The position numbers and the translations under genes are program-made. The notes under the pieces are model-generated. The model was not told where the DNA came from and did no database searches. It saw nothing but the letters and a program-made list of their open reading frames with translations. From the NCBI GenBank assembly GCA_030655755.1, contig JAUSOQ010000066.1:1-64000 (forward strand): 64,000 nucleotides of DNA, in the 5' to 3' direction. The DNA is from Coriobacteriia bacterium (GTDB lineage Bacteria; Actinomycetota; Coriobacteriia; Anaerosomatales; Anaerosomataceae). Position 1 is the stretch's first letter, and the number at the start of each line of letters is the position of its first letter. This document shows positions 1 through 64,000 of this stretch, in pieces.

Positions 1-42
1 TACGACCTGTTCGGTCTGGATGCCTACGCCCCGTCCCGCTGA
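1..42 (+). CDS. C-terminal end of an unidentified protein
   Basis: The first 42 bases read as 13 codons followed by TGA in frame 1, ending in ...AYAPSR. This is probably the tail of a gene that begins left of the window. The fragment is too short to identify. Support comes from the open frame up to the window edge and from the strong terminator hairpin about 120 bases downstream. The frame could also be open by chance. Confidence 0.35.
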   Translation, partial: YDLFGLDAYAPSR

Positions 43-160
43 AAGGCCGTGTTTAGGTAATACACGCGGCGGACTCTCGCACCACCACTGACCTGCTCAT
101 TTCCGCGCTCAAGAGAGCAGAGCCAGGAAAGTCGGGCTAGGCAACGGCTCGCCCCTTACA

Positions 161-196
161 GAAGAAGGCCCGTCGCGAATGCGACGGGCCTTCTTC
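161..196. terminator. Bidirectional intrinsic terminator
   Basis: There is a perfect 16-base inverted repeat, GAAGAAGGCCCGTCGC, with a GAAT loop. The A-rich left arm and T-rich right arm give a terminator shape in both directions. It lies between the gene that ends at position 42 on the plus strand and the minus-strand gene that ends at 209, so it can serve both. Confidence 0.85.
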
Positions 197-208
197 ACAT
201 CGCGACTC

Positions 209-1300
209 CTATTCCGGGTTCGCCACGTCATCGCCGAGCGGGTTGTCCGAACAGCGGAGGATCCGATACCGCACCTCGATGTCGCCGGGCGTCTGTTCCT
301 CCTCGGCACGTTGGACCGTGACCAGGACGGACCGCTGCCCACCGCTGTCCAGCGTCTCGACCACATACCACTCATTCGGCGGCACTCCGAGACTGAACTC
401 CCACGACTCCAACCCGTCCTCGCGGCGATCGGCAACAAACGCTTCGAGGTCAAAGGCGGCACCCTCAGCCACGTAGTCGTCTGCTGCAGCCGCATCACCT
501 GCCAAGACGGCGTCGTAGAAGGCCTCGATAACCGCCTGAGAATCTTCGTGTTCTACCTCGGCCCGACTCGCCGGCAACATCGGATTGAACGGCTGCAAGA
601 ACGAGCCCACCGTCATCGCCCCCAGCTCTATCATCATAAGTATCGCAATCATCGCCAGCGGAATGATCGGTGCAGCGAGGTACCACTTGGCGCGGGCGGT
701 GATCTTTGCCGGTTCTCCTTCAGCGATATCGCTCGTGCGCATCACACGCACACCATCAGGAGTCAGGACCCTTGAGATCCCGGCCATGCGCATGCCCACA
801 CTCACGCTTCTAGAGCGTCGCAGCTGTATCCAGTAGAAGAACGCCCATGCCGCGCCGACCAGCAGGGCGAGGATCGCCCATCCCACTCCAGTCGTCATCG
901 ATACATACTCGGGCATCGCAGCAAGCTGTGCCCGTACTTCGTCGGTCATCCAGTAGCGCTCCTGGACCGCTCCGAGGACGAAGAACCACGCGGGGTTGAG
1001 TAGAAGAAGTGCGCCTCCTACCACGACATCCGCACACCATGCGGCGATCCTCCTGCCCACCGAGGCGTCTGGGACCGGCATACCCCCCTCGGGTCGAGTC
1101 CTCCGCTGTATGCTCTCCCGAGCCACCTGACTTGCTGGTCCCAGCCCGGCAATCGCCTGCTCGGGTGAGTCGCCTTCGGCGATGCGGTCGGTCAAATGTG
1201 AGCGGATCTCCTCCGCCACATCGTCGACATCGGGCCTCGGCACTCCGGTTAGCCCCTTGCGCAACTCCCGCACGTACCAATCGAGTGCTTCCCTCGTCAC
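209..1300 (-). CDS. HAAS-domain / RDD-family membrane protein
   Basis: A 363-residue membrane protein of unknown role. Residues 1-60 resemble the HAAS helical domain, common in proteins encoded next to PadR regulators. Residues 80-235 hold about four hydrophobic segments in an RDD-like arrangement. The C-terminal 110 residues are hydrophilic and resemble an NTF2-like extracytoplasmic domain. The GTG start at 1300 is preceded by GGGGGAG. The gene is the last of a three-gene unit after the PadR regulator and a small membrane protein. In known HAAS/PadR pairs the membrane protein is under PadR control and tied to envelope stress or membrane composition; that role is inferred here. Confidence 0.75.
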   Translation of the reverse strand: MTREALDWYVRELRKGLTGVPRPDVDDVAEEIRSHLTDRIAEGDSPEQAIAGLGPASQVARESIQRRTRPEGGMPVPDASVGRRIAAWCADVVVGGALLLLNPAWFFVLGAVQERYWMTDEVRAQLAAMPEYVSMTTGVGWAILALLVGAAWAFFYWIQLRRSRSVSVGMRMAGISRVLTPDGVRVMRTSDIAEGEPAKITARAKWYLAAPIIPLAMIAILMMIELGAMTVGSFLQPFNPMLPASRAEVEHEDSQAVIEAFYDAVLAGDAAAADDYVAEGAAFDLEAFVADRREDGLESWEFSLGVPPNEWYVVETLDSGGQRSVLVTVQRAEEEQTPGDIEVRYRILRCSDNPLGDDVANPE

Positions 1301-1325
1301 GCTAATCTCCCCCGTTTCTCGCTCA

Positions 1326-1709
1326 TCACTCGAACACGAGAAGCGATCCGACGAGTCGACCGCTCATGAATAAACCGCGTACTTCGCCGAACTCGGTGTT
1401 CTGCCAGACACACACGGCTGCGTCCGGAACATCATTGCGCGAGAACCCGGGGGCCTCGTAGGACACCGGACCCAGCGCCGCAACGACGTCGGCATACGGC
1501 GTATCGGGCTGCACGACGTCAGTCTCTACCGTCGTCGCCGCAGCGCACTGGGAGTTCCACATCACCAGCGTCCATGCGTATGGCAACCAGATAGCTACGC
1601 TCAGCAGGAGCACCGTGACCAGCCCCATGCCGATCGCCAGCCGCACCCACTTGCGGTTGTCACGTCGGGCGCGTTCTGTGGTCCACGTCCCCGATCGTGT
1701 CTCTTCCAT
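1326..1709 (-). CDS. Small single-pass membrane protein
   Basis: A 127-residue protein that I do not recognise. It has a basic N-terminus, one transmembrane helix at about residues 24-48, and an extracytoplasmic domain of about 80 residues with two cysteines (SQCAAATT and AVCVWQ). These could form a disulfide. The ATG at 1709 was chosen because GGGGAG, overlapping the padR stop codon, sits just upstream; the frame is open further upstream, but only across padR. It lies between padR and the HAAS-RDD gene with short gaps, so the three are probably co-transcribed. Confidence 0.75.
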   Translation of the reverse strand: MEETRSGTWTTERARRDNRKWVRLAIGMGLVTVLLLSVAIWLPYAWTLVMWNSQCAAATTVETDVVQPDTPYADVVAALGPVSYEAPGFSRNDVPDAAVCVWQNTEFGEVRGLFMSGRLVGSLLVFE

Positions 1710-1714
1710 TCTGC

Positions 1715-2050
1715 TCACTCCCCCTCGAGTGATCTGACTGCCGAGTCGATCCGCTTCCACTCTTCCAGCGACCGCGCAAGGAACGCCGCCCCCGCCACAG
1801 TGACCGAGTAGTACTTGCGTGCGTTTCCGTCGGCAGGCTGCTGCCACTCGCTGACGAGCAGCCCGTCCACTTCGAGGCGACGGAGCACGGGGTAGACCGT
1901 ACCCTCACCCGCCACGAACTCGCCGAGCTCCTCGAGACGCTTCACGATGGCGTAGCCGTAGAGGGGCTCGGTAGATAGCACCTGCAACACGAGCATCTGG
2001 ATAACGCCCTTGCGCAGCTGGGCGCTGTAGCTGCCGAAGTCCCCTCCCAT
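1715..2050 (-). CDS. PadR-family transcriptional regulator
   Basis: A 111-residue winged-helix regulator. The N-terminal half matches the PadR pattern (LRKGVIQMLVLQVL, then PLYGYAIVKRLEE, then GTVYPVLRRLEVDGLL). The C-terminal part has the typical RKYYSVT wing and a short dimer helix. PadR proteins are usually local repressors that sense phenolics, drugs or envelope signals. As first gene of a unit with two membrane proteins it probably controls its own operon. The inverted repeat in the promoter region upstream is a candidate operator. Confidence 0.93.
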   Translation of the reverse strand: MGGDFGSYSAQLRKGVIQMLVLQVLSTEPLYGYAIVKRLEELGEFVAGEGTVYPVLRRLEVDGLLVSEWQQPADGNARKYYSVTVAGAAFLARSLEEWKRIDSAVRSLEGE

Positions 2051-2097
2051 GGCTCCCCCCCTCGGGCCTCTTGCTGTCGTGAGTACTGTGCGTTGCT

Positions 2098-2122
2098 AGG
2101 TACCTCGTATTGTATAGTACCC
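2098..2122. promoter_or_regulatory. Candidate promoter/operator for the padR operon
   Basis: Upstream of padR, GGTAC and GTACC arms at 2099-2121 flank an AT-rich core. On the minus strand the core contains TATACAAT, which would serve as a -10 box. Overlap of an inverted repeat with a -10 element is the usual layout for an autorepressing PadR. The binding itself is inferred. Confidence 0.45.
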
Positions 2123-2232
2123 TACTTCCGGCATGTCAAGCCTAACTCCTCACCACTTTCTGGCGTTGCCCGTACACCGGCACGAGCCTAGCATCGTAGA
2201 CTGATACCAAGGGTATGTTCGGGGGAGCGCAT

Positions 2233-2667
2233 ATGCAGGAATCAAGACCACTGGGCGACGGTGACCGCCCGTCTGGGCTGGGTAGCGCTGGCAACCTCGC
2301 CCGCACTCTGATCATCGGGTGGGCGGCCGTGGGTGCATTGGCGCTAGCAACGTGGTTTGCCGATCCCAACTTTCAGCATGTGCTCATGTTCGCCTCGGGC
2401 GGACTGTGGGGACTGGGAGTCGTGTTCGTGTTCGCGCGCTCTCGGAAAGACACCGGGCGACACACCCCCGTGTGGGTCTTTGTACTCGCCGGTGTTCCCC
2501 TAGTGGCCTTCCTGGCGTTGTGTATCGCTCTGACCTGGGAGGTACTGTCGCCTATGGCGGTACCCCTCTCGACACCGTTCCGTCTGTTCGAGCTGTGGGC
2601 TGCTTTTGCACTGGGCCGACTCGGCAGCAAACGGATGGCCGAGCAAAACGCGACTGTAGTCTCGTAG
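2233..2667 (+). CDS. Small polytopic membrane protein, unknown function
   Basis: A 144-residue protein that I do not recognise. After about 25 polar residues there are three or four hydrophobic helices at roughly residues 25-42, 50-68, 80-103 and 112-130. The ATG at 2233 was chosen over an upstream in-frame ATG because GGGGGAG ends seven bases before it. It is divergent from the padR operon and convergent with tRNA-Ile. No catalytic motif is visible. Confidence 0.65.
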   Translation: MQESRPLGDGDRPSGLGSAGNLARTLIIGWAAVGALALATWFADPNFQHVLMFASGGLWGLGVVFVFARSRKDTGRHTPVWVFVLAGVPLVAFLALCIALTWEVLSPMAVPLSTPFRLFELWAAFALGRLGSKRMAEQNATVVS

Positions 2668-2694
2668 CGCACGGCAGTCCTTCGTACAAAGCAA

Positions 2695-2716
2695 AGCCCC
2701 CGGCACGCCGGAGGCT
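2695..2716 (-). terminator. Terminator of tRNA-Ile
   Basis: On the minus strand a stem (AGCCTCCGGC paired with GCCGGGGGCT, one mismatch) is followed by TTTGCTTTG, just downstream of the tRNA 3' end. It may also act on the plus strand for the membrane-protein gene. Confidence 0.7.
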
Positions 2717-2729
2717 CTCAGTGTGTGCA

Positions 2730-2806
2730 TGGTGGGCCCGGATGGACTCGAACCATCGACCTCACGGTTATCAGCCGTGCGCTCTAACCAACTGAGCTAC
2801 GGGCCC
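2730..2806 (-). tRNA. tRNA-Ile (anticodon GAT)
   Basis: The minus strand folds as a full cloverleaf. The acceptor stem is GGGCCCG paired with CGGGCCC, the D-arm is AGCTCAGTTGGTTAGAGC, the anticodon loop is CTGATAA (anticodon GAT), and the T-arm contains GGTTCGAGTCC. The 3' CCA is encoded at 2730-2732. No rRNA genes are nearby, so this is a stand-alone tRNA. Confidence 0.97.
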
Positions 2807-2865
2807 ATGCGAAATGCTCCGATACCATAGCCCAGCACCGCGAGAGCGTCAAGAAACGCGGCGCG

Positions 2866-3261
2866 CTAGAGGGAGACCGCCGACACGGACAGGTAGCGGC
2901 GGCGCGGCCCGTCGAACTCACACAGGTAGACGCCCTGCCATGGCCCAAGCATCAGGTCGCCATCGGCTACGGGGATCATCACGCTCGAACCGATGAGGCT
3001 CGCTTTCATGTGCGCATCGGAATTGCCCTCACGGTGCCGCCATGGGCCCTTCCGTGGAACCAGACTCGCAAGTCCTTCAAGCAGATCCGCGGTAACGTCA
3101 GGATCCGCATTCTCGTTGATGGTGATGCCACAGGTCGTGTGTGGACAGAAGACCAGCACCCACCCCTCGGCCACGCCCGTGGCCTGCAGCGCCTGGTGTA
3201 CTTGCTCCGTCACGTCAAGCGTCTGCTCCCGCTCGGCGGTATGCAGCTCGAACTTGATCAT
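2866..3261 (-). CDS. YjbQ/UPF0047-family protein
   Basis: A 131-residue single-domain protein of the UPF0047 (YjbQ) family. The family hallmarks are visible: VFCPHTTCGITINENADPDV near residues 38-58, then HREGNSDAHMKASL and the glycine-rich end of the fold (LMLGPWQGVYLCEFDGPR). Family members form trimers, and E. coli YjbQ has weak thiamine-phosphate synthase activity, but the true role is not settled. It is a single gene divergent from the DUF151 gene; the roughly 90 bases between them must hold both promoters. Confidence 0.92.
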   Translation of the reverse strand: MIKFELHTAEREQTLDVTEQVHQALQATGVAEGWVLVFCPHTTCGITINENADPDVTADLLEGLASLVPRKGPWRHREGNSDAHMKASLIGSSVMIPVADGDLMLGPWQGVYLCEFDGPRRRYLSVSAVSL

Positions 3262-3353
3262 GACCCCTCCTCGGAAGAAACTTCCAGCCCCTCGACAGTA
3301 TACTACCAGCCCACGGGTGGTACGGTACTACTGAGATCTCGAAAGGAGCGCGG

Positions 3354-3848
3354 GTGATCCAGGTACGTATCGTGAGCGTGAGCGCCGACGCCATCAGCGG
3401 CCAGCCGGTCGTGCTGTTGCGCCCACTGGATGATGCCAAGGCCGGAGGCGACACTCACGTGCTGCCTATTTGGATCGGCCACCCTGAGGCCACCGCGATC
3501 CTCATCGCGTTGCAAGGCGCGGAGTTTCCCCGACCGATGACACATGACCTGTTACTCAGCGCCATCAAGGCGACCGGCTTCAGCGTCACGCGCATCGAGG
3601 TCAACCGGCTCGACGGCGGTACCTACTACGCGACGATCACGTTGTACGGAGAGAATGGCGACCTTGCGATAGATGCACGCCCCTCGGACTCCCTTGCCCT
3701 CGCCGTGCGCGCGGGTTGCCCTATATACGTAGCAGAAAGCGTGCTGGCCGAGGCGAGCGTCGTCATCGAGAACGTCGATGAGGAAGAAGAGGTCGAGGAG
3801 TTTCGCAACTTCCTCGACCACGTAGACCCAAGCGACTTCATGTCCTGA
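3354..3848 (+). CDS. Bifunctional nuclease-like (DUF151) protein
   Basis: A 164-residue protein. Residues 1-130 match the DUF151/BFN domain, with LPIWIGHPEATAI and the conserved DARPSDSLALAVR segment, and the tail is acidic. Plant members were described as bifunctional nucleases; in bacteria the role is uncertain. The GTG at 3354 follows AAAGGAG by five bases. It is convergent with the ABC permease gene, with only ten bases between the stops. Confidence 0.92.
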   Translation: MIQVRIVSVSADAISGQPVVLLRPLDDAKAGGDTHVLPIWIGHPEATAILIALQGAEFPRPMTHDLLLSAIKATGFSVTRIEVNRLDGGTYYATITLYGENGDLAIDARPSDSLALAVRAGCPIYVAESVLAEASVVIENVDEEEEVEEFRNFLDHVDPSDFMS

Positions 3849-3858
3849 TGCAGCGCTC

Positions 3859-5052
3859 CTACTCGTAGCGTAGCGCTACGATCGGATCGAGCTTGCTCGC
3901 CTTGTACGCAGGGTAAACGCCGAAGAACACTCCAACGCCGAACGCGAAGAAGAACGCCATCGCCACAGCCCATAGCGTCACCTCGGAAGGAACCGGTGTG
4001 GATGCGCTCAGGGCTTCTGCGCCGCCCCATCCTATCGCGATGCCGAGCACGCCCCCCATGACGGACAGCGCCACGGCTTCGATGACGAATTGGCTCAAGA
4101 TGTCGTAGGTGCGCGCGCCAACGGCCTTACGGATGCCGATCTCGCGCGTTCGCTCCTGCACCGAGACGAGCATGATGTTCATGATCCCGATGCCGCCGAC
4201 AAGCAGCGATATCCCTGCGATCCCCGCAAGCATGTAAGTGAGTGTGCCTAGTAGATCAGAGAGGATGCCGAGCGTCTGCTCCTGGGAGAAGACCGTGATC
4301 TCGTCGCCGAAACGTGGCCTCATCACACGTAGGATATCGGCCTTCGCCCGGTCGATGCCCTCTGGGTCGGAGACCTTCACGATGATCGTCCCGATGTCAT
4401 CGACACCTAGGACCCGCTGCGCGGTGGTTACCGGCATGTACACCTGCGCGTCCTGGTCTCCGCCAAGGCCGCCACCCTGAGCCTCGTAGTGCCCGATGAC
4501 CGTGAACCGCTGACCTTGGATGGTGACCGACTTCCCTATCGGGTCTTGCCCGGGGAAGAGCTGTTTGACCACCGACGCTCCCAGCGCCACGACGCGGGAC
4601 GCGGCCTGGACCTCACTGCGGCGATAATGTCTGCCGTCTATAAGGTTGGCCGAGAACACATCGCTCCCCTTCTCGGTCGCAGCAGCGACTATGACCCGCA
4701 TACTGCGGTTACCCGATTTGATGGTCGCGCCGCCCTGGATGACGGGTACGACGGCATCGAGTCCACTCACGCGGCGCTCGATGTACTGCGCGTCATCGAT
4801 GGTGAAGCGTCGGGACGGCGGCGCCGGCTGTCCGCCGCCGGCCGCATCGTACTGTCCGGGCAACACGAAGAGCAGGTTCGAGCCCAGGCCCTCGATCGAC
4901 CCGGTGACCTCGTTTTGGACACCCGTACCGATACCGACCAGCAAGATCACTGCTGCGACGCCGATGATGACGCCGAGCATCGTGAGCAGACTGCGCGCCT
5001 TGTTGGCCGCGAGCGCGCGGAACGCGATCCTGATGCTCTCAAGGAAGTTCAT
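3859..5052 (-). CDS. MacB/FtsX-type ABC transporter permease
   Basis: A 397-residue permease. An N-terminal transmembrane helix (about 15-40) is followed by a large extracytoplasmic MacB-core domain (about 45-240). Three more helices lie in the C-terminal FtsX domain (about 275-300, 330-350, 360-385), along with the conserved VQERTREIGIRKAVGA loop. This is the standard length and layout of a MacB-type permease. The gene overlaps the ATPase gene by four bases and is the third gene of an adaptor-ATPase-permease operon. Such systems export peptides, drugs or lipids, or act as mechanotransducers; the substrate cannot be read from sequence. Confidence 0.93.
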   Translation of the reverse strand: MNFLESIRIAFRALAANKARSLLTMLGVIIGVAAVILLVGIGTGVQNEVTGSIEGLGSNLLFVLPGQYDAAGGGQPAPPSRRFTIDDAQYIERRVSGLDAVVPVIQGGATIKSGNRSMRVIVAAATEKGSDVFSANLIDGRHYRRSEVQAASRVVALGASVVKQLFPGQDPIGKSVTIQGQRFTVIGHYEAQGGGLGGDQDAQVYMPVTTAQRVLGVDDIGTIIVKVSDPEGIDRAKADILRVMRPRFGDEITVFSQEQTLGILSDLLGTLTYMLAGIAGISLLVGGIGIMNIMLVSVQERTREIGIRKAVGARTYDILSQFVIEAVALSVMGGVLGIAIGWGGAEALSASTPVPSEVTLWAVAMAFFFAFGVGVFFGVYPAYKASKLDPIVALRYE

Positions 5053-5816
5053 CCGGCGACCTCCTCGGCAGGTAGATCGCGCAGCTCGGCTGCTGCCGGG
5101 ATCCGGTCACGCACGATCTCCTCGGACTGGATACGCCCGTCTAAGATGCGCACGACTCTTTGTGAGTGGCGCGCGATGCGGTCGTCGTGCGTGACGACCA
5201 CCACGGTGATTCCTTGCGCGTTAAGCTCCTGGAGCATCGCCATGACCTCGATGCCCGAGCGAGAGTCAAGGTTCCCGGTCGGCTCATCCGCCAATACGAT
5301 GCTGGGATTGCTGACCAGCGCTCGCGCGACGGCGACCCGCTGCTGCTGACCACCTGATAGCTGACTACTGAAGTGGCCGAGACGGTCGCTGAGGCCCACG
5401 CGTTCAAGCGCGTTCTTCGCCCTGCGTGTTCGCTCGCCCGCCGACACGCCCGAGTAGATGAGGGGTAGTTCGACGTTGGCTTGAGCCGACGTCCTCGGCA
5501 AAAGATTGAAGGACTGGAACACAAAGCCGATGTAGCGGTTACGCAATTCGGCCAGCTGATTCGGTGACATCGTGCTGGCGTCTTCGCCCTCAAGGATCAC
5601 TTGGCCTTTCGTCGGCGTGTCGAGTAGCCCGACGATGTGCATGAGCGTCGACTTACCGGAGCCGGACGGCCCCATGAGCGAGACCATCTCGCCCTCACGG
5701 ACCGTGAGCGAGATGCCCCGTAAAGCATTCACCTCGATGCCCTCGAGGAAGTACGTCTTTGTGACATCGCGTGTCTCTAAGACGACACGTGGCGTAGCTG
5801 TCGATGCGTGTGACAC
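5049..5816 (-). CDS. ABC transporter ATP-binding protein (MacB/LolD type)
   Basis: A 255-residue ABC ATPase. It has Walker A GPSGSGKST (residues about 49-57), a Q-loop in FVFQSFNLL, the signature LSGGQQQRVAVARAL, Walker B VLADEPTGNLD and the H-loop histidine in VVVTHD. The sequence type is that of MacB/LolD ATPases partnering FtsX permeases. It sits between the adaptor gene (three bases upstream) and the permease gene (four-base overlap), so all three should form one complex at the membrane. Confidence 0.95.
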   Translation of the reverse strand: MSHASTATPRVVLETRDVTKTYFLEGIEVNALRGISLTVREGEMVSLMGPSGSGKSTLMHIVGLLDTPTKGQVILEGEDASTMSPNQLAELRNRYIGFVFQSFNLLPRTSAQANVELPLIYSGVSAGERTRRAKNALERVGLSDRLGHFSSQLSGGQQQRVAVARALVSNPSIVLADEPTGNLDSRSGIEVMAMLQELNAQGITVVVVTHDDRIARHSQRVVRILDGRIQSEEIVRDRIPAAAELRDLPAEEVAG

Positions 5817-5819
5817 CGA

Positions 5820-7313
5820 CTACTGCACTTTCACTGACGCGCCGTCTTCAAGATCGGTAAGACCGCTGACAGCGACGTCGTCACCTACGGCGACACCTTT
5901 AAGGATCTGCGCACGCGTGTCGGTCAGCGTACCGGTCACGACGCTCACTCGCTCGGCCTTGCCGCCACGGATGAGGAAGACATAACTCCCGTCCGCATCA
6001 TCGAGTACCGCTTCAATGGGTACGGCGATGGCGCTGTCGATCGAGCTGATCTCGATATCGACCGACCCGTTCATGCCGAGAAGCGCCTTGTCGCCCACGT
6101 CTTTCAAGCGCATGAGCACCGAGAATGCCGTCCCTCCGGTCGAGGTGAGAACAGCGGTCTTCTCGATGCGCTCGACCGTGGTCTCAAAGGTCTCTCCGGG
6201 TACTGCATCGAGTGTGACGGCGACCGACTGACCCTCCTCGACCTTCGATATGTCAGCTTCGTCGACCTGCGCACTGAAGAGCAACTGGTCAAAGTAGACG
6301 ACACTGAACGGGGGGCTTGCCGGCGAGACCGAGGAGCCCACCGTCGGCTTGCCGGAAGCGGTGCCACCGAGCGCCGAAAGACCTCCGGTGGCCGAGTTGA
6401 ACACGACCGTTCCGTCCATGGGCGCCCGGAGCTCAGCCTTACCGAGATTCTCTATCGCGAGGTCGAGGACGAGACGTGCTGTCTCGACCGCCGCGTCCGC
6501 CGCCGAACGCGCGGCACCGGTGCTGGAGGCCTTGGTAAGCTGCGACTGCTGTGCAAGCGCTGCCAGATAGCCTGCCCACGCCTGGTCTCTGGCAATCTTC
6601 GCCGCAGCTACTGCCGCATCGTTGTTCTGAGCCGCAACCAACTGCGCAAGGGTCGCCTGCGCGGACAGGAGGTCTGTGTATGCCTGATTACGCACGATGC
6701 CGAGCGCAACGAGGGCAGCCTCCGTGGTAGCGTCGCGAGGCGCGGGGTGCGCATCGATGAAGTCGTCGTAGGCCTGTACGGCAGCATCATACGTGGCTTG
6801 AGCCTGATCGATCTGCAGCTGCGCCTGATCGATGGCGGCCTGGGAGGGTACCGCACTCTTCGCGGCCTCATACTGCGCGTCAGCCGCCTCGTACGCGGCA
6901 TATGCCGCGCTCACCGCTGCGGACGCTGCGCCATTGTCGGCCGAGGACGGGGCCGTCTTGTTAACAGCATCGGCCTGCGCGAGAGCTCCTTCGTACGCCG
7001 CCTGGGCCTGGGCGACCTGCAGCTCGAGCGAAGCAGTGTCAAGAACGGCGATGAGATCGCTCTTCTTGACGACCTGGCCCTCGGTCACCACGATGCTCGC
7101 CAGCGTGCCTGCGGTGGGCGGGTAGATGTCGCCTTGTTCGTCGGCCTCGACCTTGCCGGACGCAGTGACCGTCACCGAGAGCGCGCCTTCTGTCACCTGC
7201 TCGACACTCACCTCGACTCCGCTGCTTTGACTGCCGAGTGCGACCGCCACACTGGCTCCGACGACGACAACGACGACGGCCAGAACAGCAGCGATGACCT
7301 TACCTTTGGACAC
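5820..7313 (-). CDS. HlyD/MacA-type efflux adaptor protein
   Basis: A 497-residue membrane-fusion-type adaptor. It has one N-terminal membrane anchor (about residues 5-25), a biotinyl-lipoyl-like strand region, a long alanine-rich helical hairpin (about 80-290), a second half-lipoyl segment (ELRAPMDGTVV), a beta-barrel domain and a membrane-proximal domain. The GTG at 7313 was chosen because AAGGAGG lies six bases upstream; a longer open frame begins at 7343. In an organism without an outer membrane such adaptors dock on the MacB-type permease from outside; that use is inferred from the operon. Confidence 0.9.
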   Translation of the reverse strand: MSKGKVIAAVLAVVVVVVGASVAVALGSQSSGVEVSVEQVTEGALSVTVTASGKVEADEQGDIYPPTAGTLASIVVTEGQVVKKSDLIAVLDTASLELQVAQAQAAYEGALAQADAVNKTAPSSADNGAASAAVSAAYAAYEAADAQYEAAKSAVPSQAAIDQAQLQIDQAQATYDAAVQAYDDFIDAHPAPRDATTEAALVALGIVRNQAYTDLLSAQATLAQLVAAQNNDAAVAAAKIARDQAWAGYLAALAQQSQLTKASSTGAARSAADAAVETARLVLDLAIENLGKAELRAPMDGTVVFNSATGGLSALGGTASGKPTVGSSVSPASPPFSVVYFDQLLFSAQVDEADISKVEEGQSVAVTLDAVPGETFETTVERIEKTAVLTSTGGTAFSVLMRLKDVGDKALLGMNGSVDIEISSIDSAIAVPIEAVLDDADGSYVFLIRGGKAERVSVVTGTLTDTRAQILKGVAVGDDVAVSGLTDLEDGASVKVQ

Positions 7314-7400
7314 GACGCCCTCCTTAGAGACCCGCAGACTCACTCATCCGACTTGTACCCCACGACAAGAGCCGACGGGCGGCACATACACCCTCATCTG

Positions 7401-8096
7401 TCAGCGCTCCGATCCGAACAGCAACTCGGGTAGATCTGCGATGTGGTCGATCATGAAGTCAGGACCGGCCGCCTTCAGGCGCGCTGCATCCGAGACGCCC
7501 CACGTGATGGCGACGGTCAACGCACCTGCTGCGCGTCCTGCCTCGACGTCATGCGGGCTATCGCCCACATACGCGCACTTTGCAGCAGAGATACCGAGAA
7601 GCTCAGCCGCGCGCAGCACGGGGTACGGGTCCGGCTTGTGTCGAGTCACATCATCTGCCGTCACGACCACATCGAAGTACTCACCCAGCTCGAAGAGCTC
7701 GATCCCTCGCCGGGCCATCGGGGTGCCCTTGGACGTCACGATGCCCATAGGCACTCCTCGCCGTTGGATACCCGTAAGCACCTCGACGGTTCCAGGATAG
7801 AGCTTCGCCATCTTATCGTGACAGGCGTGGTTGAAGGCGCGGTACTCGACAAGGAGCTCCTCGGCCACCTGCTCGTCATCAGTGAACTCCCGCATCTGGG
7901 CTTTGAGCGGGATGCCCACGTTGTGCATCAAGACATGATCGGGTAGCGGTCTGCCGAGAACGACCTTGGTCGTATGCCGAAACGAGGCTAGGATGTGGTC
8001 GACGGTGTCGATGAGGGTACCGTCGAGATCGAAGAGCACGGCGGCGATGCCGTCGATCCTCGCGATCACATCATCTGCAACAAGGTCACGGTTCAC
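7401..8096 (-). CDS. HAD-family phosphatase (PpaX/phosphoglycolate phosphatase-like)
   Basis: A haloacid-dehalogenase hydrolase of about 231 residues. Motif I is VLFDLDGTLIDT, motif II is IVTSKG, motif III is the lysine in RHKPDPYPV and motif IV is GDSPHDVEAG. A C1-type helical cap lies between motifs I and II. The family includes phosphoglycolate phosphatase and the pyrophosphatase PpaX; the substrate is undetermined. The start is uncertain: the frame is open into the gyrA tail, and the GTG at 8096 was chosen because it lies beyond the gyrA stop and just before the domain. No strong ribosome binding site supports any candidate. Confidence 0.88.
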   Translation of the reverse strand: MNRDLVADDVIARIDGIAAVLFDLDGTLIDTVDHILASFRHTTKVVLGRPLPDHVLMHNVGIPLKAQMREFTDDEQVAEELLVEYRAFNHACHDKMAKLYPGTVEVLTGIQRRGVPMGIVTSKGTPMARRGIELFELGEYFDVVVTADDVTRHKPDPYPVLRAAELLGISAAKCAYVGDSPHDVEAGRAAGALTVAITWGVSDAARLKAAGPDFMIDHIADLPELLFGSER

Positions 8097-8166
8097 GTCT
8101 ACGAGGATAGCGCACTCAGGCAGACCCCGGAGGGCGGCCCTTCTGCCCCGCGTAAACCGCGTGAAA

Positions 8167-10725
8167 TCACTCTTCGTCCTCAAAGTCCTCGGTAACAAGT
8201 TCCTCGGCTTCCGCCTCACGATCGCTCACGCCGGGTATTCGAGCCGCACCATCTTCCACCAAGACCTGTTGACCATCAGGAGCAACGCGCTTGCGCTTCT
8301 TCGCGGTCACGCGCGCGATCGCGGTGACGCTGTCCGCTTCGGACACATTCATGACCTTCACCCCCTGGGTCGAGCGGCCGAGTCTGCTGATGTCCTCGGC
8401 GTTAACACGGATCACCACGCCCTCCTCGGAGATCAACATCAGCTCATGCCCGGGCATGACGATCTTCATGCCCGCCAGCCGGCCCTTCTTGGAGGTGACT
8501 TGGATGGTCTTGACGCCCATGCCGCCACGCTTCTGTGTGGGATACTCACTCATGTTCGTACGCTTGCCGTAACCGCGCTCGGTCACCACGAACAGCTCAG
8601 AGTCCGGCGGCGCGATCTCCATACCCAGCACGTAGTCGCCCGTCTTGAGGTTCATACCTTTGACGCCCATCGTGTCGCGTCCCATCGGGCGGGCATCCTT
8701 CTCGTTCCACTTGATCGCCTTGCCTTCCGCTGAGACCATGACGACTTCTTGGTCATCGGTCACGCGGCGTACGGCGATCAGCTCGTCGTTGTCACGCAGG
8801 TTGATCGCGATGATGCCGTCGCGACGCGAGCGATTGTACACCTCAAGCGCGGTCTTTTTGACCAGACCATTGCGGGTCGCGAACAACAGGTACTCGTCTT
8901 CGGCGAATCCGCGTGTAGTGATGACGGCCGCGATGTTCTCGTCCTGCGCGAAGGGCAGCAGGTTCACGACCGCCGTACCGCGCGCATGCCGCGAACCAAC
9001 CGGCAACTCGTGCACCTTCAGGCGATAGACTTTGCCCTTGGTCGAGAAGAACAGCACGTAATCGTGCGTCGAGCTGATGAACAGATGCTCGACGAAGTCG
9101 TTCTCCTTCAGGTTCACGCCCGCCTTACCTTTGCCGCCACGCTTCTGCTGACGGTAGGTCGCAACCGGCAGACGCTTCACGTAACCCGCCTGAGTGATCG
9201 TGACGACCATATCCTCTTCGGCGATAAGGTCTTCGACGTCGAGATCCCTGGCGGCACCGGCGATCTCGGTGCGTCGAGCGTTGGCGTGTTTGGCCCGGAT
9301 CTCGGCCATCTCTTCCTTGATGATCTGCAGCACGAGATTGATGTCGCCGAGTACCTTCGTGTACCAGGCGATCTTCTCGCGCAGTTCTACGAGTTCGTCT
9401 TCGATCTTGTGACGCTCGAGTCCGGTCAAACGACGCAGGCGCATTTCCAAGATCGCGTCCGTTTGCGCCTCGGACAAGGCGAACCGCTCGATCAGACGAC
9501 TTTTCGCCTCACTGTCGTCCTGGCTTGATTTGATGATCTGAATGACCTCGTCGATGTTCTCAAGGGCAATGATGTAGCCATCGAGGATGTGCGCCCTCTC
9601 CTCCGCCTTGCGCAGTTCATATTTGGTGCGGCGGGTAATGACATCCTTCTGATGCTCGATGTAGTAATGCAGCATCTGCCTGAGATTGAGTGTCTGGGGC
9701 ACCCCGTCGACCAGCGCGATCATGATCACGCCGAACCCGGTCTCAAGCTGCGTGTGCTTGTAGAGCTTGTTCAACACCACCTGCGGGATAGCGGTCGTCT
9801 TCAGCTCGATGACGACCCTCATACCTTTGCGGTCGGACTCATCGCGCAGGTCCGAGATCTCCGTGAGCTTCTTCTCGCGCACCAGTTCGGCGACCTTGGC
9901 CACGAGCTTCGACTTGTTCACCGTGTAGGGGATCTCCGTGATGATGATCCTCATGCGGCCGGTCGACGTCTGTTCGATGTGCGCTTTTCCGCGAACTTTG
10001 ATGCTTCCGCGGCCGGTTTCGTAGGCATTTTGAATGCCGTCGTGGCCCATGATGATCCCGCCGGTTGGGAAGTCAGGGCCGGGCATGATCTGAATGATCT
10101 CGTCCAGGGTGATCTCGGGATTGTCGATGAAAGCGGTCACCGCATCGATCGTCTCGCCGAGATTATGGGGCGGTATGTTCGTCGCCATGCCTACGGCGAT
10201 GCCGGAGGAACCGTTCACGAGCAGGTTGGGGAAGCGCGCCGGGAGCACGAGTGGCTCAGTGAGCGACTCGTCATAGTTGGGACCGAAGTCTACTGTTTCT
10301 TTGTCGAGGTCGCGCAGCAGCTCGATCGCCATCCTGTGCAGGCGCGACTCTGTGTAGCGCATGGCGGCCGCGGAGTCACCGTCTACGGAACCGAAGTTGC
10401 CGTGGCCGTCGACGAGAGGAACCCGTAAGGAGAAGTCTTGCGCCATGCGCACCATCGTGTCGTAAACGGCAGAGTCACCGTGCGGGTGATACTTGCCGAT
10501 GACTTCACCGACGGTCCATGCGGACTTCTTATACGGTCGTGTCGGCGTGAGCCCGGACTCGTTCATCGCGTACAAGATGCGGCGATGGACCGGCTTCAAC
10601 CCATCGCGCACGTCAGGCAGCGCGCGCGCGACGATGACACTCATCGCGTACTCAAGGAATGAGTTCCTCAGCTCTTGCTCGATATCGATCAGTTGGACGC
10701 TGGACGCCACGATCGGTTCAGTCAC
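8167..10725 (-). CDS. gyrA: DNA gyrase subunit A
   Basis: An 852-residue GyrA of full length. The N-terminal breakage-reunion domain contains the quinolone-region pattern [17 protein letters not shown] and the catalytic tyrosine in [10 protein letters not shown] (near residue 124). A long coiled-coil follows, then a C-terminal beta-pinwheel with the GyrA box [11 protein letters not shown] (about 530-540) and an acidic tail. With GyrB it forms the A2B2 enzyme that introduces negative supercoils. It lies downstream of gyrB, separated by one small membrane-protein gene, an insertion between the usual gyrB-gyrA neighbours. Confidence 0.98.
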
Positions 10726-10752
10726 AGTCTGTTCTCCTCGTCTGACCCACTG

Positions 10753-11259
10753 TCACAAGTTGTACTTACGCCACAGCACTACGCTGAACGCGATCATCAT
10801 AAAGCCCCAGACCATCACGAGCAGGGACGCCATCATCTGCAGTGCGCCCGCTTCGGGCCCGGCTTTCCCGATCAAGATGCCGGCCCACACAACGAAACCG
10901 ACTCCCATGATGGCCAGCAGGGCCGCCACCGTGTTCGCGGCGCCGTGATACGCCTGTACGACTCGCGGCTCCTCTTCCCGAAGTCCGGCCATCAGTTCTG
11001 CTAGTCGTGCCGCTGGAACCACATACTGCTTCTCTTCTTCCGGCCGAGAATCCCATGATGTGCTTTCTGCTACCGGTTCGGTTTGCCCTTCTTGCGCAGA
11101 AGCGTCGACCTGTTCCGTGCGCATCTCCACTAGCGCCCGGTTCAGTTCCGCTTCCTTCTCCCGCTCTTCTCGCTCGCGTTGAAGCCGTTCGAATGCGTCC
11201 TGTTCCCAGGGTGGCGGCTCGAACTCTCGTCTGTGCCGGCGCTCTTGTCCGCCATTCAT
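10753..11259 (-). CDS. Charged-helix membrane protein between gyrB and gyrA
   Basis: A protein of about 168 residues that I do not recognise. The N-terminal half is very rich in Glu, Arg and Gln and probably forms a coiled coil. Two transmembrane helices lie near residues 104-124 and 136-160. The ATG at 11259 has GAGGAG eleven bases upstream; another ATG at 11283 would add eight residues. Short gaps of 39 and 27 bases to gyrB and gyrA indicate co-transcription. Its presence inside a gyrase operon is unusual, and no link to supercoiling can be read from the sequence. Confidence 0.7.
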   Translation of the reverse strand: MNGGQERRHRREFEPPPWEQDAFERLQREREEREKEAELNRALVEMRTEQVDASAQEGQTEPVAESTSWDSRPEEEKQYVVPAARLAELMAGLREEEPRVVQAYHGAANTVAALLAIMGVGFVVWAGILIGKAGPEAGALQMMASLLVMVWGFMMIAFSVVLWRKYNL

Positions 11260-11298
11260 CTTCAGAGCATCTCCTCGCCGCATCCCCCTCGGATGTCA

Positions 11299-13287
<1,989 letters not shown>

Positions 13288-13294
13288 TCAAGTG

Positions 13295-13308
13295 TACCAC
13301 ACGTGGTA
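13295..13308. promoter_or_regulatory. Palindrome near the gyrB promoter region
   Basis: TACCACACGTGGTA has 6-base arms around a two-base centre and lies immediately after the DUF721 stop, about 90 bases upstream of gyrB. On the minus strand TACACT overlaps its downstream edge and could serve as a -10 box, so the site is placed like an operator. The protein that would bind it is unknown. Confidence 0.4.
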
Positions 13309-13878
13309 TCAGCTCGGGCTCGATCCAGTATCCCTGGGACCCCCTGTTGCCCTCTCAGCCTCTTTGGTGTCACGCACACCCTTTTTCCACTCCAGGTCCT
13401 TGATCATGACCCTGAGCGCTTTCTCTCGGAGCTCTGGCTCTCGGACCGCCTCCGCTATGTACCGCGCCTGGTCCAACTCCTCCGTTGAGAGCGCAACCGG
13501 CTTTGTTCTGTCCGGCTGATAGAACTCCTCGTCTTCTAGATGGAGAGCTTCCCGGTGGCGCTCTTCTTGCACCTTCTTGGACACAGCGAACCGTATGCCC
13601 CTTACAGAGTTCTGACCGATTCGTGAATTGATGCCCTCCCGTAGTCGCTCAGCCATGAGGGTCAGCTCATTCGCCCATGCGGGCGAGTCGACGAAGACGA
13701 CAAGTTCTCCTTCTCGCATAGCGAAGCCTCTTGTGTGTTTGACTATCTCGCTACCGGCTACTTCCGGCCACACCTGTACGGCCTTTGACTCGTGCCGTTT
13801 CCCGTGCGGATCCAACTTCGCGAGGATGTCGCGACCAACATCACCGATCGACTCGGTCTTCCTTCGTCTCGCCATCAT
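13309..13878 (-). CDS. DUF721 / DciA-like protein
   Basis: A 189-residue protein. Residues about 10-100 match the DUF721 (DciA) domain: VWPEVAGSEIVKHTRGFAMR, then the strand-turn-strand GELVVFVDSPAWANELTLM and a final helix. The C-terminal 80 residues are charged and probably flexible. DciA is the ancestral loader of the replicative helicase DnaB in bacteria lacking DnaC/DnaI; the gene's place between recF and gyrB is the usual one in actinobacteria. Its start overlaps the recF stop by one base, so translation is likely coupled. Confidence 0.9.
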   Translation of the reverse strand: MMARRRKTESIGDVGRDILAKLDPHGKRHESKAVQVWPEVAGSEIVKHTRGFAMREGELVVFVDSPAWANELTLMAERLREGINSRIGQNSVRGIRFAVSKKVQEERHREALHLEDEEFYQPDRTKPVALSTEELDQARYIAEAVREPELREKALRVMIKDLEWKKGVRDTKEAERATGGPRDTGSSPS

Positions 13879-14978
13879 CAGCTCCCGGGAATCTCAATGA
13901 CGCACGCATCCATAAGTAGCTCGGGATCGAAATATGCCGCGTTGGTGGTTGTCACGACCGCCTGCGCCCCACTCTGCATAAGCCCTGTGAGTGCGGCCCT
14001 TCGGGTGGAGTCGAGCTCCGACATGACGTCGTCGAGTAGTAGCACGGGCGTTCGATGGGCGATCTCTTCAATAACCCCGACCTCAGCCCACTTCCAGGCA
14101 AGAGCGATGGTCCGTTGTTGACCCTGTGATGCGAAGGTGCGAGCGTCTCTTCCCTCTACTTCAAACACGATGTCATCGCGGTGGGGACCCACCAGTGTGG
14201 TTTGTCTGGCCTTCTCATCACGTCGCCGGGAAGCTAACGCTTCACGAAAAAGGCTCTGTATATTCTCTTGTGTAAGCGTGGTCTTAAGTGTGGTGTCGCC
14301 GAGAATCGACGACTCATACCGAACACCTAATCCCTCTCCTCCCGCTAATCTTGCGTACAGGGGGATGGTAGTGGCCGCCACCCGTTTCAGCAGCCTCCAT
14401 CTGTGGGAGCACAGCGACGATCCGAGGGCCACAAGGTGTTCGTCGAGCGCCGTGAGTATCTCTGGCTCGTAGCGGTTCTCTTTAAGCACGGCATTCCGTT
14501 GGCGCACTGTTCGTGCGTAGTCTCGCCTGATACTGCCATAGGTTTTAGAGAGCTGCTCTCCAAGATCATCGATGGCTGCTCGCCTGTTGTCCGCAGGCCC
14601 CTTAGGTAAAGCCAGGTTGTCGGGTGTGAAGATGACGCTCGGTATGAAACCAGTGATATCCGAGTGACGGCGCCTCGTCGCTCCGTTCAAACGATATGAG
14701 CGTGCTCCTTCTGCGGTGACCACCATGTCGGTGGCCGTGGTCGCGCCGTCGGCCTCAATGGTCAACCTTAAAGTCGCCGATTCACTCCCCCACCGCACGA
14801 TATCTGCCCATTTTGGGTTTCTAAAAGAGCGGCCTGTGGTGAGTAGTTGTATGGCTTCTACCACATTCGTCTTCCCGGCAGCGTTGGGCCCCACTAAGAC
14901 AGTGAGGCCCGGGCTGGGTTCTATAAACAGGTGTTTATAGTTCCTGAATCCGTCGAGTTCAAGCCTTGATATCAACAC
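13878..14978 (-). CDS. recF: DNA replication and repair protein RecF
   Basis: A 366-residue SMC-like ATPase. It has Walker A GPNAAGKTN (about residues 33-41), the short coiled arm, the signature region TFASQGQQRTIALAWK and Walker B VLLLDDVMSELD. RecF, with RecO and RecR, loads RecA at gapped DNA. It follows dnaN by 13 bases in the conserved dnaA-dnaN-recF order. Confidence 0.97.
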   Translation of the reverse strand: MLISRLELDGFRNYKHLFIEPSPGLTVLVGPNAAGKTNVVEAIQLLTTGRSFRNPKWADIVRWGSESATLRLTIEADGATTATDMVVTAEGARSYRLNGATRRRHSDITGFIPSVIFTPDNLALPKGPADNRRAAIDDLGEQLSKTYGSIRRDYARTVRQRNAVLKENRYEPEILTALDEHLVALGSSLCSHRWRLLKRVAATTIPLYARLAGGEGLGVRYESSILGDTTLKTTLTQENIQSLFREALASRRRDEKARQTTLVGPHRDDIVFEVEGRDARTFASQGQQRTIALAWKWAEVGVIEEIAHRTPVLLLDDVMSELDSTRRAALTGLMQSGAQAVVTTTNAAYFDPELLMDACVIEIPGS

Positions 14979-14991
14979 ACGGTGTCGCTTC

Positions 14992-16092
14992 TCAGCCGAG
15001 CCGGACAGGCATAAGGAGATATGTGAAATCCTCGCCGTCCACCGACTTGATAATGCCTGGTTTCAGTGGGCTGACGATCTCAAGCGCGACCTTGTCTCCC
15101 TCTGCCACAGATATGCCATCGATGAGATAGGCGTGGTTGAAGGCTATCTCAACATCTTCACCAGTCGGGTGGATCTCAATATCTTCCTTCGCCTCGCCAA
15201 CATCTTGGGTCTGTGCGCTTAAGGTCAGTTTATGGTCGGCGATATTCACGCTGACGCGAAGGGGGGCGTTGTGTTGTGCTAGTAGTGACACCCTCTTCAC
15301 CGCCTCGATAAAACCCACCCTGTCGAGTACGGCCCTCGTTTGGTGTTCTTTAGGAATAAGTTGGCGGTAATTTGGGAACGCGCCTTCAATACGCCGAGAG
15401 ATAAATACTGTCTCTCCGAAAGCGAAGATGACTTGGTTGTCTGATACGCCAAGCGAAACAGTCTCTGTGGAGGCGGTGAGCCGCGCCACGTCCTCGATTG
15501 CGCGGCCGGGGATCACTACCTCAAGTACACCAACAACACCATCAAGCGCGACTTCTCTCAAGCAGAGTCTGTAGGAATCAGTGGATACCATGCGAAGGAT
15601 TCCTGCTTCGACAACGACAAGTACGCCCGTTAGGATCGGGCGGGTTTCATCCCCGCTGACTGCTTTTGAGACCTGATGCACCACTTGTGTGAAGACGTCG
15701 CCCGGCAACGAAACGGATTCTGTTGCGGATATGTCGGGGAATTTTGGAAAGTCTTCCGGGTTGAGAGTTTTGACGGTAAATACTGACTGCCCACATGTGA
15801 TGGTTGTTGGTCCTCCGGTTTGAACGTCGATAGTCACTGCAGCCTCAGGAAGACTCCGCACGATGTCAGTTAGGAGTTTTCCGGGGAGGACGGTCTGGCC
15901 AGCCTTCTCTACTCGAGCCTTCAGTTTCGTTTTGATGGAAATCTCAAGATCCGTCGCCTGGAGGATCAATGTGTTATCGATCGACGAGATGTGTACTCCT
16001 GACAAGATCGGCAAGGTGGTTCGAGAGGATAGGCCTTTCGATACAGCTGAGAGTGCTTCTAGGAGTTCTCCCCGGGCAACAGAGACCTTCAT
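14992..16092 (-). CDS. dnaN: DNA polymerase III beta sliding clamp
   Basis: A 366-residue clamp with the three-domain layout typical of bacterial beta. The N-terminus MKVSVARGELLEALSAVSKG and the C-terminal LLMPVRL peptide, which helps form the protein-binding pocket, are both present. It forms a ring dimer around DNA that tethers the polymerase. The ATG at 16092 follows AGAGAGGAAC. It is separated from dnaA by about 214 bases containing DnaA boxes and a TAG-repeat tract, so its promoter lies inside the origin. Confidence 0.98.
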   Translation of the reverse strand: MKVSVARGELLEALSAVSKGLSSRTTLPILSGVHISSIDNTLILQATDLEISIKTKLKARVEKAGQTVLPGKLLTDIVRSLPEAAVTIDVQTGGPTTITCGQSVFTVKTLNPEDFPKFPDISATESVSLPGDVFTQVVHQVSKAVSGDETRPILTGVLVVVEAGILRMVSTDSYRLCLREVALDGVVGVLEVVIPGRAIEDVARLTASTETVSLGVSDNQVIFAFGETVFISRRIEGAFPNYRQLIPKEHQTRAVLDRVGFIEAVKRVSLLAQHNAPLRVSVNIADHKLTLSAQTQDVGEAKEDIEIHPTGEDVEIAFNHAYLIDGISVAEGDKVALEIVSPLKPGIIKSVDGEDFTYLLMPVRLG

Positions 16093-16118
16093 TACTGTTC
16101 CTCTCTTTCAATAACTAT

Positions 16119-16157
16119 CAGTAGTAGTAGTAATAGTGGTGTGGATGATGTTGATAA
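16119..16157 (-). other. Putative origin unwinding element: paired DnaA boxes plus DnaA-trio tract
   Basis: On the minus strand the order is a DnaA-box-like TTATCAACA (16149-16157), a directly abutting TCATCCACA (16140-16148), two C residues, and then repeated ACT/ATT triplets at 16120-16137. The complementary strand reads TAG repeatedly. This order (two boxes, GC pair, TAG repeats) matches the basal unwinding system described for Bacillus subtilis between dnaA and dnaN. The sequence pattern is directly visible; the function is inferred. Confidence 0.7.
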
Positions 16158-16223
16158 GTACTGTTTCCGCATGTCTCTTATGGTGTGTCTATTGTTAGTA
16201 GTCGGTTGAAGAACTGTCCCCTT

Positions 16224-16280
16224 TTATCCACATCTCCACAACACACTTGATCCATCCACAGGTTAAGGGTGTTATCCCCA
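16224..16280. other. Additional DnaA-box cluster between dnaN and dnaA
   Basis: A perfect TTATCCACA lies at 16224-16232 on the plus strand. Weaker matches follow: CCATCCACA at 16252-16260 and TTATCCCCA at 16272-16280. Together with the unwinding element to the left they fill most of the 214-base dnaA-dnaN spacer. They may also regulate dnaN transcription. Confidence 0.7.
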
Positions 16281-16306
16281 CCGTTATCCCCTACTCACCC
16301 ACAGCC

Positions 16307-17680
16307 TTAATTACGCTGTTTCACCAGGTTTGTGAGCGTTTGAATCTGATTGTAGACTTCACGCTGTTCATTCATGAGTTTTTGAATCTTACTGGTGGCA
16401 TGCATGACCGTAGTGTGGTCCCTACCCCCAAACTCACTACCTATCCTTGGAAGAGAGAGGTCGGTCAACTCCCGCGAGAGATACATAGCTATCTGCCGGG
16501 GATAGACGATCGCTTGTGACCTCTTGTTGCCGACAAGCTCGACTTTCGTGAGGCCATAGAACTTACAGACCTCCTGTTGGATCACTGAAACCGAAATAGG
16601 TTTCATCGTCCGTTCCGGGAAGATGTCTTTTAAAACGCTCCGGGCGAGATCGAGATCGATAGGGTGTCGAGTCAATGAACTGAATGCCACAACACGGATC
16701 AACGCACCTTCAAGCTCACGTATGTTCGAAGATATGCGGTCAGCTACGAATAAAAGGACCTCATTAGGGATAACAAGACTCTCAACTTCCGTTTTCCTGC
16801 GAAGGATAGCTATCCGGGTTTCAAGATCAGGCGGTTGGATATCAGTGATGAGACCCATCTCAAAACGACTCCGTAGGCGGTCCGCGACATCACCTATCTC
16901 TTTTGGTGGCCTATCCGAAGACAGAACGATCTGCCTGCCTGCCTGCTGCAGTGTATTGAAAGTGTGGAAAAACTCCTCCTGGGTCCCCTCCTTGCCGGCA
17001 AGGAACTGGATGTCATCAACCAAGAGGACATCGTTTGTGCGGTAGCTGCGACGAAAGCCCTCGATGCGACTCTTGTCTCGGTTGCCGATGGAATTGATGA
17101 AGTCGTTGGTGAATTGCTCTGTGGATACATACTTCACATTCATGTGGGGGAAGCTTGTTTTAACGTAGTGCCCGATGGCCTGCAGGAGGTGTGTCTTACC
17201 GAGGCCCACTCCCCCATATATAAAGAGTGGGTTGTAAGCGCCACCTGGTGTTTCTGCTACCGCTAAGGCAGCTGCGTGGGCAAACCGGTTCGACGAACCC
17301 ATAACAAAAGAGTCGAAGGTGTACTTTGGATTGAAGTCACCATCCGTTACTTCCTTTGCGCGGGTCCTCTCTTTATGTTCAAGGTCGGATATCGCCGCGA
17401 CGGGTTCTGGTTCTGCTGGCGCAGGGATCACCGACTCCCCCACAACCCTGAAAGACACAGACATCGCCTGGCCCGTGACTTGTGTCAGCGCGGACGAAAG
17501 TAGTCCTGAGTATCTAGACTCCAACCAGTCTCTTGCGAAGTCATTCTGTACCGAGACGACCATTATTTCGTCAACCATACCCAAGGGCGCCGTGTGTTCG
17601 AACCATGTCTTGAATGTAGGCGTGTTGAGCTCCTGCCGAACCACGTCAAGTGTGTCCTGCCAAACTTGTTGAACCTCCAT
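16307..17680 (-). CDS. dnaA: Chromosomal replication initiator DnaA
   Basis: A 457-residue DnaA. Domain I occupies residues 1-80 ([23 protein letters not shown]). A linker follows. The AAA+ domain has Walker [14 protein letters not shown], Walker [15 protein letters not shown] and the initiator-specific motif. The C-terminal DNA-binding domain ends with the signature [12 protein letters not shown]. The ATG at 17680 was chosen because it opens the recognised domain I and has GGGGTG upstream; an open frame extends to 17728 but overlaps the preceding gene. It lies 14 bases after the ATPase/HTH gene, with which it is probably co-transcribed. Confidence 0.98.
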
Positions 17681-17693
17681 TGCCACCCCTGAT

Positions 17694-18530
17694 CTATCCA
17701 CTGAAAAGCGCATCCAAGCAACGGACACCAGTTACAGTGAGTGTCCGCTTCCCGGTTTCATCTGAAGAGATGAGGCCCTCAACCTCAAGTGAAGCCAGGT
17801 CGCGATAGGCGGTTGAGAGGCCAACGCCAAGCTCCTTAGAAACGATCGTTGGACCAACCGATCCGAACTCCATCGTCAATGACAACACCTGTTTTTGCCT
17901 GGTGGACAAAGAGGGCACGGGGTCATCTGGTGTGTCAACAACCAACCCACTCGCGCTCTCCCTTGATAAACCAGCTGGCGCTGTTCGCAGGGTGACGACC
18001 GTCCCTCGTTCAAGGTTGTCCTCGATCACGATTGCTCCACCCGCGAACCCAAGACACTCCCGTGCTACAGGAAGGCCCGAGCCCACACCCTTGATGACTC
18101 GCTTCATGTCTTCGGTCGCAGTGGAAAAACCTGGCTGAAACGCTCTCTCTTTATCGTTGATGCCGGGACCCTGATCCGCAAACCGGATCGTGTTGCCACC
18201 ATCAAGTACCGAAACGACCACTTCATAGAACCGGGCGTGTATTAAGTTCTCTACGATTTCTCGAATGACGACATAGGGCAGGTCGCCACCTGCCTCATGT
18301 GAGAGCTGGTACGCCCTGGAGGAAAGGGCCTCGATCAAGGCGCGCGGGTTATCGCCGAGAACCTCCTCGATTCGAGGAGGAGCAGTCAACGCATCATAAA
18401 TGGCAATACGCACAGAAGAGGGCTCCGTGTTCACCCTTTGCTCAAGTGGGCGAGAGCGAGGCTCGTCCATCGTCTGAGAATCAAGAAGGGGCGTAGTCTG
18501 AGCGGGGGTGCTTCCAAAGAACGTCTTCAT
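17694..18530 (-). CDS. GHKL-ATPase plus winged-helix protein at the head of the dnaA operon
   Basis: A 278-residue protein. Residues about 85-185 form a histidine-kinase-like ATPase fold without a phospho-accepting helix pair: N-box [10 protein letters not shown] (90-99), G1 box DQGPGI (119-124) and G2 box GVGSGLP (148-154). Residues about 209-268 look like a winged helix-turn-helix ([23 protein letters not shown]). This resembles anti-sigma-type ATPases joined to a DNA-binding domain. The ATG at 18530 was chosen for the GAGGGGGG upstream. DnaA-box-like sites sit in its leader and dnaA follows 14 bases after its stop, so it may sense ATP or a partner and influence dnaA expression or initiation. 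That role is inference. Confidence 0.85.
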
Positions 18531-19165
18531 ACTCACCCCCCTCACGTCTAAATCCTGAGCATCCACAGACTTATCAACAATCGACCTACGTTGGCTATCT
18601 GGACAAACCGCTGGTCGCAGGCGTATCTGCAACCCTCATTCTGCGCTCAAACCCTGCTTGGTGGAAGCGTGTCAACTGCAGTTTCCTGGTTTATCCACAG
18701 AACTTTCCACAACTGTGGATATCCTTTCACCCAAAAACCTCACTTGTTACATAAACGTGCTGGTGAGAGCGATTCAGAGCTGCCATAGGGCTTCCAGGAG
18801 CCTTCTCCCCGCACCTAAACAACCGGGAGTTGTGGACAGAGGTAGACTCATGTCGGCCACAATTGAAAAGGCTGTGGATAAATCAATCGCCAGCATAGCG
18901 TGTATCTACTAAGGAAGCTTACTGGGCGCCAAACGGGGCTTTTTCAAGGTAACCCAGAGATCCATAGGGGCCTATGAGGTAGTGCTGATTCTAGCAAACC
19001 CCCCAGGGCTGAACAACACGGGAGGTCCGGTTATCCACAGGCTCCCCAGGGGCGCATCCTGGGTTTTCCACATTATCCACAGATTCTTGACTTTTTTTCA
19101 GCACGACAATGGAAGGGGAGGGACGGTGTGTTGGCCGCCTGTGGAAACCCTACCGGGACGATTCG
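18531..19165. other. Origin of replication region (upstream part of oriC)
   Basis: About 630 bases without a convincing gene. Perfect DnaA boxes TTATCCACA occur at 18691-18699, 19031-19039 and 19073-19081 on the plus strand, and at 18873-18881 on the minus strand. Near matches occur at 18571-18579 (TTATCAACA), 18714-18722 (minus), 19064-19072 (TTTTCCACA, directly abutting the perfect box after it) and 19140-19148 (minus). The divergence of dnaA and rpmH around it is the classic oriC setting. A T-run follows the tandem boxes at 19092-19098. Confidence 0.93.
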
Positions 19166-19195
19166 TTGACACTTGTTCTCTGCCACCGCTATAAT
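19166..19195 (+). promoter_or_regulatory. Promoter of rpmH-rnpA
   Basis: A consensus -35 TTGACA (19166-19171) and a consensus -10 TATAAT (19190-19195) are separated by 18 bases. This is the strongest sigma-70-type promoter seen in the window, fitting a ribosomal protein gene. A DnaA-box-like site lies about 18 bases upstream. Confidence 0.9.
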
Positions 19196-19244
19196 CACCG
19201 GGCTTGGCGTCCGGGTGACGGGCGCCGTGGAACGGAGGAATGTA

Positions 19245-19388
19245 GTGAAGAGGACATACCAACCAAACAACCGGAAGCGTGCGAAGACTCATGGTTTCCG
19301 CAAGCGCATGTCGACCAAAGCCGGCCGCGCGATCATCGCAGCGCGGCGCCACAAGGGCCGCAAAGTTCTGTGCCCGAGCGCGGCGTAG
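19245..19388 (+). CDS. rpmH: 50S ribosomal protein L34
   Basis: A 47-residue basic protein beginning [20 protein letters not shown], the L34 signature. The GTG at 19245 is preceded by GGAGG six bases before it. It is the first gene right of the origin, with rnpA following after 33 bases, as in nearly all bacteria. A UUCG-loop hairpin (19395-19410) lies between the two genes and may mark a processing or partial termination site. Confidence 0.98.
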
Positions 19389-19421
19389 GCTCGATCGGCC
19401 TTCGGGCCGAGGCTGACAACC

Positions 19422-19757
19422 GTGCGTACTATCACCGCTGCCACTGACGTTGACCGGCTCTTCCGAGAGGGTGCGCGGGCAGCGCGGCACAACATCGTAG
19501 TACTAAGCACGCCGACCCGTGAATCACGCGACCCGAGTAAGGGTCGCGTGATTTTCATTGCGGGGAAGAAGTTGGGTGGCGCGGTACAACGGAACCGCTC
19601 TAAGCGTGTGTTACGTGCAGCCTGCCGACGCCTTGGCGGTCCGTGGGCGGGCTTCGATGTCGCGCTGATCTCCCGCGCTTCCACAGCATCTGTGGTTGCG
19701 AAGGGACTAGATGAAGATCTGACCGCAGCTCTTCGGAAACTCGAGATCATCTCGTGA
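19422..19757 (+). CDS. rnpA: Ribonuclease P protein component
   Basis: A 111-residue RNase P protein. It begins with [17 protein letters not shown] and carries the RNR motif region [20 protein letters not shown] that contacts the RNA. It assists the catalytic RNA in trimming tRNA 5' ends. The GTG at 19422 is the start used. The coding region contains a perfect 13-base inverted repeat followed by T residues (see separate entry), inside the poorly conserved stretch before the RNR motif. The stop overlaps the yidD start by four bases. Confidence 0.95.
19522..19553 (+). terminator. Terminator-like hairpin inside rnpA
   Basis: AATCACGCGACCC pairs perfectly with GGGTCGCGTGATT (13 base pairs), with a GAGTAA loop; the T residues ending the stem run into TTC. 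It encodes part of the RnpA variable loop. The shape is that of an intrinsic terminator with a short T-run. Whether it terminates, attenuates or stabilises is unknown. Confidence 0.6.
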
Positions 19758-19972
19758 GGTGGATTCGGATTATCGCGACCCTCCCGATCAGGGTATATCA
19801 ACGGCTGATCTCCCCACTCGTGCCGCCCACATGCCGGTTTCATCCTACCTGCTCGGCGTATGCCATTATGGCGATAGAGCGTCATGGCATATTCCGAGGA
19901 GGATGGCTCGCACTCAAGAGGGTCGGCCGCTGCCATCCCTGGAATCCAGGCGGCTACGATCCGGTGCCATAG
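19754..19972 (+). CDS. yidD: Membrane protein insertion efficiency factor YidD
   Basis: A 72-residue protein matching Yid[27 protein letters not shown] near the start and [17 protein letters not shown] at the end. It is thought to help YidC insert membrane proteins. The GTG at 19754 overlaps the rnpA stop, so translation is coupled. yidC follows after about 130 bases. Confidence 0.96.
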
Positions 19973-20103
19973 CGCGAGCGGCTTCGGGCGCATATTATAA
20001 AGAGACATGAGAACGACAGGCGACCCCCTGGGGCTGAACCCCAGGAGTGGATTCTTCGAGTGAACCCTCGGCGCCGCACCCTATGAAGGAGGTAGTCCGC
20101 AGA

Positions 20104-20841
20104 GTGAACGCCCTGCTTGAGCCCATCGAGAAATTCCTATTCGAGGTGTTGCAGTACTTCTATGCCTGGGTCGGTGACTACGGTATCGCCATCATCCTGC
20201 TCACGGTGGCCATAAGGGTTGTCCTCTTCCCGATCACACAGAAGCAGACGAAATCCACGTTCGAGCTCCAGCGTATTCAGCCGAAGATCAAGGCCCTGCA
20301 AGAAAAGCACAAAGGCAACAAAGAGAAACTGCAAGAGGAGACGCTGAAGTTCTACAAGGAGAACAAGGTCAACCCGCTCGGCGGGTGCCTGCCCTTGTTG
20401 CTACAGATGCCGATCTTCTTCGCGCTATTCAGAATGCTAGGGTCGATCACGAAGGACAAGAAGCCGGTCCCAGGGCTGCTCCTGGCGTATGTTGCTTCGC
20501 TGCCGGCGGCGCAAGCAGAGGCGGCCAGAAGATTCTGGATAATTCTACCAGATATTACCAAGTCCCCCAGGGATGTATTCGCGAGCGGGGGTCTGGTTGC
20601 GGCTCTCCCTTACATCATCTTTGTGGTTCTTTTCGGTCTCAGTATCGTGGTTCCCCAGCTTATACAACCAGGCGAGCGCCAGCAGAAGATGATCGGTATC
20701 TACATGGGTGTCGCGATGCTGTATTTCGGCTGGATCACCCCCGCTGGCGTCTTGATCTACTGGGTGACGCAGGCCGTTTTCGCTGTCGCCCAGCAGATAC
20801 TCACGATGCGTTACTACAAGACACACGAGTCCGGGGCGTGA
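20104..20841 (+). CDS. yidC: Membrane protein insertase YidC
   Basis: A 245-residue YidC of the short Gram-positive type. It has five hydrophobic segments, the conserved region with the pore arginine (VAIRVVLFPITQKQTKS), a charged cytoplasmic hairpin (about 50-85) and the family pattern NPLGGCLPLLLQMPIFFALF. It inserts proteins into the cytoplasmic membrane alone or with SecYEG. The GTG at 20104 was chosen because a full AAGGAGGT lies eleven bases upstream; an ATG at 20083 and a GTG at 20047 are in frame and cannot be excluded. Confidence 0.95.
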   Translation: MNALLEPIEKFLFEVLQYFYAWVGDYGIAIILLTVAIRVVLFPITQKQTKSTFELQRIQPKIKALQEKHKGNKEKLQEETLKFYKENKVNPLGGCLPLLLQMPIFFALFRMLGSITKDKKPVPGLLLAYVASLPAAQAEAARRFWIILPDITKSPRDVFASGGLVAALPYIIFVVLFGLSIVVPQLIQPGERQQKMIGIYMGVAMLYFGWITPAGVLIYWVTQAVFAVAQQILTMRYYKTHESGA

Positions 20842-20895
20842 CCGGATCGGGTCATGGTCAGGGCGGGAACCACCTCTTGTCAAGGAGACACGCAG

Positions 20896-21627
20896 ATGAT
20901 CAATAAGATTGAGAAAGAGGGACCCTCTGTTGCAGAGGCGCTGGACGCGGCGCTAGAAGAGATGGGCGTCCAGCAGGATATGGTGGAGTACGAGATTCTT
21001 GACGCACCCGGCAAGCGTATGTTCGGTATGAAGTCCGACAAGCCGGCACGCGTCGAGGTCTGGCTCAAGCCTGGAGCCGCCAAGACCATAGAGCCCCCAG
21101 ACTTGGATGACGAGGGTAGCGGTCCCGCCATAGAGATTCTCGAGGATGAGCCCGAGGAATTCACAGATGAGGAACTCGACACCATCGCTGACACGGCGGT
21201 GGGAGTCATCAACGACATCGTGCGCTGCTACAGCTTAGAGCCGAGCGTTGAGGAGTACGAAGGTGACGGCGGCGAGATCATTCTGGATATAATGGGAGAC
21301 GAGCTCGGAATTCTCATTGGTCGTCATGGTAAGACACTAGACTCCCTACAGGTAATCGTCTCTGCGATCACCAACCGCCGTATTGAGCGTAGGTATCCGA
21401 TCATGGTGGATGTGTCTGGTTACAAACATCGCCGTAGGATGAAGGTGGAGGAAATCGCGCGCCGTGCAGCGGAACGAGCAGCTCGGCAGGGCCGGCCCGT
21501 CGAACTCCGACCGATGACTGGCTTCGAACGCAAGGTCGTCCATGTGGCTCTCCGCGACGACCGGAGAGTAGTGACCGCAAGCGACGGAGAGGAGCCCTTC
21601 CGTCGCGTGGTCGTCTCTCCGAAGTAG
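20896..21627 (+). CDS. jag: Jag/KhpB RNA-binding protein
   Basis: A 243-residue protein. The Jag N-terminal domain occupies residues 1-58. An acidic linker follows. The KH domain (about 115-170) has the GRHGKTLDSLQ loop, and the R3H domain (about 175-240) has the HRRRMKVEEIARRAAERA helix. KhpB homologues bind RNA with KhpA and affect cell elongation and division. The ATG at 20896 follows AAGGAGAC. It is the last gene of the rpmH cluster, ending before a strong terminator. Confidence 0.95.
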   Translation: MINKIEKEGPSVAEALDAALEEMGVQQDMVEYEILDAPGKRMFGMKSDKPARVEVWLKPGAAKTIEPPDLDDEGSGPAIEILEDEPEEFTDEELDTIADTAVGVINDIVRCYSLEPSVEEYEGDGGEIILDIMGDELGILIGRHGKTLDSLQVIVSAITNRRIERRYPIMVDVSGYKHRRRMKVEEIARRAAERAARQGRPVELRPMTGFERKVVHVALRDDRRVVTASDGEEPFRRVVVSPK

Positions 21628-21646
21628 CGCTCAGGAGACGATTGTT

Positions 21647-21674
21647 GAGAGGGGAGCCCATGGGCTCCCCTCTC
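21647..21674 (+). terminator. Intrinsic terminator after jag
   Basis: A perfect 14-base stem, GAGAGGGGAGCCCA with its complement, is followed by TGTTTTTCT. It begins about 20 bases after the jag stop. It closes the rpmH-rnpA-yidD-yidC-jag transcript. Confidence 0.93.
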
Positions 21675-22141
21675 TGTTTTTCTGGACACAAGCCATAAGG
21701 ATCTCGGTAAGCCGGGTTCACGATCGAGGTAGGATGCCGAAAGACTCCAAGAACCGCGGAACGGGAGTGTCTTCGGAGGAGATGAAAAGACGGCTTGTCC
21801 CGTCGTCTGGTTTTAACGAGCGGATCAGCCGTACTCGACCAAGGCGGCGCCTGCTCTCCTCAAATCTACCGGCAGATCCGTCGTTCATCTCCAACAGGAG
21901 GCGTCGCATAAGTTATTCCCGTGTGTTTGGTAAATTTATCGCGAGATCTGACTGAGCCACTCGAATCACAGAGTTCAGGCAGCTTATCCCGAGAATGATG
22001 GTGACGACACCTTTAACTCGAAGATGGCCTGGTACTCCAGGAGCAAGGTTTTAGAGAAGGGCGGTTCGTCGGTCGTCTCTAGCGACGTTTCCGGTTCACG
22101 ACTCACGGAGCGCTTGCGGTGTGTTGGCCGCAGAGTCAGAA
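21675..22141. other. Intergenic stretch before the parS sites, no convincing gene
   Basis: About 465 bases in which neither strand holds a recognisable gene. Open frames of 60-73 codons exist at 21734-21955 (plus) and 21718-21909 (minus), but the plus frame is Arg/Ser-rich, the minus frame lacks a ribosome binding site, and neither resembles a known family. In many bacteria mnmE and mnmG stand between jag and rsmG; they are absent here. The stretch may be the scar of that loss. Confidence 0.5.
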
Positions 22142-22157
22142 TGTTTCACGTGAAACC
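22142..22157. other. parS centromere site 1
   Basis: TGTTTCACGTGAAACC matches the bacterial parS consensus TGTTTCACGTGAAACA at 15 of 16 positions. ParB binds such 16-base sites and spreads from them to form the partition complex. It lies about 3 kb right of oriC and 60 bases upstream of rsmG-parA-parB. Confidence 0.95.
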
Positions 22158-22166
22158 ACCGGACGA

Positions 22167-22182
22167 TGTTTCACGTGAAACC
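22167..22182. other. parS centromere site 2
   Basis: A second copy of TGTTTCACGTGAAACC lies in the same orientation, 25 bases from the first (centre to centre). With site 1 it forms a tandem parS pair in the rsmG leader. ParB bound here could also affect transcription of the partition operon. Confidence 0.95.
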
Positions 22183-22204
22183 ACCGCACGGGAGTTGATT
22201 CAAG

Positions 22205-22936
22205 ATGTCCGAGGGTCTCATTAATCCAGAAGTCAACCGCCAGGTGCTGAGAACTGCCCTGGTCGCGGCAGGAGTAACGGCTACCGACGACCAGATCGGA
22301 ACGCTGGCGGCTCATGCTGAGGCCGTGCTCCAAAGAAACCGTGTGTTGAACCTTACCCGAATCACGTTGCCGGCTGACGTCATAAGGCTACACATCGTCG
22401 ACTCCGCCACAGCTCTAGCGTTCGTCGATACGGCTCCCGGTGGTGCTGTAGCTGATCTCGGGTCAGGGGCCGGATACCCAGGTCTCGTGCTGGCTGTTCT
22501 AAGTGACAGAGACTTCACGCTCGTGGAGTCGGTCAAGAAGAAGGCCGCATTCCTTCGGGAGGTGAGCCAGGACCTGCGGATAGACGTATCGATCGTCGAT
22601 CGTAGGGCGGAAGAGTTGGCGCTTGACGGGAGAGGCATGTTCGCCGCAGTTACGGCCCGGGCGCTCTCTAGTCTACCTTCATTGGTGGAACTGGCAGCCC
22701 CGCTGCTTGCGAAGAACGGTATCCTGGTCGCGCTGAAGGGCGCTCCGACTGCCGAAGAGGTGCGTGCGGGAGAAAGAGCAGCAAGACTATGCGGACTGGT
22801 GCCAGAGGAAGTGCACAGGGTGGTGCTTCCTGGAGGCAGCGAGGTACGAACCATACTCACCTATCGAGTGGATTGCGCTGCGCTAGTGCGCCTACCCCGC
22901 AGGCCTGGCATGGCACAGAGGCAGCCGCTGGCGTGA
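22205..22936 (+). CDS. rsmG: 16S rRNA (guanine527-N7)-methyltransferase RsmG
   Basis: A 243-residue Rossmann methyltransferase. The SAM-binding motif is VADLGSGAGYPGLVLAV (about 81-97), preceded by NLTRI and HIVDSATAL. The segment ESVKKKAAFLREV is typical of RsmG. It methylates G527 of 16S rRNA; loss gives low-level streptomycin resistance in other species. It precedes parA-parB in the usual order, and its leader carries the two parS sites. Confidence 0.96.
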   Translation: MSEGLINPEVNRQVLRTALVAAGVTATDDQIGTLAAHAEAVLQRNRVLNLTRITLPADVIRLHIVDSATALAFVDTAPGGAVADLGSGAGYPGLVLAVLSDRDFTLVESVKKKAAFLREVSQDLRIDVSIVDRRAEELALDGRGMFAAVTARALSSLPSLVELAAPLLAKNGILVALKGAPTAEEVRAGERAARLCGLVPEEVHRVVLPGGSEVRTILTYRVDCAALVRLPRRPGMAQRQPLA

Positions 22937-23003
22937 TTCGCGCTTTCACGACGTGCTGGTCTTGCCTATACTGAAGCAGATACAGGCATACGGAGGAGGA
23001 GCG

Positions 23004-23795
23004 GTGGATCAGGGTCAGGAACTCGGAGCCAAAGGAGCGAGAGTCTTCGCTGTGGTGAACCAGAAGGGCGGAGTGGGGAAGAGTACCACTGCAGTCAATC
23101 TGGCAGCCGGCCTCGGAGAGTTGGGCTCCAAAGTACTGCTCGTCGACCTCGATCCACAAGGAAACGCCACCTCCGGCTATGGTCTGGACAAGAATCAGCG
23201 GCCGGAGTGTATCTACAACGCACTCCTTGGAGACACACCCATCGAGGAGTTGATCGAGCCCGTTGAAGTCGAGCACGTGTTCATAGTGCCATCGACGATC
23301 CAACTTGCGGGTGCCGAGATCGAACTTGTATCCGCGTTCAGCCGCGAAGCGAAGTTGAAGAGCATCTTGGCGCCGATCCTTGACGACTTCGACTATGTGA
23401 TCATCGACTGTCCCCCATCTCTTGGGCTTCTGACGGTCAACGCGCTGACTGCAGCGCAGGGCGTGATCATCCCGGTGCAGTGCGAGTACTACGCACTGGA
23501 GGGCCTCTCCAAACTGCTTGAGAGCGTCAAGTTGGTCAAGACACACCTGAACGCGTCTCTTGAGGTCTTCGGCGTACTGATGACCATGTATGATGCTCGG
23601 ACACGGCTGTCCTCGCAGGTCGTCGCGGAAGTCAGGGACTTCTTCGGCGAGACGGTTTTTGACACCATCATTCCGAGAAGCGTGCGCCTTTCCGAGGCCC
23701 CGAGCTTCGGGCAACCAATCACCATCTATAATCCGTCGGGACGGGGCGCTGAGGCGTACCGCAGTCTAGCGAAGGAAGTGATCGGCCGTGTCTAA
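23004..23795 (+). CDS. parA: Chromosome partitioning ATPase ParA (Soj)
   Basis: A 263-residue ParA. It has the deviant Walker A KGGVGKSTTAVNLAAGL (residues about 18-34) with the signature lysine, Walker B VIIDCPPSLG and the specific VDLDPQGNATSG stretch. It binds DNA non-specifically in its ATP form and drives segregation of ParB-parS complexes. The GTG at 23004 was chosen because GGAGGAGG precedes it by a few bases, although the frame is open back to 22953. It overlaps parB by eight bases. Confidence 0.97.
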   Translation: MDQGQELGAKGARVFAVVNQKGGVGKSTTAVNLAAGLGELGSKVLLVDLDPQGNATSGYGLDKNQRPECIYNALLGDTPIEELIEPVEVEHVFIVPSTIQLAGAEIELVSAFSREAKLKSILAPILDDFDYVIIDCPPSLGLLTVNALTAAQGVIIPVQCEYYALEGLSKLLESVKLVKTHLNASLEVFGVLMTMYDARTRLSSQVVAEVRDFFGETVFDTIIPRSVRLSEAPSFGQPITIYNPSGRGAEAYRSLAKEVIGRV

Positions 23796-24660
23796 GCTAG
23801 GATTAGGCAGGGGTCTATCCGCTCTGATTCCCGGAGCGGGGCAGGAGGTTGGCGGCGAGCTGCACGAACTCCCGATCGGCTCCATCACCCCTAACCCCAA
23901 TCAACCCCGCACCGCGATGGATGAGGAGCATATCGCCGAGCTGAGCGATTCAGTGAAGAAAGTCGGCATCCTTCAGCCGATAATCGTGCGACCTGTCAGT
24001 GATGGCTATCAGATAATCGCCGGCGAGAGACGATGGAGAGCAGCCAAAGCGGCGGGGCTCGAGATAGTGCCTGTGCGCATCATGGCGTCTTCGGAAACCG
24101 AGGCGCTCGCTATCGCGCTGATAGAGAACCTGCAACGGCAGGATCTGAACCCGATCGAAGAGGCGCGAGGGTACAGGAAGCTTCTGACAGAATATGACAT
24201 GACCCAATCGGAATTGGCCGACAAGGTCTCGAAATCACGCTCGGCAGTGACGAACACGCTTCGCCTCCTCGATCTGCCAGAGGAGGTGCAGGAGCTTTGT
24301 TACGATGGCAAGTTGAGCTCAGGACATGCTCGCGCGATCCTGGCCGTTCCGGACGAAGGGCTACGCATCAGACTCGCCATCAAGCTCGCAGAAGAGGGTC
24401 TTTCGGTACGCGAAGCGGAGAACCTTGCCCGGCTGTATGCGGCCGGGCAGACGGCCGACAGACCACCTAGACCTGTCACGCCGAAGTCGTACAAGGTCGT
24501 AGCGCGCAAGCTGCGGCGCCTCTTGGACACGACGGTTCGCGTTCGGCAGACTGCCAAGAAAGGGAAGATCGAGATCGACTTCCAAAGCGAACAGGAACTT
24601 GAACGGATCTTCCGCCTGCTCACAGAGGGCGAGGCGGTATCTGGGAGGGATGACGCATGA
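23788..24660 (+). CDS. parB: Chromosome partitioning protein ParB (Spo0J)
   Basis: A 290-residue ParB. The N-terminal CTPase domain has ITPNPNQPRTAMDEEHIAEL and the C-box GERRWRAAKAAGL. The central helix-turn-helix has LIENLQRQDLNPIEEARGY and SQSELADKVSKSRSAVTNTLRLLDLP. A C-terminal dimerisation domain follows. It binds the two parS sites about 1.6 kb upstream. The GTG at 23788 lies inside the parA tail, indicating translational coupling. Confidence 0.97.
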   Translation: MSKLGLGRGLSALIPGAGQEVGGELHELPIGSITPNPNQPRTAMDEEHIAELSDSVKKVGILQPIIVRPVSDGYQIIAGERRWRAAKAAGLEIVPVRIMASSETEALAIALIENLQRQDLNPIEEARGYRKLLTEYDMTQSELADKVSKSRSAVTNTLRLLDLPEEVQELCYDGKLSSGHARAILAVPDEGLRIRLAIKLAEEGLSVREAENLARLYAAGQTADRPPRPVTPKSYKVVARKLRRLLDTTVRVRQTAKKGKIEIDFQSEQELERIFRLLTEGEAVSGRDDA

Positions 24661-24959
24661 GGAACCGGAGAATGGAATATTTTACCATAGGCTTGATAGT
24701 CGGTGCGGTGGGTGGGATCGTAGCCGGTCTGCTGTTCGCGCCTGAAAGCGGCGCGCAGATGAGGCGGCGACTCGCCAATGAGGCTCTTCATGTTGCGGAC
24801 GTTGCGCGCACTATCGCCGAACGCGCGGAACAGACCGCTGAGATGGTCGGTGAACGCGTGGACCATTATCTCGGGCGGGACGAACAGGTTGCATGGCAAA
24901 AGGTGCGAGAGATCCGCGAGGGGGTACAACGCTACTCTCGTACGGTGATGTCTTCGTGA
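24657..24959 (+). CDS. YtxH-domain membrane protein
   Basis: A 100-residue protein. One N-terminal transmembrane helix (about 8-27) runs into the YtxH motif GLLFAPESGAQMRRRL, followed by a long amphipathic helical tail. YtxH proteins are linked to general stress in Firmicutes but have no defined activity. Its ATG overlaps the parB stop by four bases, so it is part of the partition operon here, which is uncommon. A tie to segregation is only suggested by that position. Confidence 0.85.
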   Translation: MRNRRMEYFTIGLIVGAVGGIVAGLLFAPESGAQMRRRLANEALHVADVARTIAERAEQTAEMVGERVDHYLGRDEQVAWQKVREIREGVQRYSRTVMSS

Positions 24960-25005
24960 TGTCATACCGGGGAGCTACGATCCTCCCATCATAAGAGGGG
25001 GAGTC

Positions 25006-27921
25006 GTGGGCCTGTACGTCGTTACGGGAGCAGCCAACGCGGGGAAGACGGGTGCGATCCACACCGCCGTCCGTACGGCCACGAGTCATCGGGAGACAGC
25101 CGTTCTTCTGTTGCCGTCGGTGCCGGACGTCCGCCGGGCGCAGAAGGAGCTCTCGATCGAATGCGCGGTCGGTCTGTCCGTAAGTGCGTTCGACCCGTTT
25201 CTCGACATGTTGTGGAACCAGCTCTGCGAGGGCCGTTCGATCGTCAGTCGGACGCAGCGGCCTTTGCTCATACACAAGGCGGTGGCTCGCGCCCGGCTGG
25301 ATGTACTCGGCGAGTCGTCGCAGCGGCCAGGCTTTGCGCGTCTCTTAGAGGATCTGGTGGTTCGTGCCGCCGAGGGCGATGCACTGCGGGGTCTTCCGGT
25401 ATCAGAATCGGGTGCGGGTGGAGAGATTCTGAGAATCCTGGCCGCGTACGCTGTGTTGCTCTCGGAAGAGAACCTCATCGAGCAGGCGGAGGCACACGGA
25501 GTGGTCTCGGCGCGAGTCGACGAGATCGAACTGCCGTCCGTCATTGCCGTGAACCGGTTTGGCAGCCTCACTCTGCAGCAGGAGCGCTTCTTGTGCGCCG
25601 CCGCCCCATACAGTGAGGTCTGGATAGGGCTGACGTGGGTGAAGGATGCTCCCGCGACTACATCTGCCGAGGCATTGGTGCACAGACTCGCCAGGATCGG
25701 GACGCTTATGGCGGTGCCCCTTTCACCTCCCGCCGAAGATACGCCCGTCGAGCTTACGATGCTTGAGCGGGCATACCTCATGCTGGAGAGCGGGCCCGAG
25801 CACGCGGTCACGCCATCAGGGGCGGTGATCCTCTCCGAGGCGTGGGGAGCGGAGGCGGAGGCGGCACGCATCGCGCGTGAAGTCCAGGACGCCCTAGCGG
25901 ATGGCGTCGTGCCCGGTGAGGTCGCCGTGGTATTCCGCGACCCACTGCGTCACGTCGATGGGATACGTTCGGCTTTCAAAGACGTGGGCATCGCGGCAGA
26001 GTATGACCTGTACATGCTGGTCTCTTCCACAGGTTACGGCCGCGCACTCGGGCAACTGCTGTCCTTCTTCTGCGTCGGCGGTGAGCGTCGTGACCTGATC
26101 GGGTTCTTGAGGACGCCCTATGTCGATGTAGCGCACGATCGACTCGATGAGTTCGACGCCCGTATGCGGCGGGCCCGAGTATCAGAGACAGGCAAGCTGC
26201 TCGCCAGCGCGCGACAGGTGGACCCAAGAGTCGCAGAGACGCTTCAACGAGCCGAGAGGCTGTGCGGCAGGAAGGTCACCACAAAGACGCTCCCGGAGTG
26301 GCGCAGATTGATGATCGACATGATCAGCGTCGCGTATGGGCAAGCCCCGCACCTCGATGCGAGTGGCCTGATCGATGCGAGGGCGATGGGTCTGGTGTTC
26401 GACGCGATCACCGAGATGGCGTCTATTGAAACCGCGGAGTTCCGTGCTCGGGACATACTCGCATGGTTGAAAGACGCCCATGTGGCGGTCTTCTCCCAGG
26501 AGCGCATCGATAGCGTGCAGGTTCTGGGGGCGGAACGCATGAGAGGACGCCGCTTCTCTCGTGTCATCTTGGGTGGGCTGACCGCCACCGAGTTCCCAAG
26601 TCTGCCGTTGGAAGATGCTCTGACGGCCACGGTCGTCTCGTCGAAGCTTCGGCGCCATGACATCGATGTATCGCCTCGCGTCGACATCGATGCGGAGAGA
26701 TTGCTCTTCTACCAAGTGATCACACGGGCACGCCATAAGCTTGTATTGAGCCGCTGCGTGTCTGACGAGGAAGGACGCCCCCTGCGTCCATCCCCGCTTC
26801 TCGAGGAACTACTCGATCTCTATCGGGATGCGGCGAAAGGGGAGGACGCCTGGTATGGCGCCGCTTTGCCCGTGAGGGTCGTCACGCTGTCGGATCTGGC
26901 CACGAGCATTGACGCTCCAACAACAGAACGCCGCAGGCTAAGGCAAGTGTTGGCAGAAAATGGCAAGTCGAATGATGTGTCGATCGAACCTCGCGTGCTC
27001 CTCGCACGATGGCGGAATCGCGCCAGAGCCGCCTGTCTCGGCGATGCGATCGCGGAGGGTCTTGCCGCTCAAACGGTGTACTCCGTGAGCGACATCGAAC
27101 TGTATCTCGCATGCCCGTACCGGTGGTACGTCGATAGAGTGTTACGACCCGAGTCACTCGATGCCGGACTAGACGCCAGTGTGACCGGACGCGCGGCGCA
27201 CGAGATCATGAGCCGCTTCTACAGAAGCTACGAAGAGCAGACCGGAGAGCGACGCATCACGCCCGCGACCCTACAGACTGCACTGAGCATCCACGCAGTC
27301 GTTGCCGACGAGGTACGGGCGTCGGTTCGCGCGGTAGGACTGGCCGAGGAGAGCAAGGTTCGCAAGCTCGTGCGTGCGACCCGCCGTCTTGTCGAGGAGG
27401 ACGCCTCGCTGCTGGAGGACTTCGTGCCGACCGCGCACGAGTGGAGCTTCGGACTTGGCGATGATGAGCCCGAGGACCTCGGTACGTTCGCTTTGCGCGG
27501 ACGTGTCGATCGCATCGACGTAGGCTCCGGGGGGTTCATCATCACGGACTACAAATCGGGGAGTGTCTCAGGCAAGCAGATGGCAAGGTTCGCTGACGAG
27601 GGCCTGGTGCAACTGCCCCTGTATGCGGAGGTTGTTCGGCGGCGTCTCGATTTTGGAAGGCCTGTGGGAGGTTTCTATCGTTCGATTCTGAGTATCGGTA
27701 AGCCGCGAGGGTTCTTCCGCGAGGAGGAGCTGGACGTCAGCCGGTTCTCAAGGACGGACCGCTGTTCGGAGGAACAGGTCTTAGAACTCATCGCCGATGC
27801 GGTCGCTCGTGCTTCCGTAGCGGTCGAAGGCATGCGGGCAGGGCGGATCGACCAGAACCCGAACCAAAAGCGTTGCCCGACGTACTGCTCTGCTCGGGTC
27901 TACTGCGAGGGGAGGGGCTGA
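25006..27921 (+). CDS. AddB-like helicase/nuclease subunit
   Basis: A 971-residue protein resembling AddB/RexB. It has a Walker A GAANAGKT at residues 8-15, a degenerate superfamily-1 helicase core (AERMRGRRFSRVILGGL), and a C-terminal PD-(D/E)XK nuclease with DRIDVG...IITDYKSG. The cysteines CPYRWYVDRV before the nuclease and RCPTYCSARVYCEGRG at the end fit an iron-sulfur staple as in AddB and Cas4. The GTG at 25006 follows GGGGGAG. Its stop shares a base with the start of the AddA-like gene. The pair should process double-strand breaks for RecA. Confidence 0.9.
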   Translation: MGLYVVTGAANAGKTGAIHTAVRTATSHRETAVLLLPSVPDVRRAQKELSIECAVGLSVSAFDPFLDMLWNQLCEGRSIVSRTQRPLLIHKAVARARLDVLGESSQRPGFARLLEDLVVRAAEGDALRGLPVSESGAGGEILRILAAYAVLLSEENLIEQAEAHGVVSARVDEIELPSVIAVNRFGSLTLQQERFLCAAAPYSEVWIGLTWVKDAPATTSAEALVHRLARIGTLMAVPLSPPAEDTPVELTMLERAYLMLESGPEHAVTPSGAVILSEAWGAEAEAARIAREVQDALADGVVPGEVAVVFRDPLRHVDGIRSAFKDVGIAAEYDLYMLVSSTGYGRALGQLLSFFCVGGERRDLIGFLRTPYVDVAHDRLDEFDARMRRARVSETGKLLASARQVDPRVAETLQRAERLCGRKVTTKTLPEWRRLMIDMISVAYGQAPHLDASGLIDARAMGLVFDAITEMASIETAEFRARDILAWLKDAHVAVFSQERIDSVQVLGAERMRGRRFSRVILGGLTATEFPSLPLEDALTATVVSSKLRRHDIDVSPRVDIDAERLLFYQVITRARHKLVLSRCVSDEEGRPLRPSPLLEELLDLYRDAAKGEDAWYGAALPVRVVTLSDLATSIDAPTTERRRLRQVLAENGKSNDVSIEPRVLLARWRNRARAACLGDAIAEGLAAQTVYSVSDIELYLACPYRWYVDRVLRPESLDAGLDASVTGRAAHEIMSRFYRSYEEQTGERRITPATLQTALSIHAVVADEVRASVRAVGLAEESKVRKLVRATRRLVEEDASLLEDFVPTAHEWSFGLGDDEPEDLGTFALRGRVDRIDVGSGGFIITDYKSGSVSGKQMARFADEGLVQLPLYAEVVRRRLDFGRPVGGFYRSILSIGKPRGFFREEELDVSRFSRTDRCSEEQVLELIADAVARASVAVEGMRAGRIDQNPNQKRCPTYCSARVYCEGRG

Positions 27922-30900
27922 TGTACCTGAGCGATGAACAGCGTGCCGCAGTGGACGCAGGCCCTGTCGATCTGTTCATCGGAGCGGGCGCCGGCTCGGG
28001 TAAGACGCGCGTACTCACCGCTCGTTTCGTACACGCCGTTCTGGGTCTGTCGCCGTACCCTGAGACGCCCGCGCGATCGATCCTCACCGTCACGTTCACG
28101 GAGCGTGCCGCCGGCGAGCTTGCCGAGCGGATCAGGGGGAGCCTGGTGGCTGAGGGCTCGACCGAACGAGCATGTCACGTGGAGGATGCATGGATCTCCA
28201 CGATCCACGGCATGTGTAGCAGGATCTTGCGACAGTATGCGTTCGATGCCGGACTCGATCCGCGTTTTGCGGTCGCGAACGAGGTCGAGGCGGGCATGCT
28301 TGCTCACGACGCGCTGGAGGCGGCCATCCGCAACTCGATCGCCGTTGGTGACGAGGACGTTGGACAGCTCCTTGACGCGATGGGCTTCTCGGCGATCATG
28401 ACGACGGTGAGCGATCTCCATGCGAACATCCGCTCAATGGGGCGGTCGCTCCAAGAGGTCTTGCTGATGACGCGGGAGGATGTGCGTGCGCGCATCGATG
28501 CAGTGGTTGCGGGACTCGAGCGCGTGAGGGAGCGCATGGCTTCAACGTGTCGCACGGGGCTCAAGACCGTCTCAGACAATCTGGAGCTTCTTGAGCAAGC
28601 GGAGAACGTGGGACGCGCGATCGTCGCGAGCGGTCTTCTCGGCGACGCGGGTCCTCTCTGCGAACTTGCGCTTGCGAAGCGTATCGGCGGAGACGAGCTC
28701 CACAACGGACTGGTCGAAGAGGCGAACACGTTTATCGAGCAGCTCACGATGCTTGACGCACAACGCATAGTGCGGCCGTACGAGGAGGCATTACTGCGCC
28801 TTCTCGTTGCGTTTCACGACGCATACGCGGCGCTTAAGGCCGAGCGCAGCCTGCTGGACTTCGAGGACTTGCAGGTCCTCGTGGCCGACCTGCTCGAGAA
28901 GCGCCCGGATATCGCACGGGAGTATCGTCAGCGTTTCCGCATGATCATGATCGACGAGTTCCAGGACACCAACGAGCTACAGCTCAAGATAGCCGGGTAT
29001 CTCTCGGAGGAGAACCTTTGCACGGTGGGGGATGATAAACAATCCATCTACTCGTTCAGGCACGCGGACGTGAAGGTCTTCAGGGGCAGGGAGAGTACGA
29101 CCAAGCGCGTGGAGCGTTTGGCGGACAACTACCGGTCGCACCCGGAGCTGTTGGCGTTCTTCAACGGTCTGTTCGGCGCGGAAGCGTTCTTTGGCGCGGG
29201 GCTCATGCACTTGAAGCCCGGCGATCGTGAGCCGGCGGCGAACGGCTGGCCGGAGACCCGGGAGCGCGCGCGCGTCGTCTTCGTAGACGTTGAGAAGGGT
29301 TGCGGCTTGTCAGGAGCAGAGGCCGAGGCGGTGACGATCGCCGAGGAGTTCGCAATCCTGCGCGACCAAGGGGTCGCTCAAGGCGACATGGTCCTGCTGC
29401 TTCGAAAGATGAGTGGAGCCGTAGAGCTGTTCGAGCGTGAGTTGAAGCGCCGTGGCTTCGACGTGTTCATCGCATCGGGCGGGATCTACTTCGACACGCC
29501 GGAAGTCGGCGAGCTCACCGCGCTACTGAGGCTCGCCGACAACGCGTTCGATGACGAAGCGGCCGTCACGGTGCTCGCGGGCCGTTTCACCCGTGCGAGT
29601 GATGAGAGCCTGTTCCGCCTTCGTGAGGCGGCGGGACGTGGCAGCCTATGGGGGGCGGCATGTCGTGCGACGGATCTGGTGATCGCCGATGCGGACAAGC
29701 GTGTGATTGCTCAGACGGTCCACGTCGTCGAACGGATGCGGTCAGCGAGGGGTTCGGTGCCGCTGAGAGAGCTGCTCCTGGAGGCCTGTGAGTGGCTGGA
29801 CTACGATCTGACGCTGTTCGCCGGAGGCGAGAACGGTTCGCGTGCGTGGGCGAACGTCTTAAAGCTCGCGCGCATGGCCGAGGAGTTCGAGGACTCGGCC
29901 CACGGTGATATCGGTTCGTTCTTGGACTACCTCTCGCTTCGCGATGAGCATGTCGCCTCCGAGCAACAGGCGACAGTAGCGGGCGAGCGTGCCAAAGCCG
30001 TACGCATCATGAGTATCCATGCCGCCAAAGGACTCGAGTTTCCCGTGGTGGGAGTGGCGTCGTTCTCAGGTACGGCGCCAGGCCCTCGGAGCACTCTCGT
30101 TGGTCGGTCGGGGGAGTCGCTTCTTCTTGGCATGAAGCTGCCACTGCCGGAGGGCTCCCGGCGCACCTCGGCCGATACGACCGCACACGCTCTTCTTGCA
30201 AAGGACGTGAAGACGACCGATGCCGAGGAGATCAAACGACTGCTGTACGTGGCATGTACGCGTGCCGAACACGGACTTGTGTTGTGCATACGCGACGATC
30301 TCACCAAGCCGTCCACTGGAGGTTCGCTACCGGCCCTCGTGCGTCAGGCGCTTGGCTTCGAGGAGTGTGGGCCACAAGTCGACCAGCATGTGACTCTCGC
30401 CAACGGAGCCCAGGTGGACGTGCGTGTCACAAAGCCCCAAGCGGATGCTCGGGCCATTGGAACGCCAGATACCGCGCGCGTATGTGAAGAGCCGCCGCCC
30501 CTGCCGGAGGCGCCTGAACCGATTGCGGTCAGCTCGACTGCGCCAACCATCATCTCCTACAGCGGACTCGGCCTTTACGCGAAATGCCCGTACCGTTTCT
30601 ACGCCAAGAAGATCGCCGGTTTCCCGCTGCCGATACGGCAGAGCGGGTCCCGCGGCACGGACCCGCGCGATTTCGGGAACGCTGTGCACGAGGCCTTACG
30701 GGAGGCGTGCGGCGCCACCGTTCCGGATGAGGCGCGGCTGGCTTCGATCGCCCACGCCCATGGTGTTAAAGACGATGCGATAGGTCGACTGAAGCGTTCG
30801 GTCGCGGCGTTCACATCATCCACGCTCGCCGCCGAGGTCCGATCAGCCGAACGGGTCCTCACCGAATGCTCCATAAACGCGCTCGTGAACGGGACCGTTC

Positions 30901-31280
30901 TGGTCGGCTCCATCGATCTGCTCGCGTGGAGCGGTGAGACCGCGCTCGTGGTCGACTATAAGACCGGCAGCAGTGAACTCCCTGCCGAGGAAGCCCGCAG
31001 TCGCTATGAACTGCAGGCGTCATGCTACGCGCTTGCCGTGCTGCGGACAGGGGCCGGGCGGGCCAGGGTCGTGTTCTTCGAGTCAGAGCGCGGTGGTCGA
31101 CAGACCGAGTTCCTCTACGAGTCGAACGACGCCCACTTCGTGGAGATGCGCCTGGGGGGCATGCTCGATACTATGGCTGCGGGGGAGTTCTCGCCCCTGG
31201 CGTCTTACGATGCCTCCGTCTGCGACGATTGCGCAGCGTTCGGGGCGTTGTGCCCGGTCACTCGGCGTGACGCTGACTGA
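27921..31280 (+). CDS. AddA-like UvrD-type helicase/nuclease
   Basis: A 1119-residue superfamily-1 helicase. It has the motif I GAGAGSGKTRVLTARF (about 20-35), motif II MIMIDEFQDTNELQ, motif III VGDDKQSIYSFRHAD, and later motifs including MSIHAAKGLEFPVVG and YVACTRAEHGL. The C-terminal nuclease has FGNAVHEALREA and LVVDYKTGS. CPYRFYAKKI before the nuclease and CDDCAAFGALCP near the C-terminus provide four cysteines placed as in iron-sulfur nucleases, which is unusual for AddA. The ATG at 27921 overlaps the AddB-like stop by one base. Its 3' end overlaps rlmN by 23 bases on the opposite strand. Confidence 0.92.
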   Translation: MYLSDEQRAAVDAGPVDLFIGAGAGSGKTRVLTARFVHAVLGLSPYPETPARSILTVTFTERAAGELAERIRGSLVAEGSTERACHVEDAWISTIHGMCSRILRQYAFDAGLDPRFAVANEVEAGMLAHDALEAAIRNSIAVGDEDVGQLLDAMGFSAIMTTVSDLHANIRSMGRSLQEVLLMTREDVRARIDAVVAGLERVRERMASTCRTGLKTVSDNLELLEQAENVGRAIVASGLLGDAGPLCELALAKRIGGDELHNGLVEEANTFIEQLTMLDAQRIVRPYEEALLRLLVAFHDAYAALKAERSLLDFEDLQVLVADLLEKRPDIAREYRQRFRMIMIDEFQDTNELQLKIAGYLSEENLCTVGDDKQSIYSFRHADVKVFRGRESTTKRVERLADNYRSHPELLAFFNGLFGAEAFFGAGLMHLKPGDREPAANGWPETRERARVVFVDVEKGCGLSGAEAEAVTIAEEFAILRDQGVAQGDMVLLLRKMSGAVELFERELKRRGFDVFIASGGIYFDTPEVGELTALLRLADNAFDDEAAVTVLAGRFTRASDESLFRLREAAGRGSLWGAACRATDLVIADADKRVIAQTVHVVERMRSARGSVPLRELLLEACEWLDYDLTLFAGGENGSRAWANVLKLARMAEEFEDSAHGDIGSFLDYLSLRDEHVASEQQATVAGERAKAVRIMSIHAAKGLEFPVVGVASFSGTAPGPRSTLVGRSGESLLLGMKLPLPEGSRRTSADTTAHALLAKDVKTTDAEEIKRLLYVACTRAEHGLVLCIRDDLTKPSTGGSLPALVRQALGFEECGPQVDQHVTLANGAQVDVRVTKPQADARAIGTPDTARVCEEPPPLPEAPEPIAVSSTAPTIISYSGLGLYAKCPYRFYAKKIAGFPLPIRQSGSRGTDPRDFGNAVHEALREACGATVPDEARLASIAHAHGVKDDAIGRLKRSVAAFTSSTLAAEVRSAERVLTECSINALVNGTVLVGSIDLLAWSGETALVVDYKTGSSELPAEEARSRYELQASCYALAVLRTGAGRARVVFFESERGGRQTEFLYESNDAHFVEMRLGGMLDTMAAGEFSPLASYDASVCDDCAAFGALCPVTRRDAD

Positions 31281-32289
31281 GCTGCCCGCACGCGGCATCG
31301 ATATCGACGCCGCGTGCGGTGCGTACGGAGGTCTCGATACCCGAGACCCCAAGGCGGTCCGCAAACTCGCGTATGCGGCGATCGGTGGGCCTGGTGATGC
31401 CCGTGCCGGGCACAGGGTTCACGGGGATCAGGTTCACATGGCACATCAGGCCGCGCGTGAAGCCGATCAGCGCATCGAGCTCCCTGTCACTATCGTTCAC
31501 ACCGTCGACCAAGGCGTACTCCAGAGTCACCCGACGCCCGGAGGTCTCCGTGTAGAAGCGCAATGCTTCACGCAGGGCAGGTAGCGTAAAGCCGCGCACG
31601 CCAGGCATCAAGTGGTCGCGCGTCTCTTGCACGGCCGAGTGCAGCGAGATCGCGAGCGTGAACTGTTCGGGTTCCTCGGCGAAACGGCGTATCCCCGAAA
31701 GCAGCCCGCACGTGGACACCGTGATATGACGCGCACCGATGCCCAGGCCGTCAGGGGAGTTCATCAGGCGAAGCGCTTCAAGAGTCGCGTCGTAGTCAGC
31801 GAACGGCTCACCTTGACCCATTGCCACGACGTTGGTGACGCGTTCCCCGAAGTCCTCACTCACAAGTCTTACCTGGTCGATCATCTCGCCGATCATAAGA
31901 TCACGAACGAGGCCGCCCACTCCGGTCGCGCAGAAGCTGCAGCCCATCGCACATCCCGCTTGCGTGGAGAAACAGACGGTCAGTCTACCGGCAGCCGGGA
32001 TGCCGACCGACTCGACTGCGACGCCGTCGGCAAAACGCCACAGGTACTTGCGTGTGCCGTCCGCCGAGACCTGCCGGTCGACCAAAGAGGGCGTGTCGAG
32101 GGTGAAACGCGCGGCGAGCCTGTCACGGAACTCGGCGGAGAGGTCGGTCATCTCCCCGAAAGAGACAGCGCCTCTCCCGTAAAGCCAGCGCACAAGCTGC
32201 CGCAAGCGATAGGATGGCTGCCCCATCTCGCTGAGGGCAGTTGCCAAATCCTCACGATTGAGCGTCTTTATGTCGGCGTGATCGTCCAA
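31258..32289 (-). CDS. rlmN: Dual-specificity RNA methyltransferase RlmN
   Basis: A 343-residue radical-SAM enzyme. It has the N-terminal RNA-binding domain, the cluster motif CAMGCSFCATG (C-x3-C-x2-C), GQGEPFADYD and the conserved ISLHSA stretch. A catalytic cysteine lies near the C-terminus in DIDAACGQL. It methylates C2 of A2503 in 23S rRNA and of A37 in some tRNAs. It is convergent with, and slightly overlaps, the AddA-like gene; rubrerythrin lies immediately upstream with no gap. Confidence 0.96.
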   Translation of the reverse strand: MDDHADIKTLNREDLATALSEMGQPSYRLRQLVRWLYGRGAVSFGEMTDLSAEFRDRLAARFTLDTPSLVDRQVSADGTRKYLWRFADGVAVESVGIPAAGRLTVCFSTQAGCAMGCSFCATGVGGLVRDLMIGEMIDQVRLVSEDFGERVTNVVAMGQGEPFADYDATLEALRLMNSPDGLGIGARHITVSTCGLLSGIRRFAEEPEQFTLAISLHSAVQETRDHLMPGVRGFTLPALREALRFYTETSGRRVTLEYALVDGVNDSDRELDALIGFTRGLMCHVNLIPVNPVPGTGITRPTDRRIREFADRLGVSGIETSVRTARGVDIDAACGQLSQRHAE

Positions 32290-32787
32290 TCAGTCCTCAA
32301 GGGCCTTCTTGTACTCATCGCGGTGCTGTCTCTCAAAGCCGCCCACCGCGCGGAAGTACTGAGCCACTTGTGGGTAGCCTTCCTCTTCGGCGATATCAGC
32401 GAACCCGGGATACATGTCGACGGTCTCGTAGTTCTCGCCTTCCCAAGAGGCTTGGAGGTTGTCCTCCGTGGCGCCGAACGCGCTCATGTAGGCGAGGTGG
32501 CCGAGAGCATGTGCGGTTTCTTCTTCTGCGGCACGCTCGAACGCGGCGGCTGCGGCATCGTCGCCCTCGAGCTTCGCGATGCGCTTGAACAGCGTGTAGC
32601 GGCGGTTGGCCTGTGATTCGCCCGCGAACGCGGCGTTCAGGTTCTTAAGAGTCTTGGTGCCGGTGAGGTCACCGGGGCCGTCATAGGGGAGGAAGAACGA
32701 CTGCGGCGCACCACAGACAGGACACTTCTCGGGCGCAGGGCCGACGTGGTAGTAACCACAGGCCTTGCAACGGTACGTCTCCACCAC
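32290..32787 (-). CDS. Reverse rubrerythrin
   Basis: A protein of about 165 residues. The rubredoxin-like zinc/iron domain comes first (YRCKACGYYH...KCPVCGAP, residues about 5-32). A ferritin-like four-helix domain follows with EESQAN-type and EETAHALGHL ligand motifs. This order is reversed relative to classical rubrerythrin. Such proteins reduce hydrogen peroxide in anaerobes using electrons from rubredoxin or NADH. The GTG at 32787 was chosen since AAAGGAG is five bases upstream; the next codon, also GTG, is equally possible. The stop abuts the rlmN start, so they may be co-transcribed. Confidence 0.93.
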   Translation of the reverse strand: MVETYRCKACGYYHVGPAPEKCPVCGAPQSFFLPYDGPGDLTGTKTLKNLNAAFAGESQANRRYTLFKRIAKLEGDDAAAAAFERAAEEETAHALGHLAYMSAFGATEDNLQASWEGENYETVDMYPGFADIAEEEGYPQVAQYFRAVGGFERQHRDEYKKALED

Positions 32788-32952
32788 GGTGTCTCCTTTC
32801 ATTGGGGGTCGCCCTTGGAGGGGTCGTTGTATTCTACCCGTCCGCCGGTGGAGCATACCCCCCGTCGGCAGCGCTGTGCCAGCGGGTTGGGGTAGGAAAC
32901 ACGGTGAACCTACTAGCGGGCGCAGGCGTTGCTGAAGACAAAGGAGTATCCG

Positions 32953-33126
32953 ATGAGACGTGCTCTGCTCGCGTTGTTCACGCTCGACGAGGCGGACAAG
33001 GCGACCGACGGAGCGCTGGTTGCCTTCTGCGAGTCTTGTCACACTCCCATCGCCGTGATGGCCGGGGAGTTGCCGGACAGGGAGTTCGGCGCGCTGCTCG
33101 TGTGGCGTGCCCGCAGTCGCGCGTAG
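32953..33126 (+). CDS. Small CxxC protein, unknown
   Basis: A 57-residue protein that I do not recognise. The ATG at 32953 has AAAGGAG six bases upstream, a strong site that supports a real gene. It contains FCESCHTPIAVMAGE, a CxxC that could bind metal or act in redox. It is divergent from rubrerythrin by about 165 bases, so a shared oxidative-stress promoter region is possible. A hairpin follows 27 bases after its stop. Confidence 0.65.
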   Translation: MRRALLALFTLDEADKATDGALVAFCESCHTPIAVMAGELPDREFGALLVWRARSRA

Positions 33127-33152
33127 TGTCTTCGGGATTCTGCGGCAATGAT

Positions 33153-33180
33153 GAGGGCGCGTCCCGGCAGACGCGCCCTC
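33153..33180. terminator. Hairpin between the small CxxC gene and htrA
   Basis: GAGGGCGCGTC pairs perfectly with GACGCGCCCTC (11 base pairs) around a CCGGCA loop. No T-run follows on either strand. It lies between two convergent genes and may act as a weak bidirectional terminator. Confidence 0.65.
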
Positions 33181-33205
33181 CATGTGACTCTGTACCCGCA
33201 GCGTC

Positions 33206-34441
33206 CTACAAGTCGTCGGGTTTCACGCCGAGGATCATCTTGAGTTCGGTGGTCTTGCCGTCGCGGTAGAACTTCACGAGCACCTCATCGCCGACTGAGC
33301 GACGCTTGACGGCAAGGATCAGGTCGTCCATCGAACGGATCTTCCCATCATCAAGCTGCACGATGATGTCATCGGGCTTCAGGCCGGCAGCCGCCGCGCC
33401 CGTATCGGGTGTGATCTCCACGACGAGCGCGCCTTCGGTCACGGGTAGATTCTCTTCCTCGGCGAGCTGTTCGTTGATCGTCTGGCCGATGATACCGAGG
33501 AATGGATGCTCGGCCTTGCCGCCTGCGATCAGTTGGTCTGCGACTCGGGTCACCGTGTTGATCGGGACGGCGAAACCGACGCCGTCAGCGCCACCGGTCT
33601 CCGAGAAGATGGCGGTTGGAATGCCGATGAGCCTGCCGGTGCGGTCGATCAGCGCGCCGCCGGAGTTCCCCGGGTTGATCGATGCATCGGTCTGGATGAC
33701 GTCCACGAGCGGATAGCGCGTGCCGTCACCGATGGAATCCGGGAGCGACCTGTGTATGGCCGAGATGACGCCGGCTGTCACCGAGTGCTGCAGACCGAAG
33801 GGGGAGCCTATGGCGACGGTCATCTGACCTACCTGGAGGTCTTCGGAGTCACCGAGGGCGATCGCCGGCAGCTCGACATCGATTTTCACGACCGCGATGT
33901 CGGACTCAGGGTCGGCGCCAACGAGCACAGCATCGTGCTTCTCGCCCGAGGCGTCGGTCACCACGATGCGCGTGGCATCTGCGGCGACGTGGTCGTTGGT
34001 CACGATATAGGAGCCGCCGTCGCCTGTCGCCTTGTAGACGACGCCTGAGCCGCTGCCCATCATCGGAACGGAGGGGTGCGTCTCGGGCAGGTCGGTCGCG
34101 GCGCCTTCGCCGGTGACGTCGATGTTGACGACGCTGGGGAGCGCCTTGGCCGCCGCGGCCACGACGACCTCGTCGGTACCCGTCTTGACCTCGATCTCCC
34201 GTGCTGGTGTCTTGCCGAGGAGGTCGGGCGCGAAGTAGTACGCTCCAAGACCGGCCGCGCCTCCGGCGATGACGGCGACGAGAAGGCTTGCGATGATGAT
34301 GCCCACCAGGCTGCCGCGAGGTTTGATGGGTGTGGGTGCGATGGGTTCCGGTATCGGTGGCACCGCCGGAGGGATGACGGGCGCAACGGGTGTCACATCA
34401 GTGCTTGCGGGCTCTACGTTGTCGTTCTCGTGCTCTTCCAT
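33206..34441 (-). CDS. HtrA/DegP-type serine protease
   Basis: A 411-residue membrane-anchored protease. A proline-rich cytoplasmic segment (1-42) and one transmembrane helix (about 45-70) precede the trypsin-like domain. The catalytic triad is H151 (TNDHVAAD), D181 (PESDIAVVKID) and S260 (NPGNSGGALID). One C-terminal PDZ domain covers about 315-405. HtrA proteins degrade misfolded envelope proteins. It is transcribed alone, divergent from the next membrane-protein gene across about 190 bases. Confidence 0.95.
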   Translation of the reverse strand: MEEHENDNVEPASTDVTPVAPVIPPAVPPIPEPIAPTPIKPRGSLVGIIIASLLVAVIAGGAAGLGAYYFAPDLLGKTPAREIEVKTGTDEVVVAAAAKALPSVVNIDVTGEGAATDLPETHPSVPMMGSGSGVVYKATGDGGSYIVTNDHVAADATRIVVTDASGEKHDAVLVGADPESDIAVVKIDVELPAIALGDSEDLQVGQMTVAIGSPFGLQHSVTAGVISAIHRSLPDSIGDGTRYPLVDVIQTDASINPGNSGGALIDRTGRLIGIPTAIFSETGGADGVGFAVPINTVTRVADQLIAGGKAEHPFLGIIGQTINEQLAEEENLPVTEGALVVEITPDTGAAAAGLKPDDIIVQLDDGKIRSMDDLILAVKRRSVGDEVLVKFYRDGKTTELKMILGVKPDDL

Positions 34442-34635
34442 GGTTCACCTCTCGATACGAACCGCCCGAAGGCGGGAGTTCCTACAGCGTATAGTACGCT
34501 CCCACACGAACCCGATGTGCCTTCTGAGCGTTTCACACGAAAGCTCCACAACCTATCCATGTCTCGTCCGTGTTGGACGCACCGCACACCCTCGACTAGA
34601 CTTTCTCGAGAAAGACGACACGGGGGAGAAGCGCT

Positions 34636-35073
34636 ATGAACGACGAAGTGGGACAGGCAGCAGAACCGACGGTGGGGCCTGAGCGTCTTGAGCAAGCCGG
34701 GACCATCGAGGCTCTTGCCGTCACCGAATCTGGTGGCGTCAGCTGGTCCCCGTTCCTTGCCTATCTTGCAGTCTGGGTGGCGCTATGCGTTGCGGTAGTG
34801 TCCCTGCTGCGGCCTGCCGCACTCGACGGCGGCGCCCGGTGGGTTCCCGAGTACCTCTATGCGGTCTATGCGGGCATCGGCATGATGGCGACCGGTCCAC
34901 TGCTCGCCCTCGTCACCTGGGTTGCCACGCGAGCCCGGCGTGAGCCTGAAGCCCGTCGGGGTCTGTTCGTCTCGGCGTTCGTGAAGGGTGCGGTCGTGAC
35001 GTTTTCGGGTGCCGTGCTCTGGATCGTCTCCTTGTACGTGCTGGACCTGTTCGCGTCAGGTATCCTCGTCTGA
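34636..35073 (+). CDS. Three-helix membrane protein, unknown
   Basis: A 145-residue protein that I do not recognise. After an acidic N-terminus of about 38 residues there are three hydrophobic helices (about 41-59, 72-97 and 112-137). GGGGGAG precedes the ATG. It is followed closely by the ddl gene, so the two are likely co-transcribed. A function in envelope growth would be a guess from that context. Confidence 0.65.
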   Translation: MNDEVGQAAEPTVGPERLEQAGTIEALAVTESGGVSWSPFLAYLAVWVALCVAVVSLLRPAALDGGARWVPEYLYAVYAGIGMMATGPLLALVTWVATRARREPEARRGLFVSAFVKGAVVTFSGAVLWIVSLYVLDLFASGILV

Positions 35074-35109
35074 TGGGTGCCGGTGCAGGTGCTTGATCGG
35101 AGGTCGGCT

Positions 35110-36051
35110 GTGACGTCTGGTAGTCTCGAAAGCCGCAGAGTCGCGGTGCTGATGGGTGGTCGCTCCGCCGAGCGCGAGGTCTCCTTGCACACAGGCGAAC
35201 AGGTGGCTGCCGCGCTGTCGTCTTTCGGCCACATCGTGGAGACGATCGACACTGCCGAACCCACGTTCATCGCCTCGCTCCAGCAGACCGCTTTCGACGT
35301 TGCTTTCATCTGCCTGCATGGTCGCTTTGGCGAGGATGGCACGATGCAGGGCCTGCTCGAGCTTCTCGAGATCCCCTATGTCGGGTCCGGTGTCCTGGCC
35401 AGCGCTCTGGCGATGGACAAGGTGATGTCGAAGCATTTCTTCATCCTTGCCGAGATACCCACACCGGAGTACATCGTCCTACACGCGAACGAGTCCTACG
35501 ATCTCGAAGGCATCGTGCGTGCGGTGGGTCCCAAGTCGGTCGTCAAGCCCGCCAACGAAGGCTCCTCTTTCGGCATGTCCATCGTACATGCGCCGGCCGA
35601 GCTGCCCGCAGCGATCGAGATGGCCTTCGCCTACGATTCCCACGTGCTCGTGGAACGCTTCATCCCCGGGGTAGAAGTGACGGTCGGTGTTCTCGGCAAT
35701 GACGAGCTCACGGCACTGCCGACGCTCGAGATCGTGCCCGAGCACGAGTTCTACGACTATGAGTCGAAGTACATTCCCGGCATGAGCCAGCACATCATCC
35801 CTGCTCGAGTGAGCACAAAGGTGGCCGAGGAGTGCCAGCGGATCTCAGTGGAGGCACACAAGGTGCTTGGCTGTCGCGGCATGTCCCGCGCGGACACCAT
35901 CGTGGGCGAGGACGGGACCGTGTACCTGCTCGAGGTGAACACGATCCCGGGCATGACCTCAACGAGCCTGCTGCCTGACGCCGCCCGCGCTGCGGGCATC
36001 GAGTTCCCAGAGCTTTGCGAACGGCTCGTGAGTCTCGCCCTCGAAGCCTAG
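35110..36051 (+). CDS. ddl: D-alanine--D-alanine ligase
   Basis: A 313-residue ATP-grasp ligase. The N-terminal motif is VLMGGRSAEREVSLHTG. The ATP-grasp core has KPANEGSSFGMS and VLVERFIPGVEVTVGVL, and the C-terminal metal/phosphate motif is LLEVNTIPGMT. It joins two D-alanines for the peptidoglycan stem. The GTG at 35110 was chosen because GGAGG lies six bases upstream; a GTG at 35077 is in frame. Its 3' end overlaps the histidine kinase gene by four bases on the opposite strand. Confidence 0.95.
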   Translation: MTSGSLESRRVAVLMGGRSAEREVSLHTGEQVAAALSSFGHIVETIDTAEPTFIASLQQTAFDVAFICLHGRFGEDGTMQGLLELLEIPYVGSGVLASALAMDKVMSKHFFILAEIPTPEYIVLHANESYDLEGIVRAVGPKSVVKPANEGSSFGMSIVHAPAELPAAIEMAFAYDSHVLVERFIPGVEVTVGVLGNDELTALPTLEIVPEHEFYDYESKYIPGMSQHIIPARVSTKVAEECQRISVEAHKVLGCRGMSRADTIVGEDGTVYLLEVNTIPGMTSTSLLPDAARAAGIEFPELCERLVSLALEA

Positions 36052-37523
36052 CTCGCGTCCGGCGGTACCAGCGGCAGCCTGATCACGAATCGGGCGCCGC
36101 CGCCGCTGCTCTCTTCCACACAGGCGCTTCCACCGTGGCTCTCGGCAATGGTCTTCACGATGTAGAGGCCGAGCCCGGCACCGCCACTCGACTCATCGTC
36201 CAGCCGGGCGTAACGCTCGAAGATGAGTTCGCGGTACTCCTCGGGCACTCCGCTACCGCCGTCTTCCACGATCAGCAGCGCGTGCTGTGGACCAGCGTCG
36301 ACCAGCAGCGAGATCATGGTGCCCTCCGGTGTGTGCTGGATCGCATTCATTAGCACGTTCGTGAGCGCCTGACGCAATCGGCCCGCATCCGCGAGTACAG
36401 ACACGTCGACACGCTGTTCGATGACCAGCTCATGCTCCGCATGTGTTGGGAGCGAGGAGGCGACATCGGCGGCCAGCTCGCCGAGCGACACCGATGTCCA
36501 GCGCACTGGCATGAGGTTCTTCTCGACACGGGCCGTATCGAGCAGGTCTTCGAGCATCTCGGCCATACGAGATGTTGCCGCGCGGGCCTTCCCCGCGATC
36601 TCGATGCGCCGTTCGTCAGAGATGTCGCCCCCGAGCATCTCCAAGAAACCGGAGACGACGGTGAGAGGCGCGCGCAGGTCGTGTGAAACGATCGACACGA
36701 CTTCAGCGCGGAGTTGTTCGAGCGTGCGACGCTCGGTCACATCGCGAATCGTCAGCAGCGAGAGTCCGAAGTCGTCCTGCGGGTGTGTGACCGCGCACTC
36801 CACCCACTGCTCCTCACCGTTCTCGGCGAGGCAGCGTACGAGCAGGATCTCGTCGCCGCTGCGTGACAGCAGCATCTCAGCGCTGAGCGGTTCGCCGGTT
36901 TCGGTCGTGATGTCGAATGCCGAGAGTGCCGCAGACAGCGGCTCACCCAACAGTGAGCCAAGGGGCCGTTGAAGAAACGACACGGCTGCGGGGTTGGCGA
37001 TCTCGATGACGTCCTCACATAGCAGTAGTTTGACCTCTGAGGACGCGTTGACCACGGAGCGGAAGGTCTGCTCCGAACCGAGGGCCCGTTCGGTGACATC
37101 GCGCAGGTCCGCCTGGCGTAGTGACAATTGCTGCAACAGCTGCTCGACGGTCTCGCCGAGCTCCCGGAGTTCAAGCGGGAGGTCGGACTCCGGAAACGCG
37201 ATGACCTCACGCGCACGTCCCTCGATTGCGGCCATGCCCTGTTCGCGGATATAGCCGACGAAGCGTTCGACCGGAATACGGATGCCGCGGGCGAGCGTGA
37301 GACCGAGTAAGAGTCCGGCGGCGAGGGCGAGGCCGCCGAGACCTAGAGGAACGAGAGCGTCGGTCATCATGTCGGAACCGCTCGGCCACAGACGGAAGCC
37401 CATCACGAGCGCGGTGACGAGGTAGACGATGATGAACAGCAGCACAAACGCGAGCGCCAGAGATGCGCTGAAGCGCCCCCTGAGCGTGGCAGGCCACATT
37501 CGTGCTCGACGATCCCCGTGCAC
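36048..37523 (-). CDS. Membrane-bound sensor histidine kinase (orphan)
   Basis: A 491-residue kinase. Two transmembrane helices (about 20-42 and 55-78) are separated by a very short external loop, so sensing is likely in the membrane or cytoplasm. A HAMP-like linker, a PAS domain (about 150-265), HisKA with H281 in SIVSHDLRAPL and a catalytic domain (NVLMNAIQHTP, DGGSGVPEEY, GAGLGLYIVK) follow. No response regulator is adjacent. The GTG at 37523 follows CGGGAG; a downstream ATG eight codons in is possible. Confidence 0.92.
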   Translation of the reverse strand: MHGDRRARMWPATLRGRFSASLALAFVLLFIIVYLVTALVMGFRLWPSGSDMMTDALVPLGLGGLALAAGLLLGLTLARGIRIPVERFVGYIREQGMAAIEGRAREVIAFPESDLPLELRELGETVEQLLQQLSLRQADLRDVTERALGSEQTFRSVVNASSEVKLLLCEDVIEIANPAAVSFLQRPLGSLLGEPLSAALSAFDITTETGEPLSAEMLLSRSGDEILLVRCLAENGEEQWVECAVTHPQDDFGLSLLTIRDVTERRTLEQLRAEVVSIVSHDLRAPLTVVSGFLEMLGGDISDERRIEIAGKARAATSRMAEMLEDLLDTARVEKNLMPVRWTSVSLGELAADVASSLPTHAEHELVIEQRVDVSVLADAGRLRQALTNVLMNAIQHTPEGTMISLLVDAGPQHALLIVEDGGSGVPEEYRELIFERYARLDDESSGGAGLGLYIVKTIAESHGGSACVEESSGGGARFVIRLPLVPPDAS

Positions 37524-37686
37524 ATGCGCTCCCGGGTGTCGTGTGCGCCGACGGGCGGCGCACTTCGCAGGACAGTCGGCATCGTATCACGTCTCAGGTG
37601 AGGCCGCCTTGCTGGCGCGCATGAAGTAGACTTCAAGGAGTTGGCCTGTCTACCGGCCAATCGACCGTCATCACCGACCCTGCAGG

Positions 37687-39159
37687 ATGGAGAACGCAAT
37701 GCGAAGCGTCCCGCGCTGCATGAGCACGCAGCATCCCGACAACGTGACCGTGCCCTTCTTCTCGTCCTCATCCGTGCTTGCGGGGGAGGACGAGGTCCGG
37801 GAGGCGTACTACGCGTTCTCCCACCTTGGCTGTGATGAACAGATGTGGGACGTCGAGGGCAAGGAGATCGACACCTACGTGGTCAAGAAGCTGCTCTCCC
37901 TGTACGAGCAGTACTTCACACAGAATATCCTTGGGGAGGATGTTCGACTCACCCTGCGGGTGCCAAACCCGACTGTCGAGACGACTGAGGCCAAGGTCCT
38001 GCTTGAGACGCTGGAGAGCATACCGCGCTCCTTTGATGCCGCGCGGCTCTTCTACGGACGCGATGTCTCCCCCATATTCGAGGTCATCTTGCCCATGACC
38101 ACATCGGCGCGATGCCTTGATCGCATCTACCACTACTACCGGGACTTCATCGTCGGTCGCCAGACACAGCGGCTCAGCGAGAACGACATCACGATCGCCG
38201 ATTGGATCGGGACCTTCTGCCCCGATCACATCGAGGTCATCCCACTTTTCGAGGACCTGCCAAGCATGCTGGCTGCGGCGGACATCGTGGAAGACTACCT
38301 TGCCGACAAGGACGTCGCGGATCAGCGGGTCTTCCTCGCTCGCTCCGACACCGCGATGAACTACGGGCTGGCGTCGGCTGCGCTGTCCAACAAGATTGCG
38401 CTCTATGAACTGGATCAGCTTGCCGACCGTCTAGGAGTGCGGATACATCCGATTCTAGGAATGGGCTCGGCGCCGTTCCGTGGCGGGCTGAGCCCGCAAA
38501 CCACAGAGCGCGTGGGACGCGAATACCCCAGCGTGGTGACGTTCACCATCCAATCCGCGTTCAAGTACGACCATCCCCCTGACGATGTTCGCTCCGCGAT
38601 CGCCGCACTCGAGTCGCGAGAGATTGGTCGTGCGACGCCCGTAGACGTTGAGCAAGCGCTTCCGCTCATGAAGCGCTACAGCGCGGTGTATCGGCAGCGC
38701 ATCGTCGACTTGGCTGACGCGATCAACGGCATGGCTCGCTACGTGCCGCCTCGCAGGGCACGCAAGCTCCATGTGGGTCTGTTCGGCTACGCGAGACAGG
38801 TCGACGGCATCACGCTGCCCCGGGCGATCTCGTTCACGTGCGCGATGTACTCCCTTGGGCTTCCACCAGAGCTGCTCGCCCTTGAATCTCTCACACCAGG
38901 CGACCTCGATTTCCTGCGCGAGGTCTACCCGTCATTCGACTCCAAGATCGTCGACGCTCTGGCGTTTTGCGATATGGATGGACCACTGATGACCGGTGAC
39001 CTAAGGTCGGCCATCGGTCGTGCCGGGTACGAGTGGGTCCCGAACGAGGAGTACCTTGGCCTTGTGCAACGAATCCGAGAGATCGGGCCGGCCTCGCAGG
39101 ACTCACGGTTGCCCGATCTCGTCCTGCGTGCCGCACTCTTCCGTCGATTCTTGGGATGA
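37687..39159 (+). CDS. ppcA: Archaeal-type phosphoenolpyruvate carboxylase
   Basis: A 490-residue enzyme matching the short archaeal-type PEP carboxylase rather than the roughly 900-residue bacterial form. The N-terminus PRCMSTQHPDNV is diagnostic. It makes oxaloacetate from PEP and bicarbonate to refill the TCA cycle or a reductive branch. The ATG at 37687 is used; AGGATGG is upstream, and an ATG five codons in is an alternative. It is a single gene, convergent with the P-type ATPase. Confidence 0.93.
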   Translation: MENAMRSVPRCMSTQHPDNVTVPFFSSSSVLAGEDEVREAYYAFSHLGCDEQMWDVEGKEIDTYVVKKLLSLYEQYFTQNILGEDVRLTLRVPNPTVETTEAKVLLETLESIPRSFDAARLFYGRDVSPIFEVILPMTTSARCLDRIYHYYRDFIVGRQTQRLSENDITIADWIGTFCPDHIEVIPLFEDLPSMLAAADIVEDYLADKDVADQRVFLARSDTAMNYGLASAALSNKIALYELDQLADRLGVRIHPILGMGSAPFRGGLSPQTTERVGREYPSVVTFTIQSAFKYDHPPDDVRSAIAALESREIGRATPVDVEQALPLMKRYSAVYRQRIVDLADAINGMARYVPPRRARKLHVGLFGYARQVDGITLPRAISFTCAMYSLGLPPELLALESLTPGDLDFLREVYPSFDSKIVDALAFCDMDGPLMTGDLRSAIGRAGYEWVPNEEYLGLVQRIREIGPASQDSRLPDLVLRAALFRRFLG

Positions 39160-39175
39160 GAGACCGGTACGAGCC

Positions 39176-41857
39176 CTAGGCCGTCTCGGCCAAAGGAGTC
39201 GCGGCCTCCCGACGTCGCTTGAAGAGTTTTTCAATCTCGACCGCGATGAAGACGATGCTCGAGATGCCAAGCGCCACCACCAGTTCAGTGAGTGTGAGCG
39301 CCTGAGTCTTGAAGACCGGCTGAAGGAACGGCACGTAGATGACGGCCATCTGCAGCGCGAAGGTGAGCGCCACAGCGCCCAACAGCGGTTTGTTGGAAAG
39401 CAGCCCCTGCCGGAACAGTGACTCCCGATCCGACCGCACCGCCATAGCGTGACCCATCTGGCTCAAGCAGAGCACGGTGAACACCATCGTCTGCCAGTGC
39501 ATGTCGCCAAACGAGATCGCGTACGCCTGGGTAAGGAGAGAGGCCCCGCCCATGAGCAGGCCCACCCAGAGGAGGTGGATGCCGAGCCCGTCGGCGAAGA
39601 TGCTCTCTTTGGGCGCGCGCGGCGCGCGCTGCATGATGTTCTTCTCGTGCGGTTCGGAGGCGAGCGCCAGACCCGGCAGGCCGTCGGTCACCAGGTTGAT
39701 CCACAGGATGTGGATCGGCAGCAGTGGCACGGGGAGCCCGACCAGCGGTGCGAGCAGTATCGTCCAGATCTCACCGGAATTCGACGTCATGGTGTACTTG
39801 ATGAACTTGCGGATGTTGTCGAATATGCGCCTGCCCTCGCGCATGGAACCGACAATGGAGGAGAAGTTGTCGTCGAGAAGGACCATGTCCGCGGCTTCCT
39901 TGGCGACGTCCGTCCCCGTGATGCCCATAGCGACGCCGATGTCTGCGCGAGCCAGCGCCGGTGCATCGTTCACGCCGTCCCCGGTCATTGCCACGTACTC
40001 GCCGCGGTCCTGGAGCGCACGCACGATCTTGAGCTTCTGCTCCGGAGCGACGCGCGCGTAGACGCGGATGTCCTCCACGCGCTGTTCGAAGTGGTGCAGG
40101 TCCAGATCGTCCAGCTCGGCACCGGTCATCATCTGCTCAGGACTGTCAGCGATGCCGAGGCGGCGCGCGATGGCAAGCGCTGTCGCGGGATGGTCGCCGG
40201 TGATCATGACCGGCACGATGCCGGCGGTCTTGCAGGTGTCGACCGCTTGAGCGGCCTCGGCTCTGGGCGGGTCCACGAGCCCCGTGTAGCCGATGATCGT
40301 GAGGTTGCGCTCGAGTTCGTCGTAGTTGCCGTCGGCGGGAAGCGAGTTCAGCCGGCGCATTCCGAAACCGAGCACACGCAAACCCTCAGCAGACCACTCT
40401 CCCACGAGGCGGTCGCCTGCGGTGCGGTCGAATGCGGACTCCGTGCCGTCCGCGCTGATGACGCCTATCGAGCGCTCCATGATCGTCTCGGCAGCGCCCT
40501 TAGTGAAGCTCGCGTAGCCTCCGCCAGGCAGGGCGTGCACGGTGGTCATGAGCTTGCGCTCGGAGTCGAAGGGTATCTCTGCCCAGCGCGGGAAGTCCTC
40601 GTCTAGCGCTGTGGGGTCGAAACCCGACTCGGCGGCGATGCGGTAGAAGGCTATCTCGGTGGGGTCGCCGATGAGGGATTCTCTGTCACCGGTGACGTCG
40701 TTAGAGATGGCGAGCGCGCGGCCGAGCCAGGTCCAGCCCTCGCTGTCGGCTCCCAGCGTGCCCACCGAAGCGTCGCCTGCCGCCACGTGTTCGACCGTCA
40801 TCTGGTTGAGGGTCAAGGTGCCGGTCTTGTCCGTGCAGATGTAGGTGACCGAGCCGAGAGTCTCTACTGCGGGGAGCTTGCGGACGAGGGTGTGAGTCTT
40901 GACGAGCTTGCGCGCGCCAAGCGCCAGCGTGATCGTAGCAACCGCCGGCAACGCCTCAGGGACTGCTGCAACCGCAAGGCTCACGGCGGTCAGGAACATC
41001 ACGAGCGGGTCCTCGCCACGCATGATGCCGACGGCGAAGACGATGGCGCACAGCGCGATGGCAGCGACGCCGAGTCCCTTGCCGAACTGCGCGAGCCGCT
41101 TCTGCAGCGGCGTCTTCACGTCGCCGGTCGTGCCAAGCAGGTGTGCGATCTTGCCGAGTTCGGTCAGAAGTCCAACTGCGGTAACGATGCCGACGCCGCG
41201 TCCGTAGACGATCTGCGTGCCCTTGTACGCCATGCTCGTGCGGTCGCCAAGCGGCACGTCGGCTTCATCGACGGCATCGATGTACTTCTCAACAGGGAGG
41301 GACTCGCCCGTGAGTGCGGCCTCGGCCGCGCGCAGGCCCGCGGACTCGATAAGCCGCAGGTCGGCGGGAACCACGCGACCCGCGTCGAGAAGGACGACGT
41401 CGCCCACCGTCAGCCGCGAGGCGGAGATCTCGAACACGCGCCCGTCACGCCGGACGGTGGCGGTCTCGCCGGCCATCTGCCGCAGGGCTTCCATAGCGCG
41501 CTCGGCGCGATACTCCTGCACCACGCCTATGACGGCGTTCAGTACGACGATAACGAGTATTGCGATGGTGTCCGCGATCTCACCGAGCATTCCCGAGATG
41601 ACTGCCGCACCAAGCAGCAACAGAATCAGGAAGTCCTTGAACTGGTCGAGCACCATAGCCGGGAGCGTGCGTGGCTCGCCCTCAGGGAGCACATTGGAGC
41701 CGATCTCGGTGAGGCGACGCTCGGCTTCGGCATCGCTCAGGCCGTTGGGAGTGGTCTTAAGATGCGAGAGCACGTCCTCGGGAGCGACGGTGTGTGCGGC
41801 CGGGAGTGCGAACAACGCCGGGAGGGTACTCGGGGAAGCGGGGGCGGGACGCGACAT
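39176..41857 (-). CDS. Calcium-type P-type ATPase
   Basis: An 893-residue P2A-like ATPase. An N-terminal cation-ATPase domain is followed by paired membrane helices, the A-domain TGES loop (AALTGESLPVEK), the phosphorylation motif CTDKTGTLTLNQM (aspartate near residue 341), the nucleotide domain with KGAAE and the hinge MTGDGVNDAPALARADIG. The C-terminal helical bundle has the metal-site signature in helix 4, PEALPAV. The sequence type is SERCA/PMR1, so calcium or manganese export is likely. The ATG at 41857 was chosen for TAGGAG upstream. Confidence 0.94.
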   Translation of the reverse strand: MSRPAPASPSTLPALFALPAAHTVAPEDVLSHLKTTPNGLSDAEAERRLTEIGSNVLPEGEPRTLPAMVLDQFKDFLILLLLGAAVISGMLGEIADTIAILVIVVLNAVIGVVQEYRAERAMEALRQMAGETATVRRDGRVFEISASRLTVGDVVLLDAGRVVPADLRLIESAGLRAAEAALTGESLPVEKYIDAVDEADVPLGDRTSMAYKGTQIVYGRGVGIVTAVGLLTELGKIAHLLGTTGDVKTPLQKRLAQFGKGLGVAAIALCAIVFAVGIMRGEDPLVMFLTAVSLAVAAVPEALPAVATITLALGARKLVKTHTLVRKLPAVETLGSVTYICTDKTGTLTLNQMTVEHVAAGDASVGTLGADSEGWTWLGRALAISNDVTGDRESLIGDPTEIAFYRIAAESGFDPTALDEDFPRWAEIPFDSERKLMTTVHALPGGGYASFTKGAAETIMERSIGVISADGTESAFDRTAGDRLVGEWSAEGLRVLGFGMRRLNSLPADGNYDELERNLTIIGYTGLVDPPRAEAAQAVDTCKTAGIVPVMITGDHPATALAIARRLGIADSPEQMMTGAELDDLDLHHFEQRVEDIRVYARVAPEQKLKIVRALQDRGEYVAMTGDGVNDAPALARADIGVAMGITGTDVAKEAADMVLLDDNFSSIVGSMREGRRIFDNIRKFIKYTMTSNSGEIWTILLAPLVGLPVPLLPIHILWINLVTDGLPGLALASEPHEKNIMQRAPRAPKESIFADGLGIHLLWVGLLMGGASLLTQAYAISFGDMHWQTMVFTVLCLSQMGHAMAVRSDRESLFRQGLLSNKPLLGAVALTFALQMAVIYVPFLQPVFKTQALTLTELVVALGISSIVFIAVEIEKLFKRRREAATPLAETA

Positions 41858-42093
41858 GGATTCTCCTATGCGTGAGGTCAAGACACCGCGACTGCCGAAG
41901 GTCTCACACTCGGGGCGTCTCGACGGCAGAACCAGGGCGAACGCAGCCTTGATGACGGCCTGCCTTCCGGCACGTTCCCGGCAGCACCGTCTTCGAGCGA
42001 GACTATACTTGAGAACGCCTGAGAACGCACGCCGACGCGGAGGTCGGGCGAGGCGGTCACGGTCTCGGTGTCGAGGTGGGCACGGGGCCGGGG
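41858..42093. other. Intergenic stretch upstream of the P-type ATPase gene
   Basis: About 235 bases with no convincing gene. On the minus strand, TATAGT near 42003-42008 is preceded by two TTCTCA direct repeats. It may form part of the promoter of the ATPase gene. The rest shows no clear feature. Confidence 0.3.
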
Positions 42094-42962
42094 CTACTCT
42101 CCTTCTCTGGCCAGGCGCGCACTGAACTCGCGTCCGCTCGGTGTCGCGGCCAGGCCCCCCAGCGCGGTCTCTCGAAGTGAAGGGGGGATGCTCCTGCCCA
42201 CATGTCCCATCGCGTCTATGACCTCGTCAAGCGGGATGGGGAAGCATAGTCCCGCGAGCGCCATCTCCGCCGAGGAAAGCGCGATCGCTGTGCCGGTGGC
42301 GTTCCGGGCGACGCACGGGACCTCGACGAGGCCGCCGACAGGGTCACACACAAGACCCAGAAGCCCCTGCAGCGCGAAGGCCGCCGCATGTCCAGCCTGC
42401 TCGGGCGTGCCGCCGGCGAGTTCGACTGCCGCCACGGCGCCCATAGCCGCTGCCGAGCCGATCTCGGCCTGGCAGCCGCCGGTCGCACCCGAGAGAGTAG
42501 CGCGAGCCGCGATGACTCCGCCCACGGCTGCGGCCGCGAACAGTGCGAGTACGGTGTCGTCGTGCGATGCGCCCAAAGCGCGTGCGACGGGCACGAGCAC
42601 TGCGGGCAGGACTCCTGAAGCTCCGCCGGTAGGGGCGGCGACCACGCGACCCATGCGAGCGCCATCTCCGCGACCGCCAGCGCTGCAGCGAGGGCGTCGT
42701 GCATACGGCCGTCGATGATACGCGGCGCTGCGGAGTGAAGGGCGGCGGCTTGCCCGCCGGTGAGTCCGGATCGGGAGAGTTCGGTCTCGGCCAATCCACG
42801 CTCGACGGCCTCTTGCATGACGATGAGCGTCTGCGACATACGTTCGACGATCGCGGCAGGGTCGCCGCCGGTATCGTCGGCTTCACGTGCGAGCGCCGCT
42901 TGTCCGAGGGATCCATGCAACACCGCGGCTTGAAGCAGTTCGGCGAAGCTTGCGTACGCCAT
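42094..42962 (-). pseudogene. sdaAA: L-serine dehydratase alpha subunit, frameshifted
   Basis: Two minus-strand frames together make a full alpha subunit of an iron-sulfur L-serine dehydratase. The N-terminal part runs from the ATG at 42962, with GAAGGAGG upstream, to about 42655 (MAYASFAELLQAA...AVAEMALA). The C-terminal part runs from about 42654 in another frame (MGRVVAAPTGGASG to 42094). The cluster cysteines are all in the second part (GGCQAEIG, VCDPVGGLVEVPC). One base appears missing at 42654-42658. This is either a recent inactivation or a sequencing error. The beta subunit is intact nearby. Confidence 0.9.
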
Positions 42963-43052
42963 GAGGTCCTCCTTCGTTCCCGCTGTATGGATTGTACGAC
43001 AGCGGATCTCCCATGCGTGCGGTGTATGCTGGCTTGCGCGAGGGGGTATCCT

Positions 43053-43121
43053 ATGTGGGCGAGAAGAGAGATGCGGGTGCAGGCGCGTGTCGATCGCCGA
43101 AGAAAGAGTACGACTAAATGA
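43053..43121 (+). CDS. Possible small basic peptide upstream of the Mrp gene
   Basis: A 22-codon frame (MWARREMRVQARVDRRRKSTTK) starts at an ATG six bases after GAGGGGG, and ends 20 bases before the Mrp ATPase start. It could be a leader peptide or chance. Very basic composition and the well-placed ribosome binding site are the only support. Confidence 0.3.
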   Translation: MWARREMRVQARVDRRRKSTTK

Positions 43122-43141
43122 TAGGGCTATAGGAGGCAATC

Positions 43142-43882
43142 ATGCACATCATAGCGGTCATGAGCGGCAAGGGTGGAGTGGGCAAGTCATTCGTGGCCAC
43201 TGGTCTGGCTGCGGCGCTGCATCGCCGCACAGGCGCGACAGCGGTTCTTGATGCAGACATCACGGGCGCTTCGGTCCCGCATCTCCTCGGGGTGCCGCGC
43301 GGCGCTCGTGTCGATGCCGTAGGGCACCTCATTCCTGGCGTCAGCCCCGACGGCATCCGGGTCGCTTCGATGAGCCTCATGCTCCCGGCCGACGATAAGG
43401 CCATCATCTGGCGCGGCCCGCTGATCTCCAGCGCCATCAGTCAGCTCTTCAACGACACGGACTGGGGTGACGCCGAGTACCTGGTCGTGGACATGCCCCC
43501 CGGCACGTCGGACGCCGCGTTGACGGTCCTGCAGACGCTCAAGCCGAACGGTATCGTGGTGGTGACGACACCGCAGGACATGGTGACCAACGTGGCGAAG
43601 CGATCGCAGGACATGGCGCTCAAGTCCGAGGTCGACGTGTTCGGTCTTGTCATGAACATGGCGTACGCAGTCTGTCCGCACTGCAACGAGCGCATCGAGG
43701 TGTTCGGGCCGGTCGACGTTGCCGTTGAAGGCGACATGCCGAGACTGGCGACACTACCGCTGACACCGTCGTGGGCGGCGCTTGCCGATGAAGGGCGAGC
43801 GGGCGAAGTGGCCACCGAGGAGTTCGATTCGATGGCGGATGTGCTTCTTGCGAAGCTGGAGACAGCCGAAGCCGCGTCCTAG
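43142..43882 (+). CDS. Mrp/ApbC-type iron-sulfur cluster carrier ATPase
   Basis: A 246-residue P-loop ATPase of the Mrp/NBP35 family. It has the deviant Walker A SGKGGVGKSFVATGLAAAL (residues about 8-26), DADITGASVPHLLG, Walker B VVDMPPGTSDAAL and the CPHC motif near residue 180, which binds the bridging cluster in dimers. It should deliver Fe-S clusters to target enzymes. It sits between the two serine dehydratase subunits, on the opposite strand; these are iron-sulfur enzymes, so the grouping may be functional. GGAGG precedes the ATG. Confidence 0.95.
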   Translation: MHIIAVMSGKGGVGKSFVATGLAAALHRRTGATAVLDADITGASVPHLLGVPRGARVDAVGHLIPGVSPDGIRVASMSLMLPADDKAIIWRGPLISSAISQLFNDTDWGDAEYLVVDMPPGTSDAALTVLQTLKPNGIVVVTTPQDMVTNVAKRSQDMALKSEVDVFGLVMNMAYAVCPHCNERIEVFGPVDVAVEGDMPRLATLPLTPSWAALADEGRAGEVATEEFDSMADVLLAKLETAEAAS

Positions 43883-44550
43883 ACCGCGGGCACCTGTCGG
43901 ACGCTGCTGACGCCGTCGATGGCGGCCACCGACGCAGCCACCTCGTCAGGCACCGGATGATCGGTCGCGATGAGCATCAACGCGCGGGCGCCGCGGCGCT
44001 CGCGCGACACCTGCATACCCGCGATGTTGATGACATCGGCCGCGAGGCGCGCCGTCACGGCCGCGACGGCGCCCGGCTGATCGTGGTGCACGACAAGAAG
44101 TACCGGCAGCTCGCCGGTGATCTCGACCGGGAAGTCGTCGATGAGCTTGACGACGACATCGCCGCCGCCGAGGGATGAGCCGCGGACGAGCATCTCGTTC
44201 CCCTCGGCATCCGTCATCTCGAGTTGTGCGGTATTGGGGTGAACTTCCCCGAGGTCGGCTTCGTCAAAGGATATGTCGAGACCTTGAGCCTTGGCCAAAG
44301 AGAACGCGTCGCGGATCCGCGGATCGTCGGGTGCGTACCCGAGCAGCCCCGCGACGAGTGCGAGATCGGTGCCGTGCCCGCGGCCGGTCGTTGCGAACGA
44401 GCCGTGCAACAGGATGTGTGCCGAGCGAGGTGTCTGGCCGAGGATGGCGCGAGCCAGCCCGCCGAGACGGGCGGCGCCCGCCGTGTGGCTCGAAGAAGGC
44501 CCGATCATGACGGGCCCGATGATCTCGAAGAGACTGCGTTGGCGTGTCAT
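43879..44550 (-). CDS. sdaAB: L-serine dehydratase beta subunit
   Basis: A 223-residue protein. The N-terminal domain has FEIIGPVMIGPSSSHTAGAARL, the hallmark of the beta subunit, and residues about 150-223 form an ACT domain. With SdaAA it converts L-serine to pyruvate and ammonia using an oxygen-labile 4Fe-4S cluster. The ATG at 44550 has no ribosome binding site; a TATACA -10-like box lies about eight bases upstream, so the message may be leaderless. A TTG at 44568 is the alternative. It overlaps the Mrp gene's 3' end by four bases. Confidence 0.93.
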   Translation of the reverse strand: MTRQRSLFEIIGPVMIGPSSSHTAGAARLGGLARAILGQTPRSAHILLHGSFATTGRGHGTDLALVAGLLGYAPDDPRIRDAFSLAKAQGLDISFDEADLGEVHPNTAQLEMTDAEGNEMLVRGSSLGGGDVVVKLIDDFPVEITGELPVLLVVHHDQPGAVAAVTARLAADVINIAGMQVSRERRGARALMLIATDHPVPDEVAASVAAIDGVSSVRQVPAV

Positions 44551-44668
44551 GTGCTGAGTGTATAGCAACGTACCCTCACCAGGGTCGCGGTTGAGCGCGA
44601 AGCTGACGCGGAGTATGCTCTTCGAGCGCGTAAGCGCTGTTCAGGCAAGCGAGATGAGAGGAACACCC

Positions 44669-45214
44669 ATGTCCGAAACGACAGTCGCTCACAACAAGAC
44701 GGTTCCGATGTTGCTCGGTGTCGTGGCAGTGCTACTGCTCGCGATCATCGTGGTGCTCGTGGTGGGCAATGGCAAGGATGATAGCGCTTCGACGACTGAC
44801 ACGAGCGCGGCGGACACGAACGTGAGCGCCCCGGTGAGCCAGCCCGGCATGGGCGCCTCCACCGGCGTCGAGTTCGATCCGGCCACAGCGACCAAGGTAG
44901 CCGAGGGTGTGACTCCCGAGGAGCATGTGACCGCATACTACCAGGCCATTCTCGACAAGGAGTTCGACAAGGCCTTCACGATGCAGCCGGCGACAAGCCA
45001 GATGGGCAACACCGCCGCGGACTTCGAGGCCACGCAGCTCGGCTACGGCATGGTCTCCTTCACCATCGAGGAGGCTACCGAGAGCGGCGACACCGCCCTC
45101 GTCACCGTGAGGCAGGACCTTGGCGCCAACGGTATGTGGGCGGCACAGTGGACCCTCGTGCAGTACGAAGGTGGCTGGGTCGTGCAGTCCCGTGCGGTAG
45201 GTATGGCGCAGTAG
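44669..45214 (+). CDS. Membrane-anchored secreted protein, NTF2-like
   Basis: A 181-residue protein. A single transmembrane helix (about residues 13-34) is followed by a Ser/Thr/Asp-rich linker and an external domain (about 85-181) with YYQAILDKEFDKAF and a C-terminal WTLVQYEGGWVV strand pair. This pattern resembles SnoaL/NTF2-like (DUF4878-type) domains. The ATG at 44669 follows GAGAGGA; an upstream ATG at 44654 is possible. It ends before a strong terminator and is probably a single gene. Confidence 0.75.
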   Translation: MSETTVAHNKTVPMLLGVVAVLLLAIIVVLVVGNGKDDSASTTDTSAADTNVSAPVSQPGMGASTGVEFDPATATKVAEGVTPEEHVTAYYQAILDKEFDKAFTMQPATSQMGNTAADFEATQLGYGMVSFTIEEATESGDTALVTVRQDLGANGMWAAQWTLVQYEGGWVVQSRAVGMAQ

Positions 45215-45240
45215 TCGTACTCGCACAGAAGCTTCTGAAG

Positions 45241-45273
45241 AGCACGGCGTCCCGAGAGTCGGGGCGCCGTGCT
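45241..45273 (+). terminator. Intrinsic terminator
   Basis: A 15-base-pair stem (AGCACGGCGTCCCGA with its partner, one G-T wobble) is followed by AGTCTTT. It lies between the secreted-protein gene and the DinG-type helicase gene. Confidence 0.9.
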
Positions 45274-45284
45274 AGTCTTTCGGC

Positions 45285-48176
45285 ATGGCAACTGACGCGC
45301 TTTCGCGCTTCCTCGTCCCGGGCACGGACCCGGACATCTCGGCCGCTTATGCGACCTTCGCGGAGCATGCGCGCACGGCGGTCTTCGGGTTCGAGGACGA
45401 ACTTGCCTTCATCGACCTGGAGACCACGGGATTCGATCGTTTTCGCGACGAGATCATCGAGGTCGCGGTCGTCGTGATGCGCGGCATTGAGGAGGTCGAA
45501 CGCTACACGACGCTCGTGAAGCCGAAGCGTGCGATTCCCAAGGAGACGACGCAGCTCACCGGCATCGATGACGCGATGGTGGTCGAGGCGCCTCCTATCG
45601 AGAGCGTCGTCACGCAGCTGGTGAAGGTGGTCGGCAAGCGAGATATGGTGGCGCATAACGCCAGCTTCGACCGCGAGTTCCTCGAGGTCGCCGGCGCCGG
45701 CCCCACGCGTCTGCGCGGGCACTGGCTGGACTCGCTCCCGCTCTCGCGCATCGCGCTCCCGCGATTGCGTAGCCACCGGCTGACCGATCTCGTTGCCGCC
45801 TTCGGCATCGACGGCGGCAGCTGTCATCGCGCGTGCGACGACACCGACGCGCTGGTGGGCGTTTGGCGCGTGTTGCTCACTGCGCTGGACGCGCAGCCCG
45901 ATGCGGTGCTCGGTGAGCTCGCGCGCATCCTGGGCGCCAAGACGCCGCTCGGCGGGGTGATCGCGCATCTGTCTGCGGCACGGAAGCCCAAGGGCGCGTT
46001 CGACCTCAAACAGCTCCGGCAGGAACGGCTGCGACACGAGAAGCATGAAGCGATGGCGGATGCCGCCGAGCTCGACCTGGTGTGTCCGCCTGCGGAGGAG
46101 GTGCTCGCCGAGTTCTCGGCCAAGGGTGTCGTCGGCCAGATGTATCCGGGATACGAGCAACGTGGTGAGCAGGCACAGATGGCCGAGGCGGTGCTGGCCG
46201 CTTTCAGTGGCTCGACGCACCTGGCGGTCGAAGCGGGCACGGGTGTGGGGAAGTCGGTCGCGTACCTGGTGCCGGCTGCGCGTTTCTCGCTTGCCAACCA
46301 TGTCGCAGTCGGTGTGGCGACCAAGACGAACACGCTCATGGACCAGCTCGTCTACGGCGAGTTACCCGCGCTGGCCGAGGCACTCGGGGGCTCCCTACGC
46401 TACGTCGCGCTCAAAGGCTACGAGCACTACATCTGCCTGCGCAAGCTGCAACGGGTGCTCGATAGTGACGCTGCCAACGATGAGTTGCGTGAAGCACTCG
46501 CGATGCTCGTCGCCTGGACGGCGCAGAGCTCGTGGGGCGACGCCGACGCCGTGAACTTGCACTGGCCTCCCGGACTCAAGCGTGCGCTTACCGCCTCGGC
46601 GGCGGACTGCACCAAGAAGCGCTGCCGCTACTGGCCGCAGCTGTGCTACCTGCACGGACAGCGCAGGCGCGCGGCGCAGGCACACATCGTCGTCACCAAC
46701 CACGCGCTGCTCTTCTGCGACCTTACCGCTGATGGTGGTATCCTGCCGCCGATCCGCCACTGGGTGATCGACGAAGCGCACGGCGCCGAGGACGAGGCGC
46801 GCAAGCAACTCTCGTTCGGCACCTCGCATCAAGCACTGGCGGGACTGCTCTCGGGCATGCACACTAAGGGCCGTGGCGGCTATCTCGACGCGCTGCGAGC
46901 GCGAGTCGCGCTCGAGCCTGACGTGAGTGCGACGCATCTAGCCGAGACGATCGACTCGATGCGCGAGACCGTTGAGCTGGCCAGCACGCTTGCGGAGTCT
47001 TTCTTCGATTTCCTCAAAGATCTCAGTGCCCAGGGCGAAGGCGACTACGATCGCGTCGAGCTGCGCGTCACCCCGCAGATGCGCGAGACCGGCGCGTGGG
47101 GCACCGCCGCAGGCGTGGGTCGCTCGCTCGCGAAGCGGCTCGAGGAAATCTTGCGCGCCGGCCGTTCGGTGGTGACCGGGCTCGAGGAGCTCGGCGAGGG
47201 CTTCACCGAGCAGCGCTACGACCTGGCGGGACAGCTCTCGGGCATCGCACAGCAGCTCGACGGTCTCGTGCTCGTGCTCGAAGGCGAGGACGGGGGCCGC
47301 GTCTACAGCGTGACCGCCGACCGGCGTCGCGATCAGCGAACAGAGGCGCTCTCGGCGGCGTGCCTCGACGTAGGTGAAGTGCTTGCCGAGGAGCTCTACC
47401 CCAAGCTGCGTTCGGTCGTCTACACCTCGGCCACCATCGCTACCGGTGACGACTTCGGTCACTTCCTGCGGGCGGTGGGACTCGATCGTGTCGAGGAGGA
47501 GCACCGGCGTACGCTGCGCCTCGCGTCCAGCTATGACTTCGAGCGACAGATGGCGGTCTTCGTGCCGAGCGACCTGCCTGAGCCCGGTGCGCATGGCTAT
47601 CTTGACGCTCTCGAGAAGCTGCTCTTTGGCGTGCATACCGCAATGGGCGGCTCGGTGCTCACGCTGTTCACCAACCGACGGGACATGACCGAACTCTATC
47701 GGCGCCTGGTCGACCCGCTGGAGCGGGAAGGACTTCGTCTGCTGGTGCAGAGCTCCAGTGCGTCTCGCAAGCGACTGCGCGACGAGTTCCTCGCCGACGA
47801 GAAGCTCTCGCTGTTCGCGACGAAGTCGTTTTGGGAGGGCTTCGACGCGAAGGGTGACACGCTGCGCTGCGTTGTCGTGCCGAGGCTGCCCTTCGGTCCC
47901 GTGCGCAACCCGCTCTACGAGGAGCGCCGCGATCGCGACGGGCGGGCGTGGGACCACTACTACCTGCCCGAGGCGGTCCTTGAGCTCAAGCAGGCGGCCG
48001 GCCGGCTTATCCGTTCGGGTACTGACACCGGGTGTCTGGTGCTCGCCGACGCGCGGCTCGTGAGCGGCAAGCGCTACGCGCGCCAGTTCCTCGAGGCGCT
48101 TCCGGTGAGCGACGTTGAGACGCTGCTGAGCGCGGACGTCATCGAGGAGATCAGGCGGCGGTTCGGGGAGCGGTAG
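45285..48176 (+). CDS. dinG: DinG-type helicase with N-terminal DEDD exonuclease domain
   Basis: A 963-residue protein. Residues about 38-200 are a DnaQ-type 3'-5' exonuclease with D44/E46 (IDLETTG), D129 (HNASFD), H181 and D186 (CHRACDDTDA). The rest is an XPD-like helicase with Walker A EAGTGVGKSVAYL (about 315), four cysteines between about 380 and 460 that fit an iron-sulfur domain (HYICLRK, ADCTKKRCRYWPQLC), and DEAH (about 495). The fused layout is that of Gram-positive DinG. It likely resolves unusual DNA structures during repair. The ATG follows a terminator by few bases, so its promoter probably overlaps that region. Confidence 0.93.
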   Translation: MATDALSRFLVPGTDPDISAAYATFAEHARTAVFGFEDELAFIDLETTGFDRFRDEIIEVAVVVMRGIEEVERYTTLVKPKRAIPKETTQLTGIDDAMVVEAPPIESVVTQLVKVVGKRDMVAHNASFDREFLEVAGAGPTRLRGHWLDSLPLSRIALPRLRSHRLTDLVAAFGIDGGSCHRACDDTDALVGVWRVLLTALDAQPDAVLGELARILGAKTPLGGVIAHLSAARKPKGAFDLKQLRQERLRHEKHEAMADAAELDLVCPPAEEVLAEFSAKGVVGQMYPGYEQRGEQAQMAEAVLAAFSGSTHLAVEAGTGVGKSVAYLVPAARFSLANHVAVGVATKTNTLMDQLVYGELPALAEALGGSLRYVALKGYEHYICLRKLQRVLDSDAANDELREALAMLVAWTAQSSWGDADAVNLHWPPGLKRALTASAADCTKKRCRYWPQLCYLHGQRRRAAQAHIVVTNHALLFCDLTADGGILPPIRHWVIDEAHGAEDEARKQLSFGTSHQALAGLLSGMHTKGRGGYLDALRARVALEPDVSATHLAETIDSMRETVELASTLAESFFDFLKDLSAQGEGDYDRVELRVTPQMRETGAWGTAAGVGRSLAKRLEEILRAGRSVVTGLEELGEGFTEQRYDLAGQLSGIAQQLDGLVLVLEGEDGGRVYSVTADRRRDQRTEALSAACLDVGEVLAEELYPKLRSVVYTSATIATGDDFGHFLRAVGLDRVEEEHRRTLRLASSYDFERQMAVFVPSDLPEPGAHGYLDALEKLLFGVHTAMGGSVLTLFTNRRDMTELYRRLVDPLEREGLRLLVQSSSASRKRLRDEFLADEKLSLFATKSFWEGFDAKGDTLRCVVVPRLPFGPVRNPLYEERRDRDGRAWDHYYLPEAVLELKQAAGRLIRSGTDTGCLVLADARLVSGKRYARQFLEALPVSDVETLLSADVIEEIRRRFGER

Positions 48177-48194
48177 GATTGACGTGGCTTTCCA

Positions 48195-48231
48195 GTGGTC
48201 ATACTCTTGGTATGAACACTGGTATGACCAC
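48195..48231. promoter_or_regulatory. Operator-like inverted repeat of the toxin-antitoxin pair
   Basis: GTGGTCATAC (48195-48204) and GTATGACCAC (48222-48231) form perfect 10-base arms. Inside, TGGTATGA occurs twice as a direct repeat (48208-48215 and 48220-48227). The region ends 11 bases before the antitoxin start and overlaps the ribosome binding site. Ribbon-helix-helix antitoxins commonly bind such repeats to repress their own operon. Confidence 0.8.
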
Positions 48232-48242
48232 GGAGGCGCATC

Positions 48243-48551
48243 ATGACCGCGAAGGTCACTATTTCTTTGCCCGATGAGCTCCTCGCACGGCTTGATGCTG
48301 AGGCGAATGAGCTCGGCGTGGCACGCAGCGAACTCGTGCAGGAGTCGCTCGCGAGTTACCTCGGCAAGACTGCGAGTGAGCGGCACGAGGAAGAGCGGCG
48401 TGCGCGTATGCTCGGGGCGCTCGAGGGTATGCGGACGTTCGCAGTCGGTCGGAAGGTCTACGATGACCGACCCGGTCTGGAGATCCTGCGTGAGGTGCGC
48501 GAGACTGACGATTCGGCGCCGCTACGTGGTATCGAGACGGAATCCGAATGA
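48243..48551 (+). CDS. Ribbon-helix-helix antitoxin
   Basis: A 102-residue protein. Residues 1-42 form a ribbon-helix-helix domain (KVTISLPDELLARLDAEANE, then ARSELVQESLASYL). The rest is charged and would wrap the toxin. It is followed by a PIN toxin with a four-base overlap, the usual antitoxin-first layout. GGAGG lies upstream. It probably neutralises the toxin and represses the operon through the inverted repeat upstream. Confidence 0.92.
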   Translation: MTAKVTISLPDELLARLDAEANELGVARSELVQESLASYLGKTASERHEEERRARMLGALEGMRTFAVGRKVYDDRPGLEILREVRETDDSAPLRGIETESE

Positions 48552-48955
48552 GCGAGTGCCCTCTGGTCGTGCTCGACGCATCTGTCGGCGTGAAGTGGTT
48601 CAAACCGGAAGCGGGTCGTGCATCGGCCCTCAGGCTGGTGGAACGCGCGATCACGGGTGAGATAGCGTTAGCGGCTCCCACGCACTTCGTGCATGAGGTG
48701 CTCTCGGTCGTGCGTCGACACTACTCGGCGGAAGACATCATGCCGGCGTGGGAGTGTATCGCTGCCGCCGGTGTCTTGATTGTCCCGCTGAACACCGAGG
48801 TCATCCGCGAGGCCGCAGTGCAGTGCGACGCGCTCGGCTGCTCGTTCTACGACGCGCTCGCTCCGGCGTGTGCGTCACTGCTGGGTGCGACGTTCGCAAG
48901 CGCAGACGTCAAAGCACACGGCGCCTACCCTGACGTGCTGCTGATCGAGGAGTAG
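48548..48955 (+). CDS. PIN-domain toxin (VapC-like)
   Basis: A 135-residue PIN ribonuclease. The acidic residues are present in VVLDASVGVKWF (first Asp), THFVHEVLSVV (Glu), FYDALAPACA (third) and FASADVKAHG (fourth). VapC toxins cut tRNA or rRNA. All catalytic positions are intact, so it is likely active. The start overlaps the antitoxin stop by four bases. It is convergent with the WYL regulator gene. Confidence 0.93.
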   Translation: MSECPLVVLDASVGVKWFKPEAGRASALRLVERAITGEIALAAPTHFVHEVLSVVRRHYSAEDIMPAWECIAAAGVLIVPLNTEVIREAAVQCDALGCSFYDALAPACASLLGATFASADVKAHGAYPDVLLIEE

Positions 48956-48962
48956 GAGGAGT

Positions 48963-49907
48963 CTACTCGTCCAGCTCCGCCAGCATCTTCTCAGCGAGTG
49001 AGCGTACGGCGTCGCGCATCTCCGCTGGCCCGGTGACTTCGGCGCTTCCCATAGCAGCCGCCACACGTCGCGCGAGCCAGCCGGTCGTCGCGTAGGGAAC
49101 CTTCGCGTCAGCACCGCCGTCCGCGAGTTCGATGCTCGCCCCCGGCCAGTCGCGCCCTTCGACGTCGGTCGCGTCATCGAAGCGCACCTGCGCCGTCCCG
49201 GACGCAGGCCCGGGTGCGAAAGGCGTCCCCTCGGCAGACGCCATCGCGGGACGCTCGAAGCGCTCGCCGGTCGGCGCAGCGTCGCGGATGCGGTCCAGGC
49301 GGAACGTGCGCTGTTCGGCCACACTCTCGTCGAACGCGAGTACGTACCACGCACCGCGGCTGTTGAACACGCGATACGGCTGCACCCTGCGCATACGTGT
49401 ACTCCCGCTCGATGCTGAGAAGTACGTGATGTCGACGCTTTCTGCCGAGTCGGTGGCGGCGACGATCGTGGCGTACACGTCACCCATGCCCTCTGCTGTG
49501 GTGGCCGTGCGGATCCGCCGCGCGAGTCCGTCGGCGTCCACTTCTGCCGAGGCGACACCGGCGATCTTCGCGAGCAGGGAATCACCGGGTACGAAGCCGG
49601 CGGTCTCCAGCGCCGCAACCAACGCGCGCGCCTCGGCGGGCGCAAGGCGCACCCGGCGGTCGAGCGCCGGCAAGGCCATACCCACGACGACGGTCTCGCC
49701 GTCGATGAAGACGTCCACGAGGTCGTAGGGATCGAACGGCGGCACGCCGCACATGGAAAGCGTCGTGATGTCGGCGGCGAGTTCGGAGGGGTCCGCACCC
49801 ACCGATGCGGCGAGCGAGGCGAGCGGTATCTCAGCGCCAGGTCGCAGGCTTGGCAGGATGGCGAGCAGGCGGCGGGCGCGCTCGGCGGCGGTCGTCTTAG
49901 GCGCCAT
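48963..49907 (-). CDS. WYL-domain regulator, PafC-like
   Basis: A 314-residue protein. An N-terminal winged-helix-type segment (about 1-60) precedes a WYL domain (about 130-205, with SRGAWYVLAFDES) and a WCX-like C-terminal region. It overlaps its upstream partner by 11 bases. In actinobacteria PafB and PafC work as a pair to activate LexA-independent DNA-damage genes. The proteasome genes that accompany pafBC elsewhere are absent here. The DinG-type gene nearby fits a damage-response setting. Confidence 0.88.
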   Translation of the reverse strand: MAPKTTAAERARRLLAILPSLRPGAEIPLASLAASVGADPSELAADITTLSMCGVPPFDPYDLVDVFIDGETVVVGMALPALDRRVRLAPAEARALVAALETAGFVPGDSLLAKIAGVASAEVDADGLARRIRTATTAEGMGDVYATIVAATDSAESVDITYFSASSGSTRMRRVQPYRVFNSRGAWYVLAFDESVAEQRTFRLDRIRDAAPTGERFERPAMASAEGTPFAPGPASGTAQVRFDDATDVEGRDWPGASIELADGGADAKVPYATTGWLARRVAAAMGSAEVTGPAEMRDAVRSLAEKMLAELDE

Positions 49908-50871
49908 GACGGGCCACCACCTTCCACAGTCCCTCGGTAAGCGTTGCGCGTAGCTCCGGGGGCGAGACCGGCATGATGCCGGGACCGTTCAGGGCGATCC
50001 AGCGGGCGAGTCGCGGCAGGTCACGGGCGGTGACTCGCCACAGGACGCTGCTGTCTTCCTGCGGTTCCAGCGTCCCCTGCCCGCCCGTGAGGCGCGGTGT
50101 GCGCCAGGCGTCTTCTGCCGAGAAGCGCAGCTCACAGTCGACTGGCACCACGCCGTACTGGAACGGCAGCAGCATGTACTCGGCCACAGAGAAGCCAGCA
50201 GGGACCTCGAAGTCGGTGGACTTGGGCTGCTTGGTGTTGACGCTCACGTCGCGCATCCGGCGTACGGCGTAGACGCGCACGTCGTCACGCTCGGTGTCCC
50301 TACCGACGACGTACCATCGGCCGTCCCGGAAGAAGATGCCGTAGGGCTCGACTTCGTGCGAGCGGGGCTCCCCGGCAGCGTTCGTGTAGCCGAAGCTCGC
50401 TCGCTTGCGGGCGGCGACCGCCTCGGCGAGCAGGGCGGCGATGGCGCCCTGTGTGTCGGGCATCTCATCGGTCAACGAACTTGCGATCGTGCTCTCACCG
50501 GGTCTGCCGCCCAGCTTCGCTATCGCTATCGCGAGGTCGGCGCCGAAGGGGAAGCCGGGGTCACTCGCGAGCGCGGCAGCGACGGCACGTAGCGCCGCCC
50601 GTTCGGACTCGTCAAGCTCGAGGTCGTGTGCGTAGGTGGCTTCAGCATCGAGCCGGTATGCGGGCGCGCCTTCGGTGTCGGTCACCTCGAGCGCCAGTCC
50701 GCAAGCGCGTAACTGCTTCTTGTCGCGTTCGAACATGCGCAGGAACGTATCCTCGTCCTGGTCTTCAGGGTAGCCGAAGACCTCTGCGTGGATCGTCTCG
50801 GCAGAGATCGGCGTACGCGTTGAAGCAAGGAAGAGTGCGAGATTGACCAGGCGTTCGGTGGCGTCTGACAT
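49897..50871 (-). CDS. WYL-domain regulator, PafB-like
   Basis: A 324-residue protein. The N-terminal segment SDATERLVNLALFLASTRTPIS, with a helix-turn-helix, is typical of PafB. The WYL domain (about 145-220) has FRDGRWYVVGRDTERDDVRVY. The WCX-like C-terminus completes the family layout. The ATG at 50871 was chosen for TAGGAGG seven bases upstream. The leader contains a minus-strand terminator (50930-50960) that could attenuate the operon. Confidence 0.9.
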   Translation of the reverse strand: MSDATERLVNLALFLASTRTPISAETIHAEVFGYPEDQDEDTFLRMFERDKKQLRACGLALEVTDTEGAPAYRLDAEATYAHDLELDESERAALRAVAAALASDPGFPFGADLAIAIAKLGGRPGESTIASSLTDEMPDTQGAIAALLAEAVAARKRASFGYTNAAGEPRSHEVEPYGIFFRDGRWYVVGRDTERDDVRVYAVRRMRDVSVNTKQPKSTDFEVPAGFSVAEYMLLPFQYGVVPVDCELRFSAEDAWRTPRLTGGQGTLEPQEDSSVLWRVTARDLPRLARWIALNGPGIMPVSPPELRATLTEGLWKVVARHGA

Positions 50872-50929
50872 GCGGCCTCCTATCGGTGTCTGCACGATTC
50901 TACCGCTCATGAGCCGTAGGAGAAAAAGA

Positions 50930-50960
50930 AACGAGGTACGCTGGGGGAGCGCACCTCGTT
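50930..50960 (-). terminator. Minus-strand terminator upstream of the pafB-like gene
   Basis: On the minus strand AACGAGGTGCGC pairs with GCGTACCTCGTT (one mismatch) around a CCCCCA-rich loop, followed by TCTTTTTCT. There is no coding gene on the minus strand to its right, so it must end a short non-coding transcript or attenuate the WYL operon. A TGCTATGAT extended -10-like box lies about 80 bases upstream of it (near 51030). Confidence 0.75.
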
Positions 50961-51162
50961 AACACAGGCTGGCGATACCCACCCATGAGGGGGGAGGAGC
51001 AGGAGGGTCGCACTGGCCTTATCGGAATCATAGCAATACGTATGCCAGAAGGGAATCTGTAAGCATGTGAAGAGCCTATGAATGTACATCCGCTTGCTCT
51101 TCCCGAGCACGGGGGCTACAAATGGATGGAACATTCGGTCGGTGGGGGGACCTACGAACACG

Positions 51163-52629
51163 ATGGAGCATCGCAGAGTCATCAAACGTGTGTCGGCACC
51201 TGCAGAACAAGGGGTTCCCGCAGTCCTTCAGCGCGCAGCCGAACGCCTTCAAGCGGTACTGGAGGCCGATGTCGTCTTCGCGAGTGTGGTGGGCGAGAAC
51301 GACACGCTACACTGTCTGGGGATCACTCCTGCCGAGAAAGTCCGCTTCGCGCCGGTGTCACTTGGTGCGTTCCCTGATCGTGTGGCGATGCTCGATGATG
51401 AGCGTCTGTCGCAGTTCGACCGCTCCTATGTTCGGCCTGTAGGCAGCTTGGTCGTGACCGTTCCGGTTCGCGGAGGTGACGGCTGTCGTGCGCTTGTGAC
51501 CGCAGTGGTGGGCGAAGCGCCCGATGAGCAGACCCTTCGCTTTCTCGATGCGTGGGCCGGGCTTTTAGGCGAGCGTATCGATGGCGAGCGTACACGCGAG
51601 GCGCTTGATGTCCGGGCCGCCACCATCGGGCGGTTGCGCGAGGTATTGGATGTCGCGCTCGGCACCACCTCTGAGGCCGTCGCCGCCATCGATCTGGATG
51701 GTCGGATCATTCGCTGGAATCCTGGGTGCGAGCGGCTCTACGGGTGGAGCGTCGAGGAGGCGCTAGGTACGACATTGCCGATGGTCGATCCGGTGCGTTA
51801 CGCGGCCATGATCTCGCTGGTACGTCAGATCGCGGCTAACGGCACGATCGGCCGCATTCCCGGTCTGACGCACCGTACCGCCGCCGGCAGGATCCTGCAG
51901 GTACACGCGACCATGATGCCGTTGTTCGATGAGGACGGCGATGTATACGGGGTCGTCGCCGTCCTGCATGACGAGGTCTCGTCGCTACACCACTCCGATG
52001 CAACGCCGCCAGCGGTCACCGAGGCCGCGCTTGCGCGGCTCACCGCCCCTGTCACCGCAGTCTCCGGCTTCGTGCAGTTGTTGCGGCGCGAGGATGCACT
52101 GCACGACCCAGCCGTCAGGGAGGGCGTGTTGCGCGGCCTGGAGCGTCGCTGTCGCGAGATAGCCGACATATCCGATGAGCTTCGATTGGCAACGCGTCTG
52201 CTCGAGTCCGATCCCGACCTTCGCTTGAGTGCAGGAGATCCGTGCCGCGCGGTGCACCGTGCGCTCGAACGGGTGTCGGAGATCGGCGGCAGGAACGTCA
52301 CGACCGATATGACCGAGGGACTCACCGTGAATGCCGACCAGGACTGCCTCGAGGGAGCTGTCACCGGCCTGCTGCGCGGCCTACTGCGCTCCAATGCCGA
52401 GGACATCTCTATCACGGTTGTCGTCCGGCCGGAGGGAGACGGTGTCGCGCTCGTGTTCGGCGCGAATGCCGTCGAGAGTGTCGGCGTGTCACAGCATCCT
52501 GAGTCGGGCTTGGGAATACACCTTGCACGGCTCTGTGCACAGGTGCATGGTGGCCGGTTCGCCGTGCGGTGCGAGCGCGACGCGACAGAGATACGGCTGT
52601 TCATGCCCGCTGGCATGCCAGCGAACTAA
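51163..52629 (+). CDS. Degenerate histidine kinase (GAF/PAS pseudokinase)
   Basis: A 488-residue soluble protein. A GAF-like domain (about 15-145) and a PAS domain (about 160-275) precede a HisKA-like and an ATPase-like region. The phospho-acceptor position is Ala (ALARLTAPVTAVSGF, A291) instead of His; the N-box Asn is Gly (TGLLRGLL) and the G1 box is lost (FGANAVES), while GLGIHLAR remains. It is probably a signalling scaffold rather than a kinase. The ATG at 51163 begins just before the domains; an ATG at 51082 would add 27 residues. The next gene follows after nine bases. Confidence 0.82.
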   Translation: MEHRRVIKRVSAPAEQGVPAVLQRAAERLQAVLEADVVFASVVGENDTLHCLGITPAEKVRFAPVSLGAFPDRVAMLDDERLSQFDRSYVRPVGSLVVTVPVRGGDGCRALVTAVVGEAPDEQTLRFLDAWAGLLGERIDGERTREALDVRAATIGRLREVLDVALGTTSEAVAAIDLDGRIIRWNPGCERLYGWSVEEALGTTLPMVDPVRYAAMISLVRQIAANGTIGRIPGLTHRTAAGRILQVHATMMPLFDEDGDVYGVVAVLHDEVSSLHHSDATPPAVTEAALARLTAPVTAVSGFVQLLRREDALHDPAVREGVLRGLERRCREIADISDELRLATRLLESDPDLRLSAGDPCRAVHRALERVSEIGGRNVTTDMTEGLTVNADQDCLEGAVTGLLRGLLRSNAEDISITVVVRPEGDGVALVFGANAVESVGVSQHPESGLGIHLARLCAQVHGGRFAVRCERDATEIRLFMPAGMPAN

Positions 52630-52638
52630 GGGGGCGCC

Positions 52639-53622
52639 ATGGACGTGCAGAGTGAAGACATCACTCAGGGACGCAACGATGACACTTTCGAGAAGGCCCC
52701 GCGCCGCAAGAGCGGACGGGTGTGGATCGCGATCGTCGCGGTACTCGTTCTCGCGCTCATCGGTGCAGCCGTCTATCTGGGATTGCAGCAGATGGGCAGG
52801 CAGCGCGCCGCCGAGAGCGACCTGGATGAAGCGGTCACGATACTCACGGGAGTCGAGGACGCCGTCATCGCGGTCGACGAGGTCGTGCAGGCCGAGATCG
52901 TTCCCGGGCTAGAGGCCACGGCCACGGCGGCGCTCGATATGCTTCCACAGGCGCGCAAGGACCTGGCGGAGGCGATCGAGCTGCTTACCGGGGCTCGCGT
53001 CGACCTCCGCGAGGACGATCAGGTGCTCGCGCAAGCGTTGCAGACGGCGGCTGAAGCGCGGAGCGACATGCTTCAAGAGGCCGAGCCGATCCTCTCGGCG
53101 AACAAGGCCGCTGCCGAAGCGCTGCAACTATCGACCGACGCGTGGGCGCTGGTGGCCGAGGCGGAGAAGCTCAGCCAGGACGCTGTGGCGCAGTACAACA
53201 AGCACACCAAAGACAGCGTCACGCAGTCGACCGAGTTCTCGAAGCAAGCGGTACAGAAGCTTACGACCGCACGCTCGGCCATGGCGACCGCAACCGTTGC
53301 GTTTCCCGATGCGAAGCTGCAGCAGTTCGTCGACTACATCGATGCGCGTCAGAAGTTGCTCGAGAGTTCGATGAGTATCGATGCGACGTGGCTTGCCGGG
53401 AAGCTCGAGGAGGCGAACGGGATGCTCGCTGCGTACGCCACGCAGGAGACGGCGCTCATCGAGCAGGGTAAGACGCTCCCGGCTTCGCCATCGATCGCGA
53501 TCGCCGATGCCTATGAGGCGCTTGCCGCCGAGGCCACCGACCGTTACTTCATGGCTCGCGATAGAGCGCGTGCGGCCGATGACCGCGTTCGTGAGCTGGA
53601 GACCACGCCGACAGGGGAGTGA
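52639..53622 (+). CDS. Membrane-anchored long-helix protein, unknown
   Basis: A 327-residue protein that I do not recognise. A basic N-terminus leads to one transmembrane helix (about 28-50). The rest is almost entirely helical, rich in Ala, Glu, Leu and Gln, with no cysteine, suggesting an external coiled-coil. GGGGGCG precedes the ATG. It is between the pseudokinase and the YgbA-like gene with gaps of nine and minus four bases, so the three are one operon. Confidence 0.8.
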   Translation: MDVQSEDITQGRNDDTFEKAPRRKSGRVWIAIVAVLVLALIGAAVYLGLQQMGRQRAAESDLDEAVTILTGVEDAVIAVDEVVQAEIVPGLEATATAALDMLPQARKDLAEAIELLTGARVDLREDDQVLAQALQTAAEARSDMLQEAEPILSANKAAAEALQLSTDAWALVAEAEKLSQDAVAQYNKHTKDSVTQSTEFSKQAVQKLTTARSAMATATVAFPDAKLQQFVDYIDARQKLLESSMSIDATWLAGKLEEANGMLAAYATQETALIEQGKTLPASPSIAIADAYEALAAEATDRYFMARDRARAADDRVRELETTPTGE

Positions 53623-54062
53623 CCGAGGAGACCAAGCGGATGGACGAGCGTTTCGCAGAGCGTATGCGTGACCGTGAGGTCATCAAAGACACCCGTCTGC
53701 TTGGCGATTTCACCGCTATCTATTGCCGGGGCAGGCACAAGGACGCGGCGCGTGCGTCGCTTGCCAGCGAAGGTGCCGAGCTCGGCGTGTACGGCAACAG
53801 ACCGCCGGTCGTCTGCGAGCAGTGCGCGGAGCTTCTTCGCTACGCCGAGAAGCGTCGCGCCTTCTGTCCGAAGGACCCGAAGCCGTTCTGCAGCAACTGC
53901 GACACGCACTGCTACAGGCCGGATATGCGCGAATACATGCGCGACGTCATGCGCTACGCGGGTCCGCGCTCGATGCTGCACGGTCATGCGATCGACGGCA
54001 TCAGGCATTTGATCGAGGGTCGCAAACACAAGAAAGAACGGCATCGCACCGAGGGTGCGTAG
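53619..54062 (+). CDS. YgbA_NO-family (nitrous oxide-stimulated promoter) protein
   Basis: A 147-residue protein of the family named after E. coli YgbA. The cysteine pattern is characteristic: FTAIYCRGRH, VCEQCAELL, FCPKDPKPFCSNCDTHCYRP, then MREYMRDVMRYAGPRSMLHG. The six C-terminal-half cysteines could bind a metal or cluster. E. coli ygbA is controlled by NsrR and induced by nitric oxide; here control is unknown. The GTG at 53619 overlaps the previous gene's stop by four bases. Confidence 0.88.
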   Translation: MTEETKRMDERFAERMRDREVIKDTRLLGDFTAIYCRGRHKDAARASLASEGAELGVYGNRPPVVCEQCAELLRYAEKRRAFCPKDPKPFCSNCDTHCYRPDMREYMRDVMRYAGPRSMLHGHAIDGIRHLIEGRKHKKERHRTEGA

Positions 54063-54144
54063 CGCGGTAGGTGTCCGGTCGCGGTATGATAGCGACGAGG
54101 CGCAAAGCGCGCCGAATGGCCGCCGTCCCTCCCTAGGAGGAGCG

Positions 54145-55875
54145 ATGACGCAGTTCTCCGAACATCTTCATCAACTGGCCGAGGTGATCGGCCCTCGTCC
54201 GGCCACCACTGATGCTGAGGTGCAGGCTGCCGACTACATCGAAGGAGTCTTCGATGCTCGTGGGCTGCCGGTCGAGCGCCAGGAGTTTGATTGTCCGCGC
54301 ACCTACTCGTGGGCGTTCATCGCATACCATGCGCTCACGATAGGGGCGGCGGTGCTCGCCAAATGGTTCGCATGGCCAGCGCTGGCCATTGCTGTCGTGG
54401 TCGCTTTCGTGATGTGGTCCGACCTCGACACACGCTGGGGTCTATCGCGCCTCATGCCGAAGGGCCCGAGTCAGAACATCATCGCACGCCATGTGCCCAG
54501 GGTTCGCCGAAACGAGCGGTTGCGCAAGGTGGTCGTCGTTGCGCACTACGATTCGGCCAAGGCATCGCTCGCCTTCAGTCCGGGACTCGTGAAGAGCTTC
54601 GGTATGACGTTTGGCCTGATGAAGTGGCTGACGTTTCTGACGCCGGTCGCGATCCTCGTTGTCGCCCTGCCCTGGACACAGGACTGGCGTCCGTACACCT
54701 GGTACGCAGCACTTGCGGTCTGCGCCTACCTGCTCGTTCCGCTGCTCATCGATCTGCACCGCGAGTTGTTCATGCACGCCACCGACGGTGCGAACGACAA
54801 TGCGTCGGGTGTTGCGGCGATGCTCGGCATCATGGAACAGACCGTGCCGGAGCCGGACCAAAGGGTCATGGTCACCCAGCCGATCCGTCGCACTGCCGAG
54901 GCTGCCTATGAGGCAGATGTCGTCTTGGAGGACGCGCTGCTCACCTACACTCCCGTCAACGATGATGTCCGGGCTGCGGAACCGCTCGCTCCAACGCGTG
55001 TGGCTCTGGAGACCTTCGACGATCTTGGCTGGGAGACAACAGCCATGCCGGCGGTCCAGCAGCGCTCGACCTTCAGCCTAGAGGAGCCCACTTCCGCCGC
55101 TCCTACGGACGATGATCCGGAGTCTGCCCCGGTGGCAATGTCGTATGAAGAACCCCACGAGGAGCCTAAGAAGAAGCGGCTTTGGGGTCGCAAGAGCGAG
55201 AAGAGCGAGCGGCACGGTGTGCGCGATTGGCTCGGCCTTGGCGGCGGGTTCGATGCGCGCAAGGAAGGGAAGAACATCGGCACGTGGGACGCCCTCGCTG
55301 ATGAGGACGACGGGGACGGCTTCGGCTTCAAGGGCGGCGCCTCCACCCCGCTCGAGTTCGATGATCCCGGTTTCGCCGCAGAAGAAGCTTCGCGGATCCG
55401 GCGTCGCGTCACAGGTGGCGTCGACCGTGCGCTTTCTGAGAAGGAGATATGGTTCGTGGCGACCGGTGCAGAGGAGGCGGGCACGTGGGGCATGCAGGCG
55501 TTTCTCGCTGCGTATGCCGATGAGCTGCGCGATGCGCTCATCATCAACCTCGACAACCTCGGCGCCGGTTCATTGTACTGGATCACTTCCGAGGGTATGG
55601 CTCGTCGCTATCACTGCGATCGCAGACTTGCCTCTTCGGCCAGGAGGGTAGCCCACGAGAACGAGATGTTGGTGCGCGGCAGGGAGTATCGGGGGCCGTC
55701 CACGGACGCCACGCCCGCACTCGCTCGCCGCTTCAAAGCGATGAGCATCATGGCGTTCGATATCAACGGTCGTCTGCCGCACTGGCATTGGCACACTGAC
55801 ACCGTGGACAATGTCACCGAGTCCAACATCGAGCTCGCGGCTGACTTCGTGACCAAGCTCATCCGGGAACTGTAG
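54145..55875 (+). CDS. Membrane-embedded M28-family peptidase with a long insertion
   Basis: A 576-residue protein with M28 zinc-peptidase motifs: AHYDS (H134, D136), DGANDNASG (D218), GAEEAG (E443, E444), NLDNLG (D470) and HWHTDTVDNV (H550). Hydrophobic helices at about 55-92 and 160-205 are inserted between early motifs. A charged, low-complexity insertion of about 200 residues (about 231-430) separates D218 from the glutamate pair. The catalytic set looks complete. The ATG at 54145 has AGGAGG upstream. The insertion is rich in Asp, Glu, Lys and Pro and may be disordered and regulatory. Confidence 0.85.
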   Translation: MTQFSEHLHQLAEVIGPRPATTDAEVQAADYIEGVFDARGLPVERQEFDCPRTYSWAFIAYHALTIGAAVLAKWFAWPALAIAVVVAFVMWSDLDTRWGLSRLMPKGPSQNIIARHVPRVRRNERLRKVVVVAHYDSAKASLAFSPGLVKSFGMTFGLMKWLTFLTPVAILVVALPWTQDWRPYTWYAALAVCAYLLVPLLIDLHRELFMHATDGANDNASGVAAMLGIMEQTVPEPDQRVMVTQPIRRTAEAAYEADVVLEDALLTYTPVNDDVRAAEPLAPTRVALETFDDLGWETTAMPAVQQRSTFSLEEPTSAAPTDDDPESAPVAMSYEEPHEEPKKKRLWGRKSEKSERHGVRDWLGLGGGFDARKEGKNIGTWDALADEDDGDGFGFKGGASTPLEFDDPGFAAEEASRIRRRVTGGVDRALSEKEIWFVATGAEEAGTWGMQAFLAAYADELRDALIINLDNLGAGSLYWITSEGMARRYHCDRRLASSARRVAHENEMLVRGREYRGPSTDATPALARRFKAMSIMAFDINGRLPHWHWHTDTVDNVTESNIELAADFVTKLIREL

Positions 55876-55966
55876 GCCGTCGCGCGGGGTAGAGGTCCGC
55901 AGTGCGCGTGGTACACTCGGCACTCAGGGGGCGCGCTGTGGCGCGCTCGTACTGATTCGGAGGTCC

Positions 55967-57220
55967 TTGTTGAACCAGAGCCGGATCGCCAAGACGCTCG
56001 CCCGAACCGCTATTGTCTCGTGGCGTGATCAACCCACGCAATATGACATCGAGGCGTTGCGTGCCAATCTGGAGCGCGTGGGACTCGTCATCCGCGTTCG
56101 CTGGGTCATCGTCGCTACACTCGCGATGTTCTCGGTCGTTGCGGCGCTTGTCTATGGGTCGAGCGTGGCGTTTGATCAGCTCGTACGGAACATGACGATC
56201 CCGGTTATCGCGCTGCTCTTCGTGCTCATGTACAACGGCTTCTACAAGATCACCCTGCGCAAGGCTGGCAACGTCGCCTTCCTCAACCAGGGGCAACTCA
56301 TCTTCGACATCATCGTCACCACTGTGCTCGTCTACTACAGCGGCGGTGTCTACTCGTGGTTCAGCTCGATGTATCTGCTGTTCATCCTCGAGGGCGCGTT
56401 CATCCTTCCGAAGCGCCATCATGTGTGGCTGCTCGTTTGCGCCTCAGCATTCTTTTACGGGCTCGTTCTTGGTGCCGAGTACTGGGGCTGGATCCCGCAC
56501 GTGGCGATGCCGTTCGTTGACAACGCTTTGTTCTCGAACTCCACCTATGTGCTCGTGCGCTACCTGTGGAAGGTCACCCTCTACGCGGGTACCGGCATGA
56601 TCGGCATGCTGATGATGAAGCGCATCCATGCGCGCGAGCAGGAGCTCCGGGAGTCCTCGTTCGTGGATGAGACGACGGGGCTCTACAACCGCCAGTACTT
56701 CCATCGCGTGCTTAACGCAGAGGCCGATCGTGCGCGTCGCGATCGCGGTTCTCTCGGACTCATCCTTGCCGACATCTATCAGTTCGGCGAGTTCAATCGC
56801 GTGTTCGGTATGGAGGTGGGCGATGAGATCCTTTCAGCGATCGCCGATGAGATCAAGGACGTGCTTCACGAAGGTCGTACCGAAGACGGCTACGAGGTGA
56901 ACGTCGCGTGTCGCGTCGGTGGCGAGGAACTCGCGATCATCGTGCCCGAGGCATTCCGCCACAACGATGATGCGGATCAGGCCCAAGACCACGTTCGAGC
57001 GCTAGCGGAACGAGTGCGTGAACGTGTCGAGAACTTTCGTCTGCGGGGGCTGGGTGTGACGTTGAGCCTTGGCGTCGCCGTCGCTCCCGACAACGGAGAG
57101 AGCGCTTCTTGCCTTCTGGATGCGGCCGACAACGCCCTCTATGCTGCGTCTGAAGCCGGAGGCAATCAGGTGGCGGTCGCCTGGGAGATCGACGCCGAAG
57201 GTCTTGAAGGGCGGGTGTGA
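55967..57220 (+). CDS. Membrane-bound diguanylate cyclase
   Basis: A 417-residue protein. Residues 45-220 contain five or six transmembrane helices. A GGDEF domain (about 232-410) has the signature GGEEL (318-322) and DETTGLYNR. The first metal aspartate is in LADIYQF, and the RxxD inhibitory site is replaced by YEVN, so product feedback is unlikely. It would make cyclic di-GMP from GTP. The TTG at 55967 (or the next codon) follows GGAGG. The integral membrane gene after it is close. Confidence 0.88.
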   Translation: MLNQSRIAKTLARTAIVSWRDQPTQYDIEALRANLERVGLVIRVRWVIVATLAMFSVVAALVYGSSVAFDQLVRNMTIPVIALLFVLMYNGFYKITLRKAGNVAFLNQGQLIFDIIVTTVLVYYSGGVYSWFSSMYLLFILEGAFILPKRHHVWLLVCASAFFYGLVLGAEYWGWIPHVAMPFVDNALFSNSTYVLVRYLWKVTLYAGTGMIGMLMMKRIHAREQELRESSFVDETTGLYNRQYFHRVLNAEADRARRDRGSLGLILADIYQFGEFNRVFGMEVGDEILSAIADEIKDVLHEGRTEDGYEVNVACRVGGEELAIIVPEAFRHNDDADQAQDHVRALAERVRERVENFRLRGLGVTLSLGVAVAPDNGESASCLLDAADNALYAASEAGGNQVAVAWEIDAEGLEGRV

Positions 57221-57253
57221 CCCCTGGATCGCCCGCGTTTTGCCTCGACAGTA

Positions 57254-57889
57254 GTGGTCGCAGTCCTTTCCGCCGTCACTGCACTCGGTCTCTCTGCGTG
57301 GATCATGACCACCCCCTGGTTCACGAGGCTTGCTGCGCCGGGACAGGTCGACAGCGTGCGAGCCGGTCTCACGCAGGAACGCATGGTCGAGTTGGCCGAG
57401 GAGGTCCGGGTCTTCGTCACCGACGGCGATGCGCCGGCGCTGCCCATGGTCGTGGACGGCAGACCGGCTTTCGACGACACCGCGGTGTCGCACCTCGTGG
57501 ATGTGCGCAACGTAGTGATAGCGAGTAGGTGGGTGACGCTCGTCGCTGCAGCACTGCTGCTCGCTGCCGGGCTTTACTCGACTTTTCTAGGACGTCGTGC
57601 TGAATACGTTGCGGGTTTGAAATGGGGAGGACTATCGCTGCTCGGCGGTATAGGTATGTTGCTGTTGACCGGGCTTTTCGATTTTGACAGTCTCTTCGTT
57701 GCCTTCCATGGCTTGTTCTTTCAGCCAGGTACCTGGACGTTTCCTGCCGACTCGTTGCTCATCCTCGTGTTCCCAACAGACTTCTGGATCCTCGCCGGAG
57801 CGATCACTGGTGTTGTTGCGGCGGCAATGGGACTCGCGCTCGTGCTTGTGAGCAGGGCTTCATGTACTGGAACCAATGTTCACAAATGA
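57254..57889 (+). CDS. DUF1461-type integral membrane protein
   Basis: A 211-residue protein. Four hydrophobic helices (about 3-20, 91-110, 125-143 and 178-203) surround an external loop. The segment FDFDSLFVAFHGLFFQPGTWTFPADSLLILVFP matches the TIGR01906/DUF1461 pattern; the function is unknown. The GTG at 57254 has no clear ribosome binding site; translation may continue from the previous gene, and a CTG at 57224 is possible. Confidence 0.82.
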   Translation: MVAVLSAVTALGLSAWIMTTPWFTRLAAPGQVDSVRAGLTQERMVELAEEVRVFVTDGDAPALPMVVDGRPAFDDTAVSHLVDVRNVVIASRWVTLVAAALLLAAGLYSTFLGRRAEYVAGLKWGGLSLLGGIGMLLLTGLFDFDSLFVAFHGLFFQPGTWTFPADSLLILVFPTDFWILAGAITGVVAAAMGLALVLVSRASCTGTNVHK

Positions 57890-57934
57890 GCAAGAAGTGT
57901 ACACTTGCTCCAGGAAGTCTCGACTAGGGGGTAA

Positions 57935-57953
57935 ACTCCCGCAATGCGGGAGT
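57935..57953 (+). terminator. Hairpin after the DUF1461-type gene
   Basis: ACTCCCGC and GCGGGAGT form an 8-base-pair stem with an AAT loop. No T-run follows. It separates the membrane-protein gene from the small zinc-ribbon gene and might instead act in that gene's leader. Confidence 0.5.
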
Positions 57954-57990
57954 CAGTCTGATTCAACCAGGCGAGGAGGTGAGCCGACAC

Positions 57991-58137
57991 ATGGCAGGTA
58001 AAGAAGGTTACTGTGTCAAGTGCAAGAGCAAGCGCGAGATGAAGGACGCCCAGGCGATCACGATGAAGAATGGGCGGCCCGCCACACAGGGCATCTGCCC
58101 TGTATGCGGGACCAAGATCTTCAAGATCGGCAAGTAA
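57991..58137 (+). CDS. Small zinc-ribbon protein (DUF5679)
   Basis: A 48-residue protein beginning MAGKEGYCVKCKSKREM and ending GICPVCGTKIFKIGK. The two CxxC pairs form a zinc ribbon, matching the DUF5679 family, which is common in actinobacteria and some archaea and of unknown function. GAGGAGGTGA lies about seven bases upstream of the ATG, a near-perfect ribosome binding site. It lies between hairpins on both sides, so it is probably a single highly translated gene. Confidence 0.93.
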   Translation: MAGKEGYCVKCKSKREMKDAQAITMKNGRPATQGICPVCGTKIFKIGK

Positions 58138-58201
58138 TCCGTCTTCGGACGGAGCAAGACGCAGGCGGGCATCGTCCATCCCGGACGGCGCCCGTTTGCG
58201 T
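58138..58201 (+). terminator. Double hairpin after the DUF5679 gene
   Basis: The first hairpin, TCCGTC-TTCG-GACGGA (58138-58153), begins at the stop codon. The second (58159-58201) has arms of ACGCA, CGGGC and CGTCC with their complements, interrupted by symmetrical two-base mismatches. Neither has a T-run. They may terminate or protect the mRNA 3' end. Confidence 0.6.
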
Positions 58202-58300
58202 TGGGGTATTGACGCGAGCGGGTACCAGGAATAGGTTTCGTAGAATGTCGCCAAGGGGTTTTCGGCCGGACAGTGCCAATACGGAGGGTATCCTCTTAGT

Positions 58301-58942
58301 ATGAATATCATCGTTGTTGGTTGCGGTCGCGTGGGCTCACAGCTTGCGACCATGCTGTCGATCGAAGGCCACAACGTCGTGGTCATCGACCGTGATGAGA
58401 AAGCGTTTCGTCGCCTCGGCAGCACGTTCAACGGCGTCACCATCAAAGGCTTGGGCTTTGACGAGGAGATCCTCGAGCAGGCCGGCATCCGTGAGGCCGA
58501 TGCGTTCGCCGCAGTCACCAACCTCGACAACACCAACCTCATGGCCGCCGAGGTCGCCCGCAAGCTCTTCGGCGTCAAACATGCTGTCGCCCGTCTCTAC
58601 AACCCGCTGCGTGAGCGAACATATCAGCAGCTCAACCTCGACTACGTGTGCGGCACGACGCTCGTGGCTGAGACGCTCATGGACAAGATACGCTCGGGGC
58701 ATGGGCATCATCTCCAGGCGATCGATGACCTCGAGGTCATCGAGTTCAAGGCCGGCGCCGATATCGAAGGGCGCAAGCTCCGCGACATCGAGGTCGACAA
58801 CCGTTTCCGCGTCTTCACGGTCACGCGTGGCCCGATGTCGTTCATCCCTGACGCCAACACGATCATGCGGGAAGGCGATATCATCTTTGCTTCGGTCAAA
58901 GGTGAGGCCTACCCCAAGATCGAGAAGTACATGGAGGACTAG
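58301..58942 (+). CDS. trkA: TrkA-type potassium uptake regulatory protein 1
   Basis: A 213-residue RCK protein. The N-terminal NAD-binding domain has VVGCGRVGSQLA (GxGxxG) and the acidic VIDRDEKAF. A C-terminal TrkA_C domain covers about 135-213. It would bind ATP/ADP or NAD(H) and gate the TrkH channel. It is the first gene of a five-gene unit with a second TrkA, a small membrane protein, TrkH and a secreted protein. Confidence 0.94.
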   Translation: MNIIVVGCGRVGSQLATMLSIEGHNVVVIDRDEKAFRRLGSTFNGVTIKGLGFDEEILEQAGIREADAFAAVTNLDNTNLMAAEVARKLFGVKHAVARLYNPLRERTYQQLNLDYVCGTTLVAETLMDKIRSGHGHHLQAIDDLEVIEFKAGADIEGRKLRDIEVDNRFRVFTVTRGPMSFIPDANTIMREGDIIFASVKGEAYPKIEKYMED

Positions 58943-58945
58943 ACC

Positions 58946-59611
58946 GTGTACATCGTGGTCAATGGCGGCGGAAAAGTCGCATCATATCTTGCCAAGACGC
59001 TCCTCGAGCGCAAGCATCAGGTCGCCCTCATCGAGAAACGGGAAGACGTCGCCCACAAACTGGCCAGCGAGCTTCTGGGCGCTCCTCTCATCGTGCATGG
59101 CGACGGCTGTGACGTTGCTTATCAGGAGGACGCCGGGGTGGGCCGTGCGGATGTGTTCGTCGCCGCGACCGGTGACGACGACGACAACCTCGTCTCATGC
59201 CAGCTCGCCAAGGTCGCCTTCGGCGTGCCCCGCGCGGTCGCGCGCGTGAACAACCCGAAGAACGAGCACATCTTCAATGCCTTGGGCATCGAGGCCATCT
59301 CCTCGACCACGATCATCTCGCGCATGATCGAAGAAGAGGCGACAGTGGGTGATATCCACACGCTGAGCGCACTCCGTAAAGGCGACATGGCGATCGTGGA
59401 AGTCACGCTTCCGGTCGATCGCTGCGTGGTCTGTGGGAAGAAGGTCGCCGAGCTCTCGCTGCCAGGCGACTGTATCCTCGTCGCTCTCTTGCGCGGCGAA
59501 GAGGTCGTCACTGTTCACGGCGATACCGAGATGCAACCGGGAGATACGGTCATCGCATTCACAAGCGTGGAGCACGAGAAGACGCTGAAGAAAGCGTTGA
59601 CGGGGGAGTAG
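58946..59611 (+). CDS. TrkA-type potassium uptake regulatory protein 2
   Basis: A 221-residue RCK protein following the first by three bases. The nucleotide motif is VVNGGGKVASYLAK, where the third Gly is Ala, which differs from its neighbour. A CxxC (RCVVCGKKVAELSLPGDC) lies in the C-terminal half and may bind metal or act as a redox switch. The TrkA_C domain ends at FTSVEHEKTL. The two TrkA proteins may form a mixed ring on TrkH. The GTG at 58946 is used. Confidence 0.92.
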   Translation: MYIVVNGGGKVASYLAKTLLERKHQVALIEKREDVAHKLASELLGAPLIVHGDGCDVAYQEDAGVGRADVFVAATGDDDDNLVSCQLAKVAFGVPRAVARVNNPKNEHIFNALGIEAISSTTIISRMIEEEATVGDIHTLSALRKGDMAIVEVTLPVDRCVVCGKKVAELSLPGDCILVALLRGEEVVTVHGDTEMQPGDTVIAFTSVEHEKTLKKALTGE

Positions 59612-59615
59612 TGTC

Positions 59616-59747
59616 GTGAAGGTGAAGATGGACCCGGGGAAGGTCTGTCGCTATGCGACTGCGATCCTCCTCGAGACCGCCTACGTGTTGATCATCGCCG
59701 GTCTCGCGCTGCTGGTCGCCGTCATCGTACAGATCGTCATGCGATGA
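59616..59747 (+). CDS. Small membrane peptide inside the Trk operon
   Basis: A 43-residue frame (GTG at 59616, GGGGGAG seven bases upstream) overlaps the trkH start by four bases (ATGA). It starts KVKMDPGKVCRYATAIL and continues as a single hydrophobic helix to an Arg at the end. The translation-coupled position and the good ribosome binding site make it a likely real gene. I do not recognise it. By analogy with KdpF it could be a stabilising subunit of the K+ transporter. Confidence 0.7.
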   Translation: MKVKMDPGKVCRYATAILLETAYVLIIAGLALLVAVIVQIVMR

Positions 59748-61246
59748 TCCTGCGCCCGCGCAAAGACGACCACCTGATCGTTGGCAAGTACGTGGGTAAG
59801 ATCGTGGTCGGCATCGGCTTGCTGATGGCGATCCCGTTGCTGACATCGCTTGTCTTCGGTGAGTGGGACACGGCCCTCGATTTCGTGATCGGTATGGGGG
59901 CGTGTTTCACCTCAGGCTACGGTCTGCAGGTGCTGTGTCGTACCGAGAAGGACCTCAGGTTGGCACATGGCCTGGTGGTCGCATCTGGATCATGGATCGC
60001 TGCGACACTGCTCGGGGCGATCCCACACTGGCTCTCGGGGCACGAGGGCAGCTATCTGAACGCGATGTTCGACCTGATGAGCGGCTATACGACCACGGGA
60101 CTCTATCTCATCCAGGATCTCGACCACATCTCGTATGGGCTCAACATGTGGCGGCATCTCCTTACGTATGCAGGCGGCCAAGGCATCGTGGTCATCGCGC
60201 TGACGTTTCTCGTCAAGGGAACAGCCGGCGCCTACAGGATGTACGTGGGCGAGGGCAAAGACGAGCGTCTGCTGCCGAACGTGATCGAAACGGCGAGGGC
60301 CATCTGGCTCGTCAGTCTCACGTGGCTTGGCATTGGCACCGCTGCCCTGACGGTGACCGGTCTCGCCCTGGGTCAGGGTCCGGTGCGGGCTTTCCTTCAG
60401 GGGCTGTGGGTCTTCATGGGTGCGTGGAGTACGGGTGGTTTCGCGCCGCAGTCATACAACACCATGTGGTTCCATTCGCCCATCTACGAGATCATCTGCA
60501 TCGTCATCTTCGTTGCGGGCTCATTCAACTTCGCGCTGCACTGGGCGCTGTGGCTGGGTGACCGAAAAGAACTCAGGCGCAACATAGAGATCATGAGCTT
60601 CACCGTGACCGCTTTGATCACCGTGTCGATCGCGACGTTCGGGCTGTCGCATCTTGGCGTGTACCCGGACGCGGTGAACCTGTTCCGTAAGACGTTCTAC
60701 CAGGTGATCTCGGCTCATACCACAACGGGCTTCTCGACCATCTACTCACGTGCCTTCGTCACACAGTGGGGGCCGGTCGCCATGCTTGCCACCATGCTTG
60801 CCATGGCTATCGGTGGCTCGGCATGTTCCACTGCAGGTGGCATCAAAGGTATCCGCATCGGCGTGCTTACCAAAGCGTATCTGCAAGATGTGCGTAGCAT
60901 GATCTCGCCCGATAGCGCGGTTGTCGTGGAACGGTATCATCACATCCGTGACATGGTCTTAGAAGACCGAGTCGTACGCACAGCGCTCATGATCACGCTT
61001 GCCTACGTGACGGCGTACGCGGTGCTGACCGTACTCGGCGTGCTGCTCGGCTATGGCTTCACGCAGGCTGCGTTCGAGGGTGTCTCGGCAGCATCGAACA
61101 CCGGTCTTTCATGCGGCATAACTGCACCCGACATGCCGAACCTGCTCAAGTGGGCGTACATCGTCGCAATGTGGATGGGTCGGCTCGAGTTCATGTCTGT
61201 GCTCGCACTCGCCGGTCATTTCTACGCCATCGTAAGGGGAAAATGA
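59744..61246 (+). CDS. trkH: TrkH-family potassium uptake channel
   Basis: A 500-residue integral membrane protein with about ten hydrophobic helices. Four pore loops are visible: SGYTTTGLYL, GAWSTGGFAP, SAHTTTGFST and AASNTGLSCG. These form the selectivity filter. It takes up K+ with the RCK proteins encoded upstream. The ATG at 59744 overlaps the small peptide gene. Its stop overlaps the start of the secreted-protein gene. Confidence 0.95.
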   Translation: MILRPRKDDHLIVGKYVGKIVVGIGLLMAIPLLTSLVFGEWDTALDFVIGMGACFTSGYGLQVLCRTEKDLRLAHGLVVASGSWIAATLLGAIPHWLSGHEGSYLNAMFDLMSGYTTTGLYLIQDLDHISYGLNMWRHLLTYAGGQGIVVIALTFLVKGTAGAYRMYVGEGKDERLLPNVIETARAIWLVSLTWLGIGTAALTVTGLALGQGPVRAFLQGLWVFMGAWSTGGFAPQSYNTMWFHSPIYEIICIVIFVAGSFNFALHWALWLGDRKELRRNIEIMSFTVTALITVSIATFGLSHLGVYPDAVNLFRKTFYQVISAHTTTGFSTIYSRAFVTQWGPVAMLATMLAMAIGGSACSTAGGIKGIRIGVLTKAYLQDVRSMISPDSAVVVERYHHIRDMVLEDRVVRTALMITLAYVTAYAVLTVLGVLLGYGFTQAAFEGVSAASNTGLSCGITAPDMPNLLKWAYIVAMWMGRLEFMSVLALAGHFYAIVRGK

Positions 61247-61836
61247 TGCGCCGGACGCTGGTCGCATACGCGCTCCTGGTGACGCTGCTCCTTGCGCCTT
61301 CGGTGGCGCTGGCCGAAGAACACTTCGTGGCGCCACACGTCCCCATCTCCGAGAACGCGCTCACGAGCGCCGAACTCGTCGATCTCCCCGACATGTTCGA
61401 TGGTTCGGTCGTCATCTTCAGAGGAGAGGCGATCGGCGAGGCGATGGTGCGCGGTAACTGGGCATGGCTGCACCTCAATGATGACGCGTACATGGAGCGA
61501 AACATCGAGGAGGGTGCGCCTCTCGCCGGGCTGAACTCGGGCATGCCGATATGGGTACCGGCGAGCGAGGCGGCAAAGGTCAGCGTGTTCGGTGACTACC
61601 GCCACGGGGGTGACATCGTGGAAGTGCGCGGCGTGTTCAATGCGGCGTGTCCCGAGCACGGCGGAGATATGGATATCCATGCGGTACATGTCGAGGTGAT
61701 ACGTCGCGGGCGAGAGGTCAGCGATCCCGTGTCGTCGAACAAGCTCGTGTGGGCGGTCGTCGTCTCTCTGGCCGCTGCCGGCGCATTCGTGGCCAATCGC
61801 AATCTCTACAGGATCCGCGAGTCGCGCCGAAGCTAG
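61243..61836 (+). CDS. Secreted or membrane-anchored protein coupled to trkH
   Basis: A 197-residue protein of unknown function. An N-terminal signal peptide (cleavage probably after ALAEE) and a C-terminal transmembrane helix (about 170-188) flank an external domain of about 140 residues with repeated beta-type strands (VVIFRGEAIGEAM, DIVEVRGVFNAAC), reminiscent of an OB fold. The ATG at 61243 overlaps the trkH stop, so it belongs to the potassium operon. Its role there is unknown. Confidence 0.75.
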   Translation: MMRRTLVAYALLVTLLLAPSVALAEEHFVAPHVPISENALTSAELVDLPDMFDGSVVIFRGEAIGEAMVRGNWAWLHLNDDAYMERNIEEGAPLAGLNSGMPIWVPASEAAKVSVFGDYRHGGDIVEVRGVFNAACPEHGGDMDIHAVHVEVIRRGREVSDPVSSNKLVWAVVVSLAAAGAFVANRNLYRIRESRRS

Positions 61837-61841
61837 GCGAT

Positions 61842-61869
61842 TTGCCGCCACGTCGACCGGTGTTACAAT
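61842..61869 (+). promoter_or_regulatory. Promoter of tRNA-Gly
   Basis: TTGCCG (61842-61847) and TACAAT (61864-61869) are separated by 16 bases. The -10 box is about 18 bases upstream of the mature tRNA 5' end. The match to sigma-70-type promoters is good. Confidence 0.75.
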
Positions 61870-61887
61870 ACGCGACGCGCTGTATAA

Positions 61888-61963
61888 GCGGGCGTAGCTC
61901 AGTTGGTAGAGCGAAAGCTTCCCAAGCTTTAGGTCGCGGGTTCGAGTCCCGTCGCCCGCTCCA
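61888..61963 (+). tRNA. tRNA-Gly (anticodon CCC)
   Basis: The cloverleaf is complete. The acceptor is GCGGGCG with CGCCCGC, the D-arm is AGCTCAGTTGGTAGAGC, the anticodon stem AAAGC/GCTTT encloses TTCCCAA (anticodon CCC), and the T-arm contains GGGTTCGAGTCCC. CCA is encoded at the 3' end. Confidence 0.97.
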
Positions 61964-62141
61964 TAGGATTCGCCCGGAGGCCGCTGAGAGCGGTCTCTGC
62001 CGCATTCATCGCCGAGTATCGTCGCGTTCCAGCCGCTCATCGACTTGTTCTGGAGTGTGTGGACGAATGTCGCTACACTAGCGAACACAGGTTCGATTCC
62101 GCTGCCCTCACTCTCCCCGGCGGACGTTGGGAGGAGTCATC

Positions 62142-63038
62142 ATGGGGCGGCGTTGTTGTCTCGGCATCTTTGCGCTCGGCACGGCCATCGCACTGTCAAC
62201 ACCCGGGGTAGCGCTCGGTGTGCAGGGTGAGATCCTGCTCTGCTACGGGGCGGGCTATGACATCGGTGGAACGCAGCGAACGCACCATGGTGTGGACATC
62301 GCGGCACCGGTCGGTGAACCGGTACTCAGCTTTGCCGAAGGCGAAGTAAGCTTCGCCGGACGTATCCCGTCAGATGATGGCGGGAGCGTGTTCGCAGTGA
62401 CCGTTCGTACCGCGGATGGGCTGCTCGTGACGGTGCATCCCCTATCCGAGTCCTGGGTGAGTCAGGGCGAGAGGGTATCCGTCGGTGATGCCCTCGGTGC
62501 GACCTCCCCGTCCGGGGATGCGTCTGTGGGCGAACCGCATGTGCATCTCAGCGTGCGCAAGGGAGAGGCGTATCTCGACCCGTCCTTCCTGCTCTCCCAA
62601 CCGATTCTCGGACCGGAAGAACCGGTCGGCTCGCAGTCGGGGCCGCAGTGGGATTCGTCACCGGTGCCCGAGAGCAGCTCCGGCGAGACAGCGCTCAGCG
62701 CGGGAACGTCGATCCAGACGCCGGTCGTGAAGGTCGCGCAGACTCCGGTGGCTCCGGCCGTAGCGCCTGTCGCCGAGACGCCCAGTGTGCAGCTCTCGGC
62801 TGATCCGCACTACCCGACCCAGACCGATCCGGTCGCCGAGACGAGTATGGAGGACATGGAGAGACATAGGACGCCGCAGACAAGAGCCTCCAGCTCACCG
62901 GTGATGCGGTGGCTCTCTGCGCTTCCCGAGGGAGATGCTGCGACCCGCGGCCTTGCGGCAGCAGCGGGTGTCATAGGATTTGCCGCCACCGCCACCCTGG
63001 TCGGACGTAGGACCGTGGCCGTGTCGGAGGTCGACTAG
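62142..63038 (+). CDS. M23-family peptidoglycan metallopeptidase
   Basis: A 298-residue secreted protein. A signal peptide (about 1-27) is followed by an M23/LytM domain (about 28-150) with the zinc-site motifs HHGVDIAAP and PHVHLSVRKG. The long C-terminal half is Pro/Thr/Ser-rich, and a hydrophobic stretch near the C-terminus (about 269-290) may anchor it. It likely cuts peptidoglycan cross-links or acts as a LytM factor. The ATG at 62142 was chosen for GGGAGGAG upstream. Confidence 0.9.
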   Translation: MGRRCCLGIFALGTAIALSTPGVALGVQGEILLCYGAGYDIGGTQRTHHGVDIAAPVGEPVLSFAEGEVSFAGRIPSDDGGSVFAVTVRTADGLLVTVHPLSESWVSQGERVSVGDALGATSPSGDASVGEPHVHLSVRKGEAYLDPSFLLSQPILGPEEPVGSQSGPQWDSSPVPESSSGETALSAGTSIQTPVVKVAQTPVAPAVAPVAETPSVQLSADPHYPTQTDPVAETSMEDMERHRTPQTRASSSPVMRWLSALPEGDAATRGLAAAAGVIGFAATATLVGRRTVAVSEVD

Positions 63039-63089
63039 TGATCCAATCATGTCAGGAAACCGCAGCGTGTCAGAGGCGTGGGATAAGCG

Positions 63090-63118
63090 TTGTAGGTGCG
63101 GTCGGTCTCTGATACACT
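63090..63118 (+). promoter_or_regulatory. Promoter of rpsF-ssb
   Basis: TTGTAG (63090-63095) and TACACT (63113-63118) are separated by 17 bases. The predicted leader of about 70 bases is GC-rich and could fold; S6:S18-binding leaders occur before rpsF in many bacteria. CCGGGGCCGC at 63160-63170 is a possible part of such a structure, but I could not establish it. Confidence 0.55.
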
Positions 63119-63194
63119 GCGGGGGCTTCATTTCCTGCTCCGGGCAGACGCCTTCAGTGTCCCGGGGCCGCTGTAGCCCAAGGGAGGTGAACAA

Positions 63195-63488
63195 ATGAAG
63201 GCTTATGAACTTATGCTCATCATCAATCCCACCCTCGGCGACGAGGCGCGAGAGGCCGTACTCGAGAAGACTCGAGGCGTCATCATCGCTGACGGTATCG
63301 TCGATTCAGAGGATGCATGGGGCAAGCGCCGCCTGGCTTTTGAGATCGATGGCCAAACGGATGGCGACTATCACGTCATGCAGTTTCACTCGACTACGGC
63401 TGTCGTTGCCGAGCTCGACCGCGTCCTGCATATTACCGATCAGGTCGTCCGATTCATGATCGTGCGGCGCGACGACATCAAAGAGTAG
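63195..63488 (+). CDS. rpsF: 30S ribosomal protein S6
   Basis: A 97-residue S6. It starts MKAYELMLIINPTLGDEARE and continues with WGKRRLAFEIDGQTDGDYHVMQFHS, the conserved core. It binds 16S rRNA with S18 in the small subunit. GGGAGGTGA lies six bases upstream of the ATG. It is followed by ssb; rpsR probably lies beyond the window edge. Confidence 0.98.
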   Translation: MKAYELMLIINPTLGDEAREAVLEKTRGVIIADGIVDSEDAWGKRRLAFEIDGQTDGDYHVMQFHSTTAVVAELDRVLHITDQVVRFMIVRRDDIKE

Positions 63489-63560
63489 CGCTGGAACCCG
63501 ACCGATCAGGACGGGCGAGTGACGACGGCCTTACATGGCCGCAGAGACGAGGTAGGAACC

Positions 63561-63977
63561 ATGGGCATCAACCGGGTAGTGATCACCGGCAATCTGACGA
63601 GAGACCCTGAGCTGCGCTCCACCAGCGGAGGTATGAGCGTGCTCAAGCTCGGTGTGGCGGTCAATGACCGTCGCAAGAACCAGCAGACCGGCGAGTGGGA
63701 GGACATCCCGAACTTCGTGGATGTCACCATCTTCGGTGCGCGCGGTGAGGCGCTGTCGCGCTTCTTGAGCAAGGGGTCAAAAGTCGCGATCGAGGGCAAA
63801 CTTCGCTGGAGCCAGTGGGAGAACCCGCAGGGCGAGAAGCGCAGCAAGCTCGAGGTCGTTGCCGATGAGATCGAGTTTCTTTCCTCCCGTGATGGCGGCT
63901 CCGGCGGCGGCAATAGCGCGCCCGTTGTGAGTCCCGACGGAGGAGACGACCTGAGTGGCGAAGAGATCCCGTTCTAG
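63561..63977 (+). CDS. ssb: Single-stranded DNA-binding protein
   Basis: A 138-residue SSB. The OB fold covers residues 1-105 (NRVVITGNLTRDPELR, FVDVTIFGARGEALSRFL, LEVVADEIEFL). A short Gly-rich linker and the acidic tip DDLSGEEIPF, which recruits repair proteins, end the protein. The ATG at 63561 was chosen for the AGGTAGGA before it. It follows rpsF as in most bacteria. Confidence 0.97.
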   Translation: MGINRVVITGNLTRDPELRSTSGGMSVLKLGVAVNDRRKNQQTGEWEDIPNFVDVTIFGARGEALSRFLSKGSKVAIEGKLRWSQWENPQGEKRSKLEVVADEIEFLSSRDGGSGGGNSAPVVSPDGGDDLSGEEIPF

Positions 63978-64000
63978 TTCTGCCTGCTTAGAACAATCAG

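Follow-up and report, generated by a model that had tools for sequence, protein, structure and literature searches.

The gene considered here lies at 17694..18530 on the minus strand of the window, by which we mean the whole 64,000-nucleotide stretch of Coriobacteriia DNA that was analysed. It encodes a 278-residue protein, with MKTFFG as the translated N-terminus, in which a GHKL ATPase domain is followed by a winged helix-turn-helix (wHTH), and it is the first gene before dnaA (16307..17680, minus strand; 457 aa), itself followed by dnaN (14992..16092, minus strand). An earlier note on this DNA had put the gene 14 bases upstream of dnaA; it is indeed directly upstream, and the gap between its stop codon and the dnaA start measures 13 nt. 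The open reading frame is real and its bounds are correct. The start codon is assigned to the ATG at 18530 because the ribosome-binding stretch GAGGGGGGTGAG lies just upstream of it and because most orthologues of the same order begin alike, with MKTFF or V/L-K-x-F-F/Y. Elsewhere in the window, a gene for DciA lies between recF and gyrB (13309-13878, minus strand; PF05258, E 1.8e-17); this helicase operator is the one to be expected in the absence of dnaC/dnaI. Downstream of parAB (25006-31280, plus strand) comes an AddB/AddA-like pair, namely a gene for a PD-(D/E)XK nuclease and, after it, one for a UvrD helicase-nuclease.

The domain assignments bear out the earlier note's description of a GHKL-type ATPase that has no phospho-accepting histidine and is joined to a wHTH. 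Residues 86-182 (17985..18275, minus strand) match the HATPase_c model PF02518 above its cut-off (45 bits against 26.4, E=1.7e-11), as do all 43 family members compared (43/43), and domain-model searches of the protein found no HisKA or other phospho-acceptor domain. The N box (RE91IVEN95LIHA, including H98), the G1 box (D119QGPG, D119-G123) and the G2 box (G148VGSG, G148-G152) are intact, as had been claimed. The C-terminal wHTH, residues 210-278 (17697..17903, minus strand), falls under the cut-off when this protein is taken singly and is clear at the family level, where HTH_IclR is matched by 35/43 orthologues (best E 4.7e-11), TrmB by 28/43, and MarR with a best E of 9.5e-9. The AlphaFold model (mean pLDDT 84) places a beta hairpin (38-59) and one helix (62-79) ahead of the GHKL fold, and builds the wHTH from helices at 210-222, 227-234 and 238-250 with wing strands, mostly at pLDDT above 90. 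The recognition helix, at about 238-250, varies by lineage, reading STAYRDL in the window's order and PTWSREL or SSTYVTL in other lineages. In the orthologues at L050, L066, L049 and L062 the segment joining the ATPase to the winged helix is some 100-170 residues longer, with P, Q, A, Y and G abundant in it.

Conservation is concentrated in the ATPase boxes and in the N-terminal hairpin. N95, H98, D119, G121, G123, G134, G148, G150, G152 and G176 are invariant in 112/112 orthologues, and E91, which occupies the position of the catalytic Glu in GyrB/MutL/SpoIIAB-type proteins, is kept in 111/112. This is the residue pattern of a working ATP site, as judged from the alignment, and such retention of E91, N95, D119 and the glycines suggests that an active site is under selection. 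The hairpin at residues 39-59 (VRIAIYD...PPRIEEV; 18354..18416, minus strand) has nearly invariant A43, Y45 and P52; that these are conserved like the active site suggests a structural role or a role in dimerisation. Residues 1-38 (18417..18530, minus strand) form a variable tail modelled at low confidence, with an order-specific [M/V/L]K-x-F[F/Y] start. In the orthologues L002-L030 this motif precedes about 30 residues that are otherwise unconserved, and it may be a binding peptide.

Homologues scattered away from dnaA in relatives would have spoken against the regulatory role proposed in the earlier note, and none was seen when adjacency was checked over 112 distinct loci: the gene lies directly before dnaA on the same strand in 110, and contig ends truncate the remaining two. 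These 110 comprise 104 loci with dnaA inside the locus and six split across contig ends, in which the gene stands at a contig end and dnaA in the first bases of the same contig; the six are counted as adjacent since this pattern is expected for a circular chromosome cut at dnaA. In the window's order the gap between the two genes is 13-70 nt, and rpmH lies divergently upstream in nearly all loci that hold it. At one locus (L047, genome G163) rpmH is missing from this usual place and the gene still precedes dnaA. Because bacteria in general keep the order rpmH, dnaA, dnaN, recF, position by itself says little about function. The placement before dnaA is exceptionally well supported, and the mechanism set out below is what we infer from it and from the protein itself.

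The family is nearly universal among the sampled genomes of the class, where 256 of 272 high-quality genomes have an orthologue at a strict limit, and it also occurs in other classes of the phylum. A search of 61 near relatives, the genome itself included, gave strong matches in 45 and matches above a loose limit in 58, the weak matches at that limit being other GHKL proteins; a scan of contigs with one protein returned only one close relative. By profile search the family occurs in 158/397 genomes sampled across the phylum, in 14/31 of another class, and in 0/198 of the class to which genome G321 belongs (probably Actinomycetia). Distances between the proteins track those between the DnaA proteins of the same loci (Pearson 0.76, 99 loci), a correlation by which inheritance is vertical-like. 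A mobile or horizontal origin was rejected, as plasmids, phages and viral contigs hold no close homologue and the plasmid matches are weak (~50 bits); in the one inspected (H3), a gene for an ATP-binding protein comes immediately after a response regulator gene. An association with defence systems was likewise rejected, as the PADLOC matches reflect only the wHTH common to CARF/Csa3 proteins.

When 21 genomes of the class were checked for absence, 12 proved to have no dnaA and two to have dnaA at a contig end only, which are assembly gaps, and one (G064) carries the gene. The remaining six (G036, G047, G051, G066, G068, G074), from at least three lineages, are true in-place absences in which rpmH faces dnaA directly with no intervening gene. 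No relocated full-length copy was found in these six by profile search, the matches being partial and mostly within long kinase-sized frames; a full-length-looking weak BLAST match in G047 (28% identity) was not confirmed by the profile. The gene therefore either stays before dnaA or is lost, has been lost several times, and is dispensable in some lineages, as the clean losses show. The loss loci (L128 in G051, L125, L126, L129-L131) retain several DnaA boxes and constitute a natural experiment.

Between the gene and rpmH lies a 714 bp region (18531..19244) with an origin-like cluster of seven DnaA boxes (at most one mismatch) where 0.1 would be expected. Their positions are kept across the order and the cluster extends to about 19081. 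The DnaA-box-like sites that the earlier note saw in the leader are confirmed as a conserved pair, CATCCACAGACTTATCAACA (18560..18579), made up of the box TTATCAACA (18571-18579) and the near-box CATCCACA (18560-18567); a box lies within 75 nt of the gene start in 24 of 33 relatives, compared with an expected fraction of 0.5%. Further boxes form an inverted pair (18691..18722; boxes at 18691-18699 and 18714-18722), a single site, TTATCCACA (18873..18881, minus strand), and a plus-strand triplet at 19031..19081 (19031-19039, 19064-19072 and 19073-19081), where conservation within the interval is highest. A conserved promoter-like site, TTGTTC-N17-TAGAAT with the extended -10 TGNTAGAAT (18988..19016, minus strand), points toward the gene and dnaA, and recurs about 470-495 nt upstream of the gene in 22/33 relatives, while a divergent promoter for rpmH, TTGACA-N18-TATAAT, is at 19166..19195 on the plus strand. 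In other families the interval has fewer boxes, with a median of 2 at no more than one mismatch against 0.12 expected. At L015 its length exceeds that in relatives by about 300 bp. The interval is probably the origin, from which the gene-dnaA unit would be transcribed outward. Alignment of 30 upstream regions gave no gene-specific DNA element, and no leader RNA element was matched in Rfam. CAGGA and TTGAAAA-GCC were considered as a gene-specific operator and rejected, as both are largely kept in relatives that have no gene.

We propose that the protein is a transcriptional regulator of the one-component kind, gated by nucleotide and dedicated to the dnaA unit, and we give this reading a probability of roughly 0.45. 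The GHKL domain would bind ATP and probably hydrolyse it slowly; the nucleotide state, relayed by way of the N-terminal hairpin and of a dimer, would decide whether the winged helix at the C terminus is free to bind DNA; and the winged helix would most likely bind the origin and promoter interval upstream of its own gene. In this way the regulator could tune transcription of the gene-dnaA-dnaN unit, such that the supply of DnaA would follow the energy state of the cell or a bound ligand or partner. ATP turnover, gating through the dimer, the DNA target and the direction of regulation are steps that we infer. No separate regulator gene lies between this gene and dnaA, and therefore the wHTH on the protein itself is the obvious means of output. 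The architecture, the conserved ATP site, the fixed position, the loss in place, the boxes and the promoter-like site argue for such a regulator, whereas the repeated loss of the gene, and the persistence in most gene-less relatives of conserved blocks that are neither DnaA boxes nor promoters, count against it. Since the recognition helix diverges among lineages, a single ancestral DNA site would not have been retained.

The same interval could instead be the site of direct action, with the protein binding beside the DnaA boxes and helping or blocking DnaA assembly or unwinding in an ATP-gated manner, as a counterpart, particular to these lineages, of YabA, Soj, DiaA or SeqA. The gene adjoins the box cluster at nearly all loci of the order, and the conserved leader pair lies within 75 nt of its start. 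Searches of 21 relatives for YabA and Hda gave nothing above the cut-off, with positive controls detected, and for that reason an initiation regulator separate from the known DnaA controls, which the earlier note suggested, fits what was found. However, the cluster contains no conserved non-DnaA site linked to the gene, many of the boxes are retained by relatives that have no gene, and the recognition helices diverge while the boxes stay. We regard direct action at the origin as unlikely; an initiation factor working there is, in our view, no more likely than a regulator of dnaA-unit transcription. Quite improbable in our judgement is a kinase or partner switch in the manner of SpoIIAB/RsbW or CapK, in which the GHKL domain would phosphorylate or sequester a partner (DnaA, perhaps, or a regulator whose gene lies elsewhere) and the wHTH would target it to DNA or would sense DNA. 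The E-x3-N-x2-HA form of the N box resembles that of the anti-sigma kinases, the anti-sigma F model is matched weakly (E=0.0024), and there is a precedent in CapK/CapS, where a GHKL kinase governs a wHTH repressor beside its operon (PMC13373217); but no STAS-domain partner is visible at the locus, HATPase_c_2 is absent among the matches listed, and the closest structures are ATP domains of sensor kinases. That the protein regulates other genes and merely stays at the origin through frozen gene order is improbable to the same degree, for while the general conservation of that order and the dispensability of the gene in some lineages would allow it, the gene stands apart from dnaA at none of the loci examined across diverse classes, and in the order it lies 13-70 nt from dnaA with a promoter-like site and a long leader common to both.

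The proposed dnaA-unit regulator matters in so far as the control of DnaA outside E. coli, Bacillus and Caulobacter is largely open. A gene that stands before dnaA through nearly the whole class makes a concrete candidate for such control, and one that is easy to test; its carriers apparently include gut Eggerthella and Rubrobacter-like lineages, and the lineages that have no gene offer a natural comparison. A wider hypothesis, which we hold only tentatively and think rather doubtful, is that an ATP-gated GHKL-wHTH protein, produced from the very dnaA unit and binding the origin/dnaA promoter region, forms a hitherto undescribed, ancestral layer of replication control deep in the Actinomycetota, coupling energy state to initiation where YabA and Hda are undetected.

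In comparison with known systems, the protein belongs to the GHKL superfamily, with a Bergerat fold and the N, G1 and G2 boxes, and its C terminus has a winged HTH fold of the IclR/TrmB/MarR-like kind, for which sequence-specific DNA binding is putative. The curated models that match are all of generic domains, and neither a curated full-length family nor a paper on this dnaA-upstream protein was found in the searched sources. Both modules, GHKL and wHTH, are known; their dnaA-linked fusion appears undescribed in those sources. YabA, Hda, Soj, SeqA and DiaA are comparable in possible role only, having no sequence relation to the protein and folds that differ from its own. Its best sequence and fold matches are the CA domains (PF02518) of sensor histidine kinases, namely KinB (3d36), HK853, CpxA and PhoQ, which share the N, G1 and G2 boxes; it is not a two-component sensor kinase, as it has no HisKA/DHp phospho-acceptor helix or phospho-accepting His, no sensor and no membrane part, and it carries a DNA-binding domain on its own chain. 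With MutL, GyrB and Topo VI-B it shares an RE-x2-EN N box with the catalytic Glu (MutL match E 1e-4), and differs from them in having no transducer and no nuclease or topoisomerase domain. With SpoIIAB and RsbW it shares the GHKL fold, a Glu four residues ahead of the N-box Asn and the HA that follows, whereas it bears a wHTH, has no HATPase_c_2 match, scores 17.8 bits against a cut-off of 135 on TIGR01925, and shows neither an anti-anti-sigma partner gene nor a STAS partner nearby; it is therefore not assigned to the anti-sigma kinases. CapK, an HTH-STAS-GHKL kinase of immune operons with a separate STAS-wHTH substrate, CapS, provides a functional analogue, namely a GHKL kinase with a wHTH output that controls the adjacent operon (PMC13373217), whereas the present protein is a single fused chain with another domain order, no STAS domain and a link to dnaA, and falls outside CapK. 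The nearest solved full-length architecture is the DIP2311-type protein 3lmm, in which a winged helix likewise comes C-terminal to a GHKL ATPase (Foldseek, 264-271 columns, E 2.4e-6), at 15-16% identity and a TM score of 0.41-0.45. The domains of 3lmm are AlbA_2, HATPase_c_4 and wHTH; the 278-residue protein matches neither AlbA_2 nor HATPase_c_4, which places it apart from the COG2865-like proteins and leaves the GHKL-then-winged-helix plan as what the two have in common.
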